A stretch of DNA of 64,000 bases from Hyphomicrobiales bacterium (GTDB taxonomy: Bacteria > Pseudomonadota > Alphaproteobacteria > Rhizobiales > Rhizobiaceae), in contig JAFKJU010000005.1 of assembly GCA_017305935.1 (NCBI GenBank), positions 62,001-126,000 of the forward strand. The letters are read 5' to 3'. The position numbers and the translations under genes were made by a program. Every line of letters starts with the position of its first letter. Positions within the stretch are counted from its first letter, which is position 1. Under the pieces are notes generated by a model. That model was not told the origin of the DNA. It searched no databases and saw only the letters and a list, made by a program, of their open reading frames with translations. Below, in pieces: positions 1-64,000 of the stretch.

Positions 1-1
1 G

Positions 2-1063
2 ATGGAGCCGAAGGAGCAGCGCAAGGTCGATCCCTTCATCATCTACGGCATGGCCGCCGCCGATATGGCGCTCGCCGACGCCAACTGGCATCCTGAGACC
101 GACGAGGACCAGATCGCCACCGGCGTGCTGATCGGCTCGGGCATCGGCGGCCTCGAAGGCATTGTTGAGGCTGGCTATACGCTGCGCGACAAGGGGCCGC
201 GCCGCATTTCGCCTTTCTTCATTCCCGGCCGGCTGATCAATCTCGTCTCGGGCCAGGTTTCGATCCGCCACAAGCTGCGCGGTCCCAATCACGCGGTCGT
301 CACCGCCTGCTCGACCGGCGCGCACGCCATCGGCGACGCCGCCCGGCTGATTGCCCTGGGTGACGCCGACGTCATGGTCGCCGGCGGCGCGGAATCGCCG
401 ATCTGCCGCATTTCGCTGGCCGGTTTCGCCGCCTGCAAGGCACTCTCCACCCAGCACAACGACGACCCGCAAAAGGCCTCGCGCCCCTATGACAAGGACC
501 GTGACGGTTTCGTCATGGGCGAGGGCGCTGGAATCGTCGTCCTCGAGGAGCTGGAGCATGCGCTGGCGCGCGGTGCGAAGATCTACGCCGAAGTGGTCGG
601 CTACGGCCTCTCGGGCGACGCCTTCCACATCACAGCGCCGTCCGAGGACGGCGAGGGCGCCTATCGCTGCATGGCCATGGCGTTGAAGCGCGCCGGCCTG
701 ACGCCTGCCGATATCGACTATGTCAACGCCCACGGCACCTCGACCATGGCCGATACCATCGAGCTCGGCGCCGTCGAGCGCCTGGTCGGCGACGCCGCCG
801 CGCGCATCTCCATGTCCTCGACGAAGTCAGCCACCGGCCATCTGCTGGGCGCGGCGGGCGCGATCGAGGCCATTTTCGCCACGCTCGCCATTCGCGACAA
901 CATCGTGCCGCCGACCCTCAACCTCGACAATCCCGAGCGCGAGACGGCCATCGATCTGGTGCCGCACAAGGCGCGGGAGCGCGAGGTGAACGTTGCCGTG
1001 TCGAATTCCTTCGGCTTCGGCGGCACCAACGCATCGCTGGTGCTCCGCCGCTATCAGAACTGA
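2..1063 (+). CDS. fabF: Beta-ketoacyl-ACP synthase II, 5'-truncated by the window edge
   Basis: Condenses malonyl-ACP with acyl-ACP in cytoplasmic type II fatty-acid synthesis. The visible 353 residues contain the thiolase-fold catalytic set: Cys103 in TACSTGAHAIG, His244 in NAHGTST, Lys275 and His280 in STKSATGHLLGAAG, and the C-terminal glycine-rich NSFGFGGTNA. In E. coli FabF the active Cys lies near residue 163, so about 60 residues should lie upstream. The Met codon at position 2 is therefore internal, not the start. mltG follows on the same strand, as in the usual rhizobial acpP-fabF-mltG order; acpP would be just outside the window. FabB is the main alternative, but the order favours FabF. 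Confidence 0.95.
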   Translation: MEPKEQRKVDPFIIYGMAAADMALADANWHPETDEDQIATGVLIGSGIGGLEGIVEAGYTLRDKGPRRISPFFIPGRLINLVSGQVSIRHKLRGPNHAVVTACSTGAHAIGDAARLIALGDADVMVAGGAESPICRISLAGFAACKALSTQHNDDPQKASRPYDKDRDGFVMGEGAGIVVLEELEHALARGAKIYAEVVGYGLSGDAFHITAPSEDGEGAYRCMAMALKRAGLTPADIDYVNAHGTSTMADTIELGAVERLVGDAAARISMSSTKSATGHLLGAAGAIEAIFATLAIRDNIVPPTLNLDNPERETAIDLVPHKAREREVNVAVSNSFGFGGTNASLVLRRYQN

Positions 1064-1079
1064 CGGTTGGCCCTGCAAA

Positions 1080-1120
1080 GATTTCCCGGCAAAAGCGTAG
1101 AGCGGTTTTGCCGGAATTGC
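1080..1120. repeat. Palindromic intergenic repeat, copy A
   Basis: Lies between fabF and mltG. CCGGCAAAA (1086-1094) and TTTTGCCGG (1106-1114) form a perfect 9-bp stem, followed by GGAATTGC. The core GCAAAA-N11-TTTTGC has the same spacing as copies at 2476, 22268 and (reverse orientation) 26645. It lacks the GTC that separates inner and outer arms in the other copies. It could act as an mRNA hairpin between the two genes, but no T-run follows, so it is not a clear terminator. Confidence 0.7.
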
Positions 1121-1243
1121 TTTTCAAAAGAGGGCGGGCCGTTTTGGTCACGATTGCCTGGAGCGGCGCGGTCGCTTCCTGAACCTGTTTTTTGCCGCAT
1201 TGGTTAGCCAAACACCGCCGATGCGAAATGAAGAGGATTGCCG

Positions 1244-2476
1244 GTGAGCGATACGAACCAGAATGGCGAAACGGGTTTCGGCCGGGACGGTGCTTCGGGC
1301 GCCAAGGGTCCGATCATTCCCAAATCCGCCAACGAGGCGCTTCGGCCGGAGCGGGTTCCCGATCCGCCGCGCCGCTCGCGCAAGGCGCGCAGCCAGCTGG
1401 TGATTTTCCTGAATTTCCTGATGACGCTGGTCGTGTTCGTCTCGGCCGCCGCGGTCTTCGCATTCTATTATGCCGTCTCCACCTATCAGGCGCCGGGGCC
1501 GCTGGAAACCAACACCAATTTCATCGTGCGCAACGGCGCGGGCTTGGCCGAGATCGCCTCCAGCCTGGAGCGCAACGACATCGTCTCCGACGGGCGTATC
1601 TTCCGCTATATGACCGCGACCTATCTCAAGGACAACGAATCGCTGAAGGCCGGCGAATACGAGATCAAGGCCGGCGCCTCCATGAAGGAAATCATGGAGC
1701 TGCTGAAATCCGGCAAGTCGATCCTCTATTCCATCTCCTTCCCCGAGGGCTTGACGGTGCGCCAGATGTATCGCCGTCTCGCCGACGATCCCGTGCTCGA
1801 AGGCGAGGTGCCGAACGACATGCCCGCCGAAGGCAGCCTGCGTCCCGATACCTATAAATTCTCGCGCGGCACCAAGCGCGGCGAGATCGTCGAGCAGATG
1901 CTGGCGGCGCAGGAAAAGCTGATCGACCAGATCTGGGACAAGCGCGATGCCAGCGTTCCGATCAAGTCGAAGGAGGATTTCGTCACGCTCGCCTCCATCG
2001 TCGAGAAGGAGACCGGCAAGGCCGACGAGCGCGCCCACGTGGCTTCGGTCTTCATCAACCGGTTGGCGCGCGGCATGCGCCTGCAATCCGACCCAACGGT
2101 GATCTACGGCCTGTTCGGCGGTGACGGCAAGCCCGCCGACCGGCCGATCTACCAGTCCGACCTGCAGAAGGACACGCCGTTCAATACCTACAAGATCAAG
2201 GGCCTGCCACCGGCGCCGATCGCCAATCCCGGCCGGGCGGCTCTGGAAGCGGTCGCCAATCCCTGGCGCACCGAAGACCTCTATTTTGTGGCGGATGGCA
2301 CCGGCGGCCATGTGTTCGCGGCGACGCTGGACGAGCACAACGCCAATGTCCGCCGCTGGCGCAAGCTGGAGGCCGACCGTGGCGGCGATCCGAACGTCGC
2401 CGTCGACGGCCAGCCCGCCGATCAGGCCGACCCGACCGCCACGCCGGCTTCCGGCAAGAAGAAAACGACGAACTAG
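1244..2476 (+). CDS. mltG: Endolytic murein transglycosylase MltG
   Basis: Inner-membrane lytic transglycosylase that cuts nascent glycan strands and limits their length during peptidoglycan synthesis. A disordered N-terminus is followed by one membrane helix (about residues 45-70), then a periplasmic YceG domain. The domain shows the catalytic-Glu motif IVEKETG, FINRL, DPTVIYG and the C-terminal NTYKIKGLPPAPIANPG block. I chose GTG at 1244 because AAGAGG (1231-1236) sits 7 nt upstream; the in-frame TTG at 1238 is too close to that site. The tail after about residue 385 is low-complexity (Pro/Ala/Lys). Downstream are a repeat element and yicC. Length (410 aa) is normal for rhizobia. Confidence 0.95.
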   Translation: MSDTNQNGETGFGRDGASGAKGPIIPKSANEALRPERVPDPPRRSRKARSQLVIFLNFLMTLVVFVSAAAVFAFYYAVSTYQAPGPLETNTNFIVRNGAGLAEIASSLERNDIVSDGRIFRYMTATYLKDNESLKAGEYEIKAGASMKEIMELLKSGKSILYSISFPEGLTVRQMYRRLADDPVLEGEVPNDMPAEGSLRPDTYKFSRGTKRGEIVEQMLAAQEKLIDQIWDKRDASVPIKSKEDFVTLASIVEKETGKADERAHVASVFINRLARGMRLQSDPTVIYGLFGGDGKPADRPIYQSDLQKDTPFNTYKIKGLPPAPIANPGRAALEAVANPWRTEDLYFVADGTGGHVFAATLDEHNANVRRWRKLEADRGGDPNVAVDGQPADQADPTATPASGKKKTTN

Positions 2477-2519
2477 CAATTCCAGCAAAAGTGTGCAGCG
2501 GTTTTGCGTCCGGAACTGC
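2476..2519. repeat. Palindromic intergenic repeat, copy B
   Basis: Nested inverted repeat between mltG and yicC. The outer arms are GCAATTCC (2476-2483) and GGAACTGC (2512-2519), with one mismatch. The inner arms are GCAAAA (2485-2490) and TTTTGC (2502-2507). The central stretch GTGTGCAGCGG is repeated exactly, in reverse orientation, at 26645-26668. All offsets match copy C (22268-22311), although the bases of the arms differ. The first bases overlap the mltG stop codon. Confidence 0.8.
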
Positions 2520-2544
2520 GACAAAACAAACACCAGGGGTTTCC

Positions 2545-3432
2545 ATGTCTTTGCAGTCCATGACCGGCTTTGCGCGGCGCGAGGGAACGGTCGGCCGTTA
2601 TCGCTGGGTATGGGAGCTGCGCTCCGTCAACGGCAAGGGGCTGGATTTCCGCCTGCGCCTGCCGCCGGGCTTCGAGCGGCTGGAAGCCGATGTTCGCCGC
2701 CTGTTGTCGGAAGCCTTTTCGCGCGGCAACATGCAGGTGTCTCTGAGCGTCTCGGCCAGCGACGCGCCGCTCGCCGCCGTTATCAATCGCGACGCGCTGG
2801 CGGCCCTTTTGACCCTGCGCGGCGAACTCGGCGACTTGATCGACTCGGCGCCGCTGCGCCTCGATAGCCTGCTGTCGATCCGCGGCATCGTCGATTTTCG
2901 TGAGGTTGAGGAAGATACGGCCGAGACAGAAAGTCGCGATGCCGCCATTCTCGATGGCTTCGCGGCCGCCCTTGCCGATCTCGGCGACATGCGCCGCCGC
3001 GAGGGCGAGACGCTGGCCGGCCTGCTGCAAGGCCAGATCGCGAAAATCGCCGAATTGGCTGCGACCGTCGAACAGGATCCGTCGCGCACGCCGGAAGAGA
3101 TCGCCCGGCGCCTGACCGCCCAGGTCGCCGCGCTGCTGGAGGCCGCGCCGTCGCTGGATCGCGACCGGTTGCATCAGGAGGCCGCCGTGCTCGCCACCAA
3201 GGCCGACCTGCGCGAGGAGATCGACCGGCTGACGTCCCATGTCGCCGCTGCTCGCGAACTGATCGCCAGGGGCGGGCCGGTCGGTCGCAAGCTGGATTTC
3301 CTGGCACAGGAATTTAACCGGGAATCGAATACCATCTGTTCGAAATCGAATTCGGCGGCCGTGACGGCGGCCGGCATCGAGCTGAAAGTGGTCATCGATC
3401 AGTTCCGCGAACAGGTTCAGAATCTGGAGTAA
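2545..3432 (+). CDS. yicC: YicC-family endoribonuclease
   Basis: Member of the YicC/YloC family, whose E. coli member is described as an endoribonuclease acting on small RNAs. Family hallmarks are the N-terminal SMTGFAR, the KGLDFRLRLPPGFE segment, and the C-terminal block around GRKLDFLAQEFNRE and NTICSKS. The ATG at 2545 starts MSLQSMTGFAR and follows the ribosome site CAGGGG; an in-frame ATG at 2491 lies inside the upstream repeat and is rejected. Length is 295 aa, typical. It ends 3 nt before gmk, so the two are probably translated from one message, a pairing seen in many bacteria. Cytoplasmic. Confidence 0.93.
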   Translation: MSLQSMTGFARREGTVGRYRWVWELRSVNGKGLDFRLRLPPGFERLEADVRRLLSEAFSRGNMQVSLSVSASDAPLAAVINRDALAALLTLRGELGDLIDSAPLRLDSLLSIRGIVDFREVEEDTAETESRDAAILDGFAAALADLGDMRRREGETLAGLLQGQIAKIAELAATVEQDPSRTPEEIARRLTAQVAALLEAAPSLDRDRLHQEAAVLATKADLREEIDRLTSHVAAARELIARGGPVGRKLDFLAQEFNRESNTICSKSNSAAVTAAGIELKVVIDQFREQVQNLE

Positions 3433-3435
3433 ACC

Positions 3436-4104
3436 ATGAGTGCCGCGACAAGCGCCAACCTAGTCCCGATTGCCCGCCGTGGCCTGATGCTGGTGATTTC
3501 ATCGCCCTCCGGCGCCGGCAAGTCGACGATCGCGCGCACGCTGCTGGAAACCGACAAGGGCATCGGCCTGTCGGTCAGCGTCACCACCCGCCAGCGCCGC
3601 CCCAGCGAAATCGCCGGTGTGCATTATCATTTCGTCTCGGCCCGTGAATTCGAGCGGTTGCGCGATTCCAACTCGCTGCTGGAATGGGCCGAGGTGCACG
3701 GCAATTTCTACGGCACGCCGCGCGAGCCGGTCGAGGCCGCCATGGCCGAGGGCCGCGACATGCTGTTCGACATCGACTGGCAGGGCGCCCAGCAGCTTCA
3801 GGAGAAGATGGCGAGCGACGTCGTCTCGATCTTCGTGCTGCCGCCGACCATGACCGAGCTGCAATCGCGCCTGCACCGCCGCGCCGAGGACTCGGAAGAG
3901 GTTATCCGCACCCGGCTGATCAATTCCCGCGCCGAAATCGGCCATTGGGAAGAATACGATTACGTCATCATCAACGACGACCTGAACTCGGCCTTCGACG
4001 CCGTGCAGTCCATCGTCAAGGCCGAGCGCCTGAAACGCACCCGCCGCCTCGGCATGGGCGGTTTCGTGCAGCAGCTTCTGGAAGAAGAACCGGATCTGAA
4101 GTAG
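3436..4104 (+). CDS. gmk: Guanylate kinase
   Basis: Phosphorylates GMP to GDP with ATP in purine nucleotide synthesis. The P-loop is at residues 23-31 (SPSGAGKST). The GMP-binding region follows as [21 protein letters not shown] and the lid includes [16 protein letters not shown]. Length is 222 aa, about 15 more than E. coli because of an N-terminal extension. The gene starts 3 nt after yicC. It is the last gene of the plus-strand block; rsmA converges from the other side across a hairpin-rich spacer. Confidence 0.96.
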
Positions 4105-4161
4105 GGCGTCGGTCCCTCTTGCGGTGAATGCCGCATTCTATCAACGTCTGCTATTGGAAAA

Positions 4162-4249
4162 GAGAAGTATAGCCGTTGCGGCAACTCTTCTCCCCTAGGG
4201 AGACGATGCCCGAAGGGCAGATGGGGGGCGCTTGCCCCCAGCCTGTCTC
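4162..4249. terminator. Hairpin cluster between convergent gmk and rsmA
   Basis: Three nested or adjacent dyads: GAGAAG (4162-4167) with CTTCTC (4187-4192) enclosing GCCG/CGGC; an outer GAGAC (4200-4204) with GTCTC (4245-4249); and inside the latter GGGGGC (4224-4229) GCTT GCCCCC (4234-4239). The right outer arm overlaps the rsmA stop codon. There is no long T-run, so bidirectional termination is inferred from the convergent position and strong stems. Confidence 0.5.
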
Positions 4250-5075
4250 AAAGACAATTCGCCAGCGTCACGAATTCCTCGACCGACAGCGTCTCGGCCC
4301 GCCGCTGCGGATCGATGCCGGCCTTGGTCAGCAGCGCTTCGCCGCCGAGGGATTTGACACTCTGGCGCAGCATCTTGCGGCGCTGGCCGAAGGCGGCCTG
4401 GGTCACGCGCTCCAGCTTCGCCACATCGCAGTGCAGCGGCTCGGGGTTCGGCGTCAGATGCACGACGGATGAGGTCACCTTGGGCGGCGGCGTAAACGCC
4501 TGCGGCGGCACGTCGAAGGCCATATGCGCCCGTGTGCGCCAGCCGCAGAGTACGCCCAGGCGGCCGTAATGGTCGTCGTCCTCGCGGGCGACGATGCGCT
4601 GGCCGACTTCCTTCTGGAACATCAGCGTCAGCGATTGCCAGAACGGCGGCCACTCTTTCGGCAGCAGCCAGTTGACCAGCAACTGCGTGCCGACATTGTA
4701 GGGCAGGTTGGCGATGATGCGCACCGGGCCTTCCGGCGCCAAAGCCTCGAAATCCGTCTTGAGCGCATCGCCTTCGATCACTTCCAGCCGGCCGGGATAA
4801 TGGTCGGCGACTTCGGCGAGCGCCGGCAGGCAGCGCGCGTCGCGCTCGACGGCGATCACCTTCTTGGCGCCCAGCGCCAGGATGGCGCGCGTCAGCCCGC
4901 CCGGTCCCGGTCCCACCTCGAACACCGTCACGCCCTCCAAAGGGCCGGCGGTGCGGGCGATCTTCTGGGTCAGGTTGAGATCGAGCAGAAAATTCTGGCC
5001 GAGCGCCTTGCGCGCGTCGAGCCCGTGCCGCTGGATGACATCCCTCAGCGGCGGTAGTCCGTCCAAAGCGGCCAT
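4248..5075 (-). CDS. rsmA: 16S rRNA dimethyladenosine transferase
   Basis: KsgA family: dimethylates the two adjacent adenines near the 3' end of 16S rRNA with S-adenosylmethionine, late in small-subunit assembly. Motifs are LGQNFL (residues 25-30), the SAM-binding [10 protein letters not shown] (53-62), and the catalytic NLPYN (123-127). Length is 275 aa, normal. Its ATG overlaps the pdxA stop by one base, so translation is probably coupled. It is the last gene of the lptF-lptG-lptD-surA-pdxA-rsmA run; the surA-pdxA-rsmA order is the classical one also found in enterics. Confidence 0.96.
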
Positions 5076-6091
5076 CAGCCTTCCTTCTTCGATGTGGCGG
5101 CCAGTTCGCCGGCAAGCCGCAACGCCGCGATCAGGCTGTCGGCCTTGGCCGCGCCGGTGCCGGCCAGCGAGAAGGCGGTGCCATGGTCCGGCGAGGTGCG
5201 GATGAAGGGCAGGCCGAGCGTGGCATTGACCGAATCGTCGAAACCCAGCGCCTTGGCGGGAATCAGCGCCTGGTCGTGATACATGCAGATGGCGACGTCA
5301 TAGGTGGCGCGCGCCGCATCGTGGAACATGGTGTCGGCCGGCAGCGGCCCCCGCGCATCGATGCCCTCGGCTTGCAGCGCGGCAATCGCCGGGCGGATGA
5401 CGGCGTCGTCCTCGCGCCCCATCGTGCCGTTCTCGCCGGCATGGGGATTGAGGCCAGAGATCGCCAGCCGCGGCGCGGCGATGCCGAAACGGTCGCGCAG
5501 GTCGGCATGGGCGATGCGGCAGGTGTCGAGGATCAGCTCGGTCGTCAGCGCCGCGGGCACCGCGCTCAGCGCGATGTGGATGGTGACCGGCACGGCCCGC
5601 AGTTTTGGGCCGGCGAGCAGCATGACCGGCAACAGCGGCTTGCCGATGGCGCGCGTGGCGAGGTCGGCCAGGAATTCCGTATGTCCGGGAAAAGCGAAGC
5701 CGGCCTCATACAGCACCGCCTTGGCGATGGGATTGGTGACGACGGCAGCGGTTTGCCCACCGATGGTCAGCGCGACCGCCATCTCGATGGCGGCGATAGT
5801 GCCGCGTGCCGTCTTCGAATCCGGCTGGCCGGGCGTGACGGTCGCACCGGCCGCGATCGGCAGGACGGGCAGGGCATCGGCGAAGATGGCCGCGGCGCTT
5901 GCCGGGTCGGCCTCGCGCAACGGCACATCGCGCCCGAGCGTTTTCGCACGGGCGGCCAGCACGTCGGGATCGCCGAGATAGAGGAAGGGCGGCAGGTTCA
6001 GCGCCGCCCGGTTTTCCCAGGCGGCCAGCGTAATGTCGGGGCCGACCCCAGCGGGGTCGCCCTGGGTCAAGGCGAGGGGTGGCATCGTCAT
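5075..6091 (-). CDS. pdxA: 4-hydroxythreonine-4-phosphate dehydrogenase
   Basis: NAD-dependent step of the DXP-dependent pyridoxal-phosphate pathway, oxidising 4-phosphohydroxy-L-threonine. Family blocks are [13 protein letters not shown] at the N-terminus, [46 protein letters not shown] and TSPDHGTAF; the His and Asp residues in the last three bind the metal. Length is 338 aa. Two start codons, at 6091 and 6085, are equally possible (the protein begins MTM). It sits 6 nt after the surA-like gene and overlaps rsmA by one base. Confidence 0.95.
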
Positions 6092-6097
6092 CTCGGA

Positions 6098-7033
6098 TCA
6101 GTAATAGACGATGCGGGCCTTCTTGCGCAGGTCGTCGAGGTATTTTTCCTCGCGCGGATTCTTGCCGTTCTTTTCCTTGCCGAGATCTTCGGCGCGGAAC
6201 ACGACTTCGGCGGCGTAGTCGTCATTGACCTGACGCTTGTTGCAGATCGCCAGATATTCGACGCCGCGCTCGGTGACGCGGGTGCCGGTGGTCACGCCAT
6301 TGGCCTTCTCGATCAAAGGCTTCCAGTCGGCGGGCAATTCGGGCTCGAGGACGCGGCCGAGGCTGCGGATCGAAACGTCCTTCATCGTCGCGGCGAACAC
6401 CTTCGCCTGCTCGCAGCCGGGGAACTTGGCGCGCGAGGCTTCCGCCTCGGCCTTGCGCTTGCCGGTGATGCCCTTCTTGGAGGCGGGCACGACGAAGATC
6501 ACCTGCTGCAGCACATATTCGGTGGTAACCGGCTTTTCCTTGCTCTGCAGCATGCGGGTTACGGCTTCCTGGTTCGACATGCCACCGCTGGAGCGGCTGT
6601 TGAGCACGCGCGGCCAGCTCATCGACACCGCGATATACGCCTTGAAATGGTCGACACCGACGCCGGCCTTTTCGATGATCTGCGTCATCTGCGGCACGGA
6701 CAGCTTATTGCTGGCCGCGAAGCGGGCGAAGGCGGCATCGACGTCCTGGGTCGAAACCGACATGCCGGCGCGGGCGATTTCCTGGCGCTTGAGCGATTCC
6801 TCGACGAGTTGCTCCTTGGCCAGCTTGTTCAGATCGCCCTTCTGGCGCTGCAGACGTAGGAACGCGACGCGCCGGGCGATGTCGCCATTGGTAATGACGG
6901 CCTTATTGACCGTGATGCTGACCTGGCTGGTGGCGGCGAAGGCCGCGCGCGGCGCCGGATCTGCCACCACGGCCAGAGCCAGGGCCGCGGCGCCGAACAT
7001 CAGGGCGCGCATCGGTTTGCATGCGGATATCAT
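6098..7033 (-). CDS. SurA-like periplasmic chaperone / parvulin-type PPIase
   Basis: Probable helper for folding outer-membrane proteins in the periplasm. It has an N-terminal signal peptide with an Ala-rich core ending near AFAAT, then a SurA-type N-terminal helical domain (about residues 40-175), then a weakly conserved parvulin-like region (about 180-270, starting near TEYVLQQVIFVV). The ATG at 7033 is preceded by GAGGA; a longer frame exists upstream but runs into non-coding sequence. Position directly before pdxA and rsmA matches surA in other proteobacteria. The parvulin domain is divergent, so isomerase activity is uncertain and a pure chaperone role is possible. Length is 311 aa, shorter than E. 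coli SurA, which has two PPIase domains. Confidence 0.8.
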   Translation of the reverse strand: MISACKPMRALMFGAAALALAVVADPAPRAAFAATSQVSITVNKAVITNGDIARRVAFLRLQRQKGDLNKLAKEQLVEESLKRQEIARAGMSVSTQDVDAAFARFAASNKLSVPQMTQIIEKAGVGVDHFKAYIAVSMSWPRVLNSRSSGGMSNQEAVTRMLQSKEKPVTTEYVLQQVIFVVPASKKGITGKRKAEAEASRAKFPGCEQAKVFAATMKDVSIRSLGRVLEPELPADWKPLIEKANGVTTGTRVTERGVEYLAICNKRQVNDDYAAEVVFRAEDLGKEKNGKNPREEKYLDDLRKKARIVYY

Positions 7034-7174
7034 GAATTTTCCTCGCTTCTGCGGGTGGACAGATGCTGTCGCAGCCCCCCGAAATTTTGGCGGGACTTTA
7101 CAATATACGGGGTCACATGCGCAATCCTCGCGGCAAAACAATGACCGGCGCGCCATTTTCATAGCCGAACGCAA

Positions 7175-7195
7175 ACGGGCCCCAAGCGGGCCCGT
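7175..7195 (-). terminator. Hairpin between lptD and the surA-like gene
   Basis: ACGGGCCC (7175-7182), a 5-nt loop, GGGCCCGT (7188-7195): a perfect 8-bp GC-rich stem about 25 nt past the lptD stop. On the minus strand it is followed by TTTGCG, a short T-run only. It may be a weak terminator or attenuator that lowers expression of surA-pdxA-rsmA relative to the lpt genes. Confidence 0.5.
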
Positions 7196-7220
7196 CGCGC
7201 AATTCAGGCGGAATGGCGGA

Positions 7221-9551
7221 TCAGTCGCCGATGCGGATGTCGCCGAGCGTGCGGAAGCTGAGCCTTGCCGCGACGGTCCAGTCGTTGGCGGCGGTGTTGG
7301 CAACGTCGCTCTTGCCGGTAAAGCCGAGCGAGAAGATCGTGCATTCGTCTTCATAGGTGAAGCCGACGCTGCGGCGGCTGACGACGTCGTTGTTCAGATC
7401 CCAGGTCAGGGAGCCGTAAACCGAGACATATTGGGTCAGCTTGACCCTGCCGGATGTCTGCAGTTCCGAGTTGACTTCCGTCGAGCCGTATTTCGGCTGC
7501 GGCTCGATATGGGTGTAGGTCAGGCTCGTCTGGAAGCGATCGTTGCCATAGCCGATGGTCGTGCCGGTGCGCATCGGCTCGAAATTGTCCTTGTCGAAGC
7601 GGCTGGTGGCGGCAAGCGACAGGCCGAAGGGCGTGGTGGCGCCGATCATGCCGACGAAGTCGGAAACATCGTCTTCCAGGCCGGAATTGGCGCCGGCATA
7701 GACGAGATCGTCGGTGGCGAACGAGTTCTTGCCGCCAAGCTGGTACGATTGGCCGAAAATGCCGTTCAGCGTATAGCCGTTGTCGAAGCTGCCGGTATAG
7801 CGCAGGCCGATATTGGCGCGCGTGCCGCCCTCGATGCGATCGAAGCCGGAGAACTTGTCACGCTCGAACAGGTTGGTGGCGTCGAAGACGAAGCTCTGCG
7901 CATCCTCGTTCGGCAGCATGCCGGCCAGAGGTTCGTCAGGGCGCATGAAGATCTGGGCGATGGGTTCGATCACATGCGTGCTGTTGCTGGTCGAGATCAG
8001 GAAGGGATAGCGCGCTTCCAGGCCAGCCGTGGCCATGCCGCGCGTATTGGCATCGCTGCCCTCGAAACCGCCGGTATAGACATAATTCGCGGGGTCGATC
8101 AGGTTCGGCGCGGTCATGTCGACGTTCATGACATCGCCGCGCAGCGCCAGGATCGGCGTCAGCAACAACCCGCCGGGGGTGACGAAGGTGCGTTTCCATT
8201 CCGCTTCCGTCGACATGCGCGCCATGCGCCCGTCGAGACCGCGGAAGCGATCGAAGCCGTCGACCGAGTAGACATCGGCGCGATTGCGATAGATGTTGGT
8301 GAAGTTCATGTCGATCGACAACTCGCCGCCGAGGACCGGCTGCGGCGCATAATAGCTGTAGTCGATGACCGGCGCGGCGATCGCCTGCTTCTCTTCATCC
8401 GCGCTCGTCAGCGACGCATCCTGGATGTCGAAGTAAAAGGCGCGCATGTCGAAGCTGTTGCGCTTGCCGAGACCGGTCAGATAGGCGGTGCTGGTGTGAA
8501 CGTATTCATCGCCGTTCAACTCGTAGGTGCGCGAAAAATTGTTGTCGGTCTGCGCCATGACGTCCCAGCCGAAAGCCCAGCGCGGATTGATCTGGAAGGC
8601 GCCCTTCGACTGGATCAGGCCGCGGCTGCGCACTTCCGAATCCGAAGTGCCGGGAGAGAAGGTGTCCTCGTTCATCTGGCTGATGCCGGCGGCGCGCACC
8701 GAGAAGGTGCCGTTTTCCAGCCGCTGGCGATATTCGGCGTCGAGCAGGAAACCCTGCTTGGTATAGCCGGTGCCGCTGACCGTCAGATCCTGGCTGTTGG
8801 AAATGACGTAATAATAGGGGACTGTCAGGCCGAAGCCGAGGTTCTGGGCCTGCGACATGCGCGGGAACAGGAAACCGGATTTGCGCTTCACTGTCTGGTC
8901 CGGCACTTCCAGCACCGGAATCCAGGCGATCGGGTGGCCGAGCAGTTCGAAGCGGGCATGCTCCAGGCGAATCGTATGTTTTTCGCCGTTCTGCACCATG
9001 CGCTGGGCCTTCACCTGCCAGAAGGGTGCCCGTTCCGGGTGCTTGGCGCAGGGCAGGCAGGCGGTATAGACGCCGTTGTTCAGCACCATGTCGCGGCCGT
9101 CGATCCGCTCGGCGCTCTCGGCGGCCAGGCGCGTATTGTCGGTCGTCTCGATGCGCAGCGCATTGAGGAAGCCGTTGGCGAAATTGTCGGTGACGTCGAG
9201 CGTCTCGGCATAAAGCCGCGTGCCGTTGGGCTCGACCAGCTCGATGTTGCCGATGGCGGTCATGCGGCCGGTCTTCTGGTTGTACTCGACGCGCTGCGAG
9301 ACCATCTTGTAGCCGGCATAATTGATCTGCACGCCGCCGACGGCGGAAATCCGCTCCGCATCCTTGTCGTAGACGAGTTCGTTGGCCGAGAGCATCAGCT
9401 TGGAGTCGGCCGGAATATTGGGTTCAAGCGATTGAAGACGCGACTGTGCATAGGCTGTGTAAGCCGTGGTGCTCAGATACGCACATACGGACACACCTGT
9501 CAGCAGGACAGCCGTGAGCCGCCTGATCGTTTTGCGGTTGCTTACCGCCAC
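7221..9551 (-). CDS. lptD: LPS-assembly protein LptD
   Basis: Outer-membrane beta-barrel that inserts lipopolysaccharide into the outer leaflet, working with LptE and the periplasmic LptA bridge. A signal peptide (about 1-36, ending AYAQS) is followed by an OstA/LptA-like jellyroll (about residues 50-200, e.g. SANELVYDKDAERISAVGG) and a large C-terminal barrel ending DIRIGD. Length is 776 aa, typical. The start is GTG at 9551, overlapping the lptG TAG stop as TAGTG, with GAGGA about 9 nt upstream. A very long reading frame on the opposite strand is a composition shadow. The gene follows lptF and lptG, so all three LPS transport parts are co-expressed. Confidence 0.95.
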   Translation of the reverse strand: MAVSNRKTIRRLTAVLLTGVSVCAYLSTTAYTAYAQSRLQSLEPNIPADSKLMLSANELVYDKDAERISAVGGVQINYAGYKMVSQRVEYNQKTGRMTAIGNIELVEPNGTRLYAETLDVTDNFANGFLNALRIETTDNTRLAAESAERIDGRDMVLNNGVYTACLPCAKHPERAPFWQVKAQRMVQNGEKHTIRLEHARFELLGHPIAWIPVLEVPDQTVKRKSGFLFPRMSQAQNLGFGLTVPYYYVISNSQDLTVSGTGYTKQGFLLDAEYRQRLENGTFSVRAAGISQMNEDTFSPGTSDSEVRSRGLIQSKGAFQINPRWAFGWDVMAQTDNNFSRTYELNGDEYVHTSTAYLTGLGKRNSFDMRAFYFDIQDASLTSADEEKQAIAAPVIDYSYYAPQPVLGGELSIDMNFTNIYRNRADVYSVDGFDRFRGLDGRMARMSTEAEWKRTFVTPGGLLLTPILALRGDVMNVDMTAPNLIDPANYVYTGGFEGSDANTRGMATAGLEARYPFLISTSNSTHVIEPIAQIFMRPDEPLAGMLPNEDAQSFVFDATNLFERDKFSGFDRIEGGTRANIGLRYTGSFDNGYTLNGIFGQSYQLGGKNSFATDDLVYAGANSGLEDDVSDFVGMIGATTPFGLSLAATSRFDKDNFEPMRTGTTIGYGNDRFQTSLTYTHIEPQPKYGSTEVNSELQTSGRVKLTQYVSVYGSLTWDLNNDVVSRRSVGFTYEDECTIFSLGFTGKSDVANTAANDWTVAARLSFRTLGDIRIGD

Positions 9552-10636
9552 TAGCCATCCTCCTGATGCAGCAGAATCGTTGCCCCGAGTGCCAGCGCCA
9601 CGACAACCGGAATCCAGGCCGCGATGAACGGAGGCACCACCCCGCTGCTTCCGAAAGCTTTCACAAGCACGGTCACAACATAAAGCACGAAGCCTGAAAT
9701 GATTCCACCCAGAATCACCGAACGCGATTGTGCGAAACGGCTGAACTTGAGCGAAACGGTTGCAGCGATCATTGTCATCGCCACCAGAAGCAGCGGCATC
9801 GACAAGAGCGAGTGAAACTGGGTTTCGAGCGCCTTGGTTGAAACGCCGAAGGCGCGCGCAACTGAAATTTTGTTAGAAAGATCATAAAAAGCAACGGTTT
9901 CCGGCTGCGTCATCCGTTGCTGAACGAATTCCGGCTTGAGATTGGTTCGAACCTGGGCAGTGCTGTGCCGGGTTGAGATTTCGCCCGGCCGCGTCTCCGT
10001 CACGTCCTTAAGCAACCAGTAACCATCTTGCAATTTTGCCGAGCTTGCGTCCTGCCGCGAGACGATCCGGCCATCGGCGCCGAAGTGCAGAACCACGGCA
10101 TCGACCAGCAGCGTTCCGTCCTCCAGGATGACCCGTCCGCCGATCACGGTATCGTCGCCGTCGCTGATCTGGCGGATCCAGGGCAGGGCTGATGCGGCGG
10201 GCGAGCCGGAGCGCGTGCGCCATTCCGCTTCGACCGCCAGCGCTTTCCGCTGGCCCCAGGCCGCAAGCGGGTTCAGCGCGAAGGTGGTGGCGAGGCCGGT
10301 GAGCAGCGCCCCGACCACGAAGGGCGACATGAACTGCCAGACGGAGGCGCCGGCGGCGCGCGTCACCACCAGTTCGTAGCGGCGGTTGAGGCTGATCAGC
10401 ACCGTCATGCCGACGAACAGTGCAATAAACGGGATCGTCTGCTGCAGGATGAGCGGCAGGCGCAGCAGCGTCATCAGGAAGACGCCGAACAGGCTGTAGC
10501 CGGTCAGCCCAGACATGCGCCCCGACGTCTCGGAGAAATCGATCAGGAAGACGATCGAGGCGACGCCGATCAGGAACCAGAACATGGTCAGCAGATAGCG
10601 CTTCAGAAAATAGCGCCCGAGGGTCGAGAGGATCAC
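9551..10636 (-). CDS. lptG: LPS export ABC permease LptG
   Basis: Inner-membrane half of the LptB2FG lipopolysaccharide extractor. It has six predicted membrane helices: residues about 15-35, 55-80 and 95-120 at the N-terminus, a periplasmic beta-jellyroll in the middle, and three helices at the C-terminus. The start GTG at 10636 overlaps the lptF stop (GTGA) and has GGGAGG upstream. A longer frame extends into the lptF coding region and is rejected. Length is 361 aa, normal. The motif NRRYELVVTRAAGAS is the coupling-helix region typical of the YjgP/YjgQ family. Confidence 0.95.
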   Translation of the reverse strand: MILSTLGRYFLKRYLLTMFWFLIGVASIVFLIDFSETSGRMSGLTGYSLFGVFLMTLLRLPLILQQTIPFIALFVGMTVLISLNRRYELVVTRAAGASVWQFMSPFVVGALLTGLATTFALNPLAAWGQRKALAVEAEWRTRSGSPAASALPWIRQISDGDDTVIGGRVILEDGTLLVDAVVLHFGADGRIVSRQDASSAKLQDGYWLLKDVTETRPGEISTRHSTAQVRTNLKPEFVQQRMTQPETVAFYDLSNKISVARAFGVSTKALETQFHSLLSMPLLLVAMTMIAATVSLKFSRFAQSRSVILGGIISGFVLYVVTVLVKAFGSSGVVPPFIAAWIPVVVALALGATILLHQEDG

Positions 10637-11805
10637 GACTGGCCTCCCTTGGCGGCATCGTCCTTGCGCAGCTTGAGTGCCTGCTGCCAGGCTTCGGAGC
10701 TGAGGCGGGTCACGCTCGCGGGAATCTTCAGCTTGCGATGCGCCATCAGGAGATAGATGAGACAACCGCCAGCGATCAGCGGCACCGCATACATGATGAG
10801 AATGAAGAACGGCCGGCTTTCCGCCTGGTTGGCGCTGTAGAACGAGGCCCAGCGCAACAGGAAGCTGATGCTCAGCGCCGAGATCAGCGGATGCAGGCGC
10901 GCGTCGCGATGCGAGCGCGCATCGCCGGCGATCACCAGCGCCACGAGGCTGAACAGCAGCGGAAAGCTCCATTCCGTCAAGCGGCGATGCAACTCGGCGC
11001 GATAGGCGCCGGGATCTTCCCGCACGTTCTTGTCGTCGGGGTCGGGATTGAGCAGATAGGCCAGGCTACGGTCGCCCGGCCTCAGCGTCGTCTGGCCGCG
11101 GCTCTGCGTCAGGTCCGAAAGATCGAAGGAATAGGAGTCGAAGCGGATGATCGAGACGTTGCCGCCGGGGATTTTGCGGTGGACCTCGCCGTCATGCATG
11201 ATCAGCGCCGTGCCCTCGGCATTCACCGCGCCCTCGCGCGCATAATAAATGAGATCGAAGGCCGGATCGCGCGAATCGGCGACCAGCAGGCCCTTCAGGA
11301 CGCGGCCGGAATGACGCTCGGAAATCTGGATGTAGAGACCGTCCTCGACGCGGCGGAAGGTCTTTTCCTCGATGACGGAAGAAAGCAGATCCGCATAGGT
11401 CGCCGCCACCATCTCGCGGGCGGCGACGCGTACCTTCGGCTCGATCAGGTTGTCGATGGTGAAGGAAAAGAGGCTGAGCACGCCGGCCAGGATGATCACC
11501 GGCCGTATGATCGTCCAGCGCGAGGCGCCGGCCGCCTCGATGACCGTCAGCTCGGAATCGTTGTTCATCGAGGTCAGCGTCTGGCTGACGCCGATGACGG
11601 CCGCGAAAGGCAGCACGATGGGAATGATGGTCGGCAGGATCAGCGTGGCGAGCTTCATGAACGAACCGACCGACTGACCGTTGTCGGTCACCAGGTTGAT
11701 TCGGTTGAGCACCTGCGTCGTCCAGATGATCGCCAGCACCGGCAGCAACGCTACCAGGAACATCTGGATCACCCGACGCATTATATAGGACTCGAGAAGC
11801 TTCAT
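10633..11805 (-). CDS. lptF: LPS export ABC permease LptF
   Basis: Partner of LptG in the lipopolysaccharide transporter. The N-terminal membrane block starts [16 protein letters not shown], followed by the coupling region [17 protein letters not shown], a periplasmic domain, and three C-terminal helices. The ATG at 11805 matches the family start; the longer frame upstream contains non-coding sequence. Length is 390 aa. It is the first gene of the operon, transcribed away from pepA; the 227-bp gap to pepA must carry both promoters. The ATPase LptB is not in this window. Confidence 0.95.
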
Positions 11806-12032
11806 GCCTGTCTTTATATGTTTGTCCAAGCCATCCAAAGGGCGCTGTCGCGACGCCCTCTCTCTACGCGCTTCGAAAGGGAATGGCGACAGGCCCCTGG
11901 TCAAATTTCCGTCACGGCCCACGATATTTTGACGGTGTGCCAATTCGGTCATGCTCGTATGAGGCTTGCCTTGTGCCGGCATTGCCCGCAAAGATCGGGC
12001 ACAATCTTGTGGCCTATCCCGGTGGAGAATCG

Positions 12033-13523
12033 ATGTCCGTGACTTTCGACGTGAATTTTGCCCCGTCCGCAGCCCTCAACGGTGAGACGGCGATTGCCCT
12101 GAAACTGGCCGACGGCCCGGCACCGGCCGCCGCGAGCGCCGTCGATCCGGCCGGCGTTTACGCCAAGGCGGCCGAGGTCGCGGGCTTCAAGGCGAAATCC
12201 ATGGGCGTGCTGGATATCATCGCGCCGCAGGGCTCGCCGGTTGACAGGCTGCTGGTCGTCGGCCTCGGAAAGGGCGCCGATCTGACCGCCCATGACTGGC
12301 TGCGCGCCGGCGGCATCGCTGCCTCCAGGCTTGGCAAGGCGACGTCGGCCGCTATCTTCCTCGATGCGCCGGGCTTGACCGTGACCGGCGAACAGGCCGC
12401 CGATTTCGCGCTTGGCCTGCATCTGCGCGGCTATGCCTTCGACGCCTACAAGACGAAAAAGAAGGACGAGGACGACAAGCCGGCCGAAAAGACCGTCAAG
12501 GTGACCATCGTCACCACCGCCGCAAGCGCCGCGACCACCGCCTATGCGGCGGCGAAGGCGGTGGCCGAGGGCGTTTGCCTGGCGCGCGATCTCGTCAACG
12601 AGCCGGCCAATGTGCTTGGCCCCGTCGAATTCGCCGCCCGCGCCAGGGCGCTCGAATCGCTCGGCGTCGAGGTCGAGATTCTCACCGAGAAGGAGATGGG
12701 CGAGTTCGGCATGGGCGCGCTGCTCGGCGTTTCGCAAGGCTCGGTGCGGCCGCCGCGACTTGCCATCATGCGCTGGAACGGTGGCAAGAACGAAAAGCCG
12801 CTCGCCTTCATCGGCAAGGGCGTGGTCTTCGATACCGGCGGCATCTCCATCAAGCCAGCCGCCGGCATGGAGGAGATGAAAGGCGACATGGGCGGCGCGG
12901 CCGCCGTCACCGGCCTGATGCATGTGCTGGCGGCGCGCAAGGCGAAAGCCAATGTCGTCGGCATCATCGGCCTTGTGGAAAATATGCCTGACGGCAATGC
13001 CCAGCGCCCCGGCGATATCGTCACCTCCATGTCCGGCCAGACCATCGAGGTGATCAACACCGATGCCGAGGGACGCCTCGTGCTCTGCGATGCGCTCTGG
13101 TATTGCAAGGAACGTTTCAAGCCGGAATTCATGGTCAATCTGGCGACGCTCACCGGCGCGATCATGGTGGCGCTCGGCAGCGTCCATGCCGGCCTGTTTT
13201 CCAATGACGATGCGCTGTCGGCACGCCTGACCGAGGCCGGGCTCGCCACCGACGAGAAGCTGTGGCGCATGCCGCTCGGAAAAGACTACGACAAGATGAT
13301 CGACAGCAAGTTTGCCGACATGAAGAACACCGGCGGGCGTTATGCCGGCTCGATAACGGCGGCGCATTTCCTCAAGCGTTTCGTCGGCGATACGCCCTGG
13401 GCGCATCTCGATATCGCCGGCACGGCCATGTCCTCGCCGTCGAACGAGATCAACCAGTCCTGGGCCTCCGGTTTTGGCGTTCGGCTGCTGGATCAGCTTG
13501 TTCGTGCGCATTACGAAAGCTGA
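12033..13523 (+). CDS. pepA: Leucyl aminopeptidase (M17)
   Basis: Cytoplasmic hexameric metallo-aminopeptidase. The two-metal site is complete: Lys262, Asp267, Asp285, Asp344 and Glu346, with catalytic Lys274 and Arg348; the signature [10 protein letters not shown] is at residues 342-351. The N-terminal macrodomain-like region covers about residues 1-165 and includes a lysine/aspartate-rich insertion near 140-155. I chose the ATG at 12033 because GGTGGAG lies just upstream and MSVTFDV matches family N-termini. E. coli PepA also binds DNA (Xer recombination, carAB); nothing here tests that. holC starts 2 nt after the stop. Confidence 0.95.
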
Positions 13524-13525
13524 TC

Positions 13526-13975
13526 GTGACCGAAATCCTTTTCTACCACCTGACCGAAAGCCGGCTGGAAGACGCCCTGCCGCCCCTGCTCGAGCGCAGC
13601 CTCGACCGGGGATGGCGGGTGGTGGTGCAGATGCGCGAGGCGGCGATGAAGGAAAAGCTGGACCAGCATCTCTGGACGTTTCGCGAGGATAGCTTTTTGC
13701 CGCATGGAGCCGATGACGGCCCGATGCCGGAGGAACAACCGGTGCTGCTGACCACCGGCGGCGATAATGCCAACAATGCGACGGTGCGTTTCCTCATCGA
13801 AGCCGCCGAGCCGCCGCCGCTCGACGCCTATGAGCGTGTCGTCTTCATGTTCGACGGCTACGACCAGCCGCAGCTCGAAGCCGCGCGCGCCCAGTGGAAA
13901 AGCCTGAAGGCGGAAGGGCACACGCTGACCTATTGGCAGCAGAACGCCGAGGGGCGGTGGGAGAAGAAGGCGTAG
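13526..13975 (+). CDS. holC: DNA polymerase III chi subunit
   Basis: Chi links the clamp loader to single-strand DNA-binding protein. The sequence begins VTEILFYHLTESRLEDALPPLL, and the centre HLWTFREDSFLPHG and TTGGDNANNA match the HolC family. Length is 149 aa. The likely start is GTG at 13526, 2 nt after the pepA stop; no ATG is available before the conserved N-terminus. The pepA-holC pairing is conserved in many proteobacteria. The reading frame is open far upstream through pepA, which is a shadow. Confidence 0.93.
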   Translation: MTEILFYHLTESRLEDALPPLLERSLDRGWRVVVQMREAAMKEKLDQHLWTFREDSFLPHGADDGPMPEEQPVLLTTGGDNANNATVRFLIEAAEPPPLDAYERVVFMFDGYDQPQLEAARAQWKSLKAEGHTLTYWQQNAEGRWEKKA

Positions 13976-14008
13976 GCCATTTCCAGGAAAACGGAAACGA
14001 AAGGTCCG

Positions 14009-15742
14009 TTATCCGCCGCGCGCGCTGTCGTCCTTGACGTCGCCGCGCGGGAAGGCGGTCCTGAAATGCTGTTTCAGGCCAGCCAGCGCCTCCGGCGTCC
14101 AGCCTGTGACGTTGGTCACCGCTACCCAGGCATCGACATAATCCTCCGGCGCATAGACATGGCCGTGGCCCATCGGCGTCGTGGTGGCGACGGCCATGTC
14201 GAGGGCGATCTGCAGCATGGTGACGACGGGATACCAGCGCAGATCAGGCGACACATCCGGCCCGCGAGGCTGCTTCAGCCAATCCGGGCGGCGATAGAGA
14301 TCGCGGTAATTGAAAAAGACGATGGGGTCGCTGGCATATTGCAGGTAGACGATCCGCATCGGTCCCCATGGCCGGTCCATGGGGACGGGGGAGCCCTGCT
14401 GGTTCAAGAAGCGCACGATGCTGCCGTCGCGGAATTGTGGCAGCCATTGCGGCGTGCCGGCATTGCGCCTGTCGGTGACCGAGCGCCAGATACGGCTTTC
14501 AAAGGGCGGGCCGCTCCACAGCGCGCCGGCGATGGGGTCGCCGATCAGAGTGAAAATCTCCGCCGAGCGTTCGGAATTCATCGCACCGAGGCTGAGTCCA
14601 TGCAGGTAAAGCCTTGGCCGCTGGTCTTTCGGCAGGCTGGTCCAGTAACCGTAGATTTCCGCAAACAGCGCCTGCGCCGCTTCGGCCCCGTATTCCGGCT
14701 GGGCCAGCAGCGATAGCGGGCTGCTGAGATAGGAATATTGCAAGGCGACGCTGGCGACGTCGCCGTCGTGCAGCACCTCGACGCTGTCCATGGCGGCGGG
14801 ATCGACCCAGCCTGTGCCGGTCGGCGTGATGACGATCAGGATCGAGCGCTCGAAACCGCCCTCGCGCTTCAATTCCTCCAGTGCCAGTTTTGCGCGTGCC
14901 GCTGCCGTCTCGGCGGCGCGCAGGCCGACATAGACGCGGATCGGCTCCTTCGCCGGTCGCCCGGTCAGCGCGCCGATCTGCCCCGCATCCGGTCCCGTCG
15001 CCACGAATTCGCGGCCGGCGCGGCCGAGTTCGTCCCATTTGACCAGCGAGGCGGGGCTGCCGGCCTTGCCCGGCGCCGTCGGCTGCGGCCGTTCCGGCTC
15101 GATCAGCGCGTCATAGTCCCGATAGGAGGCGTCGAGCATGGTGAAGACGCGGCGCACGACGAGATCGTTGGCCAGCGTCCAGAACACCAGCACGGCCAGC
15201 GCCACACCGACCGCATTGGCGACACGCCGCGGCAGGAAGCGGCGCACGAAAGCCCCGATCCGCCCGGCGATAAAGGCGAAGAACCGCCCGATCAGCAGCA
15301 ACACGATGAAGGCCGCGAACGCGACGGCGCAAACCTTGAACGGATGCGCCGTCTCCACCTGTGCCATGCCCATCACCGCGCGGATGGAATTCTGCCAGGC
15401 CGCCGCATGCCAAAGGAAACTGAGGGCAATCGCCGCCGCCATCGCCATGATCGCCGCGTTGGTGCGCAGCCGCAGGCGCAGCGGCGGTTCGGGCAATTCG
15501 AGGTGGCGCCAGACCCAGCGAAACAGCACGCCCGCGCCATAACCGATGGCAAAACAGGCGCCAGCCAGCGCCCCTTGCGTCAGGGCGGTGCGTGGCACAA
15601 GCGTCGGCGTCAGCGCCGCCGCGAAGAACAGGGTTCCGAGCGTGATGCCGATGCCGGAGAGCGAGAAGAAATGCCTGCGGATGCTGGAAATCAGGCCGTC
15701 GAACGCATACAAGAAACTTCCTCCCGGCCCGGCTGTCCGCAT
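14009..15742 (-). CDS. Membrane alpha/beta-hydrolase (Abhydrolase_9 type)
   Basis: A protein of about 577 aa with four to five predicted N-terminal membrane helices (about residues 20-210), followed by a soluble alpha/beta-hydrolase domain. The nucleophile elbow is HGLSLGAMNS, with the Ser as presumed nucleophile. Near the C-terminus the conserved GHGHVY segment may supply the catalytic His. It resembles the two-part Abhydrolase_9 family, whose substrate is unknown. ATG at 15742 is preferred to the TTG at 15754; neither has a strong ribosome site. It converges with holC across 33 bp. No function is assigned beyond hydrolase fold. Confidence 0.75.
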   Translation of the reverse strand: MRTAGPGGSFLYAFDGLISSIRRHFFSLSGIGITLGTLFFAAALTPTLVPRTALTQGALAGACFAIGYGAGVLFRWVWRHLELPEPPLRLRLRTNAAIMAMAAAIALSFLWHAAAWQNSIRAVMGMAQVETAHPFKVCAVAFAAFIVLLLIGRFFAFIAGRIGAFVRRFLPRRVANAVGVALAVLVFWTLANDLVVRRVFTMLDASYRDYDALIEPERPQPTAPGKAGSPASLVKWDELGRAGREFVATGPDAGQIGALTGRPAKEPIRVYVGLRAAETAAARAKLALEELKREGGFERSILIVITPTGTGWVDPAAMDSVEVLHDGDVASVALQYSYLSSPLSLLAQPEYGAEAAQALFAEIYGYWTSLPKDQRPRLYLHGLSLGAMNSERSAEIFTLIGDPIAGALWSGPPFESRIWRSVTDRRNAGTPQWLPQFRDGSIVRFLNQQGSPVPMDRPWGPMRIVYLQYASDPIVFFNYRDLYRRPDWLKQPRGPDVSPDLRWYPVVTMLQIALDMAVATTTPMGHGHVYAPEDYVDAWVAVTNVTGWTPEALAGLKQHFRTAFPRGDVKDDSARGG

Positions 15743-15798
15743 GTCACGCTGCAATCATAGCGATATGCCTGCGGCAGGCCAAGGCCAGAAGGCGGTTG

Positions 15799-16725
15799 TC
15801 AATCGAAGAAGGAATCGACGAATTTGCGCCGGCCGAGCATGAAGGCATCGGCGACATGGGTGAGCGGCGCGAGATCGACATCCAAGGTGCCATTGGCGAT
15901 GATCGCGGCGAAGCGTTTGTACAGCTCGAAATACTCCTTCTCCGGCTCGGAGAAGGTCAGGGCGCCGTCGACCGAGAGCTTTGCTCCGCCTTCGGAGAGG
16001 ACCATCTGGCCGGCATCGGTGTCGGCGATGATGTCCCAGCTCTGCTTGCCGGTCTGGCGCCAGTCGAATTCGGCGTGGACCTCGAGGCCGGCCGCATCGC
16101 AGAAGCGCAGGTCTGCGGCAATCGGCGCGTCGCGGTTTTCCGGGAATTCCAGGCTCGCCTTGGTCAGGAAAATGGCGTTCGGCAGGATATGGGTGACGAT
16201 CGACAGCGCATTGATGCCGGGATCGAAGATGCCGAGGCCGCCGGCCTGCCAGATCCAGTCCTGGTTCGGATGCCAGTGGCGCACGTCCTCTTTCCAGATC
16301 ACCTGCATGTTGCGGATGCGGGTTCCGGCAAGGAAGGTTTTCGCGGCTTCGACGGCTGGCGCATAGCGCGAGTGCCAGCTTGCGAACAGCGACACTTTCT
16401 TCCCGGCGGCGAGGCGGACGAGATCCTGCACTTCGCTCAAGGTCGCGCCCGGCGGTTTTTCGAGGAAGACATGCTTGCCGGCATTCAGCGCCGCATGCGC
16501 CGCCTCGTAGCGGAACTGCGGCGGCATGCACAGCGACACGGCGGTGATTTCCGGCACGGCTTCCAGCATCGCCTGGATGGTGGTGAAGGCCGGCACGCCC
16601 TCGACCGTGCCATGGCGGCTTGCCGTGGCGACCAGCTCGTAATCGGCAATCTTGGCGATGGAGGGAAGATGCTGGTCGCGGACGATCTTGCCGACGCCGA
16701 CGATTGCGAGCTTGATGGGGGCCAT
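15799..16725 (-). CDS. L-arabinose / D-galactose 1-dehydrogenase (Gfo/Idh family)
   Basis: NAD(P)-dependent oxidation of the aldose C1 to a lactone, the first step of the non-phosphorylative pentose or galactose (De Ley-Doudoroff type) route. The N-terminal Rossmann motif is VGVGKIVRDQHLP. EKPPGATLSEV and the block KEDVRHWHPNQDWIW followed by GGLGIFDPGINALSIV closely resemble the Azospirillum L-arabinose 1-dehydrogenase as I recall it. Length is 308 aa from the ATG at 16725; a longer upstream frame is non-conserved. It has no pathway neighbours here, so the preferred sugar cannot be decided. Confidence 0.82.
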   Translation of the reverse strand: MAPIKLAIVGVGKIVRDQHLPSIAKIADYELVATASRHGTVEGVPAFTTIQAMLEAVPEITAVSLCMPPQFRYEAAHAALNAGKHVFLEKPPGATLSEVQDLVRLAAGKKVSLFASWHSRYAPAVEAAKTFLAGTRIRNMQVIWKEDVRHWHPNQDWIWQAGGLGIFDPGINALSIVTHILPNAIFLTKASLEFPENRDAPIAADLRFCDAAGLEVHAEFDWRQTGKQSWDIIADTDAGQMVLSEGGAKLSVDGALTFSEPEKEYFELYKRFAAIIANGTLDVDLAPLTHVADAFMLGRRKFVDSFFD

Positions 16726-16835
16726 GGTCGATGCTGCTCTGTTGACGAATGGGTCTTGGTGGCGTGAGGTTGTAACAGAATGTCGCCGGCCGACAAGTCC
16801 GCCACCGGTCCAAGCGGTTCGCATCGGATCCGGCT

Positions 16836-17681
16836 TTATTCCGCAGAGGCGATCATCTGCTCCGGCATGCGGCTGCGCTTGTAGCGCAGCGCCACCACCT
16901 TGTAGCCCTGTGCCTTCAGCTCGTTCAGCATCGCCGGCAGCATGGTCGCGGTGCGCTTGTGGATGTCGTGCATCAGGATGATACCGCGCCCGCGCCTGTT
17001 GAGCGCCGCCATGGTGCGCTCGGCGACTTTTGCGGGACCGTCCTTGAAGTAATCCTTCGAATCGACGTCGACATCCATGATCACCTCGCCGCGGGCGGTG
17101 AGGGCCGAGCGCAGCCGGCGCGTATCGGAGAGATAGGGGAAGCGGAAGAAGGCGGCGTCGGTGGCGGTCGCCTTCTGCACCGCCTTCTCGCCGCGCTGGA
17201 TTTCCGAGAGTGCGCTGTCGAAGCTCATCGAGGCGAGATTGCGGTGGCGATAGGTGTGGCTTCCGATGGAATGGCCGCGCGCCACGACGCTACGGGCGAT
17301 GGACGGATAGGTCTCGGCCATCTGGCCAACCATCAGGAAGGTCGCCTTGACGCCGAAGGCATCGAGCGTATCGAGCACTTTTTCCGTTTTGCCGGGCATC
17401 GGGCCGTCGTCGAAGGTCAGCACCACCTCGCGCTCGCGCAGGCGGATATCGTGCAGCGAGCCGACCGCCAGCATGCGCCCGGCCAGCGCGTTCGGATGCA
17501 CGGTGCGCATCCAGGCGACGGTGTCTTCCTTCGCCGGTGCGCTGGCCGCCAGCGGCTGCTCGCCCTCCATGCCATAGGCATAGGCGGTCTTGACGGAGCC
17601 GGTATGGATGGCTTGACGGTTGGCGCAGCCGGAAAGGGCGGCAAGGCAAAGGCCTGCGGCGAGCAAGGAACGAAACGACAT
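16836..17681 (-). CDS. Polysaccharide deacetylase-family lipoprotein
   Basis: NodB-homology (carbohydrate esterase 4) enzyme predicted to be membrane-anchored in the periplasm. A lipobox LSGC places the lipidated Cys at residue 19. The metal and catalytic motifs are TFDDGP, SHTYRHRN and the C-terminal ILMHDIHKRT, so the enzyme should be active. Substrates could be peptidoglycan or an exopolysaccharide. It is not a nodulation NodB: it is a lipoprotein, has no nod neighbours, and carries a 70-residue N-terminal extension. Length is 281 aa, start ATG at 17681. Confidence 0.87.
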   Translation of the reverse strand: MSFRSLLAAGLCLAALSGCANRQAIHTGSVKTAYAYGMEGEQPLAASAPAKEDTVAWMRTVHPNALAGRMLAVGSLHDIRLREREVVLTFDDGPMPGKTEKVLDTLDAFGVKATFLMVGQMAETYPSIARSVVARGHSIGSHTYRHRNLASMSFDSALSEIQRGEKAVQKATATDAAFFRFPYLSDTRRLRSALTARGEVIMDVDVDSKDYFKDGPAKVAERTMAALNRRGRGIILMHDIHKRTATMLPAMLNELKAQGYKVVALRYKRSRMPEQMIASAE

Positions 17682-17787
17682 GAAAAATCACTCAACAAAT
17701 CGATAATGCCGGGTGATTTTTGTCGATTATGGTTAACGAATCCTTTCGTCCGTCCGGCGAAAAGTTAATGTCGTCAAATAGCGGGGA

Positions 17788-19671
17788 TCACCCCGCCATC
17801 GCATCCTCGTATTCGGTGGAAAGCTCCAGCCACTGCTCCTCGGCCTCGTTGAGCTTCGCCAGCGCGCCGGCGCGTTCCTTGGCCTTGGTCACGGCCTTGT
17901 CAGGCGATTTCTCGTAAAGGGCGGGGTCTTCAAGTTCCTTGTCCAGGGCCTGAATCAGTTTCTGCAGTTTGCCGGTCAAGGATTCGAGATCGTTGATCTT
18001 TTTCTTGAGCGGCGCCAGTGCCGAACGCCGCTCGGCGGCGAGCTTGCGCTGGTCGGCCTTGTTCTTGCTGTCCTCGATCGGCGTCTTGGCCGCCTGCTTG
18101 CCCTTGGGCGTGGCGACGATCAGGCTGCGATAGTCTTCGAGGTCGCCGTCATAGGCGGTCACCGTGCCGTCGCGCACCAGCCACAGGCGGTCGACGGTCG
18201 CCTCGATCAGGTGGCGGTCGTGCGAGATGAGGATGACGGCGCCAGGATAATCGTTCAGCGCCTGGATCAGCGCATTGCGGCTGTCGATATCGAGATGGTT
18301 GGTCGGCTCGTCGAGAATCAGCAGGTTCGGCGCTTCGAAGGCGGCCATGCCCATCAAAAGGCGTGCTTTCTCGCCGCCGGAGAGATCCTTGGCGGGCGTG
18401 TCCATCTTCTCGGTCGCCAGACCCATCTGGGCGACGCGGGCGCGCACCTTGGCCTCCGGCGCTTCCGGCATCAGCCGGCGCACGTGCTCGACGGCACTGT
18501 CCTTCGGCACGAGATCGTCGAGCTGATGCTGGGCGAAGAAGCCGATGGAGAGGTTCGGCGCGGTCTTGATCTCGCCGGATTGGGCCTGCAGCCGGCCGGA
18601 GATAAATTTCGCGAAGGTCGACTTGCCGTTGCCGTTGGAGCCGAGGAGGGCGATGCGGTCGTCATTGTCGATACGCAGGTTGATGCGCGACAGGATCGGC
18701 TTGCCGGGCTCGTAGCCGACCGACCCGCCCTGGATGGCGATAATGGGCGAGGCGGGCTGTTTTTCCGGTTCGGGGAAAGAGAAGCCCTGCACATGATCCT
18801 CGATGACCGCCGCGACCGTGCCCATGCGCTCCAGCGCCTTGATGCGGCTCTGGGCCTGGCGGGCCTTGGTCGCCTTGGCGCGGAAGCGGTCGATGAAGCT
18901 CTGCAGATGCTTGCGGGCCGCGTCGTTCTTGGCTTTCGCCTTCATCTGCAATTCGTCGGCTTCCGCCTTCTGGCGCTCGAACTGGTCGTAGGAGCCGCGA
19001 TAGAAGGTCAGCTTCTTCTGGTCGAGATGGACGATGGCGTTGACGGCGGTGTTGAGCAGGTCGCGGTCGTGGCTGATGATGATGACCGTATGCGGATAGC
19101 GGCGGATGTAATCCTCCAGCCACAGCGTGCCCTCAAGGTCGAGATAGTTGGTCGGCTCGTCGAGCAGCAGCAGATCCGGCTCGGAAAACAGGACGGCCGC
19201 CAGCGCCACGCGCATCCGCCAGCCACCGGAAAAGCTCGATGCCGGGCGCAGTTGCGCCTCGTGGTCGAAGCCGAGGCCCGAGAGGATGCTGGCGGCGCGG
19301 GCTTCGGCAGAATGCGCCTGGATGTCGGCGAGACGCGTCTGTATCTCGGCGATGCGGTGCGGATCCGTGGCAGTCGCGGCTTCCGCCATCAACGCCTCGC
19401 GCTCCTTGTCGGCCTTCAGCACGATCTCGATCAGCGGATCCTCGGTGCCCGGCGCTTCCTGCGCCACCTGGCCGATGCGCGTATTGCGCGGCAGCGAGAC
19501 GGAACCGCTTTCGCTTTCCATGTCGCCGGTGATGATGCGAAACAGGGTGGATTTGCCGGCACCGTTGCGCCCCACCAGACCCGCCTTCGTGCCTTCGGGC
19601 AGGGAGAGGTTGGCGTTTTCGATAAGCAGCCGGCCGGCGATGCGCGCCGAAAGATTGGTGAGCGTGATCAT
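17788..19671 (-). CDS. ABC-F family ATPase, YheS-like
   Basis: Soluble tandem-ATPase protein of the ABC-F class; members act on ribosomes as translation factors. Domain 1 has Walker A GRNGAGKST (about residue 33), signature SFSGGWRMR, and Walker B LLLLDEPTNYLD. The linker DRFRAKATKARQAQSRIK is nearly the YheS consensus. Domain 2 has GSNGNGKST, LSGGEKARL and LLILDEPTNHLD. A charged coiled coil fills about the last 90 residues. The ATG at 19671 starts MITLTNLSAR; an upstream TTG is rejected. Length is 627 aa. There are no membrane segments, so it is not a transporter. Confidence 0.92.
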   Translation of the reverse strand: MITLTNLSARIAGRLLIENANLSLPEGTKAGLVGRNGAGKSTLFRIITGDMESESGSVSLPRNTRIGQVAQEAPGTEDPLIEIVLKADKEREALMAEAATATDPHRIAEIQTRLADIQAHSAEARAASILSGLGFDHEAQLRPASSFSGGWRMRVALAAVLFSEPDLLLLDEPTNYLDLEGTLWLEDYIRRYPHTVIIISHDRDLLNTAVNAIVHLDQKKLTFYRGSYDQFERQKAEADELQMKAKAKNDAARKHLQSFIDRFRAKATKARQAQSRIKALERMGTVAAVIEDHVQGFSFPEPEKQPASPIIAIQGGSVGYEPGKPILSRINLRIDNDDRIALLGSNGNGKSTFAKFISGRLQAQSGEIKTAPNLSIGFFAQHQLDDLVPKDSAVEHVRRLMPEAPEAKVRARVAQMGLATEKMDTPAKDLSGGEKARLLMGMAAFEAPNLLILDEPTNHLDIDSRNALIQALNDYPGAVILISHDRHLIEATVDRLWLVRDGTVTAYDGDLEDYRSLIVATPKGKQAAKTPIEDSKNKADQRKLAAERRSALAPLKKKINDLESLTGKLQKLIQALDKELEDPALYEKSPDKAVTKAKERAGALAKLNEAEEQWLELSTEYEDAMAG

Positions 19672-19742
19672 GCCCGGCGTTTTGGCCGAATCCGGCGGCG
19701 AAGGCAAGAGAGAGGCGCTCTGGCGTCATTCCGGCGGAAGTC

Positions 19743-20774
19743 TTAGCCCAGGGAAACCTTGATCGGCTGGCGCGTATCGGCTTTTGCGGCGGCAAGGGCC
19801 GCCTGCGCCCTTGCCTGCAACTCGACCGCGCTTGCGACGTGGCCGGTGAGGACAATGCCGATGGACACGGTGAGGTGATCGCGTTCGCCGGGCTCCGACG
19901 TTGCGAAGGCCAGTTGTTCGGCGATGCCGGCGCGCAGCCGCCCGGCGATGATCACGGCATCCGGCTGGTCGATATCGTCGAACAGGAAGGCGAAATCGTC
20001 ACCGGCGATACGGGCGACGAAATCGCTCTTCTTGATCGATTTGCGCAGATAGGTCGCGAGACGTTTCAACAACCGGTCGCCGGCGCGCTCGCCGAACGTC
20101 TGGTTGATGCGACTGAAATCGTCGATGTCGATCAGCAGCAGCGCGCCGCGCGGCGGTGTCGCTTCCGGCCGGTACATGTCCTCCAGCCTGCGCAGGAAAG
20201 CGAGGCGGTTGGGAAGATGGGTCAGCTTGTCCTGAAGCGCGGCGGCATCGAGGGCGTCGAGGCCGCGATCGATCCGCTCCAGGCGGATCACCCCTTGGTT
20301 GAGCGCCTGGCCGATGGCGGTTTCGGCCACGATCAGTTCGGCAAGGCCGGCTTGCAACGCATCGACGGCCCGAAGGCTGTCGGCCAGGCTGGTGCCGGGG
20401 GCGGCGAGCGCCCGCGTGGTAGCCTCCAGCGAGCGGGAGAAGGCCTGTTTGCCGGTGATGCCGAGCGCAAGCTGTTCCTTCAGCCCGCCCAACAGGCGCG
20501 CGGCTTCCGACTGGCAACGGCTGGCGGCAAGGCCGCAATGGCCGGCAAGGCGATAATGCAGGCCGAGATCGTCCAGATCCGCCTGGCGAGGCCGGGGTCC
20601 AAGGGCCGCGAAATCGCGTTGCAGATCGGCATTGCCGCCCCTCAGCATCTCGTGCAGCAATTCGTAATTGCGCGGCAGCGGCTCGATCTCGAGCTTCGCC
20701 ATGGCCTCGGCGATGGTAAGCATCGTTTCCGGCAGGTTGGATTGGCCGTTCGGTTTCGCCACCGCCAGAGCCAT
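19743..20774 (-). CDS. GGDEF-domain protein with degenerate AGDDF active site
   Basis: A cytoplasmic protein of 343 aa. An N-terminal helical region of about 170 residues with no recognised domain is followed by a GGDEF fold starting at DKLTHLPNR (182-190). Metal-site acidic residues are in LIDIDDF (214-220). The signature reads AGDDF (257-261) instead of GGDEF, with Asp for the catalytic Glu, and the inhibitory-site Arg is Lys (KKSD). Diguanylate cyclase activity is therefore doubtful; a GTP- or c-di-GMP-binding role is possible. The start is uncertain: ATG at 20855 would add 27 residues with codon use unlike the rest. Confidence 0.78.
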   Translation of the reverse strand: MALAVAKPNGQSNLPETMLTIAEAMAKLEIEPLPRNYELLHEMLRGGNADLQRDFAALGPRPRQADLDDLGLHYRLAGHCGLAASRCQSEAARLLGGLKEQLALGITGKQAFSRSLEATTRALAAPGTSLADSLRAVDALQAGLAELIVAETAIGQALNQGVIRLERIDRGLDALDAAALQDKLTHLPNRLAFLRRLEDMYRPEATPPRGALLLIDIDDFSRINQTFGERAGDRLLKRLATYLRKSIKKSDFVARIAGDDFAFLFDDIDQPDAVIIAGRLRAGIAEQLAFATSEPGERDHLTVSIGIVLTGHVASAVELQARAQAALAAAKADTRQPIKVSLG

Positions 20775-20906
20775 CGTCTGAAATTGTCGCACGCGCCCCT
20801 CGCTTCCCCGCGCATTCTTGTCCGCGGCTGCGTAAACCCATAGGCGCGCTACCATTTAACGCGCGTTGAAAACCACGGCTTGTCCGGGCTTTCTTGACGT
20901 TTGCGG

Positions 20907-21434
20907 TTAATGGGCGATTGCCGGCCCCATCCAGCGGCTGCCCTCGGAGCGCAGGAAATAGATGAGGTCGAGCGTGACGCTCGGCTTGCCAAGTCCGGTC
21001 AGAATCGTGTGGCACTGGCCGCGATGGTGGGTCTGGTGGTTGAAGAAATGCGCCAGCGCCGGGCCGAGCGGATGGGTGATCGGCTGCGGGTTGGTGAGCG
21101 GCGTATAGGAAATGATCCGCCCGAAATCGGCTTCGGCAAGCGTATCGATCCAGGAGGCGATGCGGGCATCCTCCAACCGCCGCGCTTCGCGCAGGCCGGC
21201 GAGATCCTCATGCAGGACCTGGTCGAGGGTCGATACCGGCTCGCCATGGCCGGTGAAGCGCTGCATCCAGACGCGGTCCGCGACAAGAAGATGGTTCAGC
21301 GTGCCATGCAGCGAGCCGAAGAAGGCGCCCTTGTGCGCCCGGTAATCCGCTTCCGAAAGCTCGGCCGCTGCCGTGTAGATGCGTTCGTTGGCCCAGCGAT
21401 TGTAGTCCGCAAACATGCGATAGTGGTCGATCAT
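20907..21434 (-). CDS. DinB/DfsB-family metal-binding protein
   Basis: Four-helix-bundle protein of the DinB-like superfamily, 175 aa. The conserved His set is visible in LHGTLNHLLVAD and in HFFNHQTHHRGQ, which would bind one divalent metal. The C-terminus ends in the YFLRSEG segment common in the family. ATG at 21434 has GGAGGG upstream, better than the ATG farther out. Some relatives are thiol-dependent transferases or damage-induced; nothing here fixes the reaction. The neighbour on the other strand, a GST, also handles thiols, which is suggestive only. Confidence 0.85.
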   Translation of the reverse strand: MIDHYRMFADYNRWANERIYTAAAELSEADYRAHKGAFFGSLHGTLNHLLVADRVWMQRFTGHGEPVSTLDQVLHEDLAGLREARRLEDARIASWIDTLAEADFGRIISYTPLTNPQPITHPLGPALAHFFNHQTHHRGQCHTILTGLGKPSVTLDLIYFLRSEGSRWMGPAIAH

Positions 21435-21566
21435 GGCCTTGCCCTCCGATGCTGTCTCCATCTTACGCCGTCGATGCGTCAAACGGCATGATGGAAATCA
21501 TGAAATTTCCTGATTTGATTCCGCCCGCATTCGCGGCTTTGATGCAACACATTCAAGGAGAACGCC

Positions 21567-22259
21567 ATGACTATCATTCTGCATTCGCTGTGCGGCACGG
21601 ATACGAAGCGCCCCTTTTCGCCGCATTGCTGGAAGGCGGTGATGGCGCTGTCGCACAAAGGGCTGGATTTCGTCGAGCGGCCGGTGCCGTTCACCGAAAT
21701 TCCGGCGCTGGAAAACGGATTCTCCCGCACCGTGCCGATCCTCAACGACAACGGCCACCTGGTCAGTGACAGCTTTGCCATCGCGCTCTATCTGGAGGAC
21801 ACCTATCCGGATCGTCCCTCGCTGTTCAAGGGTGAGGGCGGCAAGGCGATGGCGCGTTTCGTCGAAGGCTATACCCAGACCGTATTGCAGGCGGCGCTGA
21901 TGCCGATCATCGTGATGAGCATTCACGATATCCTGCCCGAGAAGGACAAGGCCTATTTCCGGGAAAGCCGCGAGGCGCGGCTGGGCAGACCGCTGGAGGA
22001 GGTGGTCGCCACCCGCGCCGAGGCGGAGAAGGCGGCGTTTCCGGGCAAGCTGGAGCCGCTGCGCCATATGCTGAAATTCCAGCCTTATCTCGGTGGCGAC
22101 AGCCCGCTGTTTGCCGATTACATCCTCTTTGGCGCGCTGCAATGGGCGCGGGTGACGAGCGGCAGCCTGCCGCTCAGTGCCGACGATCCGGCGATGGAGT
22201 GGTTCGGTCGTTGCCTCGATCTTTTCGAAGGGCGCGGTCGGCATGTGACAGCGGCGTGA
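21567..22259 (+). CDS. Glutathione S-transferase family protein, LigE-like
   Basis: Two-domain GST of 230 aa: thioredoxin-like N-terminus (1-80) with SPHCWKAVMAL and the glutathione-binding VSDSFAIALYLED, then an all-helical C-terminus. The pattern YPDRPSLF, the long helical spacer, ADYILFGALQWA and the tail DDPAMEWFGRCLDLF resemble the beta-etherase LigE subgroup, which cleaves aryl ethers from lignin. Resemblance is at family level; the true substrate is unknown. AAGGAG precedes the ATG. It is monocistronic: ndk starts 181 bp later, beyond a repeat element. Confidence 0.85.
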   Translation: MTIILHSLCGTDTKRPFSPHCWKAVMALSHKGLDFVERPVPFTEIPALENGFSRTVPILNDNGHLVSDSFAIALYLEDTYPDRPSLFKGEGGKAMARFVEGYTQTVLQAALMPIIVMSIHDILPEKDKAYFRESREARLGRPLEEVVATRAEAEKAAFPGKLEPLRHMLKFQPYLGGDSPLFADYILFGALQWARVTSGSLPLSADDPAMEWFGRCLDLFEGRGRHVTAA

Positions 22260-22267
22260 AACTTTAA

Positions 22268-22375
22268 GCATTTCCAGGAAAAGCGCGAAGCGGTTTTCCG
22301 TCCGGAAATGCGCAAAAACAAACAACTAGAGCGCTTTTGCGATTTGAAGAAACGCAGAAGCGTTCTGGCTCCCGC
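22268..22375. repeat. Palindromic intergenic repeat, copy C, with a second module
   Basis: Outer arms GCATTTCC (22268-22275) and GGAAATGC (22304-22311) pair perfectly; the inner arms are GGAAAA (22277-22282) and TTTTCC (22294-22299). Compared with copy B the arms differ in sequence but stay complementary at identical offsets. A second module (about 22327-22375) starts AGAGCGCTTTTGCGATTTGA and contains the dyad AACGC-AGA-AGCGTT. It sits between the GST gene and ndk. Confidence 0.8.
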
Positions 22376-22383
22376 TTGTTTTC

Positions 22384-22410
22384 GGGCGGTGAGGCGGGTA
22401 AACACCGCCC
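22384..22410 (+). promoter_or_regulatory. Hairpin in the ndk leader
   Basis: GGGCGGTG (22384-22391) and CACCGCCC (22403-22410) form a perfect 8-bp stem with an 11-nt loop. It ends about 18 nt before the ndk ribosome site AGAGGA (22428-22433). It could stabilise the message or attenuate transcription; no strong T-run follows. It may be the end of the adjoining repeat. Confidence 0.5.
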
Positions 22411-22440
22411 ACTTTCCCCGATTTTCAAGAGGACATGAAC

Positions 22441-22863
22441 ATGGCGATTGAACGCACGTTTTCGATGATCAAGCCGGACGCCACCAAGCGCAACCTGACC
22501 GGCGCCATCACCAAGATGCTTGAAGAAGCCGGCCTGTCGGTCGTCGCTTCCAAGCGCGTCTGGATGAGCAAGCGCGAAGCCGAAGGCTTCTACGCCGTTC
22601 ACAAGGAGCGTCCCTTCTTCGGCGAACTCGTCGAGACCATGACCTCCGGCCCGACCGTCGTCCAGGTTCTCGAAGGCGAAAACGCCATCCTGAAGAACCG
22701 CGAAATCATGGGCGCCACCAACCCGGCCCAGGCCGCCGACGGCACCATCCGCAAGACGCACGCCCTGTCGATCGGCGAAAATTCCGTTCACGGCTCGGAC
22801 GCCCCGGAAACCGCTGCCCAGGAAATCAAGTACTGGTTCTCCGATACCGAAATCGTCGGCTGA
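22441..22863 (+). CDS. ndk: Nucleoside diphosphate kinase
   Basis: Transfers phosphate from ATP to other nucleoside diphosphates through a phospho-His. N-terminal [11 protein letters not shown], the [14 protein letters not shown] block and [17 protein letters not shown] are diagnostic; the His in NSVHGSD is the phosphorylated residue. I chose ATG at 22441 (140 aa, the standard length) because AGAGGA lies 7 nt upstream; the ATG at 22435 is only 1 nt from that site. An intrinsic terminator lies about 160 nt downstream, after an inverted repeat. Confidence 0.97.
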
Positions 22864-22886
22864 TTGCTGGCATCTACCTCTCCTTC

Positions 22887-22992
22887 CGTCATGCTCGGGC
22901 TTGTCCCGAGCATCTAACCACGGAAAATATACTGTCAGGTTCAACTATTTGGCAGGCGTGAGCAGATCCTTGGGACAAGCCCGAGGATGACG
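22887..22992. repeat. Large inverted repeat (106 bp) downstream of ndk
   Basis: The left arm (22887-22915) and right arm (22964-22992) are 29 nt long and complementary at 26 positions; the core is CTCGGGCTTGTCCC. The left arm alone also holds a perfect hairpin, ATGCTCGGG-CTTGT-CCCGAGCAT (22891-22913). The 48-bp middle is AT-rich. Such elements are common between genes of rhizobia; no transposase or target duplication is seen. It resembles a non-autonomous palindromic repeat unit. Confidence 0.75.
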
Positions 22993-23023
22993 AAAATTAA
23001 CGGGCAGGGTGGATTGGAAATTG

Positions 23024-23051
23024 AGCCGGGGCGCAACCGCCCCGGCTTTTT
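23024..23051 (+). terminator. Intrinsic terminator downstream of ndk
   Basis: AGCCGGGGCG (23024-23033), loop CAAC, CGCCCCGGCT (23038-23047), then a T-run (23047-23051). A perfect 10-bp GC stem plus T5 in the ndk direction. It abuts the stop codon of the convergent lipoprotein gene. Confidence 0.85.
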
Positions 23052-23560
23052 CATGCCGGGCAGCTGGTTTCCGGCGAATAGTCGGTAGTGCCGTCCGGTT
23101 TCTGCAGGTCCGGGTTTTTCGTATAGGCCGGGCCGACGACCAGTGGCTTGGCCGGCAGGATCGTCTGGTCTATATCGGAGACCACGGTCGTTTCCAGCGA
23201 TTGCAGCAGCTTGTGGTCGGCATCGAGGATGCGGATCTTGACGCCGTAGCGCTTGTCCTTGACCACGCAATGCACCGGCGGGCTTTCCAGCACGATCTTC
23301 TCCCAGAAGGGATAGATTTTCGAGACCTCGACAATCGGCGCGCCGCCGGCCGGGTTTTCGTATTCGGTCTCGACGCTGCCGTTTTCCGGCAGCGGCGCCT
23401 TGCGCGCCAGCGTCAGCATATAGGTGGCGGTGGCGATGCGGTAATTGAAGACGAACATCTTTCCCGAGATTTCAGTGATGCCGTCCTTGGCCTCTCGCTG
23501 GCAGGCGCCAAGCGCCAGCGCCGATGCCAAAAGAGTTGCTGTGAGCAAAAGACGTTTCAT
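23051..23560 (-). CDS. Small lipoprotein of unknown function
   Basis: 169 aa. The signal peptide MKRLLLTATLLASALALGAC has a lipobox LGAC with Cys at 20, so it is a predicted lipoprotein. The mature part is hydrophilic with no domain I recognise. It has three further Cys or near-C-terminal features (PVHCVVKDKRYG, and ETSCPA at the end), so a disulphide is possible. Its ATG overlaps the stop of the CGNR regulator gene by 4 nt (ATGA), so the two are translationally coupled and share the palindrome-controlled promoter. Confidence 0.75.
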   Translation of the reverse strand: MKRLLLTATLLASALALGACQREAKDGITEISGKMFVFNYRIATATYMLTLARKAPLPENGSVETEYENPAGGAPIVEVSKIYPFWEKIVLESPPVHCVVKDKRYGVKIRILDADHKLLQSLETTVVSDIDQTILPAKPLVVGPAYTKNPDLQKPDGTTDYSPETSCPA

Positions 23561-24108
23561 GCATCGGCTCCTTTCGTCCTGCGCCGGTAATGGCGGCTGG
23601 CCTTGACGCGATTGCCGCAGACGGCCATGTCGCACCAGGCGCGGCTCTTGTTCTTGCTGCGATCCAGGAACAGCCAGCCGCAATTGCCGCAGATCTTCAT
23701 GCGCCCGTCATCGGGTAGCGCCGCGAGCCGCAGCGCCGAACGCGCCGTCTGCGCCCCAAGATCGTCCTCGGATGCTGCGCCCCGCAGGCAGGTTGCTGCC
23801 GAAGTCAGCAGGTCGGCCAGCAAGGCGCGGCTGTCATCTCCCTCGACCCGGGCGCGAAAATAGCGGTCGATGGCCTCGCGCAATGCCAGGAAATCCGCTT
23901 CTTCCGCATGGCCCGGCGGCGTCATCGCCGCCGGCAATCCCGGTTCGCCGCTGAGCCGCGCTGCCGCCTGCGGAAAGGCATGCAATTGATCGCGCAGGGC
24001 AAAACGGTCGATGCGCCGCGCCGGGTCGAAGCGCAGCACGACGCTGTTGGCGACATCCAGCGCCAATGCGCCACCGGAAAATCGATGCGGGGTCCAGGCA
24101 AAACTCAT
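23557..24108 (-). CDS. CGNR zinc-finger / ABATE-domain regulator
   Basis: 183 aa. An N-terminal ABATE-type region (about 1-130, with ALDVANSVVLR) precedes a C-terminal CGNR zinc finger: CGNCGWLF then WCDMAVCGNR, four Cys in two pairs, followed by a basic tail SRHYRRRTKG that would contact DNA. Proteins of this class are treated as stress-related transcription regulators. ATG at 24108 is preferred over the TTG at 24114. A 30-bp palindrome starts 10 nt upstream, in the gap to the divergent permease gene, which strongly suggests autoregulation and control of both directions. Confidence 0.85.
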   Translation of the reverse strand: MSFAWTPHRFSGGALALDVANSVVLRFDPARRIDRFALRDQLHAFPQAAARLSGEPGLPAAMTPPGHAEEADFLALREAIDRYFRARVEGDDSRALLADLLTSAATCLRGAASEDDLGAQTARSALRLAALPDDGRMKICGNCGWLFLDRSKNKSRAWCDMAVCGNRVKASRHYRRRTKGADA

Positions 24109-24117
24109 GGGCAAATT

Positions 24118-24147
24118 ATAACTGGCAAAATGAATTTTACCAGTTAT
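24118..24147. promoter_or_regulatory. 30-bp near-perfect palindrome, probable operator
   Basis: ATAACTGG-C-AAAAT-GA-ATTTT-A-CCAGTTAT: 13 of 15 positions pair around a centre at 24132.5. It lies between the start of the CGNR gene (24108, minus) and the LivH-like permease gene (24174, plus). The AT-rich centre also suits a -10 element. The most economical reading is an operator bound by a dimer of the adjacent CGNR protein; the GGTAAAAT half also resembles GntR-type sites. Confidence 0.75.
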
Positions 24148-24173
24148 TCTTGAGGCGAGAAGGACGCCGTTTC

Positions 24174-25070
24174 ATGCTCTATCTGTCGCAACAGATCGCC
24201 AATGCCTTGCCGCTGGCGGCGCTTTATGCGCTGCTGGCCTTCGGTTATGCGATCGCCTTTGCGGTGACGAAGCGGGCGGACCTGACCTATGGCGCGCTGT
24301 TTGCCTTTTCCGGGCAGATGTATGTGCTGTTCGTCGATGTCGGCTGGAACCGGCTGTGGCTGGTGCTGCCGGCGGCGCTGGCGCTTGGCATGGCGGCGGC
24401 GCTCGCCTATAGCGCGCTTGCCGCCGCCGTCATCGGACGCGAGGTCATGGCGCGGCTGGCCTTTTCGACGCCGAACACCGTGATCGTCGCCGGCCTTGGT
24501 TGCCTGATCGTGCTGATGGAAACGGCGCGGCTGGCTTCGGACACCCGCAGCCTGTGGCTGCCGCCCTTCCTCAATCGGACGGTGGCGCTTTGGCATGTCG
24601 GCGGCGTGCCGGTGACGCTGACAGCGATCCAACTCGTCAATGTCGCCGTGATGATCGGCCTGATCGCGCTGGGTTCGCTGGGGCTGACGCGTACGCGCGC
24701 CGGGCGTGTCTGGCGGGCTGTGTCGGACGATGCGCGCGCGGCGGAATTCTGCGGCGTCGATGCCAAAGGCGTCTTCCTCGCCGCCTATCTCGCGGCGGCG
24801 ATGATCGCAGCGGTCGCCGGCCTGATGGCGACCTCCTATTACGGCACCATGGATTTCGGCGCCGGCCTGATCTTCAGCCTCAAGGTGGTGATGATCGCCT
24901 CGATCGGCGGCGTCAGCGATCCCCTGCGCTCGGCGCTGGGGGCGGCGTTGCTGGGACTGACAGAAACCGTCTGGAGTTCCTTCGCGCCGATCGTCTGGCG
25001 CGATCTCTTCCTGTTTTCGCTGCTGGTGGTGATCGTGGTCATGACCCGGCGGGAGAAGGTCGTTCCCTAA
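24174..25070 (+). CDS. Branched-chain amino acid ABC permease, LivH-like (orphan)
   Basis: 298 aa with about eight membrane helices and the BPD_transp_2 pattern: FGYAIAFAVTKRADLTYGALFAFSGQMY near the N-terminus, the EAA-like segment RAVSDDARAAEFCGVDAKG, and the C-terminal SIGGVSDPLRSALGAALLGL. LivH normally works with LivM, LivG, LivF and a binding protein; none is adjacent, so partners must be elsewhere or the role differs. ATG at 24174 is preceded by AAGGAC. It is divergent from the CGNR regulator across a palindrome and ends exactly where the convergent moaE ends. Confidence 0.82.
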   Translation: MLYLSQQIANALPLAALYALLAFGYAIAFAVTKRADLTYGALFAFSGQMYVLFVDVGWNRLWLVLPAALALGMAAALAYSALAAAVIGREVMARLAFSTPNTVIVAGLGCLIVLMETARLASDTRSLWLPPFLNRTVALWHVGGVPVTLTAIQLVNVAVMIGLIALGSLGLTRTRAGRVWRAVSDDARAAEFCGVDAKGVFLAAYLAAAMIAAVAGLMATSYYGTMDFGAGLIFSLKVVMIASIGGVSDPLRSALGAALLGLTETVWSSFAPIVWRDLFLFSLLVVIVVMTRREKVVP

Positions 25071-25535
25071 TCAATTTTTCCACTTGTCGCGGGCCGCGTC
25101 GTCGGCGTCGCGGGCGGCGATCCAGTCGCCGGCCTGGCCGCTGGCCCCGTGTTCCTTCTTCCAGAAGGGGGCGGCGGTCTTCAGAAAATCCATCATGAAA
25201 TTGGCGCCGTCGAAGGCGGCCTGGCGGTGGGAGGCGGCGGCGATGACCAGCACGATGTTTTCGCCGACATTGATGCGGCCATGGCGATGGATGGCGGTGA
25301 TGCCCTCAAGGGAAAAACGCTCGACGGCGGCTTGCGCGATGCGGGTCATCTCCACCTCGGCCATGCCGGGATAATGCTCAAGCTCCAGCGCTTCCAGCCG
25401 CCCGCCTTCGTCGCGGCAAAGGCCGGTGAAGGTGACGACCGCGCCGATTTCGCCGCGCCCTCCGGTCATCCGGTCGATCTCGCTCTGGAGATCGAAATCT
25501 TCCGCCTGCACACGGATGGTGACCGGGGCGGTCAT
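25071..25535 (-). CDS. moaE: Molybdopterin synthase large subunit
   Basis: Converts precursor Z (cPMP) to molybdopterin with sulphur from MoaD. Motifs are TFTGLCRDEGG, the catalytic-site IHRHGRINVGEN, SHRQAAFDGANF and APFWKKE with the active Lys. Length is 154 aa. It follows moaD by 5 nt and ends with no gap against the oppositely oriented permease gene. A molybdopterin enzyme that needs this cofactor lies 7 kb away at 32870-35005. Confidence 0.95.
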   Translation of the reverse strand: MTAPVTIRVQAEDFDLQSEIDRMTGGRGEIGAVVTFTGLCRDEGGRLEALELEHYPGMAEVEMTRIAQAAVERFSLEGITAIHRHGRINVGENIVLVIAAASHRQAAFDGANFMMDFLKTAAPFWKKEHGASGQAGDWIAARDADDAARDKWKN

Positions 25536-25540
25536 CGGCG

Positions 25541-25795
25541 TCAGCCGCCGGTCATCGGCGGGAACAGGCCGATCTCGCGGGCGCCGGCGATCGGTTCGTC
25601 ATGCTCGACATGTTCCTGGTCGATGGCGACGCGGATGACCTCGGGAAACTGCAGCGCCGCCTCGTATTCCTCGCCGAGCGAGGTGAGGTGGGTCAGCAGG
25701 TCGGAGACGGTGCGCACGCTGGCGGGCAGGACGATGTCCTCCTCGGCCTTGCCGATCCGCTCCCGCACCCAGGCGAAATAGACGAGCCGCGTCAT
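25541..25795 (-). CDS. moaD: Molybdopterin synthase sulphur-carrier subunit
   Basis: 84-aa ubiquitin-fold protein ending in Gly-Gly (FPPMTGG), the residue pair adenylated by MoeB and then thiocarboxylated. The family N-terminus is RLVYFAWVRERIG. It is one base downstream of pgsA and 5 nt upstream of moaE; the three genes look like one operon. Cytoplasmic. Confidence 0.93.
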   Translation of the reverse strand: MTRLVYFAWVRERIGKAEEDIVLPASVRTVSDLLTHLTSLGEEYEAALQFPEVIRVAIDQEHVEHDEPIAGAREIGLFPPMTGG

Positions 25796-25796
25796 C

Positions 25797-26384
25797 TCAT
25801 TCCTCGTCGATGATGTGCTTGGCGCCGGCGCGGAAATAGTCGTAGCCGGTATACATGGTCAGCAGCGCCGCGATCCACAGCAGGCCGATGCCTATCTCGG
25901 TGGTGTAGGGCAGAACCTTGTCGCCGGCGGGGCCGGCCAGCAGGAAGGCGATGGCGACCATCTGCACCGTCGTCTTCCACTTGGCGATGCGCGTCACCGG
26001 CACGCTGACCTTCAACTCGGCCAAGTATTCGCGCAGGCCCGAAACGAGGATCTCGCGGCATAGGATGATGATCGCCGCCCAGAGCGACCAGCCGGCGATG
26101 GTGCCGTCGGCGGCGACCAGCAGCAGGATGGAGGCGATCAGCAGCTTGTCGGCGATCGGATCGAGCATGCGCCCGATATTCGACGTCTGGTTCCAGATGC
26201 GCGCCAGATAGCCGTCGAAGAAATCCGTCACCGAGGCGATGACGAAGATCCAGACGGCGGCCCAACGGGCGAAATCGGAGCTTTGCAGGCGGCCTTCCAC
26301 AAAGAAGCAGACCACGATGAGCGGCACACAGAGAATGCGCCCATAGGTGAGAATGTTCGGGATGTTGTACGCACGCGAAGCCAT
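25797..26384 (-). CDS. pgsA: CDP-diacylglycerol-glycerol-3-phosphate phosphatidyltransferase
   Basis: Inner-membrane enzyme making phosphatidylglycerol-phosphate. The CDP-alcohol transferase signature DG-x2-AR-x8-G-x3-D-x3-D is complete in DFFDGYLARIWNQTSNIG followed by RMLDPIADK. About five membrane helices in 195 aa. ATG at 26384 has AGGA upstream and starts MASRAYNIPNILTYGR, the family N-terminus; a longer frame is rejected. It heads the pgsA-moaD-moaE run, with uvrC upstream across a 293-bp spacer full of repeats. Confidence 0.95.
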   Translation of the reverse strand: MASRAYNIPNILTYGRILCVPLIVVCFFVEGRLQSSDFARWAAVWIFVIASVTDFFDGYLARIWNQTSNIGRMLDPIADKLLIASILLLVAADGTIAGWSLWAAIIILCREILVSGLREYLAELKVSVPVTRIAKWKTTVQMVAIAFLLAGPAGDKVLPYTTEIGIGLLWIAALLTMYTGYDYFRAGAKHIIDEE

Positions 26385-26574
26385 GTCGTCCTGCCTTTGA
26401 ATTCCTGCCGGTAATTGACGGTCTCGGATCGAGCCCGTCAATTGTCAAACCTCGCAATCCACGCCGTTTGTGCGCATTTTGCGGCAAATCCGATCACTTT
26501 CCCGTATCGCGTGAAAAGGTCCGTGCGATACGTTAAGAAGAGGGCGCAATGCCTTCAATCGATTCCCGTTTGCG

Positions 26575-26677
26575 CCTAAAGCGCGTCGCGATCTTTCAGA
26601 TGCGCTCCTTGCGCTTTAGGGTCTTTTTTTCGCATGTCGTTCTCGCAAAACCGCTGCACACTTTTGCGCGACATGCG
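26575..26677. repeat. Palindromic intergenic repeat, copy D, two modules
   Basis: Module 1: CCTAAAGCGC (26575-26584) and GCGCTTTAGG (26611-26620), followed by a T-run. Module 2: CGCATGTCG (26631-26639) and CGACATGCG (26669-26677), enclosing GCAAAACCGCTGCACACTTTTGC, which is the exact reverse complement of the copy B core at 2485-2507. Module 2 ends against the uvrC stop codon. This occupies most of the 293-bp uvrC-pgsA gap; the rest (26385-26574) shows no gene. Confidence 0.8.
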
Positions 26678-28711
26678 TCAGGCCGTATCATGGAAATGGT
26701 CGTAGACCAGTTTCGCCACCGCCTCGGAAATGCCTTCCACCGCCATCAGGTCGGAAATCCCGGCGCGCGACACCGCCTTGGCGGTGCCGAAATGCTGCAG
26801 CAGCGCCCGCTTGCGGGTCGGCCCGATGCCGCTGATCTCGTCCAGCGGGTTCTTCACCATTTCCTTCTTGCGCCGCGCCCGGTGCGAGCCGATGGCAAAG
26901 CGGTGCGCCTCGTCGCGCATGCGCTGGATGAAATACAGCACGGGATCGCGCGGCGGCAGGGTGAAGCCATCGCGGCCGGGCGGGAAGAAGCGCTCGCGCC
27001 CGGCCTCGCGGTCGGCGCCTTTGGCGACGCCGATGGCGACGACGCTGTCGGTGATGCCAAGCTCGGCGAGGATGGCGCGCACCGCCGTCATCTGCCCCTG
27101 GCCGCCGTCGATGAGGATGACGTCCGGCCAAGCGGGGAAGGGCGCATCGGCCAGATCTTCCGGGGCGACCGGCGCCGAGCGATCCGGAATGCCTTCCTCC
27201 TTGATCAGCCGGCTGAAGCGGCGGGTCATCACCTCGCGCATCATGCCGAAATCGTCGCCGGGGGTGATGTCGGTCGATTTGATGTTGAATTTTCGATACT
27301 GGTTCTTCACGAAGCCTTCCGGCCCCGCCACCACCATGCCGCCGACCGCGTTTGTGCCCATGATATGCGAGTTGTCGTAGATCTCGATGCGGCGCGGCGT
27401 AAAGGGCAGGGCGAAGGTTTCGGCAAAACCCTGAAGCAGCCGCGCCTGCGACGAGGTTTCGGCCAGCTTGCGACCATGCGCCTCGCGGGCATTGGCGAGC
27501 ACATGGTCGACCACGTCCTTCTTGTCACCGCGCTGCGGCACCAGCACCTGAACCTTGTGGCCGGCCTTCTCGGTGAAGGCGGCGGTCAGCAGTTCCAATT
27601 CCTCGACCGTCTCGGACAGGAGAATATGGCGCGGCACCGGCTTGTCGTCATAAAACTGCGCCAGGAAGGCGCTCAACACCTCGGCGCTGGAGAGCGACGG
27701 ATCGGCTCTGGGGAAATAGGCGCGGTTGCCCCAGTTCTGCCCGGTGCGGAAGAAGAACACCTGGATGCAGGAGATGCCGCCCTCGTGATGGATGGCGAAG
27801 ACATCCGCCTCCTCGACGCTGGCCGGATTGATGCCCTGGTGGCTCTGCACATGCGAGAGCGCCGCCAGGCGGTCGCGATAGATGGCGGCGCGTTCGAAAT
27901 CCAGTTCCTCGGCAGCCTGGCCCATCGCGCTCGCCATGGCCGCCTTGACGTTCTGGCTCTTGCCGGAGAGGAAATCCTTGGCCTCGGTCACCAGTTCGGC
28001 ATAGGCGGCGTCGCTGACCTCATGGGTGCAGGGCCCGGAACAGCGCTTGATCTGGTAGAGCAGACAGGGCCGGGTGCGGGTCTCGAAGGCGCTGTCGGTA
28101 CAGGTGCGGATGAGAAAAGCGCGCTGCAGCGAATTGATGGTGCGCCCCACGGCGCTGGCGGAGGCGAAGGGGCCGAAATAATCGCCCTTGCGCGCGCGCG
28201 CGCCGCGATGCTTGAAGATGGCGGGCGCCCGGTGGTCGCCGGTGATCAGGATATAGGGAAACGACTTGTCGTCGCGCAACAGCACGTTGAAGCGCGGTCG
28301 CAACCGCTTGATGAGGTTGGCCTCGAGCAGCAGCGCCTCGACCTCGGTGCGGGTGGTGACGAATTCCATGTTCGCCGTCTCGCGCACCATGCGGGCGATG
28401 CGATTGGAATGCACGCGCCCCTGCGCGTAGTTGCCGACGCGCTTCTTCAGGCTGCGGGCCTTGCCGACATACAGCACGTCGCCCGCCTCGTTGAACATGC
28501 GGTAGACGCCGGGACTGTTGGGCAGGCGCTTGACGAATTCGCCGATCAACTCCTGGCCCTTGAGGCCGGTCTCGTTCTTCCAGCCTTCGTTCCAGTCGAT
28601 GGCGGAGGGCAAATCGCGGCCGGCATCGCCGCCGCCCTCTACGATCTCGTCTTCGTCGTCCTCGTTTTCATCGTAAAGGACGCCGCCTTCCGGCAGCTTC
28701 TGTCCGTTCAT
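26678..28711 (-). CDS. uvrC: UvrABC excinuclease subunit C
   Basis: Makes both incisions in nucleotide excision repair. An acidic N-terminal extension (about residues 10-30, rich in Glu/Asp) precedes the GIY-YIG nuclease domain, with GVYRMF and [15 protein letters not shown] for the 3' incision. A Cys-containing segment, a UVR motif ([17 protein letters not shown]) that binds UvrB, an RNase H-like domain with YDNSHIMG and [10 protein letters not shown] for the 5' incision, and a C-terminal HhH region follow. Length is 677 aa. Its ATG overlaps the stop of the SDR gene by 4 nt. Confidence 0.95.
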
Positions 28712-29514
28712 TCGGCTATCTCCGCGACATCGGGCGTTTGCCAGGCGAGATGCTGGCCGCCGTCGAGCGCGATCATCTGCCCTGTAATCGACGGCGTGTC
28801 GAACAGAAAGCGGATCGTCCTCCCGAATTCGGCGGGTTGCGGCCCGGCCTTCAGAATCAGCCCGTCAATCTGGGCCTGAAAATCGGCCATTGTTTGCCGC
28901 GGGCTCGGCATCGACGGGCCGGGGCCGATGGCATTGACGCGGATGCGCGGGGCAAGGCTCTGCGCCATGGTCTGCGTCGCCGTCCACAATGCCGATTTCG
29001 ACAATGTATAGGAATAGAACCGCGGATTGAGCGCCATCACCCGCTGGTCCACGATATTGACGATCAGGCCGCCAGCGTCCACAGGCAACTGCCGGGCGAA
29101 TTCCGCCGCCAGAAGCGAGGGTGCGCGCAGATGCAGTGAAAAATGCGCATCCCAGATTTCGGCGTCGAAGACGTCGACCGAATCATGGCGAAAGACGGAT
29201 GCGTTGTTGACGAGAAGGCCCAGTGGTCCGAAGGCGGCATTGACCTCGCCGATCAGGGCGGTTGTTTGCGCCGTTTCGCGAAGATCAGCCTTAAAGGCTT
29301 GTGCGACATGACCTTTTTTCCGCAGGGTCGCGGCAAGATCTTCCGCATCGCCAAGTGACGTATTGGCATGGATAGCCACGGCGAAGCCTTGCTCGGCCAG
29401 ATCCTCGGCAATTGCCCGGCCAATTCTTTTCGCTGCGCCGGTCACGAGCGCCGTCTTTTTCGATTGATACTTCAAGACAGTCCTTATCTGCGATCCACAA
29501 TCCGCCGTTACCAT
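28708..29514 (-). CDS. Short-chain dehydrogenase, pteridine reductase (PTR1/FolM)-like
   Basis: Classical-size SDR, 268 aa. The cofactor motif TGAAKRIG with a following Arg suggests NADPH; NNASVF, and the catalytic Ser-region and YSYTLSKSA (Tyr-x3-Lys) are present. [16 protein letters not shown] and VNAIGPG closely match pteridine reductase PTR1 and FolM rather than fatty-acid reductases. Expected reaction: reduction of dihydropterin or dihydromonapterin. ATG at 29514 has GGTGGA upstream. It is coupled to uvrC by a 4-nt overlap; moaD and moaE, for another pterin, lie downstream. Confidence 0.8.
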
Positions 29515-29829
29515 ATAGGTCCACCAGCGTCGGGGTTAAATAGTCAGGTTTTAAACGATTCCATTTTTTTCTTCTTAAGTATTAGTTGTTTTTTAACCAT
29601 GTATATTCGAAATTAAGTTCAGTAACCATTCGTTATGGTTAATAAATGTCCTGTTGCCATTAAGCAACGTCAAAAATACGGCGCGGTTTTGCCACAATGA
29701 TTTCACATTTTGGCTCTTCCAATTCCTCAATTACAGATCAATTTCTCCTCAACCGGGCAGGGAAAAATTAGCATTTCCGTTCCGCAACCCCGGTCGAAAC
29801 CGGCGCGGAACGGCTGAAAGGAGAAAGAC
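29515..29829. other. AT-rich 315-bp intergenic region, divergent promoters
   Basis: Separates the SDR gene (-) from the Omp25-like gene (+) and is clearly more AT-rich than its surroundings. It contains T-runs and a dyad TAACCAT-N5-ATGGTTA (29623-29641), with a further TTAACCAT at 29593. A strong promoter for the abundant outer-membrane protein is expected here, but I cannot fix its position. No reading frame in it looks coding. Confidence 0.5.
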
Positions 29830-30474
29830 ATGCGTACCCTCATCAAGACTCTCATCGCCACCTCCATGGCTTCCACCGCGCTGCTTGGCTTCAGCGTCGC
29901 CCAGGCTGCCGACGCCGTCGACCAGATCCCGGAAGCGCCTGCTGCCGTCGAAATGGCCCAGCCGGCCGGCGACTGGTCGGGCGCCTACCTCGGTGGCGCC
30001 GGCACCTACAATTTCGGCCGTTTCAACAAGGGCGATTATGACGCACGTCAGCTCGGCGGCCAGGTTTATGGCGGCTACAACATGCAGAACGGCCAGATCG
30101 TCTACGGCGCCGAAGCCGACATCGGCTATTCCGGCAATGACGACGTCAACAACGGCATCCGCAGCAAGCAGGGCGTCAACGGCTCGATCCGTGGCCGTGT
30201 CGGCTACGATCTGAACCCGGTCCTGGTTTACGGCACCGCCGGTGTCGCCGTCCAGCAGAGCAAGGCATCCGACGCCACCTCGTCCGACAAGCGCACCGCT
30301 GCCGGTCTGACCGTCGGCGCCGGCGTCGAAACCCTGGTGACCAACAACATCACCGCACGCGCCGAATATCGCTACACCGACTATCAGGACAAGGACTTCT
30401 CGCTGAACAGCGGCCTCGCAAACCGCGACTACAACGAGCATTCCGTCAAGGTCGGTCTCGGCGTCAAGTTCTGA
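29830..30474 (+). CDS. Omp25/RopB-family outer-membrane protein
   Basis: 214-aa eight-stranded beta-barrel protein. The signal peptide ends AQAAD near residue 27; a Pro/Ala-rich stretch is followed by DWSGAYLGG, the usual start of the first strand. Alternating strands continue to the C-terminal VKVGLGVKF with a terminal Phe needed for barrel assembly. Similar to rhizobial RopB and Brucella Omp25/Omp31. AAGGAG precedes the ATG, and a strong terminator follows, so it is a single-gene unit. Codon use is heavily biased, consistent with high expression. Confidence 0.9.
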   Translation: MRTLIKTLIATSMASTALLGFSVAQAADAVDQIPEAPAAVEMAQPAGDWSGAYLGGAGTYNFGRFNKGDYDARQLGGQVYGGYNMQNGQIVYGAEADIGYSGNDDVNNGIRSKQGVNGSIRGRVGYDLNPVLVYGTAGVAVQQSKASDATSSDKRTAAGLTVGAGVETLVTNNITARAEYRYTDYQDKDFSLNSGLANRDYNEHSVKVGLGVKF

Positions 30475-30500
30475 TCCGCGCCAAGTCTAAGCCTTACGAA

Positions 30501-30529
30501 AAAGCCGGGGTTCGCGCCCCGGCTTTTTT
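30501..30529 (+). terminator. Intrinsic terminator of the Omp25-like gene
   Basis: AAAGCCGGGG (30501-30510), loop TTCGCG, CCCCGGCTTT (30517-30526), then T's to 30529. Textbook stem and T-run. The A-run on the left makes it usable also for the convergent GST gene. Confidence 0.92.
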
Positions 30530-30553
30530 GCGTTCGGGAAGTCTGAAAGCCAA

Positions 30554-31150
30554 TCAGGCGGCGCGCGGCGCCAGCTTGCCATAGGCGTTGAAAGCCTTGG
30601 CGAAGCGTTTCGGCCAGGCGGCGAGCTTCGGATGATCGGCCTCCCAGAGGCCTTCGAAACGCAGCGCGAGATAGCCGCTCATCGCCGCCAGTGCGAAAAT
30701 GCCGCCATGCAGGGATTTTTCCGGGTCGGGGAGGTCGGCTTCGAGATAGGCGAGGCCGCGGGACACCTTGTCCCACTGGCGGTCGATCCAGGGCTGGTAG
30801 ACCATCTCGGCGGGGCGGAAGCGCCGCTCGTAGACAATCGACAGCAGGCTGTCGGTGATGCCGTCGCACAGGGCTTCCAGCACATGCGCCTGCGTGCCGG
30901 CTTCGCCCTTGGGATAGAGCTTCTTGCCCGATTCGCGGTGCAGGAACAGCATGATCGCCCGGCTGTCGAAAACGGCGCCGCCATCCTTGCGGATCAGCAC
31001 GGGAATCTTGCCGAGCGGATTGGGGCCGGTCAGTTCCGGCGGCGCAGCGTTTGTGTCGACCACCTGTTCCTCCAACGCGATGCCGAGATGGCGCGCGGCC
31101 ATCCGCACCTTGGCGGAATAGGGCGAGGCGGGGGCGTAGAGCAGTTTCAT
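30554..31150 (-). CDS. Glutathione S-transferase family protein
   Basis: 198 aa. The thioredoxin-fold N-terminus has APASPYSAKVRMAAR, NPLGKIPVL (cis-Pro) and FDSRAIMLFL, which bind glutathione; the helical C-terminus includes HGGIFALAAMSGYLALRF. ATG at 31150 is preceded by GAGGAGG. It follows RNase T2 by 16 nt, so the two may be co-transcribed. The glutathione-contacting Ser or Cys is not certain (SPYSAK). Substrate unknown. Confidence 0.88.
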   Translation of the reverse strand: MKLLYAPASPYSAKVRMAARHLGIALEEQVVDTNAAPPELTGPNPLGKIPVLIRKDGGAVFDSRAIMLFLHRESGKKLYPKGEAGTQAHVLEALCDGITDSLLSIVYERRFRPAEMVYQPWIDRQWDKVSRGLAYLEADLPDPEKSLHGGIFALAAMSGYLALRFEGLWEADHPKLAAWPKRFAKAFNAYGKLAPRAA

Positions 31151-31166
31151 GGATGTTCCTCCTCGA

Positions 31167-31943
31167 TCAGGGAGCGGCGGGCAGGACGAGGCGATCGCGG
31201 CGGCAGACACGGCGGTTATCGCCGCTGCATTCGCGATAGCTCAGATCCTTGTTCAGGCAGATGCGGATTTCGTCGAGTTTGGAGCCGTCGCAGGTGACGT
31301 CGATGGCGGACGCGGTGAGCCCGGGATTGGCAGCGGTCAGTTGCGAGACGATCCGGTCGGTGCTCAGCGTCTTCTGCTGGTTGGCATTGGACAGGTCGGA
31401 CGGCAGTTTGAGCTGGTTCCAGGCGGCGCGCAGCTTTGCAAAATAGTCGCGCTGCGACAGGTTCGAGCAGGTGCCATGCTTGCGCCATTGATGGCCGACG
31501 AGGCCGACGCTCGGCAAGAGATCGAGCTGGCGGCGGGCGAGATCGTCAGGCACTCGCTCCGGCTCGCTGCTGCCGCAGAATTGCGGATAGCCGTCGACGA
31601 ATTGCGGCCAGAAGCCGTGGACGACCAGCGACAGGTCGCGATTGGACCCGCATTGCTGGCGATTACCCGCGCCCTCGTCGCTCTGGCAATAGCTCGGCGA
31701 CCAGGAGAGCGACAGCACGTAATAATCGAAACCCCGCTCCGTCGCCGGCAGGGATGTCTTCTGCACCGGTTTTTCCGCTGGTCGCGCGGGTTTCGGCTGG
31801 GCGGTCGGCACCGGCTGCGGCGCCGGCTGCTGTTGCGTCGCCGGCGGCGGGGTAGGGCGATTGCCGCCCTTTTCGCCGAGCCCGAACCACAGGGAGAGCG
31901 CCGCCATCAGCGCGAATGCGAGAAAACCGGTATAGCGGCGCAT
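31167..31943 (-). CDS. Ribonuclease T2 family protein
   Basis: Secreted or periplasmic RNase making 2',3'-cyclic ends. An N-terminal hydrophobic segment (about 5-22) is followed by a Pro/Gln-rich linker to residue 65. The catalytic motifs are CAS I VVHGFWPQ (His109) and CAS II GHQWRKHGTC (His151, His156). Six or more Cys suggest disulphides and thus export. Length is 258 aa. The N-terminal segment may act as a signal anchor rather than a cleaved peptide, since no clear cleavage site is seen. Confidence 0.9.
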   Translation of the reverse strand: MRRYTGFLAFALMAALSLWFGLGEKGGNRPTPPPATQQQPAPQPVPTAQPKPARPAEKPVQKTSLPATERGFDYYVLSLSWSPSYCQSDEGAGNRQQCGSNRDLSLVVHGFWPQFVDGYPQFCGSSEPERVPDDLARRQLDLLPSVGLVGHQWRKHGTCSNLSQRDYFAKLRAAWNQLKLPSDLSNANQQKTLSTDRIVSQLTAANPGLTASAIDVTCDGSKLDEIRICLNKDLSYRECSGDNRRVCRRDRLVLPAAP

Positions 31944-31955
31944 CCGGGGCCTGTC

Positions 31956-32807
31956 CTATTCCTCGCCGCGCAGCCAGAAGGCGCGCTGCGAGGCGTAACG
32001 ATCTTGCGCCAGCTTTTCCTTCAGCACCGGCAGCAGCGCGTGCAACTCGTCCTTCAGCACATAGGGCGGGTTGACGATAACAAGGCCGGAGCCGTTGAGG
32101 CCGGCGGTCTCGCGGTCGCTCCTCACCGTCAGCTCGGCGCAGAGCATCTTCGGGATCTCCAAATCCTTCAACGCTTCATGGAAATCGGCGATCGGCGCGC
32201 CCTTCTTCATCGGATACCACAGGCAATAGGTGCCGCCGGAAAAGCGGCGATAGGCGCGGGCGAGGCCATCGACCATGCGCTCATATTCGTTGGCCGCCTC
32301 GAAGGGCGGATCGACCAGCACGATGCCGCGCTTTTCCTTGGGCGGCAGATGCGCGCCGAGCGCGAGCCAGCCATCGAGATGGGTGACGCGCACCTGGTAA
32401 TCGCCTTCGAACAGCCGTTGCAGCACGCCGCAATCGTCCGGGTGCAGTTCCATGGCCGACAACCGGTCCTGCGGGCGAAACAGCATGCGGGCCAGCTTCG
32501 GCGAGCCGGGATAGCGGCGCACGCCGCCCTCCGGGTTCAGTTCCCTCACCGCATTGAGATAGGGCGCGAGCAATTCGGCCGCAGGCTCCGGCAGATCCGC
32601 ATCGATCAGCTTGCCGATGCCCTCCTGCCATTCGCCGGTTTTTTGGGCCTCTTCCGAGCCGAGATCGTAGAGCCCGATGCCCGCATGGGTGTCGAGCAGG
32701 CGGAAGGCGGCGTCCTTGTTCTGCGCGTAGCGGACGAGGCGCGCCAGCACCGTATGCTTGAGAACGTCGGCGAAATTGCCCGCGTGGTAGATATGCCGAT
32801 AGTTCAT
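31956..32807 (-). CDS. rlmJ: 23S rRNA (adenine-N6) methyltransferase RlmJ
   Basis: Methylates A2030 of 23S rRNA in E. coli. The N-terminus MNYRHIYHAGNFADVLKH matches the family, which fixes the start at 32807 despite a poor ribosome site. The SAM-binding motif LDTHAGIGLYDL and the catalytic DPPFE follow, then VNPPYVL. Length is 283 aa. It is 12 nt upstream of the RNase T2 gene, so the minus-strand run is rlmJ, RNase T2, GST. Divergent from the molybdopterin oxidoreductase. Confidence 0.93.
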   Translation of the reverse strand: MNYRHIYHAGNFADVLKHTVLARLVRYAQNKDAAFRLLDTHAGIGLYDLGSEEAQKTGEWQEGIGKLIDADLPEPAAELLAPYLNAVRELNPEGGVRRYPGSPKLARMLFRPQDRLSAMELHPDDCGVLQRLFEGDYQVRVTHLDGWLALGAHLPPKEKRGIVLVDPPFEAANEYERMVDGLARAYRRFSGGTYCLWYPMKKGAPIADFHEALKDLEIPKMLCAELTVRSDRETAGLNGSGLVIVNPPYVLKDELHALLPVLKEKLAQDRYASQRAFWLRGEE

Positions 32808-32843
32808 GGGGGGACCGCGATCACGTTTTGGAGCTTTTGAGAT

Positions 32844-32859
32844 TATGCCGTTTGGCATA
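32844..32859. promoter_or_regulatory. Palindrome TATGCC-GTTT-GGCATA
   Basis: A perfect 6-bp dyad with a 4-nt spacer, 10 nt before the ATG of the molybdopterin oxidoreductase and 36 nt before rlmJ on the other strand. In a 62-bp divergent gap it must overlap the promoter or the leader. It may be an operator or an mRNA hairpin close to the start codon. Confidence 0.5.
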
Positions 32860-32869
32860 TAGAAATGCC

Positions 32870-35005
32870 ATGAACATTGCGACCCCCATTTCCGCCAAAT
32901 CCCGCATCGGTCATTCGGCCTGTCCGCACGACTGTCCGTCCACATGCGCCCTCGATATCGATATCGACGCCGCGGGACGCCTCGGCCGGGTGCGCGGCAG
33001 CGATGCCAATTCCTACACGGCCGGCGTCATCTGCGCCAAGGTGGCCCGCTATGCCGAGCGCGTCTACCATCCCGACCGGCTTCTGGCGCCGAAGCGCCGC
33101 AAGGGCGAAAAGGGCGGCGGTTCCTGGCAGGAGATCGGCTGGGACGACGCGCTGGACGAGATCGCCGAAGCCTTCCTCAAGGCGGAAGCGGCGCATGGCA
33201 GCGAGGCGATCTGGCCCTATTTCTACGCCGGCACGATGGGGCTGGTGCAGCGCGACAGCATCGAGCGGCTGCGGCATGTGAAGAAATATTCCGGCTTCTT
33301 CGACACGATCTGCGTCAACATGGCCTGGACCGGCTACATGATGGGCACCGGCGCGCTGCGCGGGCCGGATCCGCGCGAGATGGCGGTGTCGGACTGTGTC
33401 GTCATCTGGGGCACCAATGCGGTCGTCACCCAGGTCAATGTCATGACCCATGCGATCAAGGCCCGCAAGGAGCGCGGGGCGAAGATCGTCGTCATCGACG
33501 TCTACGACAATGCGACGATGAAACAGGCCGATCTCGGGCTGGTGGTGCGGCCGGGCACGGATGCCGCACTTGCTTGCGCCGTCATGCATGTCGCCTTCCG
33601 CGACGGTTATGCCGACCGCGCCTACATGGCCCGTTTCGCCGACGATCCCGAGGGATTTGAGGCGCATCTGCAGACGCGCACGCCGGAATGGGCATCCGCC
33701 ATCACCGGCCTGACGGTCGAGGAAATCGAGGCCTTCGCCCGCCTCGTCGGCCAGACGAAAAAGACCTTTTTCCGGCTCGGCTACGGGTTTACCCGCCAGC
33801 GCAACGGCTCGGTGGCGATGCATGCTGCCGCCTCCATCGCCACCGTGCTCGGCTCATGGCAATATGAAGGCGGCGGCGCCTTCCATTCCAACAGCGGCGT
33901 CTTCGCCATGGACAAGTCCGAGCTGATGGGGACCGCCTTCATCGACCCGGATATCCGCGTGCTCGACCAGTCGCAGATCGGCCGCATCCTCACCGGCGAC
34001 CGCGAGGCCCTGCGCGGACGTGGGCCGGTCACGGCGATGCTGATCCAGAACACGAACCCGATGACGGTGATGCCGGAGCAGCGCCGGGTGCGGCAGGGTT
34101 TTGCCCGCGACGACCTGTTCGTGGCGGTGCATGAGCATTTCATGACCGACACCGCCGACATGGCCGATATCGTGCTGCCGGCCACCATGTTCGTCGAGCA
34201 TGACGACATCTATCGCGGCGGCGGCCAGAGCCATATCCTGCTCGGGCCGAAAGTGATCGAGCCGCCGGAAACCGTGCGCACCAATCTCTTCGTCATCGAG
34301 GAACTGGCCAAGCGCCTCGGCGTCGCCGACCGTCCCGGCTTCGGCCTGACGGAGCGCGAGGCCATCGACCGGATGATGGCGAAAAGCGGCCGTCCCGGCT
34401 TCGATTACCTGCTGGAACACAAATGGATCGACGCCGCCCCCGATTTCGATGAGGCACATTACCTCAACGGCTTCGGTTTCGCCGACGGAAAATTCCGCTT
34501 CAAGCCGGACTGGACCGGCACGCCGGCCCTGACGCGCCCGCCGGAATCGCTGGGCGCGCTCGGGCCGCATCAGGCCCTGCCGGTCTTCCCCGATCATGTC
34601 GAGCTGATCGAGACGGCGGATGCCGAACATCCCTTCCGCCTCGCCACCTCGCCGGCGCGCAATTTTCTGAATTCGAGCTTTACGGAGACAAAAACCTCGC
34701 TGCAGAAGGAAAACCGCCCCGAGGTCATGGTCAATCCGAGGGATGCGGAAGCCGCCGGCATTGCCGGCGGCGAGATCGTCGTGCTCGGCAATTCCCGCGG
34801 CAGCGTGCGCCTGCATGCGAAGGTGACGGAAACGGTCAAGCCGGGCGTGCTGGTCGCCGAGGGCATCTGGCCGAACAAGGCGCATCTCGACGGCGAGGGC
34901 ATCAACGTGCTGACCGGCGCCGACCAGGTCGCGCCCTATGGCGGTGCGGCGGTGCATGACACGAAAGTCTGGCTGCGCAGGGATGTGGCCAAGGAGATGG
35001 CATGA
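32870..35005 (+). CDS. Molybdopterin oxidoreductase (DMSO reductase family)
   Basis: 711-aa catalytic subunit binding bis-MGD. The N-terminal CPHDCPSTC with a fourth Cys in GVICAKV forms a 4Fe-4S site (residues about 18-55). The body matches the family: WGTNAVVTQVN, VVRPGTDAALA, ADIVLPATMFVEHDD, and the C-terminal dinucleotide-binding region with TSPARNFLNSSF. There is no signal peptide or Tat motif, so it is cytoplasmic. No electron-transfer or membrane subunit is next to it. The substrate cannot be predicted; the subgroup is often annotated only as an oxidoreductase. It overlaps nudK by 4 nt. Confidence 0.87.
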   Translation: MNIATPISAKSRIGHSACPHDCPSTCALDIDIDAAGRLGRVRGSDANSYTAGVICAKVARYAERVYHPDRLLAPKRRKGEKGGGSWQEIGWDDALDEIAEAFLKAEAAHGSEAIWPYFYAGTMGLVQRDSIERLRHVKKYSGFFDTICVNMAWTGYMMGTGALRGPDPREMAVSDCVVIWGTNAVVTQVNVMTHAIKARKERGAKIVVIDVYDNATMKQADLGLVVRPGTDAALACAVMHVAFRDGYADRAYMARFADDPEGFEAHLQTRTPEWASAITGLTVEEIEAFARLVGQTKKTFFRLGYGFTRQRNGSVAMHAAASIATVLGSWQYEGGGAFHSNSGVFAMDKSELMGTAFIDPDIRVLDQSQIGRILTGDREALRGRGPVTAMLIQNTNPMTVMPEQRRVRQGFARDDLFVAVHEHFMTDTADMADIVLPATMFVEHDDIYRGGGQSHILLGPKVIEPPETVRTNLFVIEELAKRLGVADRPGFGLTEREAIDRMMAKSGRPGFDYLLEHKWIDAAPDFDEAHYLNGFGFADGKFRFKPDWTGTPALTRPPESLGALGPHQALPVFPDHVELIETADAEHPFRLATSPARNFLNSSFTETKTSLQKENRPEVMVNPRDAEAAGIAGGEIVVLGNSRGSVRLHAKVTETVKPGVLVAEGIWPNKAHLDGEGINVLTGADQVAPYGGAAVHDTKVWLRRDVAKEMA

Positions 35006-35601
35006 ACAAGTTCGACAAGGCCCGCATCGACATCGTCAAGGACGAGACGCTGTCGAAGAACTGGTATCACCTGCGCAACGTCACCTTCGATTATACCGGC
35101 TCGAGCGGCGAGACCGTGCGGCTGAAGCGCGAGGTCTACGATCGCGGCAACGGCGCGACCATCTTGCTGTTCGATCCAAAGCGGCAGACGCTGGTGCTGG
35201 TGCGCCAGTTCCGCATGCCGGCGCATCTGAACCACCATAGCGGCTGGATGATCGAGACGCCGGCCGGCCTGCTCGACGGTGATCACCCGACTGAAGCCAT
35301 CCGCCGCGAGGTGATGGAAGAGACCGGCTATGTCGTTCATGACGTCCGCCCGATCTTCCGCAGCTTCATGTCGCCGGGCGCGGTGACGGAAATCATCCAT
35401 TTCTTCGTGGCGCTGATCGATGCCGGCGAACGCCAGACCGATGGCGGCGGGCTGGACAGCGAGCACGAGGATATCGAGGTGCTGGAAATCGGCCTCGGCC
35501 AAGCCTCGGCGATGATCGACAGCGGCGAGATCTGCGACGCCAAGACGATCATGCTGATCCAGTGGGCGCTGATCCACCAGGCGGAACTGACGGCGGTGTG
35601 A
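35002..35601 (+). CDS. nudK: Nudix hydrolase, NudK-like
   Basis: 199 aa. The Nudix-box region GLLDGDHPTEAIRREVMEET aligns residue for residue with E. coli NudK (GDP-mannose pyrophosphatase) as I recall it, including REVMEETGY with the metal-binding Glu residues. Expected substrates are GDP-mannose or related sugar nucleotides. ATG at 35002 overlaps the oxidoreductase stop (ATGA), so translation is coupled. The pairing with a molybdo-enzyme is unusual: hydrolysing an MGD-like or GDP-sugar molecule is an open guess. Confidence 0.85.
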   Translation: MNKFDKARIDIVKDETLSKNWYHLRNVTFDYTGSSGETVRLKREVYDRGNGATILLFDPKRQTLVLVRQFRMPAHLNHHSGWMIETPAGLLDGDHPTEAIRREVMEETGYVVHDVRPIFRSFMSPGAVTEIIHFFVALIDAGERQTDGGGLDSEHEDIEVLEIGLGQASAMIDSGEICDAKTIMLIQWALIHQAELTAV

Positions 35602-35605
35602 CCCC

Positions 35606-36520
35606 TCAGAACGAGCCGCGCACGCCCGTGCCGATATACCCGGCGGCAAAGCCGCCGCCGGCGCCATCCTCGTAATAGGTGTTGCCGGTCGTGTCGGCAT
35701 ATTCCGCATCGCCGCGCCGGAATTTCGTCGCCTCGAAGGATCCGTCGAGATAGAGCGCGATGTTCTGCGTCAGCGAATATTCGATGCCGGCCTTGGCGCC
35801 GAACATCGGCGAAAGCTTGAAACTGTCGTCCACGCGCAGGTTGCGCAGCCAGTGGTCGTCGCCGCTGCGATTGCGGATGACGGCACCCACTTCCAGCGCG
35901 CCGGTCAGGCGGAAGCGGCCCATGGTCTGCTCGCCGTTCAGCGTCGCATAAAGGACCGGGATTTTCTGCTGGTAGCTGATGCCGGCGACACCGCTGGTAA
36001 AGGAGCCGATCGTGTCGCGGAAACTGTCGACGCTGTAGACGAAATCGCCGCCGCGCGCGGTCCATTTGACATCGGTGTAGCGACCGCCGATGCCGACGGA
36101 GAGATTTTGCAGGCTGTCGCCGAACAGCAATCGGTTCACCTCGACGCTGCCATTGTAATAGTGGTCGAGGCCGGTGTCGTCATGCTCGGAGCGATGGGTC
36201 CAGTCGGCGCCCGGCACGAGCCAGTCGTAATCGACCATGTGGCCGTTGCCGTTGATGCCGGTCTTGCCCTCCAGCTTTACCGACCAGCCGGAGCCGACAT
36301 CGATATCGAGGCTGCCGCGCAGCACCTGAACCGCCTTCGATTGCCATTCGAGCTGGCTGAGCTTGTGATCTCCGGAAAACACCGTCTCATGTGCGCGAAT
36401 ATTGGCGAGCCCGACGCCGATCGAAGCCCCCACCCGCTCGTCATTGGCAAGTGCCATGCCGCAGGAAAAGGCGAGAAGCCCGGCCGTCAGCGGCAGGAAA
36501 GCATGTCTCGTGGCGGTCAT
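35606..36520 (-). CDS. Omptin-family outer-membrane protease
   Basis: Ten-stranded barrel protease of the OmpT/Pla group, 304 aa. The signal peptide ends GMALA near residue 25. All four catalytic residues are kept: Asp97 and Asp99 in MVDYDW, and the Asp221-Asp222-His223 stretch matching OmpT Asp210-Glu211-His212. WTARGGDFVYSV, FRDTIGSF and the terminal Phe also match OmpT. Omptins need LPS for activity and cut between basic residues, for instance in antimicrobial peptides. It converges with nudK (4-bp gap). Uncommon in rhizobia compared with enterics. Confidence 0.9.
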   Translation of the reverse strand: MTATRHAFLPLTAGLLAFSCGMALANDERVGASIGVGLANIRAHETVFSGDHKLSQLEWQSKAVQVLRGSLDIDVGSGWSVKLEGKTGINGNGHMVDYDWLVPGADWTHRSEHDDTGLDHYYNGSVEVNRLLFGDSLQNLSVGIGGRYTDVKWTARGGDFVYSVDSFRDTIGSFTSGVAGISYQQKIPVLYATLNGEQTMGRFRLTGALEVGAVIRNRSGDDHWLRNLRVDDSFKLSPMFGAKAGIEYSLTQNIALYLDGSFEATKFRRGDAEYADTTGNTYYEDGAGGGFAAGYIGTGVRGSF

Positions 36521-36587
36521 GGACGAACTCCGGATGGTTGCGAGTGGCCGTCAAGGGCCGATCTTCACAATCGCGAAGTTTGGTAAA

Positions 36588-37256
36588 TTATTGGTTGAGA
36601 TCGCTCAGAAGACCGTTCGCCATGCGCGCGGTCGCTTCGTCGGTAAACCGTGTCCGCCCGTCGGCCATGAACACGCGGCCCTCGGCCAGCCATTTCAGCG
36701 CCAGCGGATAGGCCTGGTGTTCGACGGTCAGCACCCGGGCGGCGAGAGTCTCGGCGCTATCGCCGGCCTCGACCGGCACCGTCATTTGCAGGATGACGGG
36801 GCCTTCGTCCATGCCTTCTGTGACGAAATGCACGGTGCAGCCGGCCTGCGCATGGCCGGCGTCCAGCGCCCGCTGGTGCGTATGCAGGCCGGGAAAATGC
36901 GGTAGCAGCGATGGGTGGATATTGATCATCCGGCCCTCATAGGGGCGGATGAAATCGGCGCTGACGAGGCGCATATAGCCGGCAAGGCAGATAATATCCG
37001 GCTTGATCTCGGCAAGGGCGGCGAGGATCGCCGCCTCGTGCTCGGCCTTCGAGCCATAGGCGCGGCGCTCGAAGGCGAGCGCCGGAATGCCGAGCGCTTC
37101 TGCCTTGGCAAGCCCGCCGGCTTCCGGTTTGTCGGAGAGCACGGCGACGATTTCGGCCGGAAAATCCGCCGCCTCGCAGGCTTTCGCCAGCGCCAGCATG
37201 TTCGAACCGCCGCCGGAAATGAAGACCGCGACCCGTTTGCGCGGGGCAGATGTCAT
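36588..37256 (-). CDS. purN: Phosphoribosylglycinamide formyltransferase
   Basis: Third step of purine synthesis, using 10-formyl-THF. FISGGGSNM binds phosphate; the catalytic Asn-His-Asp set is in [14 protein letters not shown] and [15 protein letters not shown]. Length is 222 aa. ATG at 37256 overlaps the purM stop by 4 nt; a longer frame extends into purM and is rejected. Cytoplasmic; co-transcribed with purM. Confidence 0.96.
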
Positions 37257-38341
37257 AGGGCGAGCGTGCCGGTATAGACGGTGCCGGCGGCCCCTTCGGC
37301 CCGGGCGACCATGCGGCCGAGCGTCACCACCTGTTCGCCCTCGGCGGCCAGCGCCTCGCGCACGGTCTCGGCATTCTCGGCCGAAACGACGGCGATCATG
37401 CCGATGCCACAATTGAAGGTGCGCAGCATTTCCTTGGCCTCGACGCCGCCGGTCTCGGCCAGCCACGAAAAGACGGCCGGGACGGCGAAGGCCGAGAGAT
37501 CGATTTCAGCCGCAAGGTGCTTGGGCAGCACGCGCGGAATGTTTTCAGGGAAGCCGCCGCCGGTGATATGGGCCAGCGCCTTGATCGCGCCGGTCTTGCG
37601 GATGGCGGCGAGCAGCGGCTTGACGTAGATGCGGGTCGGCTCCAGCAGCGCTTCGCCCAGCGTCTTGCTGTCGGCGAAGGGGGCCGGAGCATCCCAGGCG
37701 AGGCCGGAAATGCCGACGATCTTGCGCACCAGCGAATAGCCGTTCGAATGCACGCCGGAGGAGGCGAGGCCGAGAATGACGTCGCCTTCGGCAACGTCGC
37801 CGGAGGGCAGCAGCTTGCCGCGTTCGGCCGCACCCACCGCAAAGCCGGCGAGATCGTAATCGCCGCCGGCATACATGCCGGGCATTTCGGCGGTCTCTCC
37901 GCCGATCAGTGCGCAGCCGGCCTGGCGGCAGCCATCGGCGATACCGCCGACGATGGCGGCGCCCTGGTCGGGATCGAGCTTGCCGGTGGCGAAATAATCG
38001 AGGAAGAGCAAGGGCTCGGCGCCCTGCACGACGAGATCGTTTACGCACATGGCGACGAGGTCGATGCCAACAGTGTCGTGCTTGCCGGCGTCGATGGCGA
38101 TCTTCAGCTTGGTGCCGACGCCGTCGTTTGCGGCGACCAGGATCGGATCGGTAAAGCCGGCGGCCTTCAGGTCGAAGAGGCCGCCGAAGCCGCCGATCTC
38201 GCCATCCGCGCCCGGGCGGCGTGTGGAGCGCACCGCCGGCTTGATCTTCTCGACCAGAAGATTGCCGGCATCGATGTCGACGCCGGCATCGCCATAGGTC
38301 AGACCGTTCTTGCCCGTTTCGCTCATGCCAGTTTCGCTCAT
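37253..38341 (-). CDS. purM: Phosphoribosylformylglycinamidine cyclo-ligase
   Basis: AIR synthase, fifth step of purine synthesis. Motifs are [52 protein letters not shown] and [16 protein letters not shown]. Length is 362 aa from ATG at 38341, which has GGAG upstream. The N-terminus reads [10 protein letters not shown], a 15-bp tandem duplication that created a second in-frame start at 38326. It lies divergent from perM across 234 bp and overlaps purN by 4 nt. Confidence 0.96.
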
Positions 38342-38406
38342 GGGTGTCTCCGCTCGCCCTTGATCCTGTGGTCGCACATCGTCATTCGCTGGTCGCAATT
38401 GCATGA

Positions 38407-38430
38407 CAATCCCCATTATGCAAGGGATTG
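38407..38430. promoter_or_regulatory. Dyad CAATCCC-N10-GGGATTG upstream of purM
   Basis: A perfect 7-bp inverted repeat with 10-bp spacer (about two turns centre to centre), 66 nt from the purM start in the purM/perM divergent gap. Placement fits an operator, but I recognise no known factor; it does not match the gamma-proteobacterial PurR site. Confidence 0.4.
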
Positions 38431-38575
38431 CGTGGCTGAATGCCCGAAATTCACGGAAGCCTGCGCGCCTTTCGCCGGCAGGCTTGACCGCCTTTCGGCA
38501 TCACCATTATGGACATCGCAACGCGCGGGGCCCATCTGATGTCTTGCGAACAGCGATCCCGGCAGCGAGAAACCC

Positions 38576-39718
38576 ATGCGACATCATATCAGCGGCAGCC
38601 TTCTCAAGCGTCAGATATTTTTCTGGCTGGCCTTCCTCGTCGGGTTCATCGTCTTTCTGTATGTGTTCAGTTCGATCCTGCTGCCTTTCCTGGCCGGCAT
38701 GGCGATCGCCTATTTCCTCGATCCGGTGGCTGACAGGCTGGAGCGCCTTGGGCTGAGCCGCACCATGGCGACGCTGGTCATCCTCATCGGTTTCATCGTC
38801 ATCATCGCGTTGTCGCTGATGGTGGTCATCCCGGTCCTCGTCGGCCAGCTCAACGATTTCGCCCAGCGCCTGCCGGAATATATCGAAAAGCTACGCGCCT
38901 TCGTCGTCGATGCCCAGAATTCCATGCTGCCCGGTTGGGTGAAGGGCCAGATCGGCAATATCAAGAACAATTTCTCCGGTATCATGTCGGAAGGCGTCGC
39001 CTTCCTGACCGGGTTGTTCAGCCAGATCTGGAATTCCGGCAAGGCGATCGTCGACGTCATCTCGCTGTTGATCGTCACCCCGGTCGTCGCCTTCTACATC
39101 CTGCTCGACTGGGACCACATGATCGCCAAGGTCGACCGCTGGATCCCGCGCGATTATGTTGGCAGCGTGCGCCAGATCGCCCGCGAGATCGACCAGGCTG
39201 TCGCGGGCTTCATACGTGGCCAGGGCTCGCTCTGCCTCATCCTCGGCATCTACTACGCGGCCGGCCTGTCGCTAGTCGGCCTGAATTTCGGGCTGCTGAT
39301 CGGCCTGTTCTCCGGCATGATCAGCTTCATTCCCTATGTCGGCTCCATGATCGGCCTCGTGCTGTCGGTCGGCGTGGCGCTGGTGCAGTTCGGCGCCGAT
39401 CCGGTGTGGATCGGCCTGGTGCTGGCCGTCTTCTTCAGCGGCCAGTTCATCGAGGGCAATATCCTGCAACCGAAGCTGGTCGGCCAGAGTGTGGGCCTGC
39501 ATCCGGTGTGGCTGATGTTCGCGCTGTTCGCCTTCGGCGCGCTGTTCGGCTTCGTCGGCCTGCTGGTGGCGGTGCCGGCAGCCGCCGCCATCGGCGTGCT
39601 GGTCCGCTTCGCGCTCAACCGCTATCTGGAAAGCGACCTCTATTTCGGCAGCGCCGTCGAGGCGCCGTTCATCGAGCAGGACGAAAAGGTTCCCCCCCGG
39701 GCAATCGACAATGACTGA
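38576..39718 (+). CDS. AI-2E family transporter (PerM-like permease)
   Basis: 380-aa inner-membrane protein with about eight helices, an extended soluble loop after helix 3 (about residues 90-150), and the family motifs PYVGSMIGL and FIEGNILQPKLVGQSVGLHPVWLM. The family includes AI-2 exporters, Na+/H+ antiporters and proteins of unknown cargo. It overlaps hdaA by 8 nt, an arrangement seen across proteobacteria as perM-hda. Function beyond transport is not supported by sequence. Confidence 0.88.
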   Translation: MRHHISGSLLKRQIFFWLAFLVGFIVFLYVFSSILLPFLAGMAIAYFLDPVADRLERLGLSRTMATLVILIGFIVIIALSLMVVIPVLVGQLNDFAQRLPEYIEKLRAFVVDAQNSMLPGWVKGQIGNIKNNFSGIMSEGVAFLTGLFSQIWNSGKAIVDVISLLIVTPVVAFYILLDWDHMIAKVDRWIPRDYVGSVRQIAREIDQAVAGFIRGQGSLCLILGIYYAAGLSLVGLNFGLLIGLFSGMISFIPYVGSMIGLVLSVGVALVQFGADPVWIGLVLAVFFSGQFIEGNILQPKLVGQSVGLHPVWLMFALFAFGALFGFVGLLVAVPAAAAIGVLVRFALNRYLESDLYFGSAVEAPFIEQDEKVPPRAIDND

Positions 39719-40421
39719 GCAGAAGACCAATCCGACACGCAAGGGCGCCGAGCAACTGCCCTTGCGGTTTGCCCATGATGCATCCAGCAGCCGCGACGAT
39801 CTGCTGGTCGCCGATCCCTTGGCGGCGGCCGTCTCGTTGATCGACGACTGGCCGCGCTGGCCGTCGCCGGTCGTCATCCTCGCCGGTCCGGCCGGCTCGG
39901 GAAAATCGCATCTGGCCAGCATCTGGCGGGAGTTGAGCGGCGCTGCCGATATCCTGCCGCGGCAGGGGGAGGAAGCGCCGCACCTGGCGGCGCAAGGCCC
40001 TGTCATTTTCGAGGATGCCGACCGCATCGCTTTCGACGAGACGGAGCTGTTCCACGTCATCAACAGCGTGCGTCAGCATGGCCATCACCTGCTGATGACC
40101 TCGCGGTTGTGGCCGATGTCCTGGCCGGTGACGCTGCCCGATCTGAAATCGCGCCTCAAGGCGGCGACCACGGTGGAGATTGGCGAGCCCGACGAGGAAT
40201 TGCTGAGCCAGGTGATCGTCAAGCTGTTCGCCGATCGCCAGCTTTACATAGATGACAAACTCGTCGCCTATATCGTTCAGCGGATGGAGCGTTCCATGGA
40301 GGCGGCGCAAACGATCGTCGAGCGCCTCGATCGGCTGGCGCTGGCGCGCGGCACCCGCATCACCCGGCCGCTGGCCGCGGAAGTGCTTCACAGTCTTGGA
40401 AATGACGCGACGAACGATTGA
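39711..40421 (+). CDS. hdaA: HdaA, regulator of DnaA inactivation
   Basis: DnaA-related AAA+ protein that, bound to the sliding clamp, stimulates ATP hydrolysis by DnaA to prevent re-initiation. The clamp-binding motif QLPLRF is at residues 15-20. Walker [10 protein letters not shown] follows near 59, then the Walker B-like VIFEDADR and a sensor region [10 protein letters not shown]. It lacks the DNA-binding domain IV of DnaA. Length is 236 aa. It overlaps perM and precedes ppk by 64 nt. Confidence 0.92.
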
Positions 40422-40485
40422 CTGTCACAGAACCGTCGTCAAACTGTTATACGGCGGATGCGAAGTTAAAGGAAAGGCGAAGACT

Positions 40486-42690
40486 ATGGATTCCGGGCTC
40501 ACCACGGCAAAAGTCGGGACTGCGGGAACGGTTTCTCCGCCGACTGCGCCCGAAAACGATATCCTCTCCAGCCCGGCGCGTTTCATCAACCGTGAATTTT
40601 CCTGGCTTCAGTTCAATCGCCGTGTGCTCGAGGAAACGCTGAACACCGCGCATCCGCTTCTGGAGCGCGTCCGCTTCCTGTCGATATCGGCAGCCAATCT
40701 CGACGAATTCTTCATGGTGCGCGTCGCCGGTCTCGAAGGCCAGGTGCGCCAGGGCATCGCCATGCGTTCCCCCGACGGCAAGACGCCGGCCGAGCAGATG
40801 GAGGATATCCTCAAGGAGATCGACAATCTGCAGATGGAGCAGCAGGCTTCGCTCGCCGTGCTGCAGCAATATCTGGCCAAGGAGGATATCCTCATCGTCC
40901 GCCCGGCGGCGCTGTCGGAAGACGATCGCACCTGGCTGGCGACCGAATTCGAGCAGTCGATCTTCCCGGTGCTGACGCCGCTGTCGATCGATCCCGCGCA
41001 TCCGTTCCCCTTCATCCCCAATCTCGGCTTCTCCATGGGTTTGCAGCTGGTCAGCCGCAACGATCGCGAGCCGATGACGGCGCTTCTGCGCCTGCCGACC
41101 GCACTCGATCGCTTCGTGCGTCTGCCCGATCTCGGCAACGTCATCCGCTACATCACGCTGGAAGACGTGGTCGGCATGTTCATCCACCGCCTTTACCCCG
41201 GCTATGAGGTGAAGGGCTACGGCACTTTCCGCCTCATCCGCGACAGCGATATCGAGGTCGAGGAAGAAGCCGAAGATCTGGTGCGCTACTTCGAGACCGC
41301 GCTGAAGCGGCGCCGTCGCGGCTCAGTGATCCGCATCGAGACCGATTCGGAAATGCCGGTGTCGCTGCGCCAGTTCGTGGTGCAGGAACTCGGCGTGCCG
41401 GAAAACCGCGTCGCCGTTCTGCCCGGCCTTCTCGCGCTCAACACGCTCTCGGAAATCACCAAGGCGCCGCGTGAAGACTTGCGATTTCAACCCTACAACG
41501 CCCGCTTTCCCGAACGCGTCCGCGACCATGCCGGCGACTGCCTTGCCGCCATCCGCGAAAAGGACATGGTCGTCCACCACCCTTATGAGTCCTTCGACGT
41601 GGTGGTCCAGTTTCTGCTCCAGGCTGCGCGCGATCCTGACGTTCTGGCGATAAAGCAGACGCTGTACCGCACCTCCAACGACAGCCCGATCGTGCGCGCC
41701 CTGATCGATGCGGCCGAAGCCGGCAAGTCGGTGACCGCGCTGGTGGAGCTCAAGGCCCGCTTCGACGAGGAAGCCAATATCCGCTGGGCGCGCGACCTGG
41801 AGCGCGCCGGCGTGCAGGTGGTCTTCGGCTTCATCGAGCTGAAGACCCATGCCAAGATGTCGATGGTCGTGCGCCGCGAGGATGGCAAGCTGCGCACCTA
41901 TTGCCACCTCGGTACCGGCAACTATCACCCGATCACCGCCAAGATCTACACCGACCTGTCCTTCTTCACCTGCAACCCGAAGATCGCCCATGACATGGCG
42001 AACATCTTCAACTTCATCACCGGATATGGCGAGCCGGAAGCCAGCATGAAGCTGGCTGTCTCGCCCTATACGCTGCGCACCCGCATTCTCACCCATATCG
42101 CCGAAGAAACCGAGCATGCCCGCAACGGCCGGCCGGCGGCGATCTGGATGAAGATGAATTCGCTGGTCGATCCCGAGATCATCGATGCGCTCTATGCCGC
42201 CAGCAATGCCGGCGTCGAGATCGACCTGGTGGTGCGCGGCATCTGCTGCCTGCGCCCGCAGGTGCCTGGGCTTTCGGAAAACATCCGCGTCAAATCCATC
42301 GTCGGGCGCTTCCTGGAGCACAGCCGCATCTTCTGCTTCGGCAACGGCCACGGCCTGCCCTCGGAGAAATCGCTCGTCTATATCGGCTCGGCCGACATGA
42401 TGCCGCGCAACCTCGACCGCCGCGTCGAGACGCTGGTGCCGCTCACCAACCCGACCGTGCACGCGCAGGTTCTTTCGCAGATCATGCTGGGCAATCTCAT
42501 TGACAACCAGCAGAGCTACGAGATACTCCCCGATGGAACCTCCAGGCGCATGGACGTCCGCGAAGGGGAAGAACCCTTCAATGCGCAGCACTATTTCATG
42601 ACCAACCCGAGCCTTTCCGGCCGCGGTGAAGCATTGAACTCCAGCGCGCCCAAGCTGATTGCGGGCTGGGTCTCCGGCAAGAAGAGATAA
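40486..42690 (+). CDS. ppk: Polyphosphate kinase 1
   Basis: Makes long-chain polyphosphate from ATP reversibly. 734 aa with the four PPK domains: N (residues about 25-130, [14 protein letters not shown]), head, C1 with the autophosphorylated His455 in [11 protein letters not shown], and C2 with His612 in [11 protein letters not shown] and [17 protein letters not shown] at 40486 has GGAAAGG upstream; the longer frame lies in hdaA. ppx follows by 11 nt. The pair makes polyphosphate turnover a single transcription unit with hdaA possible upstream. Confidence 0.96.
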
Positions 42691-42701
42691 ACTGGAATTG
42701 C

Positions 42702-44225
42702 ATGGTTGAATCGGAAGCTCAGGGGCGTTTGCCTGGCATAGCGCCCGTCTCCGTCGTGGATATCGGATCGAACTCCATTCGTCTGGTTGTATACGAAGGC
42801 TTGTCGCGGTCGCCCGCAATTCTCTTCAACGAAAAAGTGCTTTGCGGCCTCGGCAGGGGCATCGCGCTCACCGGCCGCATGGACGAACAGGCAGTCGAGC
42901 GGGCTTTGGCCGCGCTTCACCGTTTCCGAGCGCTTTCCGTGCAGGCGCGCGCCCGCACCATGTATGTGCTGGCGACGGCTGCGGCGCGCGAATCGCAGAA
43001 CGGGCCGGATTTCATCCGCCAGGCGGAGGAAATCCTCGGCCAGCCCGTGCGCGTGCTGACCGGCGAGGAAGAGGCGAAGTTTTCGGCGCTCGGCATCATC
43101 AGCGGCTTTTTCCACGCCGATGGCATCGCCGGCGATCTCGGTGGCGGCTCGCTGGAACTGATCGATATCGAGGGCAAGGCCTTCGGCAAGGGCGTTACGC
43201 TGCCGCTCGGTGGCCTGCGTCTTTCCGAATATTCCGGCAATTCCATCGACAAGGCGCGCGTCTTCGCGCGCAAGCAGGTGCGCCGCGCTGCCGAGTTGTT
43301 GAAGGCGGGGGCGGGGCGGACCTTCTATGCGGTCGGCGGCACCTGGCGCAACATCGCCAAGCTGCACATGGAAATGCGCCAATATCCGCTGCACATGATG
43401 CAGGGCTACGAGGTGCCGCTCGACGAGGCGCTTCGCTTCCTCGAAGAGGTGATCCAGTCGCGCGATTCGAAGAACCCCGCCTTTGCCGCCGTTTCCAAGA
43501 GCCGCCGGGCGCTGCTGCCCTTCGGTGCGGTCGCCATGAAGGAAGTGCTGGAAGTCATGAGGCCCGCCCGTGTCTGCTTCTCGGCGCAGGGCGTGCGCGA
43601 AGGCTATCTCTATTCGCTGCTGTCGTCACAGGAGCAGGCGAACGATCCGCTGCTGACGGCCGCGGACGAACTGGCGATCCTGCGCGCGCGCTCACCCGAA
43701 CACGCGCGCGAACTGGCTGAATGGACCGGCCGGATGATGCCGTTCTTCGGCATCGAGGAAACCGAGGAAGAAAGCCGCTACCGGCAGGCCGCCTGCCTGC
43801 TGGCAGACATAAGCTGGCGCGCGCATCCCGATTATCGCGGGCTGCAGGCGTTGAACATCATCGCTCACTCCTCGTTCATCGGCATCACTCATCCCGGCCG
43901 CGCCTACATCGCGCTGACCAATTACTACCGCTTCGAAGGACTGCGCGACGACGGAGCGACCGGACCGCTGGCGACTATCGCCACCCCGCATTTCCTTGAC
44001 CGGGCCAAGCTGCTCGGGGGGCTGTTGCGCGTCGTCTACCTGTTCTCGGCCTCGATGCCGGGCGTGGTCGGTAACCTGGCCTTCCGCACGTCGGACAAGC
44101 CCGATCTCGATCTCGAATTCGTCGTGCCGCATCCCTATCACGACTTTGCCGGCGAGCGGCTGGAAGGCCGCCTGCAACAACTGGCCAAGCTGACCGGCAA
44201 GCGGCTGACCTTCGTTTTCGAATAA
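42702..44225 (+). CDS. ppx: Exopolyphosphatase (Ppx/GppA family)
   Basis: Releases phosphate from polyphosphate ends or hydrolyses pppGpp. The sugar-kinase/actin fold shows VVDIGSNSIRLVVY (phosphate 1), ATAAARES, LTGEEEAKF, and GDLGGGSLEL (phosphate 2). Then VGGTWRNIAKLH and a C-terminal HD-like region (HPDYRGLQALNII). Length is 507 aa, matching Ppx with its extra C-terminal domains. The ppk-ppx order favours Ppx over GppA. A bidirectional terminator follows within 5 nt of the stop. Confidence 0.94.
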   Translation: MVESEAQGRLPGIAPVSVVDIGSNSIRLVVYEGLSRSPAILFNEKVLCGLGRGIALTGRMDEQAVERALAALHRFRALSVQARARTMYVLATAAARESQNGPDFIRQAEEILGQPVRVLTGEEEAKFSALGIISGFFHADGIAGDLGGGSLELIDIEGKAFGKGVTLPLGGLRLSEYSGNSIDKARVFARKQVRRAAELLKAGAGRTFYAVGGTWRNIAKLHMEMRQYPLHMMQGYEVPLDEALRFLEEVIQSRDSKNPAFAAVSKSRRALLPFGAVAMKEVLEVMRPARVCFSAQGVREGYLYSLLSSQEQANDPLLTAADELAILRARSPEHARELAEWTGRMMPFFGIEETEEESRYRQAACLLADISWRAHPDYRGLQALNIIAHSSFIGITHPGRAYIALTNYYRFEGLRDDGATGPLATIATPHFLDRAKLLGGLLRVVYLFSASMPGVVGNLAFRTSDKPDLDLEFVVPHPYHDFAGERLEGRLQQLAKLTGKRLTFVFE

Positions 44226-44228
44226 AAA

Positions 44229-44253
44229 CGCCCTCTCCGCGAAGGAGAGGGCG
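44229..44253. terminator. Bidirectional terminator between ppx and the phytase-like gene
   Basis: CGCCCTCTCC (44229-44238), loop GCGAA, GGAGAGGGCG (44244-44253). The A5 run on the left and TTT on the right serve both convergent genes. A perfect 10-bp stem. Confidence 0.85.
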
Positions 44254-44269
44254 CTTTCGTTTCCAGGCT

Positions 44270-45625
44270 TTACTTCGCGTTGAGGAAATCGCCGACTTCG
44301 AGCAGGCTGAACTCGTTGTCGTCAGCCTTGTCCAGCGCGCGACCGGCCGAGAAGGGCAGGTTGTTGTCGTTGCCGACGATGATATGCGTGGCATCGACGC
44401 GGTCGACATTCTCGATCGTCACGAAGGGCATGTCGTAGATGCCGGCGATCGAGCCCGCCTTCTTTTTATTGTCGGGATCCTCGATCTTCAGCAGGTCGAT
44501 ATAGCCGATCTTGCGGGCGGCCTGGCCGACATTGGCGTCGTTGAACTCGATCTTGTAGATGCGCTTGAGCACGGCTGGCGGGGCGAAGCAATCCGGCTTC
44601 GGCTGCTTGACGTCGGCGCAGGCCTTGTCGGCGGTGCCGGCGCCGTTATCACGCTCGATGACCAGCGCGGTGGTCTCGTCCAGCATGTTGAAATCGCCGA
44701 TGGCGGCGCCCTGCGGATCGAGCGGATAGAGCCAGCTGCGGCCGGTCCACGCCTTCGAGGCGACGTCGAACTCGATGATGCGGGTGGCGGTGCGGTCGCC
44801 GGCTTTTTCGGTCGAGCCGTCTTCGAGGTAGAGCGGGCCTTCGAGCAGGCCGTAGAGTTTCGCGCCGTCCTTGCTCATCGCCAGGCCTTCGAAGCCGCCG
44901 GAGCGCTTCAGGTTGAAGGCGGGAAGCTTTTGCGTCGGGTTGCCGGGAACGGTGATCGTCGGATTGTCCGGCGAGGTCACCGGTTTGCCGTCGACCAGCG
45001 TCGGGATCACGTCGGTGAGGCGGCCCTCGGTGTCGACCTTCAGCAGGTAGGGACCGAATTCCTCGCCGATCCAGAAGCCGTCGGCGACTGGCTGGATCGA
45101 TTCGATGTCGAAATCGGCGCCGGTGAGATAACGTTTCTCCGCACCTTCCAGAACGATCGGGAAGGGAGCCTTCTTGTCGGGATCGGAGAGGAAGATGTGC
45201 TTGACGACCTCGGTCTTGCCGTTCTCCCAGTCGAATTTGACATTGTGCAGCATCAAGGCCGCATCCGGCGAATTCAGCTTCGTGCCGAAGCCGTTGTCGG
45301 AGAGCGTCCAGAAGCTGCCGTCATCCATGGTCTTGATGCCGGAGAAGCCCTGCATCGCCTGGCCGTCGAAGGGCAGGTTGATGTCAGTGACGCGCACGCC
45401 GTCCTTGCCCTCGACCGTGCCCAGCGCTTCAGTGCGTTTGCGGTCGGGCGTGGTGAACTTGCCGGCATGCTTGAGGAAATCGGGCGCATCGGCCGGTGCG
45501 GCGATGATGGAATTGGCCGGGATGATCACCTGGCCGACGAGTTTCGCCTTGAATTCGGTTTCGTCCGCGAAAGCCTGGCCTGCCAGCAGGCCGAGGGCGA
45601 CGGATGTCAAAAGAAGGTTTTTCAT
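44270..45625 (-). CDS. Exported esterase-like / phytase-like beta-propeller protein
   Basis: 451 aa with a signal peptide cleaved near residue 20 (GQAFADE). It matches the phytase-like (esterase-like) propeller family: FSGIKTMDDGSFWTLSDNGFG, YLTGADFDIESIQ, WIGEEFGPYLL, GGFEGLAMSKDG and the late VIERDNGAG. Members are annotated from weak phytase or esterase similarity and often have no assay. It sits next to ppk-ppx, converging on ppx, so a phosphate link is tempting but unproven. Periplasmic. Confidence 0.82.
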   Translation of the reverse strand: MKNLLLTSVALGLLAGQAFADETEFKAKLVGQVIIPANSIIAAPADAPDFLKHAGKFTTPDRKRTEALGTVEGKDGVRVTDINLPFDGQAMQGFSGIKTMDDGSFWTLSDNGFGTKLNSPDAALMLHNVKFDWENGKTEVVKHIFLSDPDKKAPFPIVLEGAEKRYLTGADFDIESIQPVADGFWIGEEFGPYLLKVDTEGRLTDVIPTLVDGKPVTSPDNPTITVPGNPTQKLPAFNLKRSGGFEGLAMSKDGAKLYGLLEGPLYLEDGSTEKAGDRTATRIIEFDVASKAWTGRSWLYPLDPQGAAIGDFNMLDETTALVIERDNGAGTADKACADVKQPKPDCFAPPAVLKRIYKIEFNDANVGQAARKIGYIDLLKIEDPDNKKKAGSIAGIYDMPFVTIENVDRVDATHIIVGNDNNLPFSAGRALDKADDNEFSLLEVGDFLNAK

Positions 45626-45720
45626 CGTTTCACCTGTGCGATGGGGGATAACGACAAAAGCGGTTAAGCGGCGAAGATGTCTGGAGAATTACGCGGTGGT
45701 GAAGCTTTCGTGACGCGCGC

Positions 45721-46782
45721 TCACTCGGCCGGCCGGGCAAGAGGCAAGATATTGGAAGGTTGCGTCTGGCGCATGCTCGTCAGCGCCATGACGCCGAGCG
45801 GCTGGCCGCGGCCGCGCACCGCGTGGTCGCCGAGATATTCGGCCCTGATATCGTCGGGCAGGGTCATCCGTGTCGCCAGTTCTTGCGAGATCAGCACCGG
45901 ATGTCCCAGGGTGCGGCACAGGCTTTCCAGCCGCGCCGTTGTGTTCACCGTATCGCCGAAATAGGCGATCTTATGGTGATCGACGCCGATCTCGGCGGTA
46001 ATGATCTCACCGCCATGCAGGGCGGCGCGCAAGCGCGGCATCTGCCCGAAAGTGCCGAGCCACAGGGCGGAGCGCTTCTCGATCTCGGTTATGATGTCGA
46101 AGACACAGCGCACGCAGCGGGCGTCGCGCAGGCCTCGCTTCAGCGGCCAGGTGATGATCACGGCGTCGCCGATATAATCGTCGATTGCGCCGTCATGGCG
46201 CCGCACTGGCTCGGCCAGCACGTTGAACAGCGTGCCGAGATATTGCTGGGTGCGCAGGTCGCCGTATTTTTCCGCAAACGAGGTCGAGCCGACGAGGTCG
46301 ATGAACAGGAAGACGCGCTCCTCGCGCACCGGCTTGCGGTAACGGCCGGTGAGCAGGCTCACAAAGATATCCCGGCCGAGAAGCTCTCGCACCCGCAGCA
46401 CGAAGTTGATGCCGCTGCCGACCGCGAAACTGTAGACCACCACCTCCCACGGCAGGATCAGCGTCTTGATCCAGGGCTCGCGAATGATGCCTGCACTCTT
46501 CAGAAATGCGCCGGCTGCTGCGAAACCGATGAAGATCGTGACGTAATAGACGAGCAACGACATGGCCAGATAGGCGGGCGTCGACAGGCCATGCAGCCAG
46601 TTGTAGAAGCGCGGAAAGATCATCCGCCGTTCCAGCGCGACCAGCGGCATGCAGATCGACAGGGAGAATATGGCGCCGATCAGCGGTCTTTCGCCATAGA
46701 CGACGAGGCTGTAAAGCACCCCGCTCAGCGCCACGACCGTGAGCAGGACGAGCCACTGAACGATCGTCCCCCGTTTCAACAT
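45721..46782 (-). CDS. Membrane-bound class III adenylate/guanylate cyclase
   Basis: 353 aa. Four predicted N-terminal helices (about residues 10-130) anchor a cytoplasmic cyclase domain. Metal Asp residues are Asp162 (FIDLVGST) and Asp206 (YIGDAVIITW). GDTVNTTARLE supplies the ribose Asn and transition-state Arg. The residue that normally selects the base (Asp or Thr) is Ala in KIAYFGDTVN, a pattern common in rhizobial cyclases, so ATP versus GTP preference is uncertain. The signal sensed by the membrane part is unknown. Confidence 0.87.
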   Translation of the reverse strand: MLKRGTIVQWLVLLTVVALSGVLYSLVVYGERPLIGAIFSLSICMPLVALERRMIFPRFYNWLHGLSTPAYLAMSLLVYYVTIFIGFAAAGAFLKSAGIIREPWIKTLILPWEVVVYSFAVGSGINFVLRVRELLGRDIFVSLLTGRYRKPVREERVFLFIDLVGSTSFAEKYGDLRTQQYLGTLFNVLAEPVRRHDGAIDDYIGDAVIITWPLKRGLRDARCVRCVFDIITEIEKRSALWLGTFGQMPRLRAALHGGEIITAEIGVDHHKIAYFGDTVNTTARLESLCRTLGHPVLISQELATRMTLPDDIRAEYLGDHAVRGRGQPLGVMALTSMRQTQPSNILPLARPAE

Positions 46783-46895
46783 TCTGCAATCCCGTCCCGG
46801 TCAACTCTGGCGGCGCCCGTCACGCGCCATCGCGACGCATGTCTCACCCAATCCCGGCCAAGTTGCGGCATGCGGCCCAACGGCGGCGGAATGAA

Positions 46896-48041
46896 TCAGA
46901 GCGTGACCGCTTCGACACGCTTTCCGACGAAGCGCAGGGCGACATTGCCGCGGATCAGTTCAAGCGCCGTTTCGCCGAACAGGTCGCGCCGCCAGCCGGA
47001 AAGCGCTGCGACATCGGCCTCCTCGCCGGCCATGGCGATCTTTTCCAGGTCGTCGGTGTTGGCGAGCACCTTGGCGGCGACGCCATGCTTCTCGGCGGTG
47101 AGTTTCAGAAGCACCTTCAGCAGTTCGGTGGCGGCAGCGGCCCCTTCCGGCACTGGAGCGTGGCGCGGCACCGCCGGCATGTCCGATTTCGGCAAGGCGA
47201 GCGCCGCGTTCACCGCTTCCAGCAGGGCGGCGCCGTTGGCCGAACGCTCCCAGCCCTTGGGCACGGTGCGCAAGCGCGACAGCGCCTCGCTATCCTTCGG
47301 TTGCTGCTGGGCGATCTCGTAGATCGTGTCGTCCTTGATGATTCGGGAGCGCGGCACGTTGCGGGCGCGCGCCTCGCGCTCGCGCCAGGCGGCGACGAAT
47401 TTCAGCACGGCCAGTTCCTGCGGCTTCTTCAGCCGCATCTTCAGCCGCTGCCAGGCATCGTCCGGATGCAAGTCGTAGGTATGGGGCGCTTCGAGAATAT
47501 CCATCTCCTCGCGCAGCCAGGAGGCGCGGCCCTCGCGTTCGAGCTGCGCCTTCAGCGCCAGGTAGACGTCACGCAGATGGGTGACGTCGGCCAGCGCATA
47601 TTCCAGCTGCTTGTCGGAGAGCGGCCGGCGGCTCCAGTCGGTGAAGCGTGACGACTTGTCGATCTGCACGCCCTTCACCCGCTGCACGAGCTGGTCGTAG
47701 GAGACCGAATCGCCGAAGCCGCAAACCATGGCGGCCACCTGGGTATCGAAGATCGGATGCGGGATCAGCCCGCCGAGATGGTGGATGATTTCGATATCCT
47801 GCCGCGCGGCGTGGAATACCTTCAACACGGCCGGATTGGCCATCAGTTCGAAGAAGGGAGCGAGGTCGAGCCCCTTTGCCAGCGGATCGACCAAGACCTC
47901 GACCGTAGGACTCGCCATCTGGATAAGGCACAGCTCCGGCCAGAACGTCGTCTCGCGCAGGAATTCGGTATCGATGGTGATGAATTCGGATTTGGCGAGT
48001 TCGGCGCAGGCGGCGCGAAGGTCCGTTGTGTTGACGATCAT
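46896..48041 (-). CDS. rnd: Ribonuclease D
   Basis: 3'-5' exonuclease in tRNA and small-RNA maturation. DEDDy exonuclease motifs are FITIDTEFLRET, FHAARQDIEII and the Tyr-containing ALADVTHLRD. HRDC domains follow (PKKPQELAVLKFVAAWRE in the first). Length is 381 aa, normal. In rhizobia rnd and aspS are usually close; here a multicopper oxidase and an MFS gene lie between. ATG at 48041. No ribosome site is unusual. Confidence 0.94.
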   Translation of the reverse strand: MIVNTTDLRAACAELAKSEFITIDTEFLRETTFWPELCLIQMASPTVEVLVDPLAKGLDLAPFFELMANPAVLKVFHAARQDIEIIHHLGGLIPHPIFDTQVAAMVCGFGDSVSYDQLVQRVKGVQIDKSSRFTDWSRRPLSDKQLEYALADVTHLRDVYLALKAQLEREGRASWLREEMDILEAPHTYDLHPDDAWQRLKMRLKKPQELAVLKFVAAWREREARARNVPRSRIIKDDTIYEIAQQQPKDSEALSRLRTVPKGWERSANGAALLEAVNAALALPKSDMPAVPRHAPVPEGAAAATELLKVLLKLTAEKHGVAAKVLANTDDLEKIAMAGEEADVAALSGWRRDLFGETALELIRGNVALRFVGKRVEAVTL

Positions 48042-48134
48042 CTCTATTCGTTCGTTGGGCAGGGAAAAGGTTAATCACCCTTCCTTCTCCTTTCGTGGCC
48101 GGATGTCAACGCAAAATCGGAGCCTCTTTCTGCG

Positions 48135-49526
48135 CTATGTTACCCGGAAATAGCCGGCCATGCCCGTCTTCTGGTGTTCGATGACATGGCAATGGAACAC
48201 CCAGTCGCCGGGATTGTCGGCGACGAGAGCCAGTTTCACCTTCTCGTCGGGACGGATCAGATAGGTGTCGGTGACGAAGGGCTGCACCGGTCCAATGGAG
48301 GAGGAGACGACCGTGAAACTCATGCCGTGCAGATGGATGGGATGCAGGTGCGGCGTCGGATTGGCGAGGTTGAGGACATAGCTTTTGCCGAGCTTCATCT
48401 CCGCCAGCGGCGCGGTCGGATCGGGCGAGTCGCCCGACCACGGCGTCCTGTTGATCGCCCAGAACGTATAGCCGATATCGCCGCAGAAGCCGCTCGGCTT
48501 GCGGTTTTCGGCCGTGGCGCTGAGCGCCAGCGGTATTTCCTCCGCCGCCGAGAGGTCGGCTGCGGCCACTGGATTGGCGGCGAGCGGCCCGAGATCGCCG
48601 AACGCCCGCTTCAGCGACGCGCCGGTGGCGCGCAGGGTCAGGACGGTCTTCGGTGTCGAGCCACGAACGTCGATGAGCGTCGCGGCGGCCCCTTCCGTAT
48701 CCGGCATGCGGACCGCCAGATCGAGCCGCTGGCCAGGGCCGATCATCAGCGTATCGAGCGCGAAACGCTGCGGCACCGGATTGCCGTCGATGGCGATCAC
48801 CTGTGCCTCGGCCCCCTCCAGCTTGAATGTGAAAATGCGGGTGACATCGGTGACGACCAGGCGCAGGCGTGCGAGGCCGCCGGCCGGCGCATCGTATTGC
48901 GGCTCCCGTTGCCAGTTGACGGTGCGAAGCGTGCCGTAGGTGCCGCTCTTGGCGGCGTCGCGCGGCTTGAACTGCTCGATGAATTGGCCGTCGCCGCCCA
49001 GCCGCCAGTCGCGCAGGTTGACGGCGATCTCGGCATCAAAGGCGGGATCGTCGGGGTCCTCGACGATCAGCAGGCCGGTCATGCCGCGCCCCATCTGCTC
49101 CAGCGTATTGCAATGCGGGTGATACCAGAAGGTGCCGGCGTCCGGTGGCGCGAAGCGATAATCGAAGCTGTCGCCGGTATAGATATAGGGCTGGGTGAGA
49201 AAGGGTACGCCATCCATAGCATTGGGCACGCGCACCCCATGCCAGTGGATGGTGGTCGGCTCGTCCAGCGCATTCTTCAGTTGGGCGAAGAACGGCTGGC
49301 CCTTTTTCGCCCGCAGGATCGGCGGCATCCCGTCGCGCCCATAGGTCATGATGCCCTTGGTCGGAGCGGCTTCGGCCAGTTGCGCATCGGTGCGCAGCGC
49401 TTCGAGCATGATCGGCTGCGGGCTGGCGAAGGCCGGGAACCGCGAGGCGGCTGCAAGGCCGACGCTGTAAGCCCCGGCAAACAGGGCGGATGCCTTCAGA
49501 AGCGTGCGGCGGTCGATGGATGGCAT
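48135..49526 (-). CDS. Multicopper oxidase
   Basis: 463 aa in the periplasm. The N-terminus DRRTLLKASALFAGAY is a Tat-type signal. The copper-ligand motifs are complete: HWHG (His94, His96), HPH (136, 138), HPIHLHG, and HCHVIEHQKTGM with type 1 Cys, His and axial Met. A CueO-like copper-tolerance or laccase role is possible. There is no Met-rich insert, so it may not be a copper-stress enzyme. Upstream on the same strand is an MFS gene 87 bp away. Start ATG 49526. Confidence 0.9.
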   Translation of the reverse strand: MPSIDRRTLLKASALFAGAYSVGLAAASRFPAFASPQPIMLEALRTDAQLAEAAPTKGIMTYGRDGMPPILRAKKGQPFFAQLKNALDEPTTIHWHGVRVPNAMDGVPFLTQPYIYTGDSFDYRFAPPDAGTFWYHPHCNTLEQMGRGMTGLLIVEDPDDPAFDAEIAVNLRDWRLGGDGQFIEQFKPRDAAKSGTYGTLRTVNWQREPQYDAPAGGLARLRLVVTDVTRIFTFKLEGAEAQVIAIDGNPVPQRFALDTLMIGPGQRLDLAVRMPDTEGAAATLIDVRGSTPKTVLTLRATGASLKRAFGDLGPLAANPVAAADLSAAEEIPLALSATAENRKPSGFCGDIGYTFWAINRTPWSGDSPDPTAPLAEMKLGKSYVLNLANPTPHLHPIHLHGMSFTVVSSSIGPVQPFVTDTYLIRPDEKVKLALVADNPGDWVFHCHVIEHQKTGMAGYFRVT

Positions 49527-49613
49527 GAGGGCGGGCTCCGGTGATCTCGCCTTCGGTTTTAAAGTTGAATATGGCGATCATCAATCCAGCGGCGGATGTC
49601 ATCTTGCCGCATC

Positions 49614-50855
49614 TTACTTGCGGCGGTCGTCTTCCTCGGTCGGTGCCGCCAGCTTGTTGAAGAAGGTGGACGTGCGCAGCAGGTTGCGGAAACCCATGCG
49701 CCGCCGCTCGGTCGGCACGCCCTCGCGCACCGTCATGCGCTGCAGCGTATAGAGCACGAAGACGCTGAGCACGCAGGCCATGTAGATGAACAACGCATGC
49801 GGCCCGAAGATATCCAGCATGAAGGAGGCGAACAGCGGCCCGATGACCGCCCCGCACGACCAGAAGAACAATGTGCCGGCCGAGACCAGCGCATGCTGCC
49901 CTTCGGCGGCATGGTCGTTGGCATGGGCCGAACAGAGCGAATAAAGTGGCATGGCGAAGGCGCCGAACAGGAAGATGCCGATGAAATTCAGCCATTCGTT
50001 GGTGCCGGCGACCAGCACGATGAACAGGCCGGCAACCAGCGCGCCGCCGGTGGCGATCAGGATGATGAAGCGCCGATCGAGCTTGTCGGAATAATGGCCG
50101 AGCGGATATTGCAGGACGACGCCGGCGAAGATGCCGACGCTCATGAAGGTGGCGATGGCGGTGATCGACATGCCGATGCCCTCGGCATAGATCGGCCCGA
50201 GCGAGCGGAACACCGAATTGGTCAGCCCCACCACCACGCAGCCGATGGTCGCCAGCGGCGAGATCTGCCACAGCGTGCGCACGTCGAAACGCACCGCCTC
50301 CGGCGCGCTCGGGCTGGAGCGGTCGGCGAACGAGATCGGCACCAGCGACAGGGTCAGCGCCATCGAGATGATGGCGAAGAGCTGGAAGCCGTCGATGCCG
50401 ACGGTCGGGATCAGGTATTGCGTCAGCGTCACCGAGCCGAGATCGACGAAACGATAGACGGAGAGGGTGCGGGCGCGGGTGGCATTGGTGACGCGGGCGT
50501 TCAGCCAGCTTTCCACCACCGCGAACAGGCCGGCGAAACAGATGCCCTGGATGAGACGCATGGCGAACCAGAAGGCCGGATGAATGAGCAGGACCATGGC
50601 GAGCGACGCCGCCGAGGCAATGGCCGCCAAGGCGGAAAAGGCGCGGATATGCCCGATCGAGCGGATGATGCGGGTGATATAGACGCAGCCGATGGCGAAG
50701 CCGAGATTGTAGCCGGTGCCGACGATGCCGATGACCGAGGGCGAAAACCCTTCGCTGAGCGCCCGCAGCGAGATGAAAGTGCCCTGCAGCCCGTTGCCGC
50801 CGATCAGGATGCCTGCGGTGACGAGGAGCGGAATCAGCGGTCGGATCTGGCTCAT
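49614..50855 (-). CDS. MFS transporter, DHA1-like
   Basis: 413 aa, 12 predicted helices. N-terminal SLRALSEGFSPSVIGIVGTGYNLGF, then the motif A-like GYNLGFAIGCV and GHYSDKLDRRF after helix 6-7; the substrate is unknown. ATG at 50855 is chosen over the longer frame because MSQIRPLIPLL begins the first helix; ribosome site weak. It precedes the multicopper oxidase on the same strand, so an operon is possible. It is divergent from aspS over 226 bp. Confidence 0.85.
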   Translation of the reverse strand: MSQIRPLIPLLVTAGILIGGNGLQGTFISLRALSEGFSPSVIGIVGTGYNLGFAIGCVYITRIIRSIGHIRAFSALAAIASAASLAMVLLIHPAFWFAMRLIQGICFAGLFAVVESWLNARVTNATRARTLSVYRFVDLGSVTLTQYLIPTVGIDGFQLFAIISMALTLSLVPISFADRSSPSAPEAVRFDVRTLWQISPLATIGCVVVGLTNSVFRSLGPIYAEGIGMSITAIATFMSVGIFAGVVLQYPLGHYSDKLDRRFIILIATGGALVAGLFIVLVAGTNEWLNFIGIFLFGAFAMPLYSLCSAHANDHAAEGQHALVSAGTLFFWSCGAVIGPLFASFMLDIFGPHALFIYMACVLSVFVLYTLQRMTVREGVPTERRRMGFRNLLRTSTFFNKLAAPTEEDDRRK

Positions 50856-51081
50856 GGGGAAGTGCCTGTCTGGTGGGCACGCGACTCGAAAGGTAAGCCG
50901 CGCGAAGCACATGTTTTAGCCAAGCGTTGCTTGCATTGACAGCGTTAAACGTGCCGTCCGGCCGTCGAGTCTTGACAAAACCGGCCGGGCATGCGCTTTT
51001 CCGCCCGATTTTCATCGGCAGCTTGAAAGCCGCGTTTAGCCGTGTCTTCGCCGCCGCCTCACGAAGCCCAGGATATTGACC

Positions 51082-52869
51082 ATGCATCGTTACCGCAGCC
51101 ACACCTGTGCCGCTCTGACCAAGTCGGATGTCGGCTCGACCGTCCGCCTGTCCGGCTGGGTCCACCGTGTCCGCGACCACGGCGGCGTCCTCTTCATCGA
51201 CTTGCGCGACCATTACGGCATGACCCAGGTGGTCTGCGATCCCGACAGCCCGGCCTTCAAGATCGCCGAGACCGTGCGCGGCGAGTGGGTGATCCGCATC
51301 GACGGCGTGGTCAAGGCCCGCACCGAGGACACCGTCAACAAAACCATGCCGACCGGCGAGATCGAGCTGTATGCGCAGGAGATCGAGGTACTCTCGGCCG
51401 CCAGGGAATTGCCGCTGCCGGTGTTCGGCGAGCCGGAATATCCCGAAGACGTGCGCCTGAAGTACCGCTTCATCGACCTGCGCCGCGAAACGCTGCACAG
51501 GAACATCGTCAAGCGCACCCAGATCATCTCGGCCATGCGCCAGGGAATGGGCGCGGCCGGTTTTGCCGAATACACGACGCCGATCCTGACCGCCTCGTCG
51601 CCGGAAGGCGCGCGTGACTTCCTCGTGCCGTCCCGTATCCATCAGGGCAAGTTTTTCGCCCTGCCGCAGGCGCCGCAGCAGTACAAGCAGCTCCTGATGG
51701 TCGCCGGCTTCGACCGCTATTTCCAGATCGCGCCGTGCTTCCGCGACGAAGACCCGCGCGCCGACCGCCTGCCGGGCGAATTCTACCAGCTCGATGTCGA
51801 GATGAGCTTCGTCACCCAGGAAGACGTCTGGCAGACGATGGAACCGATGATGACGTCGGTCTTCGAGCAGTTTGCCGAAGGCAAGCCGGTCACCAAGGAA
51901 TGGCCGCGCATCCCCTATGACGTCGCCATCCGCAAATACGGCTCCGACAAGCCGGACCTGCGCAACCCGATCGTCATGGAAGCTGTGACCGAGCATTTCG
52001 CCGGCTCCGGCTTCAAGGTATTCGCCAACATGATCGCCTCGAACCCGAAGGTCGAAGTCTGGGCGATCCCGGCCAAGACCGGCGGCAGCCGCGCCTTCTG
52101 CGACCGCATGAACGCCTGGGCGCAGTCGCAAGGCCAGCCGGGCCTCGGCTATATCTTCTGGCGCAAGGAAAGCGAGAAGCTGGAGGGCGCAGGTCCCCTC
52201 GCCAAGAACATCGGCGAGGAGCGCACCGATGCGATCCGCACCCAGCTCGGCCTCGAAGACGGCGACGCCTGCTTCTTCGTCGCCGGCGATCCCGCCAAGT
52301 TCTACAAGTTCGCCGGCGAAGCCCGCACCCGCGCCGCCGAGGAACTGAACCTCGTGGACCGCGACCGCTTCGAAATGTGCTGGATCGTCGACTTCCCTTT
52401 CTACGAGTGGAACGAGGACGAGAAGAAGGTCGATTTCGCCCACAACCCCTTCTCGATGCCGCAGGGCGGCCTCGATGCGCTGAACGGTTCCGATCCGCTG
52501 TCGATCAAGGCCTATCAGTATGACGCGGTCTGCAACGGTTTCGAAATCGCCTCCGGCTCGATCCGTAACCAGTCGCCCGAGCTGATGGTCAAGGCCTTCG
52601 AACTGGTTGGCCTCAGCCAGGCAGACGTCGAGGAACGTTTCGGCGGCATGTACCGCGCCTTCCAGTACGGCGCTCCTCCGCATGGCGGCTGTGCGTTTGG
52701 CATCGACCGCGTGGTCATGCTCCTGGTTGGCGCCAAGAACCTGCGCGAGATCTCGCTGTTCCCGATGAACCAGCAGGCCCAGGATCTGCTGATGAACGCG
52801 CCTTCGGAAGCGACCCCGACGCAGCTTCGCGAACTGGCGCTGCGGGTGGTTCCGCAGAAGAAGGATTGA
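51082..52869 (+). CDS. aspS: Aspartyl-tRNA synthetase
   Basis: Class II synthetase, 595 aa. The N-terminal OB-fold anticodon domain has [21 protein letters not shown]; motif 2 is [20 protein letters not shown]; motif 3 is [13 protein letters not shown]. The insertion (GAD) domain typical of bacterial AspRS spans about residues 290-430. ATG at 51082 has AGGA 8 nt upstream; the TTG at 51076 is rejected. Whether it is discriminating or also makes Asp-tRNA-Asn cannot be told from here. Two terminators separate it from the convergent gene. Confidence 0.97.
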
Positions 52870-52894
52870 TCGCGAGATCATCTTGGTGAGCATG

Positions 52895-52920
52895 AACGGC
52901 GGCCTCGGCCGCCGTTTTTC
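52895..52920 (+). terminator. Intrinsic terminator of aspS
   Basis: AACGGCGGCC (52895-52904) and GGCCGCCGTT (52907-52916) with a tight loop (inner pairs open), followed by TTTTT. Oriented for aspS. Confidence 0.85.
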
Positions 52921-52944
52921 GTTCCCGGGATCGTTGATCGCAGC

Positions 52945-52975
52945 AAAAAGCCCGGCGGAACTGGTCCGCCGGGCT
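52945..52975 (-). terminator. Intrinsic terminator of the exported-protein gene
   Basis: AGCCCGGCGGA (52949-52959), loop ACTGG, TCCGCCGGGCT (52965-52975). On the minus strand the stem is followed by a T5 run (complement of AAAAA at 52945-52949). An 11-bp perfect stem 25 nt past the stop at 53001. Confidence 0.88.
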
Positions 52976-53000
52976 CGCATTTTGAAAGGTCTTGCCGGGC

Positions 53001-54194
53001 TCAGTCGGCGTCGTTGGCCGTGACGGTGACGCCCAGAACCTTCGGCAGGGTCTGCGGCGCGCCCATGGCGGCGCCGATGATCTGCGGGAAGGGCACGCCC
53101 TTTTCCGGCTCTGCCGAGATCGTCAGGTTCTTCGGATCGTCGAGATAGGTGTTGACGGCCTCGGTAATGGCGTTCTGCAGGTCGGGAATGTTGAGCTGCG
53201 CCACCATGATCGGCACCATGCCCTTCAGCGACTGGGCGAACTGGCGGCCCGACATGCCCTGCTCGGAGCCGACGTAATCCAGCACGCGCGAGGTGATCGA
53301 GGCGTCGTCGAAGCTGATCGAGGCGCTGTTGAAGGTGAGCTGCTGGGCAAGGCCCATCATGGCGAGGCCGGCAGCCTGCTGGGCGGCTTCCTTGTTCGGA
53401 TTGGACTCCAGCGCCTTCATCTGCTCTTGCAGCGACTTCACCAGCTCCAGCGTATAGCCGGAGAGATTGAAGGCCAGCGACAGCGCGCCGACATCCTTGA
53501 AGTCGACGTTGATCGAATCGAGGTCGATGGTGCCGCTGGCGGTTTCCCAGCTGCCGGCCATATGGATTTCGCCGTCGAGCGAGGTCAGCTTGATCTTTTC
53601 AAGCGTCTCCTTGGCCTTGGGATCCTCGACCTTGGAGAGATCGGCCTTAAGCCCGGTGGCGCCGAATTCGAATTCGAGGCCGGCATTGTCGTCCATCTTG
53701 CTCATCGAGAAGTCGGTCGAAGCCAGGGTCAGCACTTCCGCGCCGCCCTTGACGATCTTGGCCGGGCCGACATGGCCGGTCTCGTAGAAGATCATCGAAT
53801 CGAGCGAAGGCTTGCTGACGTCGCCGGGAATGGAGATGTTGTTCAGCGCGATATCCGAGGCGGTGAGAGTGACCCCGTCATTGGTCATGTCGACATTGTT
53901 GAAGGCGGCCTTCTCGATCGTGTAACCGCCGCTGCCGTCTTCCTCCACGTTGTTCAGCACCACGTCGCCAATGGCGCCGCCTTCCGACGCGCCTTCCAAA
54001 GGCTGGACCTTCACGCCCTTCAGCGTCACGGTCGAGCCGCTGACCTCGACCGAGGCGGGGGTCAGCTTGGCGCTTTGCAGGCCGGCATTTATCTTGGCGA
54101 CGAGATCGTTGCCGTCGAGCGCGAAAGCATTGCCGCCGAAACCGAGCACAGTGGCTGCGGCCAGGGCATAGCGGAGGGAGCGGATATTCTTCAT
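53001..54194 (-). CDS. Exported protein of unknown function, rhizobial type
   Basis: 397 aa with a clean signal peptide (MKNIRSLRYALAAATVLGFGGNAFA, cleavage near 25). The mature protein has alternating short beta strands (e.g. ASVEVSGSTVTLKGV, VTLTASDIALNNISIPG, DLDSINVDFKD), giving a regular repetitive pattern like a beta-solenoid or AsmA-like chaperone region, with helical inserts (LVKSLQEQMKALE). No catalytic motif or known domain recognised. ATG at 54194 has AAAGGA upstream. It is expressed alone with its own terminator and stands divergent from parC. Confidence 0.72.
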   Translation of the reverse strand: MKNIRSLRYALAAATVLGFGGNAFALDGNDLVAKINAGLQSAKLTPASVEVSGSTVTLKGVKVQPLEGASEGGAIGDVVLNNVEEDGSGGYTIEKAAFNNVDMTNDGVTLTASDIALNNISIPGDVSKPSLDSMIFYETGHVGPAKIVKGGAEVLTLASTDFSMSKMDDNAGLEFEFGATGLKADLSKVEDPKAKETLEKIKLTSLDGEIHMAGSWETASGTIDLDSINVDFKDVGALSLAFNLSGYTLELVKSLQEQMKALESNPNKEAAQQAAGLAMMGLAQQLTFNSASISFDDASITSRVLDYVGSEQGMSGRQFAQSLKGMVPIMVAQLNIPDLQNAITEAVNTYLDDPKNLTISAEPEKGVPFPQIIGAAMGAPQTLPKVLGVTVTANDAD

Positions 54195-54482
54195 GACGGT
54201 TCCTTTTTTGTGAAACACTCGCCTCGGCGGGGGCTGAGCGACGCGAAAATAGACGTGCTGCATTACTGTTTTATTCATCGGCTTCAGAAATATTTCAATA
54301 TTTGCGACGAAACACCAAACGAATCGGTGTCAGGACGCATGTGCCACCGGCTTGCGGCTTAGTCGCGGCAAATCGCAACCGGCCGTGGAAAAATTGCCGA
54401 AAAGCCAAGGCTAACGGCGCTATCCACAGGCGCTTCGCCGGGATTCCTTGCCGGGAATCGCGGTGTGGTCTAGTCAAGCCCT

Positions 54483-56735
54483 ATGGGACAGGATATTTCG
54501 CCGCCGTCTGGCGGAGACGACAACATCGTACCGGTCGACCTCAAGGCGGCGCTGGAAGAGCGCTACCTTGCCTATGCGCTATCGACCATCATGCATCGCG
54601 CGCTGCCGGATGTGCGCGACGGGCTGAAGCCGGTGCATCGCCGCATCGTCTACGCCATGAGCGAGATGGGCCTGCGCCCCAACGCCGCCTTCCGCAAATG
54701 CGCCAAGATCGTCGGCGAGGTCATGGGTAACTACCATCCCCATGGCGACCAGGCGATCTATGACGCGCTGGCGCGCCTGGCGCAGGATTTCTCGCTACGC
54801 TATCCGCTGGTCAACGGCCAGGGCAATTTCGGCAATATCGACGGCGACAGCCCCGCCGCCATGCGTTACACCGAATCGAAGATGACGGCGGTGGCCGAGC
54901 TTCTGCTCGAAGGCATCGGCGAGGATGCGGTCGATTTCCGCGAGACCTACGACGAATCCAATTCCGAGCCGGTCGTGCTGCCCGGCGCCTTCCCGAACCT
55001 GCTCGCCAACGGCGCCTCCGGCATCGCGGTCGGCATGGCGACCTCCATTCCGCCGCACAATGCCCATGAGCTATGCGATGCGGCGCTCTATCTCATCAAG
55101 CATCCGCAGGCGACGGTCGAGAAGCTGGTCGAGTTCATTCCCGGCCCCGACCTTCCGACCGGTGGCATCATCATCGACGACCACGCCACCATCGTCGAGG
55201 CCTACAAGACGGGCCGCGGCGGTTTTCGCGTGCGCGCCAAGTGGGAGATCGAGGATCTCGGCCGTGGCGGCTATCAGATCGTCATCACCGAAATTCCCTT
55301 CCAGGTGCAGAAGTCGCGGCTGATCGAGAAGATCGCCGAACTGCTGATCGCCCGCAGGCTGCCGCTGCTCGAGGATATCCGCGACGAATCTGCCGAGGAT
55401 ATCCGCGTCGTGCTGGTGCCGAAGAACCGCACCGTCGATGCGACGCTGCTGATGGAATCGCTGTTCAAGCTGACCGAGCTGGAAAGCCGGCTGGCGCTCA
55501 ACATGAACGTCCTGTCCATGGGCAAGGTGCCCAAGGTCATGGCGCTGAACGAGGTGCTGCTGGAATGGCTGGCGCATCGCAAGGACGTGCTGGTACGCCG
55601 CTCGCGCCATCGCCTGGCGGCCATCGACCGGCGGCTGGAAATCCTCGGCGGCCTGCTGATCGCCTATCTCAACCTCGACGAGGTCATCCGTATCATCCGC
55701 GAGGAGGACGAGCCGAAGCAGGTGATGATCGAGCGTTTCACGCTGACCGACATCCAGGCTGAAGCCATCCTCAACATGCGGCTGCGCAATTTGCGCAAGC
55801 TTGAAGAATTCGAGATCCGCAAGGAGCACGAAGACCTCACCAAGGAGAAGGCCGATATCGAGGCGCTGCTCGCCTCGGACGAGCGGCTATGGCAGACGGT
55901 TGCCCGCGAAATCGGCGAGGTGAAGAAAAAATACGCCAAGGCGACCGAACTCGGCCGCCGCCGCACCCAGTTCTCGGAAGCGCCGGAGGCCGATGACGCG
56001 GCCATCCAGCAGGCGATGATCGAGAAGGAACCGGTCACCATCGTCATTTCCGAAAAGGGCTGGATCCGCGCGCTCAAGGGCCATATCGCCGACACCTCGG
56101 CGCTGAACTTCAAGGAAGGCGACGCCCTGCGGCTGGCCTTCCCGGCGCAGACCACCGACCGCCTGCTGCTGGTCACCACCGGCGGCAAGGCCTATACGCT
56201 CGGCGCCGACAAGCTGCCCGGCGGGCGCGGCCATGGCGAGCCGCTGCGCATCATGGTCGACATGGAAAACGACCAGGACGTGCTGACCGCCTTCGTCCAC
56301 GATCCCGCGCGCAAGCTGCTGATCGCCTCGACCGCCGGCAACGGCTTCGTCGTGCCCGAAGCCGAGATGATCGCCAATACCCGCAAGGGCAAGCAGATCA
56401 TGAACGTCACCATGCCGGACGAGGCCAAGCTCGTGGTGCCGGTCTCTGGCGATCACGTTGCCGTCGTCGGCGAAAATCGCAAGATGGTGGTCTTCCCGCT
56501 GGCGCAGGTGCCGGAAATGAGCCGTGGCAAGGGCGTACGCCTGCAGAAATTCAAGGATGGCGGCATTTCCGACATCCGCTGCTTCGCCATCGCCGACGGC
56601 CTGACCTGGGTCGACACCGCCGGCCGCAGCTTCATGAAGTCGAAGGACGAACTGATCGAATGGCTCGGCAACCGTGCGGATGCCGGACATACGCTGCCCA
56701 AGGGTTTTCCGCGTAGCGGCAAGTTCAGCGGATAA
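54483..56735 (+). CDS. parC: Topoisomerase IV subunit A
   Basis: Decatenates chromosomes; partner of ParE (outside). Catalytic Tyr129 in [10 protein letters not shown]; the DNA-gate [13 protein letters not shown] and [18 protein letters not shown] are typical. The quinolone-determining stretch reads [12 protein letters not shown] with Gln90 where E. coli ParC has Ser80. A reduced C-terminal beta-pinwheel follows (about residues 500-740). Length is 750 aa, ParC-like rather than GyrA (usually over 850). A weak terminator follows before the convergent EamA gene. Confidence 0.93.
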
Positions 56736-56743
56736 CGAAAAGC

Positions 56744-56766
56744 GGGGCGGCCGGATCGGACGCCCC
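56744..56766. terminator. Hairpin between parC and the EamA gene
   Basis: GGGGCG (56744-56749) and CGCCCC (56761-56766) with an 11-nt loop, followed by TTCTTCCTT; AAAAG lies on the left. Probably bidirectional for the convergent pair. Confidence 0.6.
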
Positions 56767-56786
56767 TTCTTCCTTCAGTATGCCGA

Positions 56787-57677
56787 CTAGGAGCAGCCGG
56801 CGATCGCCTCGCGCGATTTCGCCCGCATCTGCCACAGCGAAAAGCCGATCAGCGCTCCGATCAGGATGGCGCCGCCGGTCAGCGTCTGCGCCGAGGGCAC
56901 TTCGGAAAACACGAACCACACCCAGATCGGCGCCAGAATCGTTTCCAGCAGATAGAACATGCCGACTTCCGAAGCCGGCAGATAGCGCGGGCCTGTGGCC
57001 AGGCACCAAAAGGCCAGCGGCAGAACGATGGCGCCGTCGAGGAAGATCCAGAACGGATTTTCGATGGCGATGCCCTGCGGATAAAGCGCGATGAAGGCGC
57101 AGGCCGCCGGAATGATCGCGCCGATCAGCGGCACGAAGCCGATGTCGCGCCGCGCCGAACGGCCGATGGTGATCGCCGCGCCGATGCAGAAGGAGGCGGC
57201 CGCTGCCATCAGGTCGCCGGAAAGATGGCCGCTGGTCAACCCGCCCTGCACGATCAGGCCGACGCCGAAGATCATGATCGACATGGTCACCAGCGTCGCG
57301 ATGCCCGGTCGTTCGCCGAGGAAAATCCAGGAGAGCAGGGCGGCGAACATCGGCGTGAAGGCGATGATGAACACCACGTTGGCGGTTGCGGTATGGAAGA
57401 CGGCGGCGACGAACAGGCTGGAGGAAACGCCGTAGAACAGCCCGGCGGCAGCCGCGCGCCAGCCCGGCACCAGCGGGATCGATTTGCCCGAGGCGAGGCG
57501 CACCAATACCCAGATCAGCAGCGCAGTCAGCACCGTCAGCAGGCCGCGTAGCGCCAGCACCGACCAGGCATCGCCATTGCCGAGTCGCATCAGCGGCGCA
57601 TCGACCGAGAGAACGATGCCGCCAAAAGCCGTCAGGGCCACGCCCTTGGCATGGCTGGAGGAAGATGCGTTTGTCAT
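56787..57677 (-). CDS. EamA-family (DMT) transporter
   Basis: 296 aa, ten predicted helices from two EamA repeats (about residues 10-140 and 155-285). Motif-like segments are LRGLLTVLTALL, FIIAFTPMFAALLSWIFLGE and the second repeat's FYLLETILAPIWVWFVFSEVP. Family cargo ranges from amino acids to purines. It starts 2 nt after bpt ends, so the two are likely co-transcribed, though functionally unrelated as far as known. Confidence 0.87.
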   Translation of the reverse strand: MTNASSSSHAKGVALTAFGGIVLSVDAPLMRLGNGDAWSVLALRGLLTVLTALLIWVLVRLASGKSIPLVPGWRAAAAGLFYGVSSSLFVAAVFHTATANVVFIIAFTPMFAALLSWIFLGERPGIATLVTMSIMIFGVGLIVQGGLTSGHLSGDLMAAAASFCIGAAITIGRSARRDIGFVPLIGAIIPAACAFIALYPQGIAIENPFWIFLDGAIVLPLAFWCLATGPRYLPASEVGMFYLLETILAPIWVWFVFSEVPSAQTLTGGAILIGALIGFSLWQMRAKSREAIAGCS

Positions 57678-57679
57678 GG

Positions 57680-58495
57680 TCAGTCGCCCATCCGGCCGGT
57701 TTCTGTCCGGCTGGTTTCCGGCCGTCTGTCGTCTGGCCTGTTGTCTTCGGGGATATAGCGTTCCCAGCCGCGTGACAACAGATGCTCCTGCGGCAGGAAA
57801 CGGGTCTTGTAATCCATCTTGTGCGACCCCTTGACCCAGTAGCCGAGATAAACATGCGGCAGGCCGAGCTGGCGGGTGCGGCGGATATGATCGAGGATCA
57901 TCAGCGTGCCGAGCGATCGGTGGCCGAGCGTCGGATTGAAATAGGAATAGACCATCGACAGTCCGTCGCTCATCATGTCGGTCAGCGCCGCCGCGACCAG
58001 TTCGCCGCGCGCCAGCGGATTGACGCCGGCGCCTTCGGCGCGCACGCGATATTCGATGATGCGGGTGTTGACATGGGTGTCCTCGACCATGATCGCATAA
58101 TCGAGCGCCGACATGTCCGACATGCCGCCGCGCTGGTGGCGGCTGTCGAGATAGCGGCGGAACAGCGCATATTGTTCGGTCGACGGCTGGGCTGGGTAAT
58201 CGGTGGCGACCAGATCCTCGTTCAGCGTCAGCACCCTCCGCATGGAACGAGTCGGCGAAAATTCGTCGGCGAGGATGCGCACGGAGATGCAGGCGCGACA
58301 GGCCTCGCAGGCCGGGCGATAGGCGATGTTCTGGGAACGGCGGAAACCGCCCTGCGTCAGCAGGTCGTTCATCTCGGCCGCGCGCGGGCCGACGAGATGG
58401 GTAAAGACCTTGCGCTCCATTTCGTGCGGCAAATAGGGACAGGCAGCCGGCGCCGTCAGGTAGAACTGCGGAGAAGGGGCGGCCTGGGTATTCAT
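57680..58495 (-). CDS. bpt: Aspartate/glutamate leucyltransferase (Bpt)
   Basis: Adds Leu from Leu-tRNA to N-terminal Asp or Glu, marking proteins for ClpS/ClpAP (N-end rule). The ATE fold shows [23 protein letters not shown] with four Cys, SMVYSYFNP and [21 protein letters not shown]. Length is 271 aa, with a C-terminal tail of about 20 residues rich in Arg, Thr and Asp ([14 protein letters not shown]). Start ATG 58495. Cytoplasmic. The EamA gene follows. Confidence 0.93.
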
Positions 58496-58698
58496 TGCAG
58501 CAGAAAAGGCTCCTGGAATTGTCTGATCTCTAATACCATGGCCTAAGATTAAAAAACGTCAACCATGCGCCATGAAAGATTGCGAAGCGGGGCATTCCGC
58601 TCCTGCCCTCGTGCCAGAAAGCAACAGTTTCGCGCTGAAATTATGACTGAGGCTGCCTGCCGGCACGGAATGAACCGCGCCGGCCGTTCCGACGGGCC

Positions 58699-59160
58699 TC
58701 AATAGGACCGGCGGATGACGGCTGTGCCGATCAGCAGGTCATGGACAAGGCGCGAACGCTCGGTAAACAGGCCGGCCAGCAGGATGAGCGGCGTCAACAC
58801 TGAATTGAGGATCCAGAACAGCACCAGATGCACCAGCGCGGTCAGGAAATCGATGCGCTGGCCGTCGAGCCGGATCATCGCCAGCCCCATGAAGCGCATG
58901 CCGGGCGAGGCCTGCGCCTCCCCGCCGACGGTCAGGCCGAAATAGAGGGCCGCGACGACGAAGAACAGAATGGGATAGAGATAGAAGCCGAGCCCCAGCG
59001 TCACCAGGCCGAGGAAGAACACGACGACAGCGGCAGGAATGCACAGCAGCGCAACCGCGATGTAATCGAGAACGAAGGCGAAGACGCGCCGGCTCAGCAC
59101 GCCACTATAGGCGCGCCAGTCTTCCGGTGCGGCAAGAGGCGGGTTGGGATTGACGCTCAT
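58699..59160 (-). CDS. RDD-family membrane protein
   Basis: 153 aa, three to four helices. The name-giving pattern is seen as LSRRVFAFVLDYIAVALL at the N-terminus, the conserved GGEAQASPGMRFMGLAM in the middle, and SRLVHDLLIGTAVI at the end. AGGAG precedes the ATG at 59160. Function unknown; some RDD proteins carry out ion exchange. It is 102 nt downstream of hemB on the same strand. The gap 58496-58698 to bpt has no gene. Confidence 0.87.
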   Translation of the reverse strand: MSVNPNPPLAAPEDWRAYSGVLSRRVFAFVLDYIAVALLCIPAAVVVFFLGLVTLGLGFYLYPILFFVVAALYFGLTVGGEAQASPGMRFMGLAMIRLDGQRIDFLTALVHLVLFWILNSVLTPLILLAGLFTERSRLVHDLLIGTAVIRRSY

Positions 59161-59262
59161 TCCTGGTCTCCTGTGGAAAGCCGCTGGCGGCGGCTTCGCC
59201 GAAAAGTGTGTCTTTCCCTGATATGGTGTGGCGGCGCGAAAATGCAAAGGGGCCGGAAGGCC

Positions 59263-60279
59263 TTAACCTTGCCGCGCCAGTTTTTTCGCCACCTCGACGG
59301 CGAAATAGGTGAGCACGCCGTCACAGCCGGCGCGCTTGAAACAGAGCAGGGTTTCCATCATCACCCGCTCGCCGTCGATCCAGCCGTTCAGGGCGGCGGC
59401 CTTGATCTGGGTGTATTCGCCCGAGACCTGATAGGCGAAGGTCGGCAGGCCGAAGGCCTCCTTGATGCGCCAGCAGATGTCGAGATAGGCAAGGCCGGGC
59501 TTGACCATCATCATGTCGGCACCTTCCTCGACGTCGAGGGCGGCGTCGCGCAGCGCTTCGGTTCCGTTGGCGGGGTTGATGTAATAGCTGTTCTTGTCGC
59601 CCTTCAGCAGGCCGCCGGTACAGATCGCCTCGCGATACGGACCGTAAAAGCCGGAGGAAAACTTCGTCGCATAGGACATGATGCCGACCGATTGGTGACC
59701 GGCGGCGTCCAGTCCGCGGCGAATGGCGCCGATGCGCCCGTCCATCATTTCCGAGGGCGCGATGATGTCGGCGCCGGCATCGGCCTGCATGACGGCGGCG
59801 CGTACCACCTGCTCGACCGTTTCGTCGTTGACGATTTCTTCGCCGCGCAGGATGCCGTCATGGCCATGGCTGGTGAAAGGGTCGAGCGCCACATCGGTGA
59901 TGATGCCGATGTTGGGCACCGCCTTCTTGATGGCGGCGGTCGCCTGGTTGATGAGATTGTTGGCGGCGAGGCTGTTGGAGCCGGTCTCGTCGCGCAGGTC
60001 CATCTCGATATTGGGGAAGGTGGCGATTGCGGGGATGCCGAGATCGGCGGCTTCCTTCACCGCCTCGACCGCCTTGTCGATGCTCATGCGGTTGACGCCG
60101 GGCATCGCGGGGATGGGATCGACGATGCCGTTGCCCGGAACGAGGAAGATCGGCCAGATCAGGTCGTCGGCGGTCAGCCGGTTTTCCTGCACCATGCGCC
60201 GCGTCCAGTCGGCCTTGCGGTTGCGCCGCATCCGCCGATGCCCCGTGATCTGGTCCACCAGATGAGTCTTGTCCTGCAT
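59263..60279 (-). CDS. hemB: Delta-aminolevulinic acid dehydratase (porphobilinogen synthase)
   Basis: Joins two 5-aminolevulinate molecules to porphobilinogen in haem, cobalamin and sirohaem synthesis. Schiff-base Lys206 (SYATKFSSGFYG) and catalytic Lys260 (MMMVKPG) are present. The metal region DVALDPFTSHGHDG (129-142) has Ala and Asp where zinc enzymes have Cys, so this is the Mg2+-dependent type first known from Bradyrhizobium. ATG at 60279 has AGAGGC upstream; the long frame before it is a shadow. Length is 338 aa. Confidence 0.96.
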   Translation of the reverse strand: MQDKTHLVDQITGHRRMRRNRKADWTRRMVQENRLTADDLIWPIFLVPGNGIVDPIPAMPGVNRMSIDKAVEAVKEAADLGIPAIATFPNIEMDLRDETGSNSLAANNLINQATAAIKKAVPNIGIITDVALDPFTSHGHDGILRGEEIVNDETVEQVVRAAVMQADAGADIIAPSEMMDGRIGAIRRGLDAAGHQSVGIMSYATKFSSGFYGPYREAICTGGLLKGDKNSYYINPANGTEALRDAALDVEEGADMMMVKPGLAYLDICWRIKEAFGLPTFAYQVSGEYTQIKAAALNGWIDGERVMMETLLCFKRAGCDGVLTYFAVEVAKKLARQG

Positions 60280-60411
60280 GATCGCCTCTGTTCGCATTCC
60301 GTTCGTCGCACCGTCACTGACGGCTGTCTCGACGCCTTGTATACCGGCTAACCCCTGCTTGCCCAACACGGAAGAGGTGACAAATCGTCCCGGAGCCGTA
60401 TTCTCGCGGCC

Positions 60412-60852
60412 ATGAATCGTGATTCCACCTCCGTGCCGCACCGCACGCTGGCGCAGTTGCTGTTCGTGATCTTCCTGCGGCTGATCGCGATCTCCTGCTT
60501 CTGGTTCGGGCTGCAATACTGGGCGATGCTGACGGGCTATTCGCTCGCCGGCCATGGCCGCTTCGACCTGTTGACTCTGCCCTGGAGGGCGGCTGCGACC
60601 GGCCTCGCCATCGCTTTTCCGGTCGCCGCACTTGGCTTGTGGCTGACGGTCTCCTGGGGACCGGTGATCTGGGCGAGTGCGGCAGGCGGCCAGATCCTGA
60701 TGTATTCGGTCTGGCCGGACATCTTCGGGCAGAACCTCGTCGTGGTCGTCCTGCACCTGCTGGTGGCGCTTCTCTATACGGTTTTCCGCATCGTCTTGTG
60801 GCGCGAAAAACGCCGCGAACGCCAGAGGCTGGTAGGAGTTGATTTACCCTGA
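60412..60852 (+). CDS. Small membrane protein next to ldtR (DUF6163-like)
   Basis: 146 aa with four predicted helices: LLFVIFLRLIAISCFWFG, ATGLAIAFPVAALGLW, VIWASAAGGQILMYSVW and LVVVVLHLLVALLYTVF. It resembles the DUF6163 proteins found beside ldtR in rhizobia and Liberibacter; function unknown. Start ATG 60412, oriented towards ldtR and divergent from hemB (132-bp gap). The link to LdtR is by position only. The C-terminal tail is basic (WREKRRERQRL), cytoplasmic by the positive-inside rule. Confidence 0.75.
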   Translation: MNRDSTSVPHRTLAQLLFVIFLRLIAISCFWFGLQYWAMLTGYSLAGHGRFDLLTLPWRAAATGLAIAFPVAALGLWLTVSWGPVIWASAAGGQILMYSVWPDIFGQNLVVVVLHLLVALLYTVFRIVLWREKRRERQRLVGVDLP

Positions 60853-60867
60853 GACAAGGGTGGCAAA

Positions 60868-60984
60868 CGGTAAGGCGCTGTTAAGGCTGCGGTTTAAGTA
60901 GAATTTTATGGGTATTCGATAGGGTGACCTCACAAGGCGGGAAGACATCGAACAAACACCGCCAAACAAAACAGTGAGGCAGTC
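60868..60984 (+). promoter_or_regulatory. ldtR leader: shared box and site-masking hairpin
   Basis: CGGTAAGGCG at 60868-60877 is repeated exactly at 61602-61611 upstream of ldtP. In the leader, CCTCAC (60928-60933) can pair with GTGAGG (60974-60979), the ldtR ribosome site 5 nt before its ATG, and GGCGG (60936-60940) with CCGCC (60959-60963) in the same hairpin. A short dyad GTGA-CC-TCAC (60924-60933) overlaps the anti-site arm. Confidence 0.5.
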
Positions 60985-61494
60985 ATGAACACCAAAGTGA
61001 AACCGCAGGCCGTTGCCGTCGAAGCGCATGAAGACCCCATCCGCTCGCTCTATCTCGAATCCCTCCACCTCGTCGAACGCCTGCATCGCCGTCTGCTCGA
61101 CGTCATCAAGGACGAATTCGACCGCCAGGGTCGCGACGACGTCAATGCCGTGCAGGCGCTCCTGCTCTTCAACATCGGCAATTCCGAACTGACCGCCGGC
61201 GAGCTGCGTTCGCGCGGATATTATCTCGGCTCCAACGTATCCTACAATGTGAAAAAACTGGTTGATCTCGGCTTCATCAACCACCAGCGCTCGCGCATCG
61301 ATCGCCGCTCGGTCCGCATCAGCCTGACCGATGCCGGCCAGGAGATCGCCGAGACCGTCGCAAAACTCTACGATCGCCACATCGGCTCCATCGAAAAGGT
61401 CGGCGGCATCGGCAATGACGAGTTCGCCCAGATGAACAAGCTCCTCCAGCGTCTCGACCGCTTCTGGAACGACACGATCATGTATCGTCTGTAA
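60985..61494 (+). CDS. ldtR: MarR-family regulator LdtR
   Basis: 169-aa winged-helix protein. Helix-turn-helix at about residues 68-95 (LTAGELRSRGYYLGSNVSYNV), wing with SRIDRRSVRISLT, and dimer helices at both ends. It matches LdtR of Liberibacter and Sinorhizobium, which controls the L,D-transpeptidase gene ldtP and osmotic-stress response. ldtP lies 327 bp downstream here, in the same order. ATG at 60985 follows GTGAGG, which may be masked by an upstream arm. Confidence 0.9.
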   Translation: MNTKVKPQAVAVEAHEDPIRSLYLESLHLVERLHRRLLDVIKDEFDRQGRDDVNAVQALLLFNIGNSELTAGELRSRGYYLGSNVSYNVKKLVDLGFINHQRSRIDRRSVRISLTDAGQEIAETVAKLYDRHIGSIEKVGGIGNDEFAQMNKLLQRLDRFWNDTIMYRL

Positions 61495-61821
61495 GCGAAA
61501 GAGCCATTCCCGATCTGCGGCCGGGCGCGTCAGGCGTTTCCGGCCGCAGCGCGTTTCACGGCTTTGTCAGCGCAATGTGACCCCGCGCCTGAGCCATCTC
61601 CCGGTAAGGCGGTTGATCGGAAAAAGGTCAATAATCCGGTATATTTACGCCTTTTTGGGCATGCCGCTGCGGCGGCTCGGCACGCGCTGGTCGACACAAA
61701 TGAGCCATATTGCTATGTCAGCGGCGGGACAGCAGGGCCAGGGGCGCGTGAGGCGCTTTGTTAACCATGGGATGGTATGGCCTGTTCTTCCGGTGCCTGT
61801 ACGTAAACGATGGTAGGGATA
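61495..61821. other. 327-bp spacer between ldtR and ldtP
   Basis: Contains a terminator-like hairpin (61515-61549) and the box CGGTAAGGCG (61602-61611). An A-rich stretch GGAAAAAGGTCAATAATCC (61619-61637) and the following TATATTTACGCC are promoter-like. A TTAACCATGGGATGGTATGG segment (61761-61780) lies nearer ldtP. I see no coding frame with family likeness. It should hold the ldtP promoter and the LdtR site. Confidence 0.55.
61515..61549 (+). terminator. Hairpin downstream of ldtR
   Basis: CTGCGGCCGG (61515-61524), a 15-nt loop, CCGGCCGCAG (61540-61549): a perfect 10-bp stem 21 nt past the ldtR stop, followed only by CGCGTTTCACGG. Probable terminator with a poor T-run. Confidence 0.6.
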
Positions 61822-63153
61822 ATGTCGAAGAAAACCGAAATTGCAGCTTATTCGCGCCGCGCTTTCCTGCGCTCGGCGGCAACCGTCGGCGCCGCCGCCA
61901 TGGCGGCTCCGGCATTCGCGCAATCGGCTCTCGATGATTTGATCAATGCGCCGCGCCGCGGCAACTGGGACGACCAGTTCGACGCCGCGGCGTCGGGCAC
62001 GGCCAACGCCGCTGTGTCCAATAATCCCATCCTCGGAAACGGCGCCGTGCCGAACATCCAGCAGGCGATTTCCCGATACCAGCAGATCGTGTCCGGCGGC
62101 GGCTGGCCGACCGTGCAGTCGGCGCAGAAGCTGCAGATCGGTGTTTCCGATCCCGCCGTTCAGGCGTTGCGCCAGCGCCTGATGGTGGCAGGCGACTTGC
62201 CGCGCTCTGCCGGCATGTCGAATTCCTTCGATTCCTATGTCGATAGTGCCGTCAAGCGCTTCCAGGCGCGCCATGGCCTGCCGGCGGACGGCGTCCTCGG
62301 CGACTACTCGCTGAAGGCGATGAACGTGCCGGCCACCACCCGGCTCGGCCAGCTCAATACCAATCTGATCCGCCTGCAGACCATGTCGGGCGATCTCGGT
62401 CGCCGTTATGTGATGGTGAATATCCCGGCCGCCTATATCGAGGCCGTCGAGGATGGACGTGTTGCATTGCGCCACACGGCGGTCGTCGGCCGCGCCAGCC
62501 GCCCGACCCATATCCTCAATTCGAAGATCTATGAGGTCATTCTCAATCCCTACTGGACCGCGCCGCGCTCGATCGTCGAAAAGGACATCGTGCCGCTGAT
62601 GCAGAAGGATCCGACCTATCTGTCGCGCAACAATATCCGCCTGTTCGACGCGCAGGGCCAGGAAGTTTCGCCCGAGACGGTGGACTGGCATGCGCCCAAG
62701 GCCCCGAACCTGATGTTCCGTCAGGATCCCGGCAAGATCAACGCCATGGCGTCGACCAAGATCAACTTCCACAATCCCAACAACGAATACATGCACGACA
62801 CGCCGCAGCAGGGCCTGTTCAACAAGCTGATGCGTTTCGAATCGTCCGGCTGTGTGCGTGTGCAGAACGTGCGCGATCTGACGACCTGGATTCTCAAGGA
62901 CACCCCCGGCTGGTCTCGCCAGCAGATCGAGAAGGTGATCAACGCCCGCGTCAACACGCCGATCAAGTTGGCGGTCGAATTGCCGGTCTATTTCGTCTAC
63001 ATCACCGCCTGGTCGGCCGACGACGGTGTCGTGCAGTTCCGCGACGACATCTACAACATGGATGGCGCATCCGAACTGGCCTTGCAGACGACGGCGGGCC
63101 AGGAACAGCCGGCCGGCTCCTTCTCCACCGAGGAGGATGCCCTGCCGCAATAA
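61822..63153 (+). CDS. ldtP: L,D-transpeptidase LdtP
   Basis: Periplasmic cross-linking enzyme making 3-3 peptidoglycan bridges or attaching proteins. The N-terminus has a Tat-type signal (SRRAFLRSAAT, cleavage near PAFAQS). A peptidoglycan-binding domain follows (about residues 130-170, SAVKRFQARHGLPADGVLG), then the YkuD domain with His325 (MHDTP) and nucleophile Cys344 in SSGCVRV. Length is 443 aa. ATG at 61822 is preferred to that at 61810 because AGGG lies between. A clear terminator follows. Likely controlled by LdtR. Confidence 0.92.
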   Translation: MSKKTEIAAYSRRAFLRSAATVGAAAMAAPAFAQSALDDLINAPRRGNWDDQFDAAASGTANAAVSNNPILGNGAVPNIQQAISRYQQIVSGGGWPTVQSAQKLQIGVSDPAVQALRQRLMVAGDLPRSAGMSNSFDSYVDSAVKRFQARHGLPADGVLGDYSLKAMNVPATTRLGQLNTNLIRLQTMSGDLGRRYVMVNIPAAYIEAVEDGRVALRHTAVVGRASRPTHILNSKIYEVILNPYWTAPRSIVEKDIVPLMQKDPTYLSRNNIRLFDAQGQEVSPETVDWHAPKAPNLMFRQDPGKINAMASTKINFHNPNNEYMHDTPQQGLFNKLMRFESSGCVRVQNVRDLTTWILKDTPGWSRQQIEKVINARVNTPIKLAVELPVYFVYITAWSADDGVVQFRDDIYNMDGASELALQTTAGQEQPAGSFSTEEDALPQ

Positions 63154-63182
63154 GCCGCAGGCCGCCAGCATGGCGTTTCGAC

Positions 63183-63211
63183 AGGCCGGGTGTCCATCGC
63201 CCGGCCTTTTT
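63183..63211 (+). terminator. Intrinsic terminator of ldtP
   Basis: AGGCCGGG (63183-63190), 9-nt loop, CCCGGCCT (63200-63207), then T to 63211. An 8-bp stem with a T-run. Confidence 0.9.
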
Positions 63212-63330
63212 GCATCCGGCGATGACCACGATCGTTGTTTGCGCTACAAATGTCGCTGGTCGTATTGCCCTCGCATCGCCGGCCCGCTAAGACGCCAAGC
63301 GCGCCATTCCAGTTCAGGGAGCCTTCCGCA

Positions 63331-64000
63331 ATGTCGAACACCGATGCTTTCTTCACCCGCCCGCTGGCCGAAACAGATCCGGATATCTTCGGTGCCATCG
63401 AGAAGGAACTCGGCCGTCAGCGTCACGAAATCGAGCTGATCGCCTCCGAGAACATCGTCTCCCGCGCCGTGCTGGAGGCGCAAGGGTCGATCATGACCAA
63501 CAAATACGCGGAAGGCTATCCGGGCAAGCGCTATTACGGCGGCTGCCAGTTCGTGGATATCGCCGAAGAGCTGGCGATCGAACGCGCCAAGAAGCTGTTT
63601 GGCGTCAATTTCGCCAACGTCCAGCCGAATTCCGGTTCGCAGATGAACCAGGCCGTCTTCCTGGCGCTGCTGCAGCCGGGCGACACCTTCATGGGCCTCG
63701 ACCTGAATTCCGGGGGCCATCTGACCCATGGTTCGCCGGTCAACATGTCGGGCAAATGGTTCAATGTCGTTTCCTACGGCGTGCGCGAAAGCGATCACCT
63801 CTTGGATATGGACGACGTCGCCGAGAAGGCCCGCACCCACAAGCCGAAGCTGATCATCGCCGGCGGCACCGCTTACTCCCGCATCTGGGACTGGAAGCGC
63901 TTCCGCGAGATCGCCGATGAAGTCGGCGCCTATCTGATGGTCGACATGGCCCACATCGCCGGCCTCGTCGCCGGTGGCCAGCATCCGTCGCCGTTCCCGC
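63331..64000 (+). CDS. glyA: Serine hydroxymethyltransferase, 3'-truncated by the window edge
   Basis: Interconverts serine and glycine with tetrahydrofolate; PLP enzyme. The visible 223 residues start [20 protein letters not shown] and include [53 protein letters not shown] and [13 protein letters not shown] with the PLP-ring Asp. The Schiff-base Lys (in HKTLRGPRGG) lies beyond 64000. AGGGAG precedes the ATG. No riboswitch-like fold is seen in the 119 bp after the ldtP terminator. Confidence 0.96.

Follow-up and report, generated by a model that had tools for sequence, protein, structure and literature searches.

Between a gene for a CGNR-type regulator and a divergently transcribed gene for a LivH-like permease lies a 30-bp palindrome (Table 1), which raises the question of what reads this site and to which of the two genes it belongs. 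When the window (the whole 64-kb stretch of DNA analyzed) was searched again for inverted repeats, the 30-mer paired at 13/15 positions, in agreement with an earlier sequence-only reading of the locus, and its arms (24118-24131 and 24134-24147) paired at 13/14 positions. The core dyad on the plus strand is TAACTGGCAAAATGAATTTTACCAGTTA, and in the direction of the regulator gene the palindrome and the start codon read AATAACTGGTAAAATTCATTTTGCCAGTTATAATTTGCCC-ATG. Two distances had to be corrected by one nucleotide: the ATG codons (24108 on the minus strand and 24174 on the plus strand) are separated by 65 bp instead of 66 bp, and the palindrome ends 9 nt, not 10 nt, from the regulator ATG.

Table 1. 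Features of the CGNR-lipoprotein/permease unit, in window coordinates
Feature	Position	Strand	Basis
Candidate operator dyad, 30 bp	24118..24147		Core TAACTGG-CAAAATGAATTTTA-CCAGTTA at 24119-24146, span 28
Half-site 1, TAACTGG (TAACY core)	24119..24125	+	Arm conservation in 44 non-redundant loci; TAACY family-wide
Half-site 2	24140..24146	-	CCAGTTA on +, TAACTGG on -
Dyad centre, 4 nt, unconserved	24131..24134		Mean 0.28 bits
Predicted -10 box TATAAT, CGNR-lipoprotein promoter	24115..24120	-	TATAAT or TATATT in 76/80 orthologous loci
Predicted -10 box TATTCT, permease promoter, overlapping half-site 2	24145..24150	+	TATAAT, TATTAT or TATGAT at the mirror position in 53/80 loci
CGNR/ABATE regulator, 183 aa	23557..24108	-	PF11706 (2.5e-16) and PF07336 (6.9e-6), both above cut-off
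zf-CGNR treble-clef finger (Cys140/143/159/164), then basic tail	23578..23703	-	Profile match and invariant cysteines
Lipoprotein	23051..23560	-	LGAC lipobox; beta-sandwich model; 4-nt overlap with CGNR gene
LivH-like ABC permease (BPD_transp_2)	24174..25070	+	PF02653 (2.6e-27); no LivM/F/G adjoining
Likely ribosome-binding site AAGGA of permease	24160..24164	+	Sequence

The regulator scored 59.6 bits against the zf-CGNR profile (gathering score, 24) and 27.1 bits against the ABATE profile (gathering score, 24.4). Residues C140, C143, C159, C164, G165, N166 and R167 were invariant in 23 orthologues; the AF2 model has low confidence in the finger tail. The stop codon of the CGNR gene and the start codon of the lipoprotein gene share ATGA (23557-23560). 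The lipoprotein matched no Pfam or NCBIfam family in profile searches and was modeled as a single beta-sandwich (pLDDT 83.7). A role as the solute-binding protein of an ABC transporter was considered and rejected, since the model does not have the two-lobed substrate-binding fold. The permease matched PF02653 over its full length (positions 2-269 of 269) with 96.1 bits (gathering score, 26.8), and its best NCBIfam match was LivH (NF008011), with 77.4 bits under a curated cut-off of 379. Inspection of the neighboring genes revealed none for LivM, LivF, LivG or a periplasmic binding protein beside the permease; the neighbors of the unit are ndk, moaE, moaD and pgsA. Between ndk and the lipoprotein gene (22885-22995), inverted CTCGGGCTTGTCCC-like copies resemble rhizobial intergenic repeat elements. 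The earlier description of the genes stands: the Cys4 zinc finger with a basic tail agrees with the profile match and the invariant cysteines, the coupling of regulator and lipoprotein genes holds because they overlap by ATGA, and the compact unit of regulator, lipoprotein and permease without LivM/F/G is borne out by an arrangement that is kept down to 35-38% identity.

We then compared 80 related Rhizobiaceae loci, retrieved using the regulator as the query. In every one, the permease gene diverges from the CGNR-lipoprotein pair, and moaE and ndk flank the unit. All 80 loci also matched a dyad search pattern that allowed T[AG]AC[TC] and [AG]GTTA, with a span of exactly 28 bp and a position 9-11 nt before the ATG. 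The information content among 44 non-redundant loci was 1.76 and 1.80 bits per position in the two arms, 0.28 bits in the 4-nt centre and 0.23 bits in the upstream flank; TAACT in one arm and GTTA in the opposite arm were invariant. Distant orthologues (~43-55% identity) carry a TAACTTGTCAAA..CCAGTTA-type dyad at the same position, and the dyad of the Sinorhizobium meliloti unit is TAACTGGTAAACTGGCTTTTACCAGTTA. Since it is conserved across orthologous loci, the palindrome is real beyond doubt. In one genome (G059; L253/L259), the permease is split into residues 1-177 and 175-298 by a frameshift or a sequencing error, and the CGNR gene, the lipoprotein gene and the dyad are intact.

The position of the dyad relative to the promoters points to how it may act. 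Toward the regulator, the -10 box is TATAAT in 43 and TATATT in 33 of the 80 loci; it is completed by the bases that follow GTTA, and the outer edge of half-site 1 overlaps it. In the window this box lies only 6 nt from the ATG, so the regulator gene is expected to give a leaderless transcript. Such transcripts have been described in S. meliloti, with 171 transcription start sites (PMC3616915). The -35 elements are weak by consensus, and the -35/-10 distance is ordinary (~16-17 bp).

In our view, the dyad very likely serves the CGNR regulator as its operator. In a regulator dimer, each subunit would set its zinc finger and basic tail on one TAACTGG half-site; the two half-sites measure 28 bp from end to end, and the dimer would thereby cover the cores of two overlapping divergent promoters, with half-site 1 at the -10 box of the CGNR-lipoprotein promoter and half-site 2 at that of the permease promoter. 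Because the site covers both divergent -10 boxes, the bound regulator would be expected to block both promoters, repressing its own gene as well as the genes for lipoprotein and permease. Ligand binding by the ABATE domain would lift this repression, and the ligand plausibly has a connection to the transporter. We infer repression for the present unit only, since a -10 box inside a half-site is not a general trait: the other CGNR subfamilies place the dyad off the -10 box.

On the other hand, the CGNR protein may bind the dyad and activate one or both promoters by MerR-type remodeling from within. Its position would also suit an activator that distorts DNA, as the dyad occupies the -35 and -10 regions of both promoters and the space between them. 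However, such remodeling is unneeded, because both promoters have good -10 boxes (for the regulator, TATAAT or TATATT in 76/80 loci) and an ordinary -35/-10 distance, and sites right over a -10 box normally repress. Activation is therefore improbable, although it is the strongest of the alternatives to repression by the CGNR protein.

Whether the dyad belongs to the regulator or to the permease was addressed in genomes that carry only one of them. When permease orthologues of 29-37% identity (3.5-3.9 kb each) were compared, four without an adjacent CGNR gene (L254, L255, L256 and L258) had no TAAC..GTTA dyad in these 3.5-3.9 kb, while L257, which has a CGNR gene, had the dyad. Conversely, a CGNR-lipoprotein pair without the permease (L181) retained a 28-bp dyad, TAACCGGTAAAAAGTATTTAGATGGTTA. 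From this pattern, the dyad goes with the CGNR gene and not with the permease. The pair in L181 (genome G037, reverse complement 4930-6015) is followed by an AbrB-family-like transporter membrane protein. In L254 (genome G081, 2371-2520), permease and lipoprotein genes stand head to head with neither a CGNR gene nor a dyad between them, and it looks like the regulator is absent together with its operator.

The search of whole genomes gave a similar result. A pattern specific for the unit matched in 16 of 121 genomes of relatives, at one place each and always at this unit, and reversed-pattern controls over the 121 genomes gave 0 matches. The sequence-only reading had named two findings that would speak against an operator, namely a dyad that is not conserved where the gene pair is, and a dyad beside unrelated genes with a different regulator. 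Neither was found: the dyad is present in 80/80 loci, and the unit pattern occurs nowhere else in the 121 genomes. Further copies in the same genome, sought with the unit pattern, were likewise absent besides the locus itself, and no copy of the motif was found in viral contigs. The generic pattern TAACY-N18-RGTTA matched at one other place in the same genome, beside genes for a sugar-binding protein and a LacI-type regulator; this place was attributed to chance, because the matches were fewer than in the reversed-pattern control.

We further explored CGNR genes outside the unit, drawn from scans of the order, class and phylum and from plasmids, including genes of Actinomycetota and Bacillota. 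For distant genes a fixed 270-bp stretch was scanned, many start codons being not fixed. Among 49 non-unit representatives (<45% mutual identity), an unsupervised 5-mer count ranked TAACC/GGTTA first, with 34 regions against 12.7 expected from dinucleotide shuffles, and the top 5-mer dyad was TAACC..GGTTA, with 17 against 0.33 expected. When the letters of the half-site were permuted (30 permutations), TAACC came first with 17 and the runner-up had 4. The inward pair TAACY..RGTTA occurred in 24/49 upstream regions, compared with 3/1351 control windows from the flanks of the same loci, which are mostly coding and higher in G+C; the contrast was unchanged with low-G+C controls (435 windows).

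The dyads fall into two classes of span. In 68 representatives (<60% identity), the spans were 18 (14 cases), 19 (3), 28 (17) and 29 bp (16), with few elsewhere, and the 18-19 and 28-29 classes differ by one helical turn. A dyad of either class was found in 33/68 genes, compared with 4 occurrences in 201 kb of flanks. When the rule was fixed beforehand and applied to held-out CGNR genes from other orders, 8/9 had the dyad, and the flanking DNA (25.7 kb) had 1 site. When 55 regulators were placed on a tree, the span class required 4 changes, compared with 13.4 for shuffled labels (0/500 as low). Since the shuffles ignore relatedness, this result indicates an operator geometry inherited with the regulator, not single residues that set the span. 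The expected co-variation of dyad and CGNR protein therefore holds at the level of subfamilies, where geometry tracks the tree, and not for individual finger residues. Taken together, these data go beyond the local operator first proposed and suggest that zf-CGNR/ABATE regulators probably recognize DNA by a common rule, under which two TAACY half-sites form an inverted repeat that spans either 18-19 or 28-29 bp, the two classes being one helical turn apart and inherited with the subfamily.

The exact TAACY dyad was absent from the scanned stretch in 35/68 non-unit CGNR genes, so the family must also use other half-sites or operon promoters. Some of these genes probably sit within operons (e.g., L219 and L223), and the fingers of others perhaps read different DNA (e.g., L156 and L158, with ACACCAGTATAAATATTATACTGGTGT). 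Upstream of L156, L158 and L168 there are other palindromes (ACACCAGTATAAATATTATACTGGTGT; TAATGGTCATGACCATTA) and no TAACY, and the fingers are without the usual Met of the WC-x-M motif. Loss of this Met is possible as a specificity switch in these few cases; its link with loss of TAACY (1/33 versus 4/35) was seen, is too thin and is not claimed. The promoters of several CGNR genes (L143, L151, L189, L210, L218, L224, L262 and L263) have at least two TAACY dyads each, which suggests that some operators may be bound cooperatively by several dimers.

These results also bear on explanations that do without binding by the CGNR protein. Another, unlinked regulator could control the locus through the dyad, since sites of global regulators are common in divergent gaps and CGNR binding is itself a prediction. 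This is very unlikely: across the 121 genomes the unit pattern has a single place per genome, always next to the CGNR gene, permease genes that lack a CGNR neighbor lack the dyad too, and the same half-site recurs beside CGNR genes whose neighbors are unrelated. Slightly less probable still is that the symmetry arises from sequence shared by two core promoters placed back to back, with arms free of protein. The -10 boxes are indeed part of the conserved block, but promoter consensus does not include the conserved bases TAACT/AGTTA and CTGG/CCAG, and other CGNR families place the dyad differently relative to the -10 box. A chance palindrome in an AT-rich gap can be dismissed, for although a 13/15 30-mer is not rare in 64 kb (shuffled windows have 0-2; the window has a single further one, at 30499-30528, which is an ordinary intrinsic terminator with GCCGGGG..CCCCGGC followed by T), none of 4000 dinucleotide shuffles of the 65-bp gap reached 13/15, and the conservation in 80/80 loci already refutes it.

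The reading as an operator of the CGNR regulator, which was first put forward from the palindrome and its neighbor, is thus strengthened by the dyad in all 80 loci, the single place of the unit pattern in each genome, the association of the site with the CGNR gene and the geometry that tracks the tree. Judged from these comparisons of sequence, the regulator very probably uses the dyad as its own binding switch.

CGNR/ABATE proteins are widespread in Pseudomonadota and Actinomycetota and are annotated as "putative stress-induced" regulators on the basis of one crystal structure. If true, a common rule would permit target prediction for a large and almost unstudied family of bacterial regulators. 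With a half-site rule that applies to unrelated members and extends to held-out loci, the family becomes testable, through target lists, mapping of finger-DNA contacts and a search for ligands based on the genes under control. For such tests the unit studied here is conveniently small, having two promoters and a single site in each genome, and it is also found in the model symbiont S. meliloti.

The sole solved member of the family, Jann_2411 of Jannaschia (PDB 3h0n), is dimeric and has a treble-clef finger with a putative role in DNA binding; the accessible part of its report gives no operator or DNA target (PMC2954205). A search of the open-licence literature, also under COG5516 and DUF1470, found no published operator or DNA target for CGNR/ABATE proteins, and prior work elsewhere is possible. 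Jann_2411 shares the two-domain layout of ABATE and zf-CGNR with the regulator studied here, and 3h0n was its only match in a PDB sequence search. In Foldseek, 3h0n was the top match and the sole high-probability fold match of the regulator model (probability 0.99, TM 0.48, E 0.0097), the full-length agreement being loose. Jann_2411 has neighbors unlike those in the unit, namely an Asr-family regulator and a membrane protein.

The permease has the BPD_transp_2 fold family in common with LivH. Unlike LivH systems, however, the unit has a permease far under the LivH cut-off and a beta-sandwich lipoprotein in place of LivM/F/G and a substrate-binding gene. In divergent autorepressor-transporter pairs, such as those of the TetR, GntR or MarR types, one inverted-repeat operator lies over both promoters. 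By analogy, the CGNR regulator would control itself and a transporter. The reading head differs from theirs, as it is a CGNR treble-clef finger instead of a helix-turn-helix, and it would recognize TAACY in two spans. What is new is the CGNR reading head and its half-site rule, while the divergent arrangement would work like the classic autorepressor-transporter pairs.
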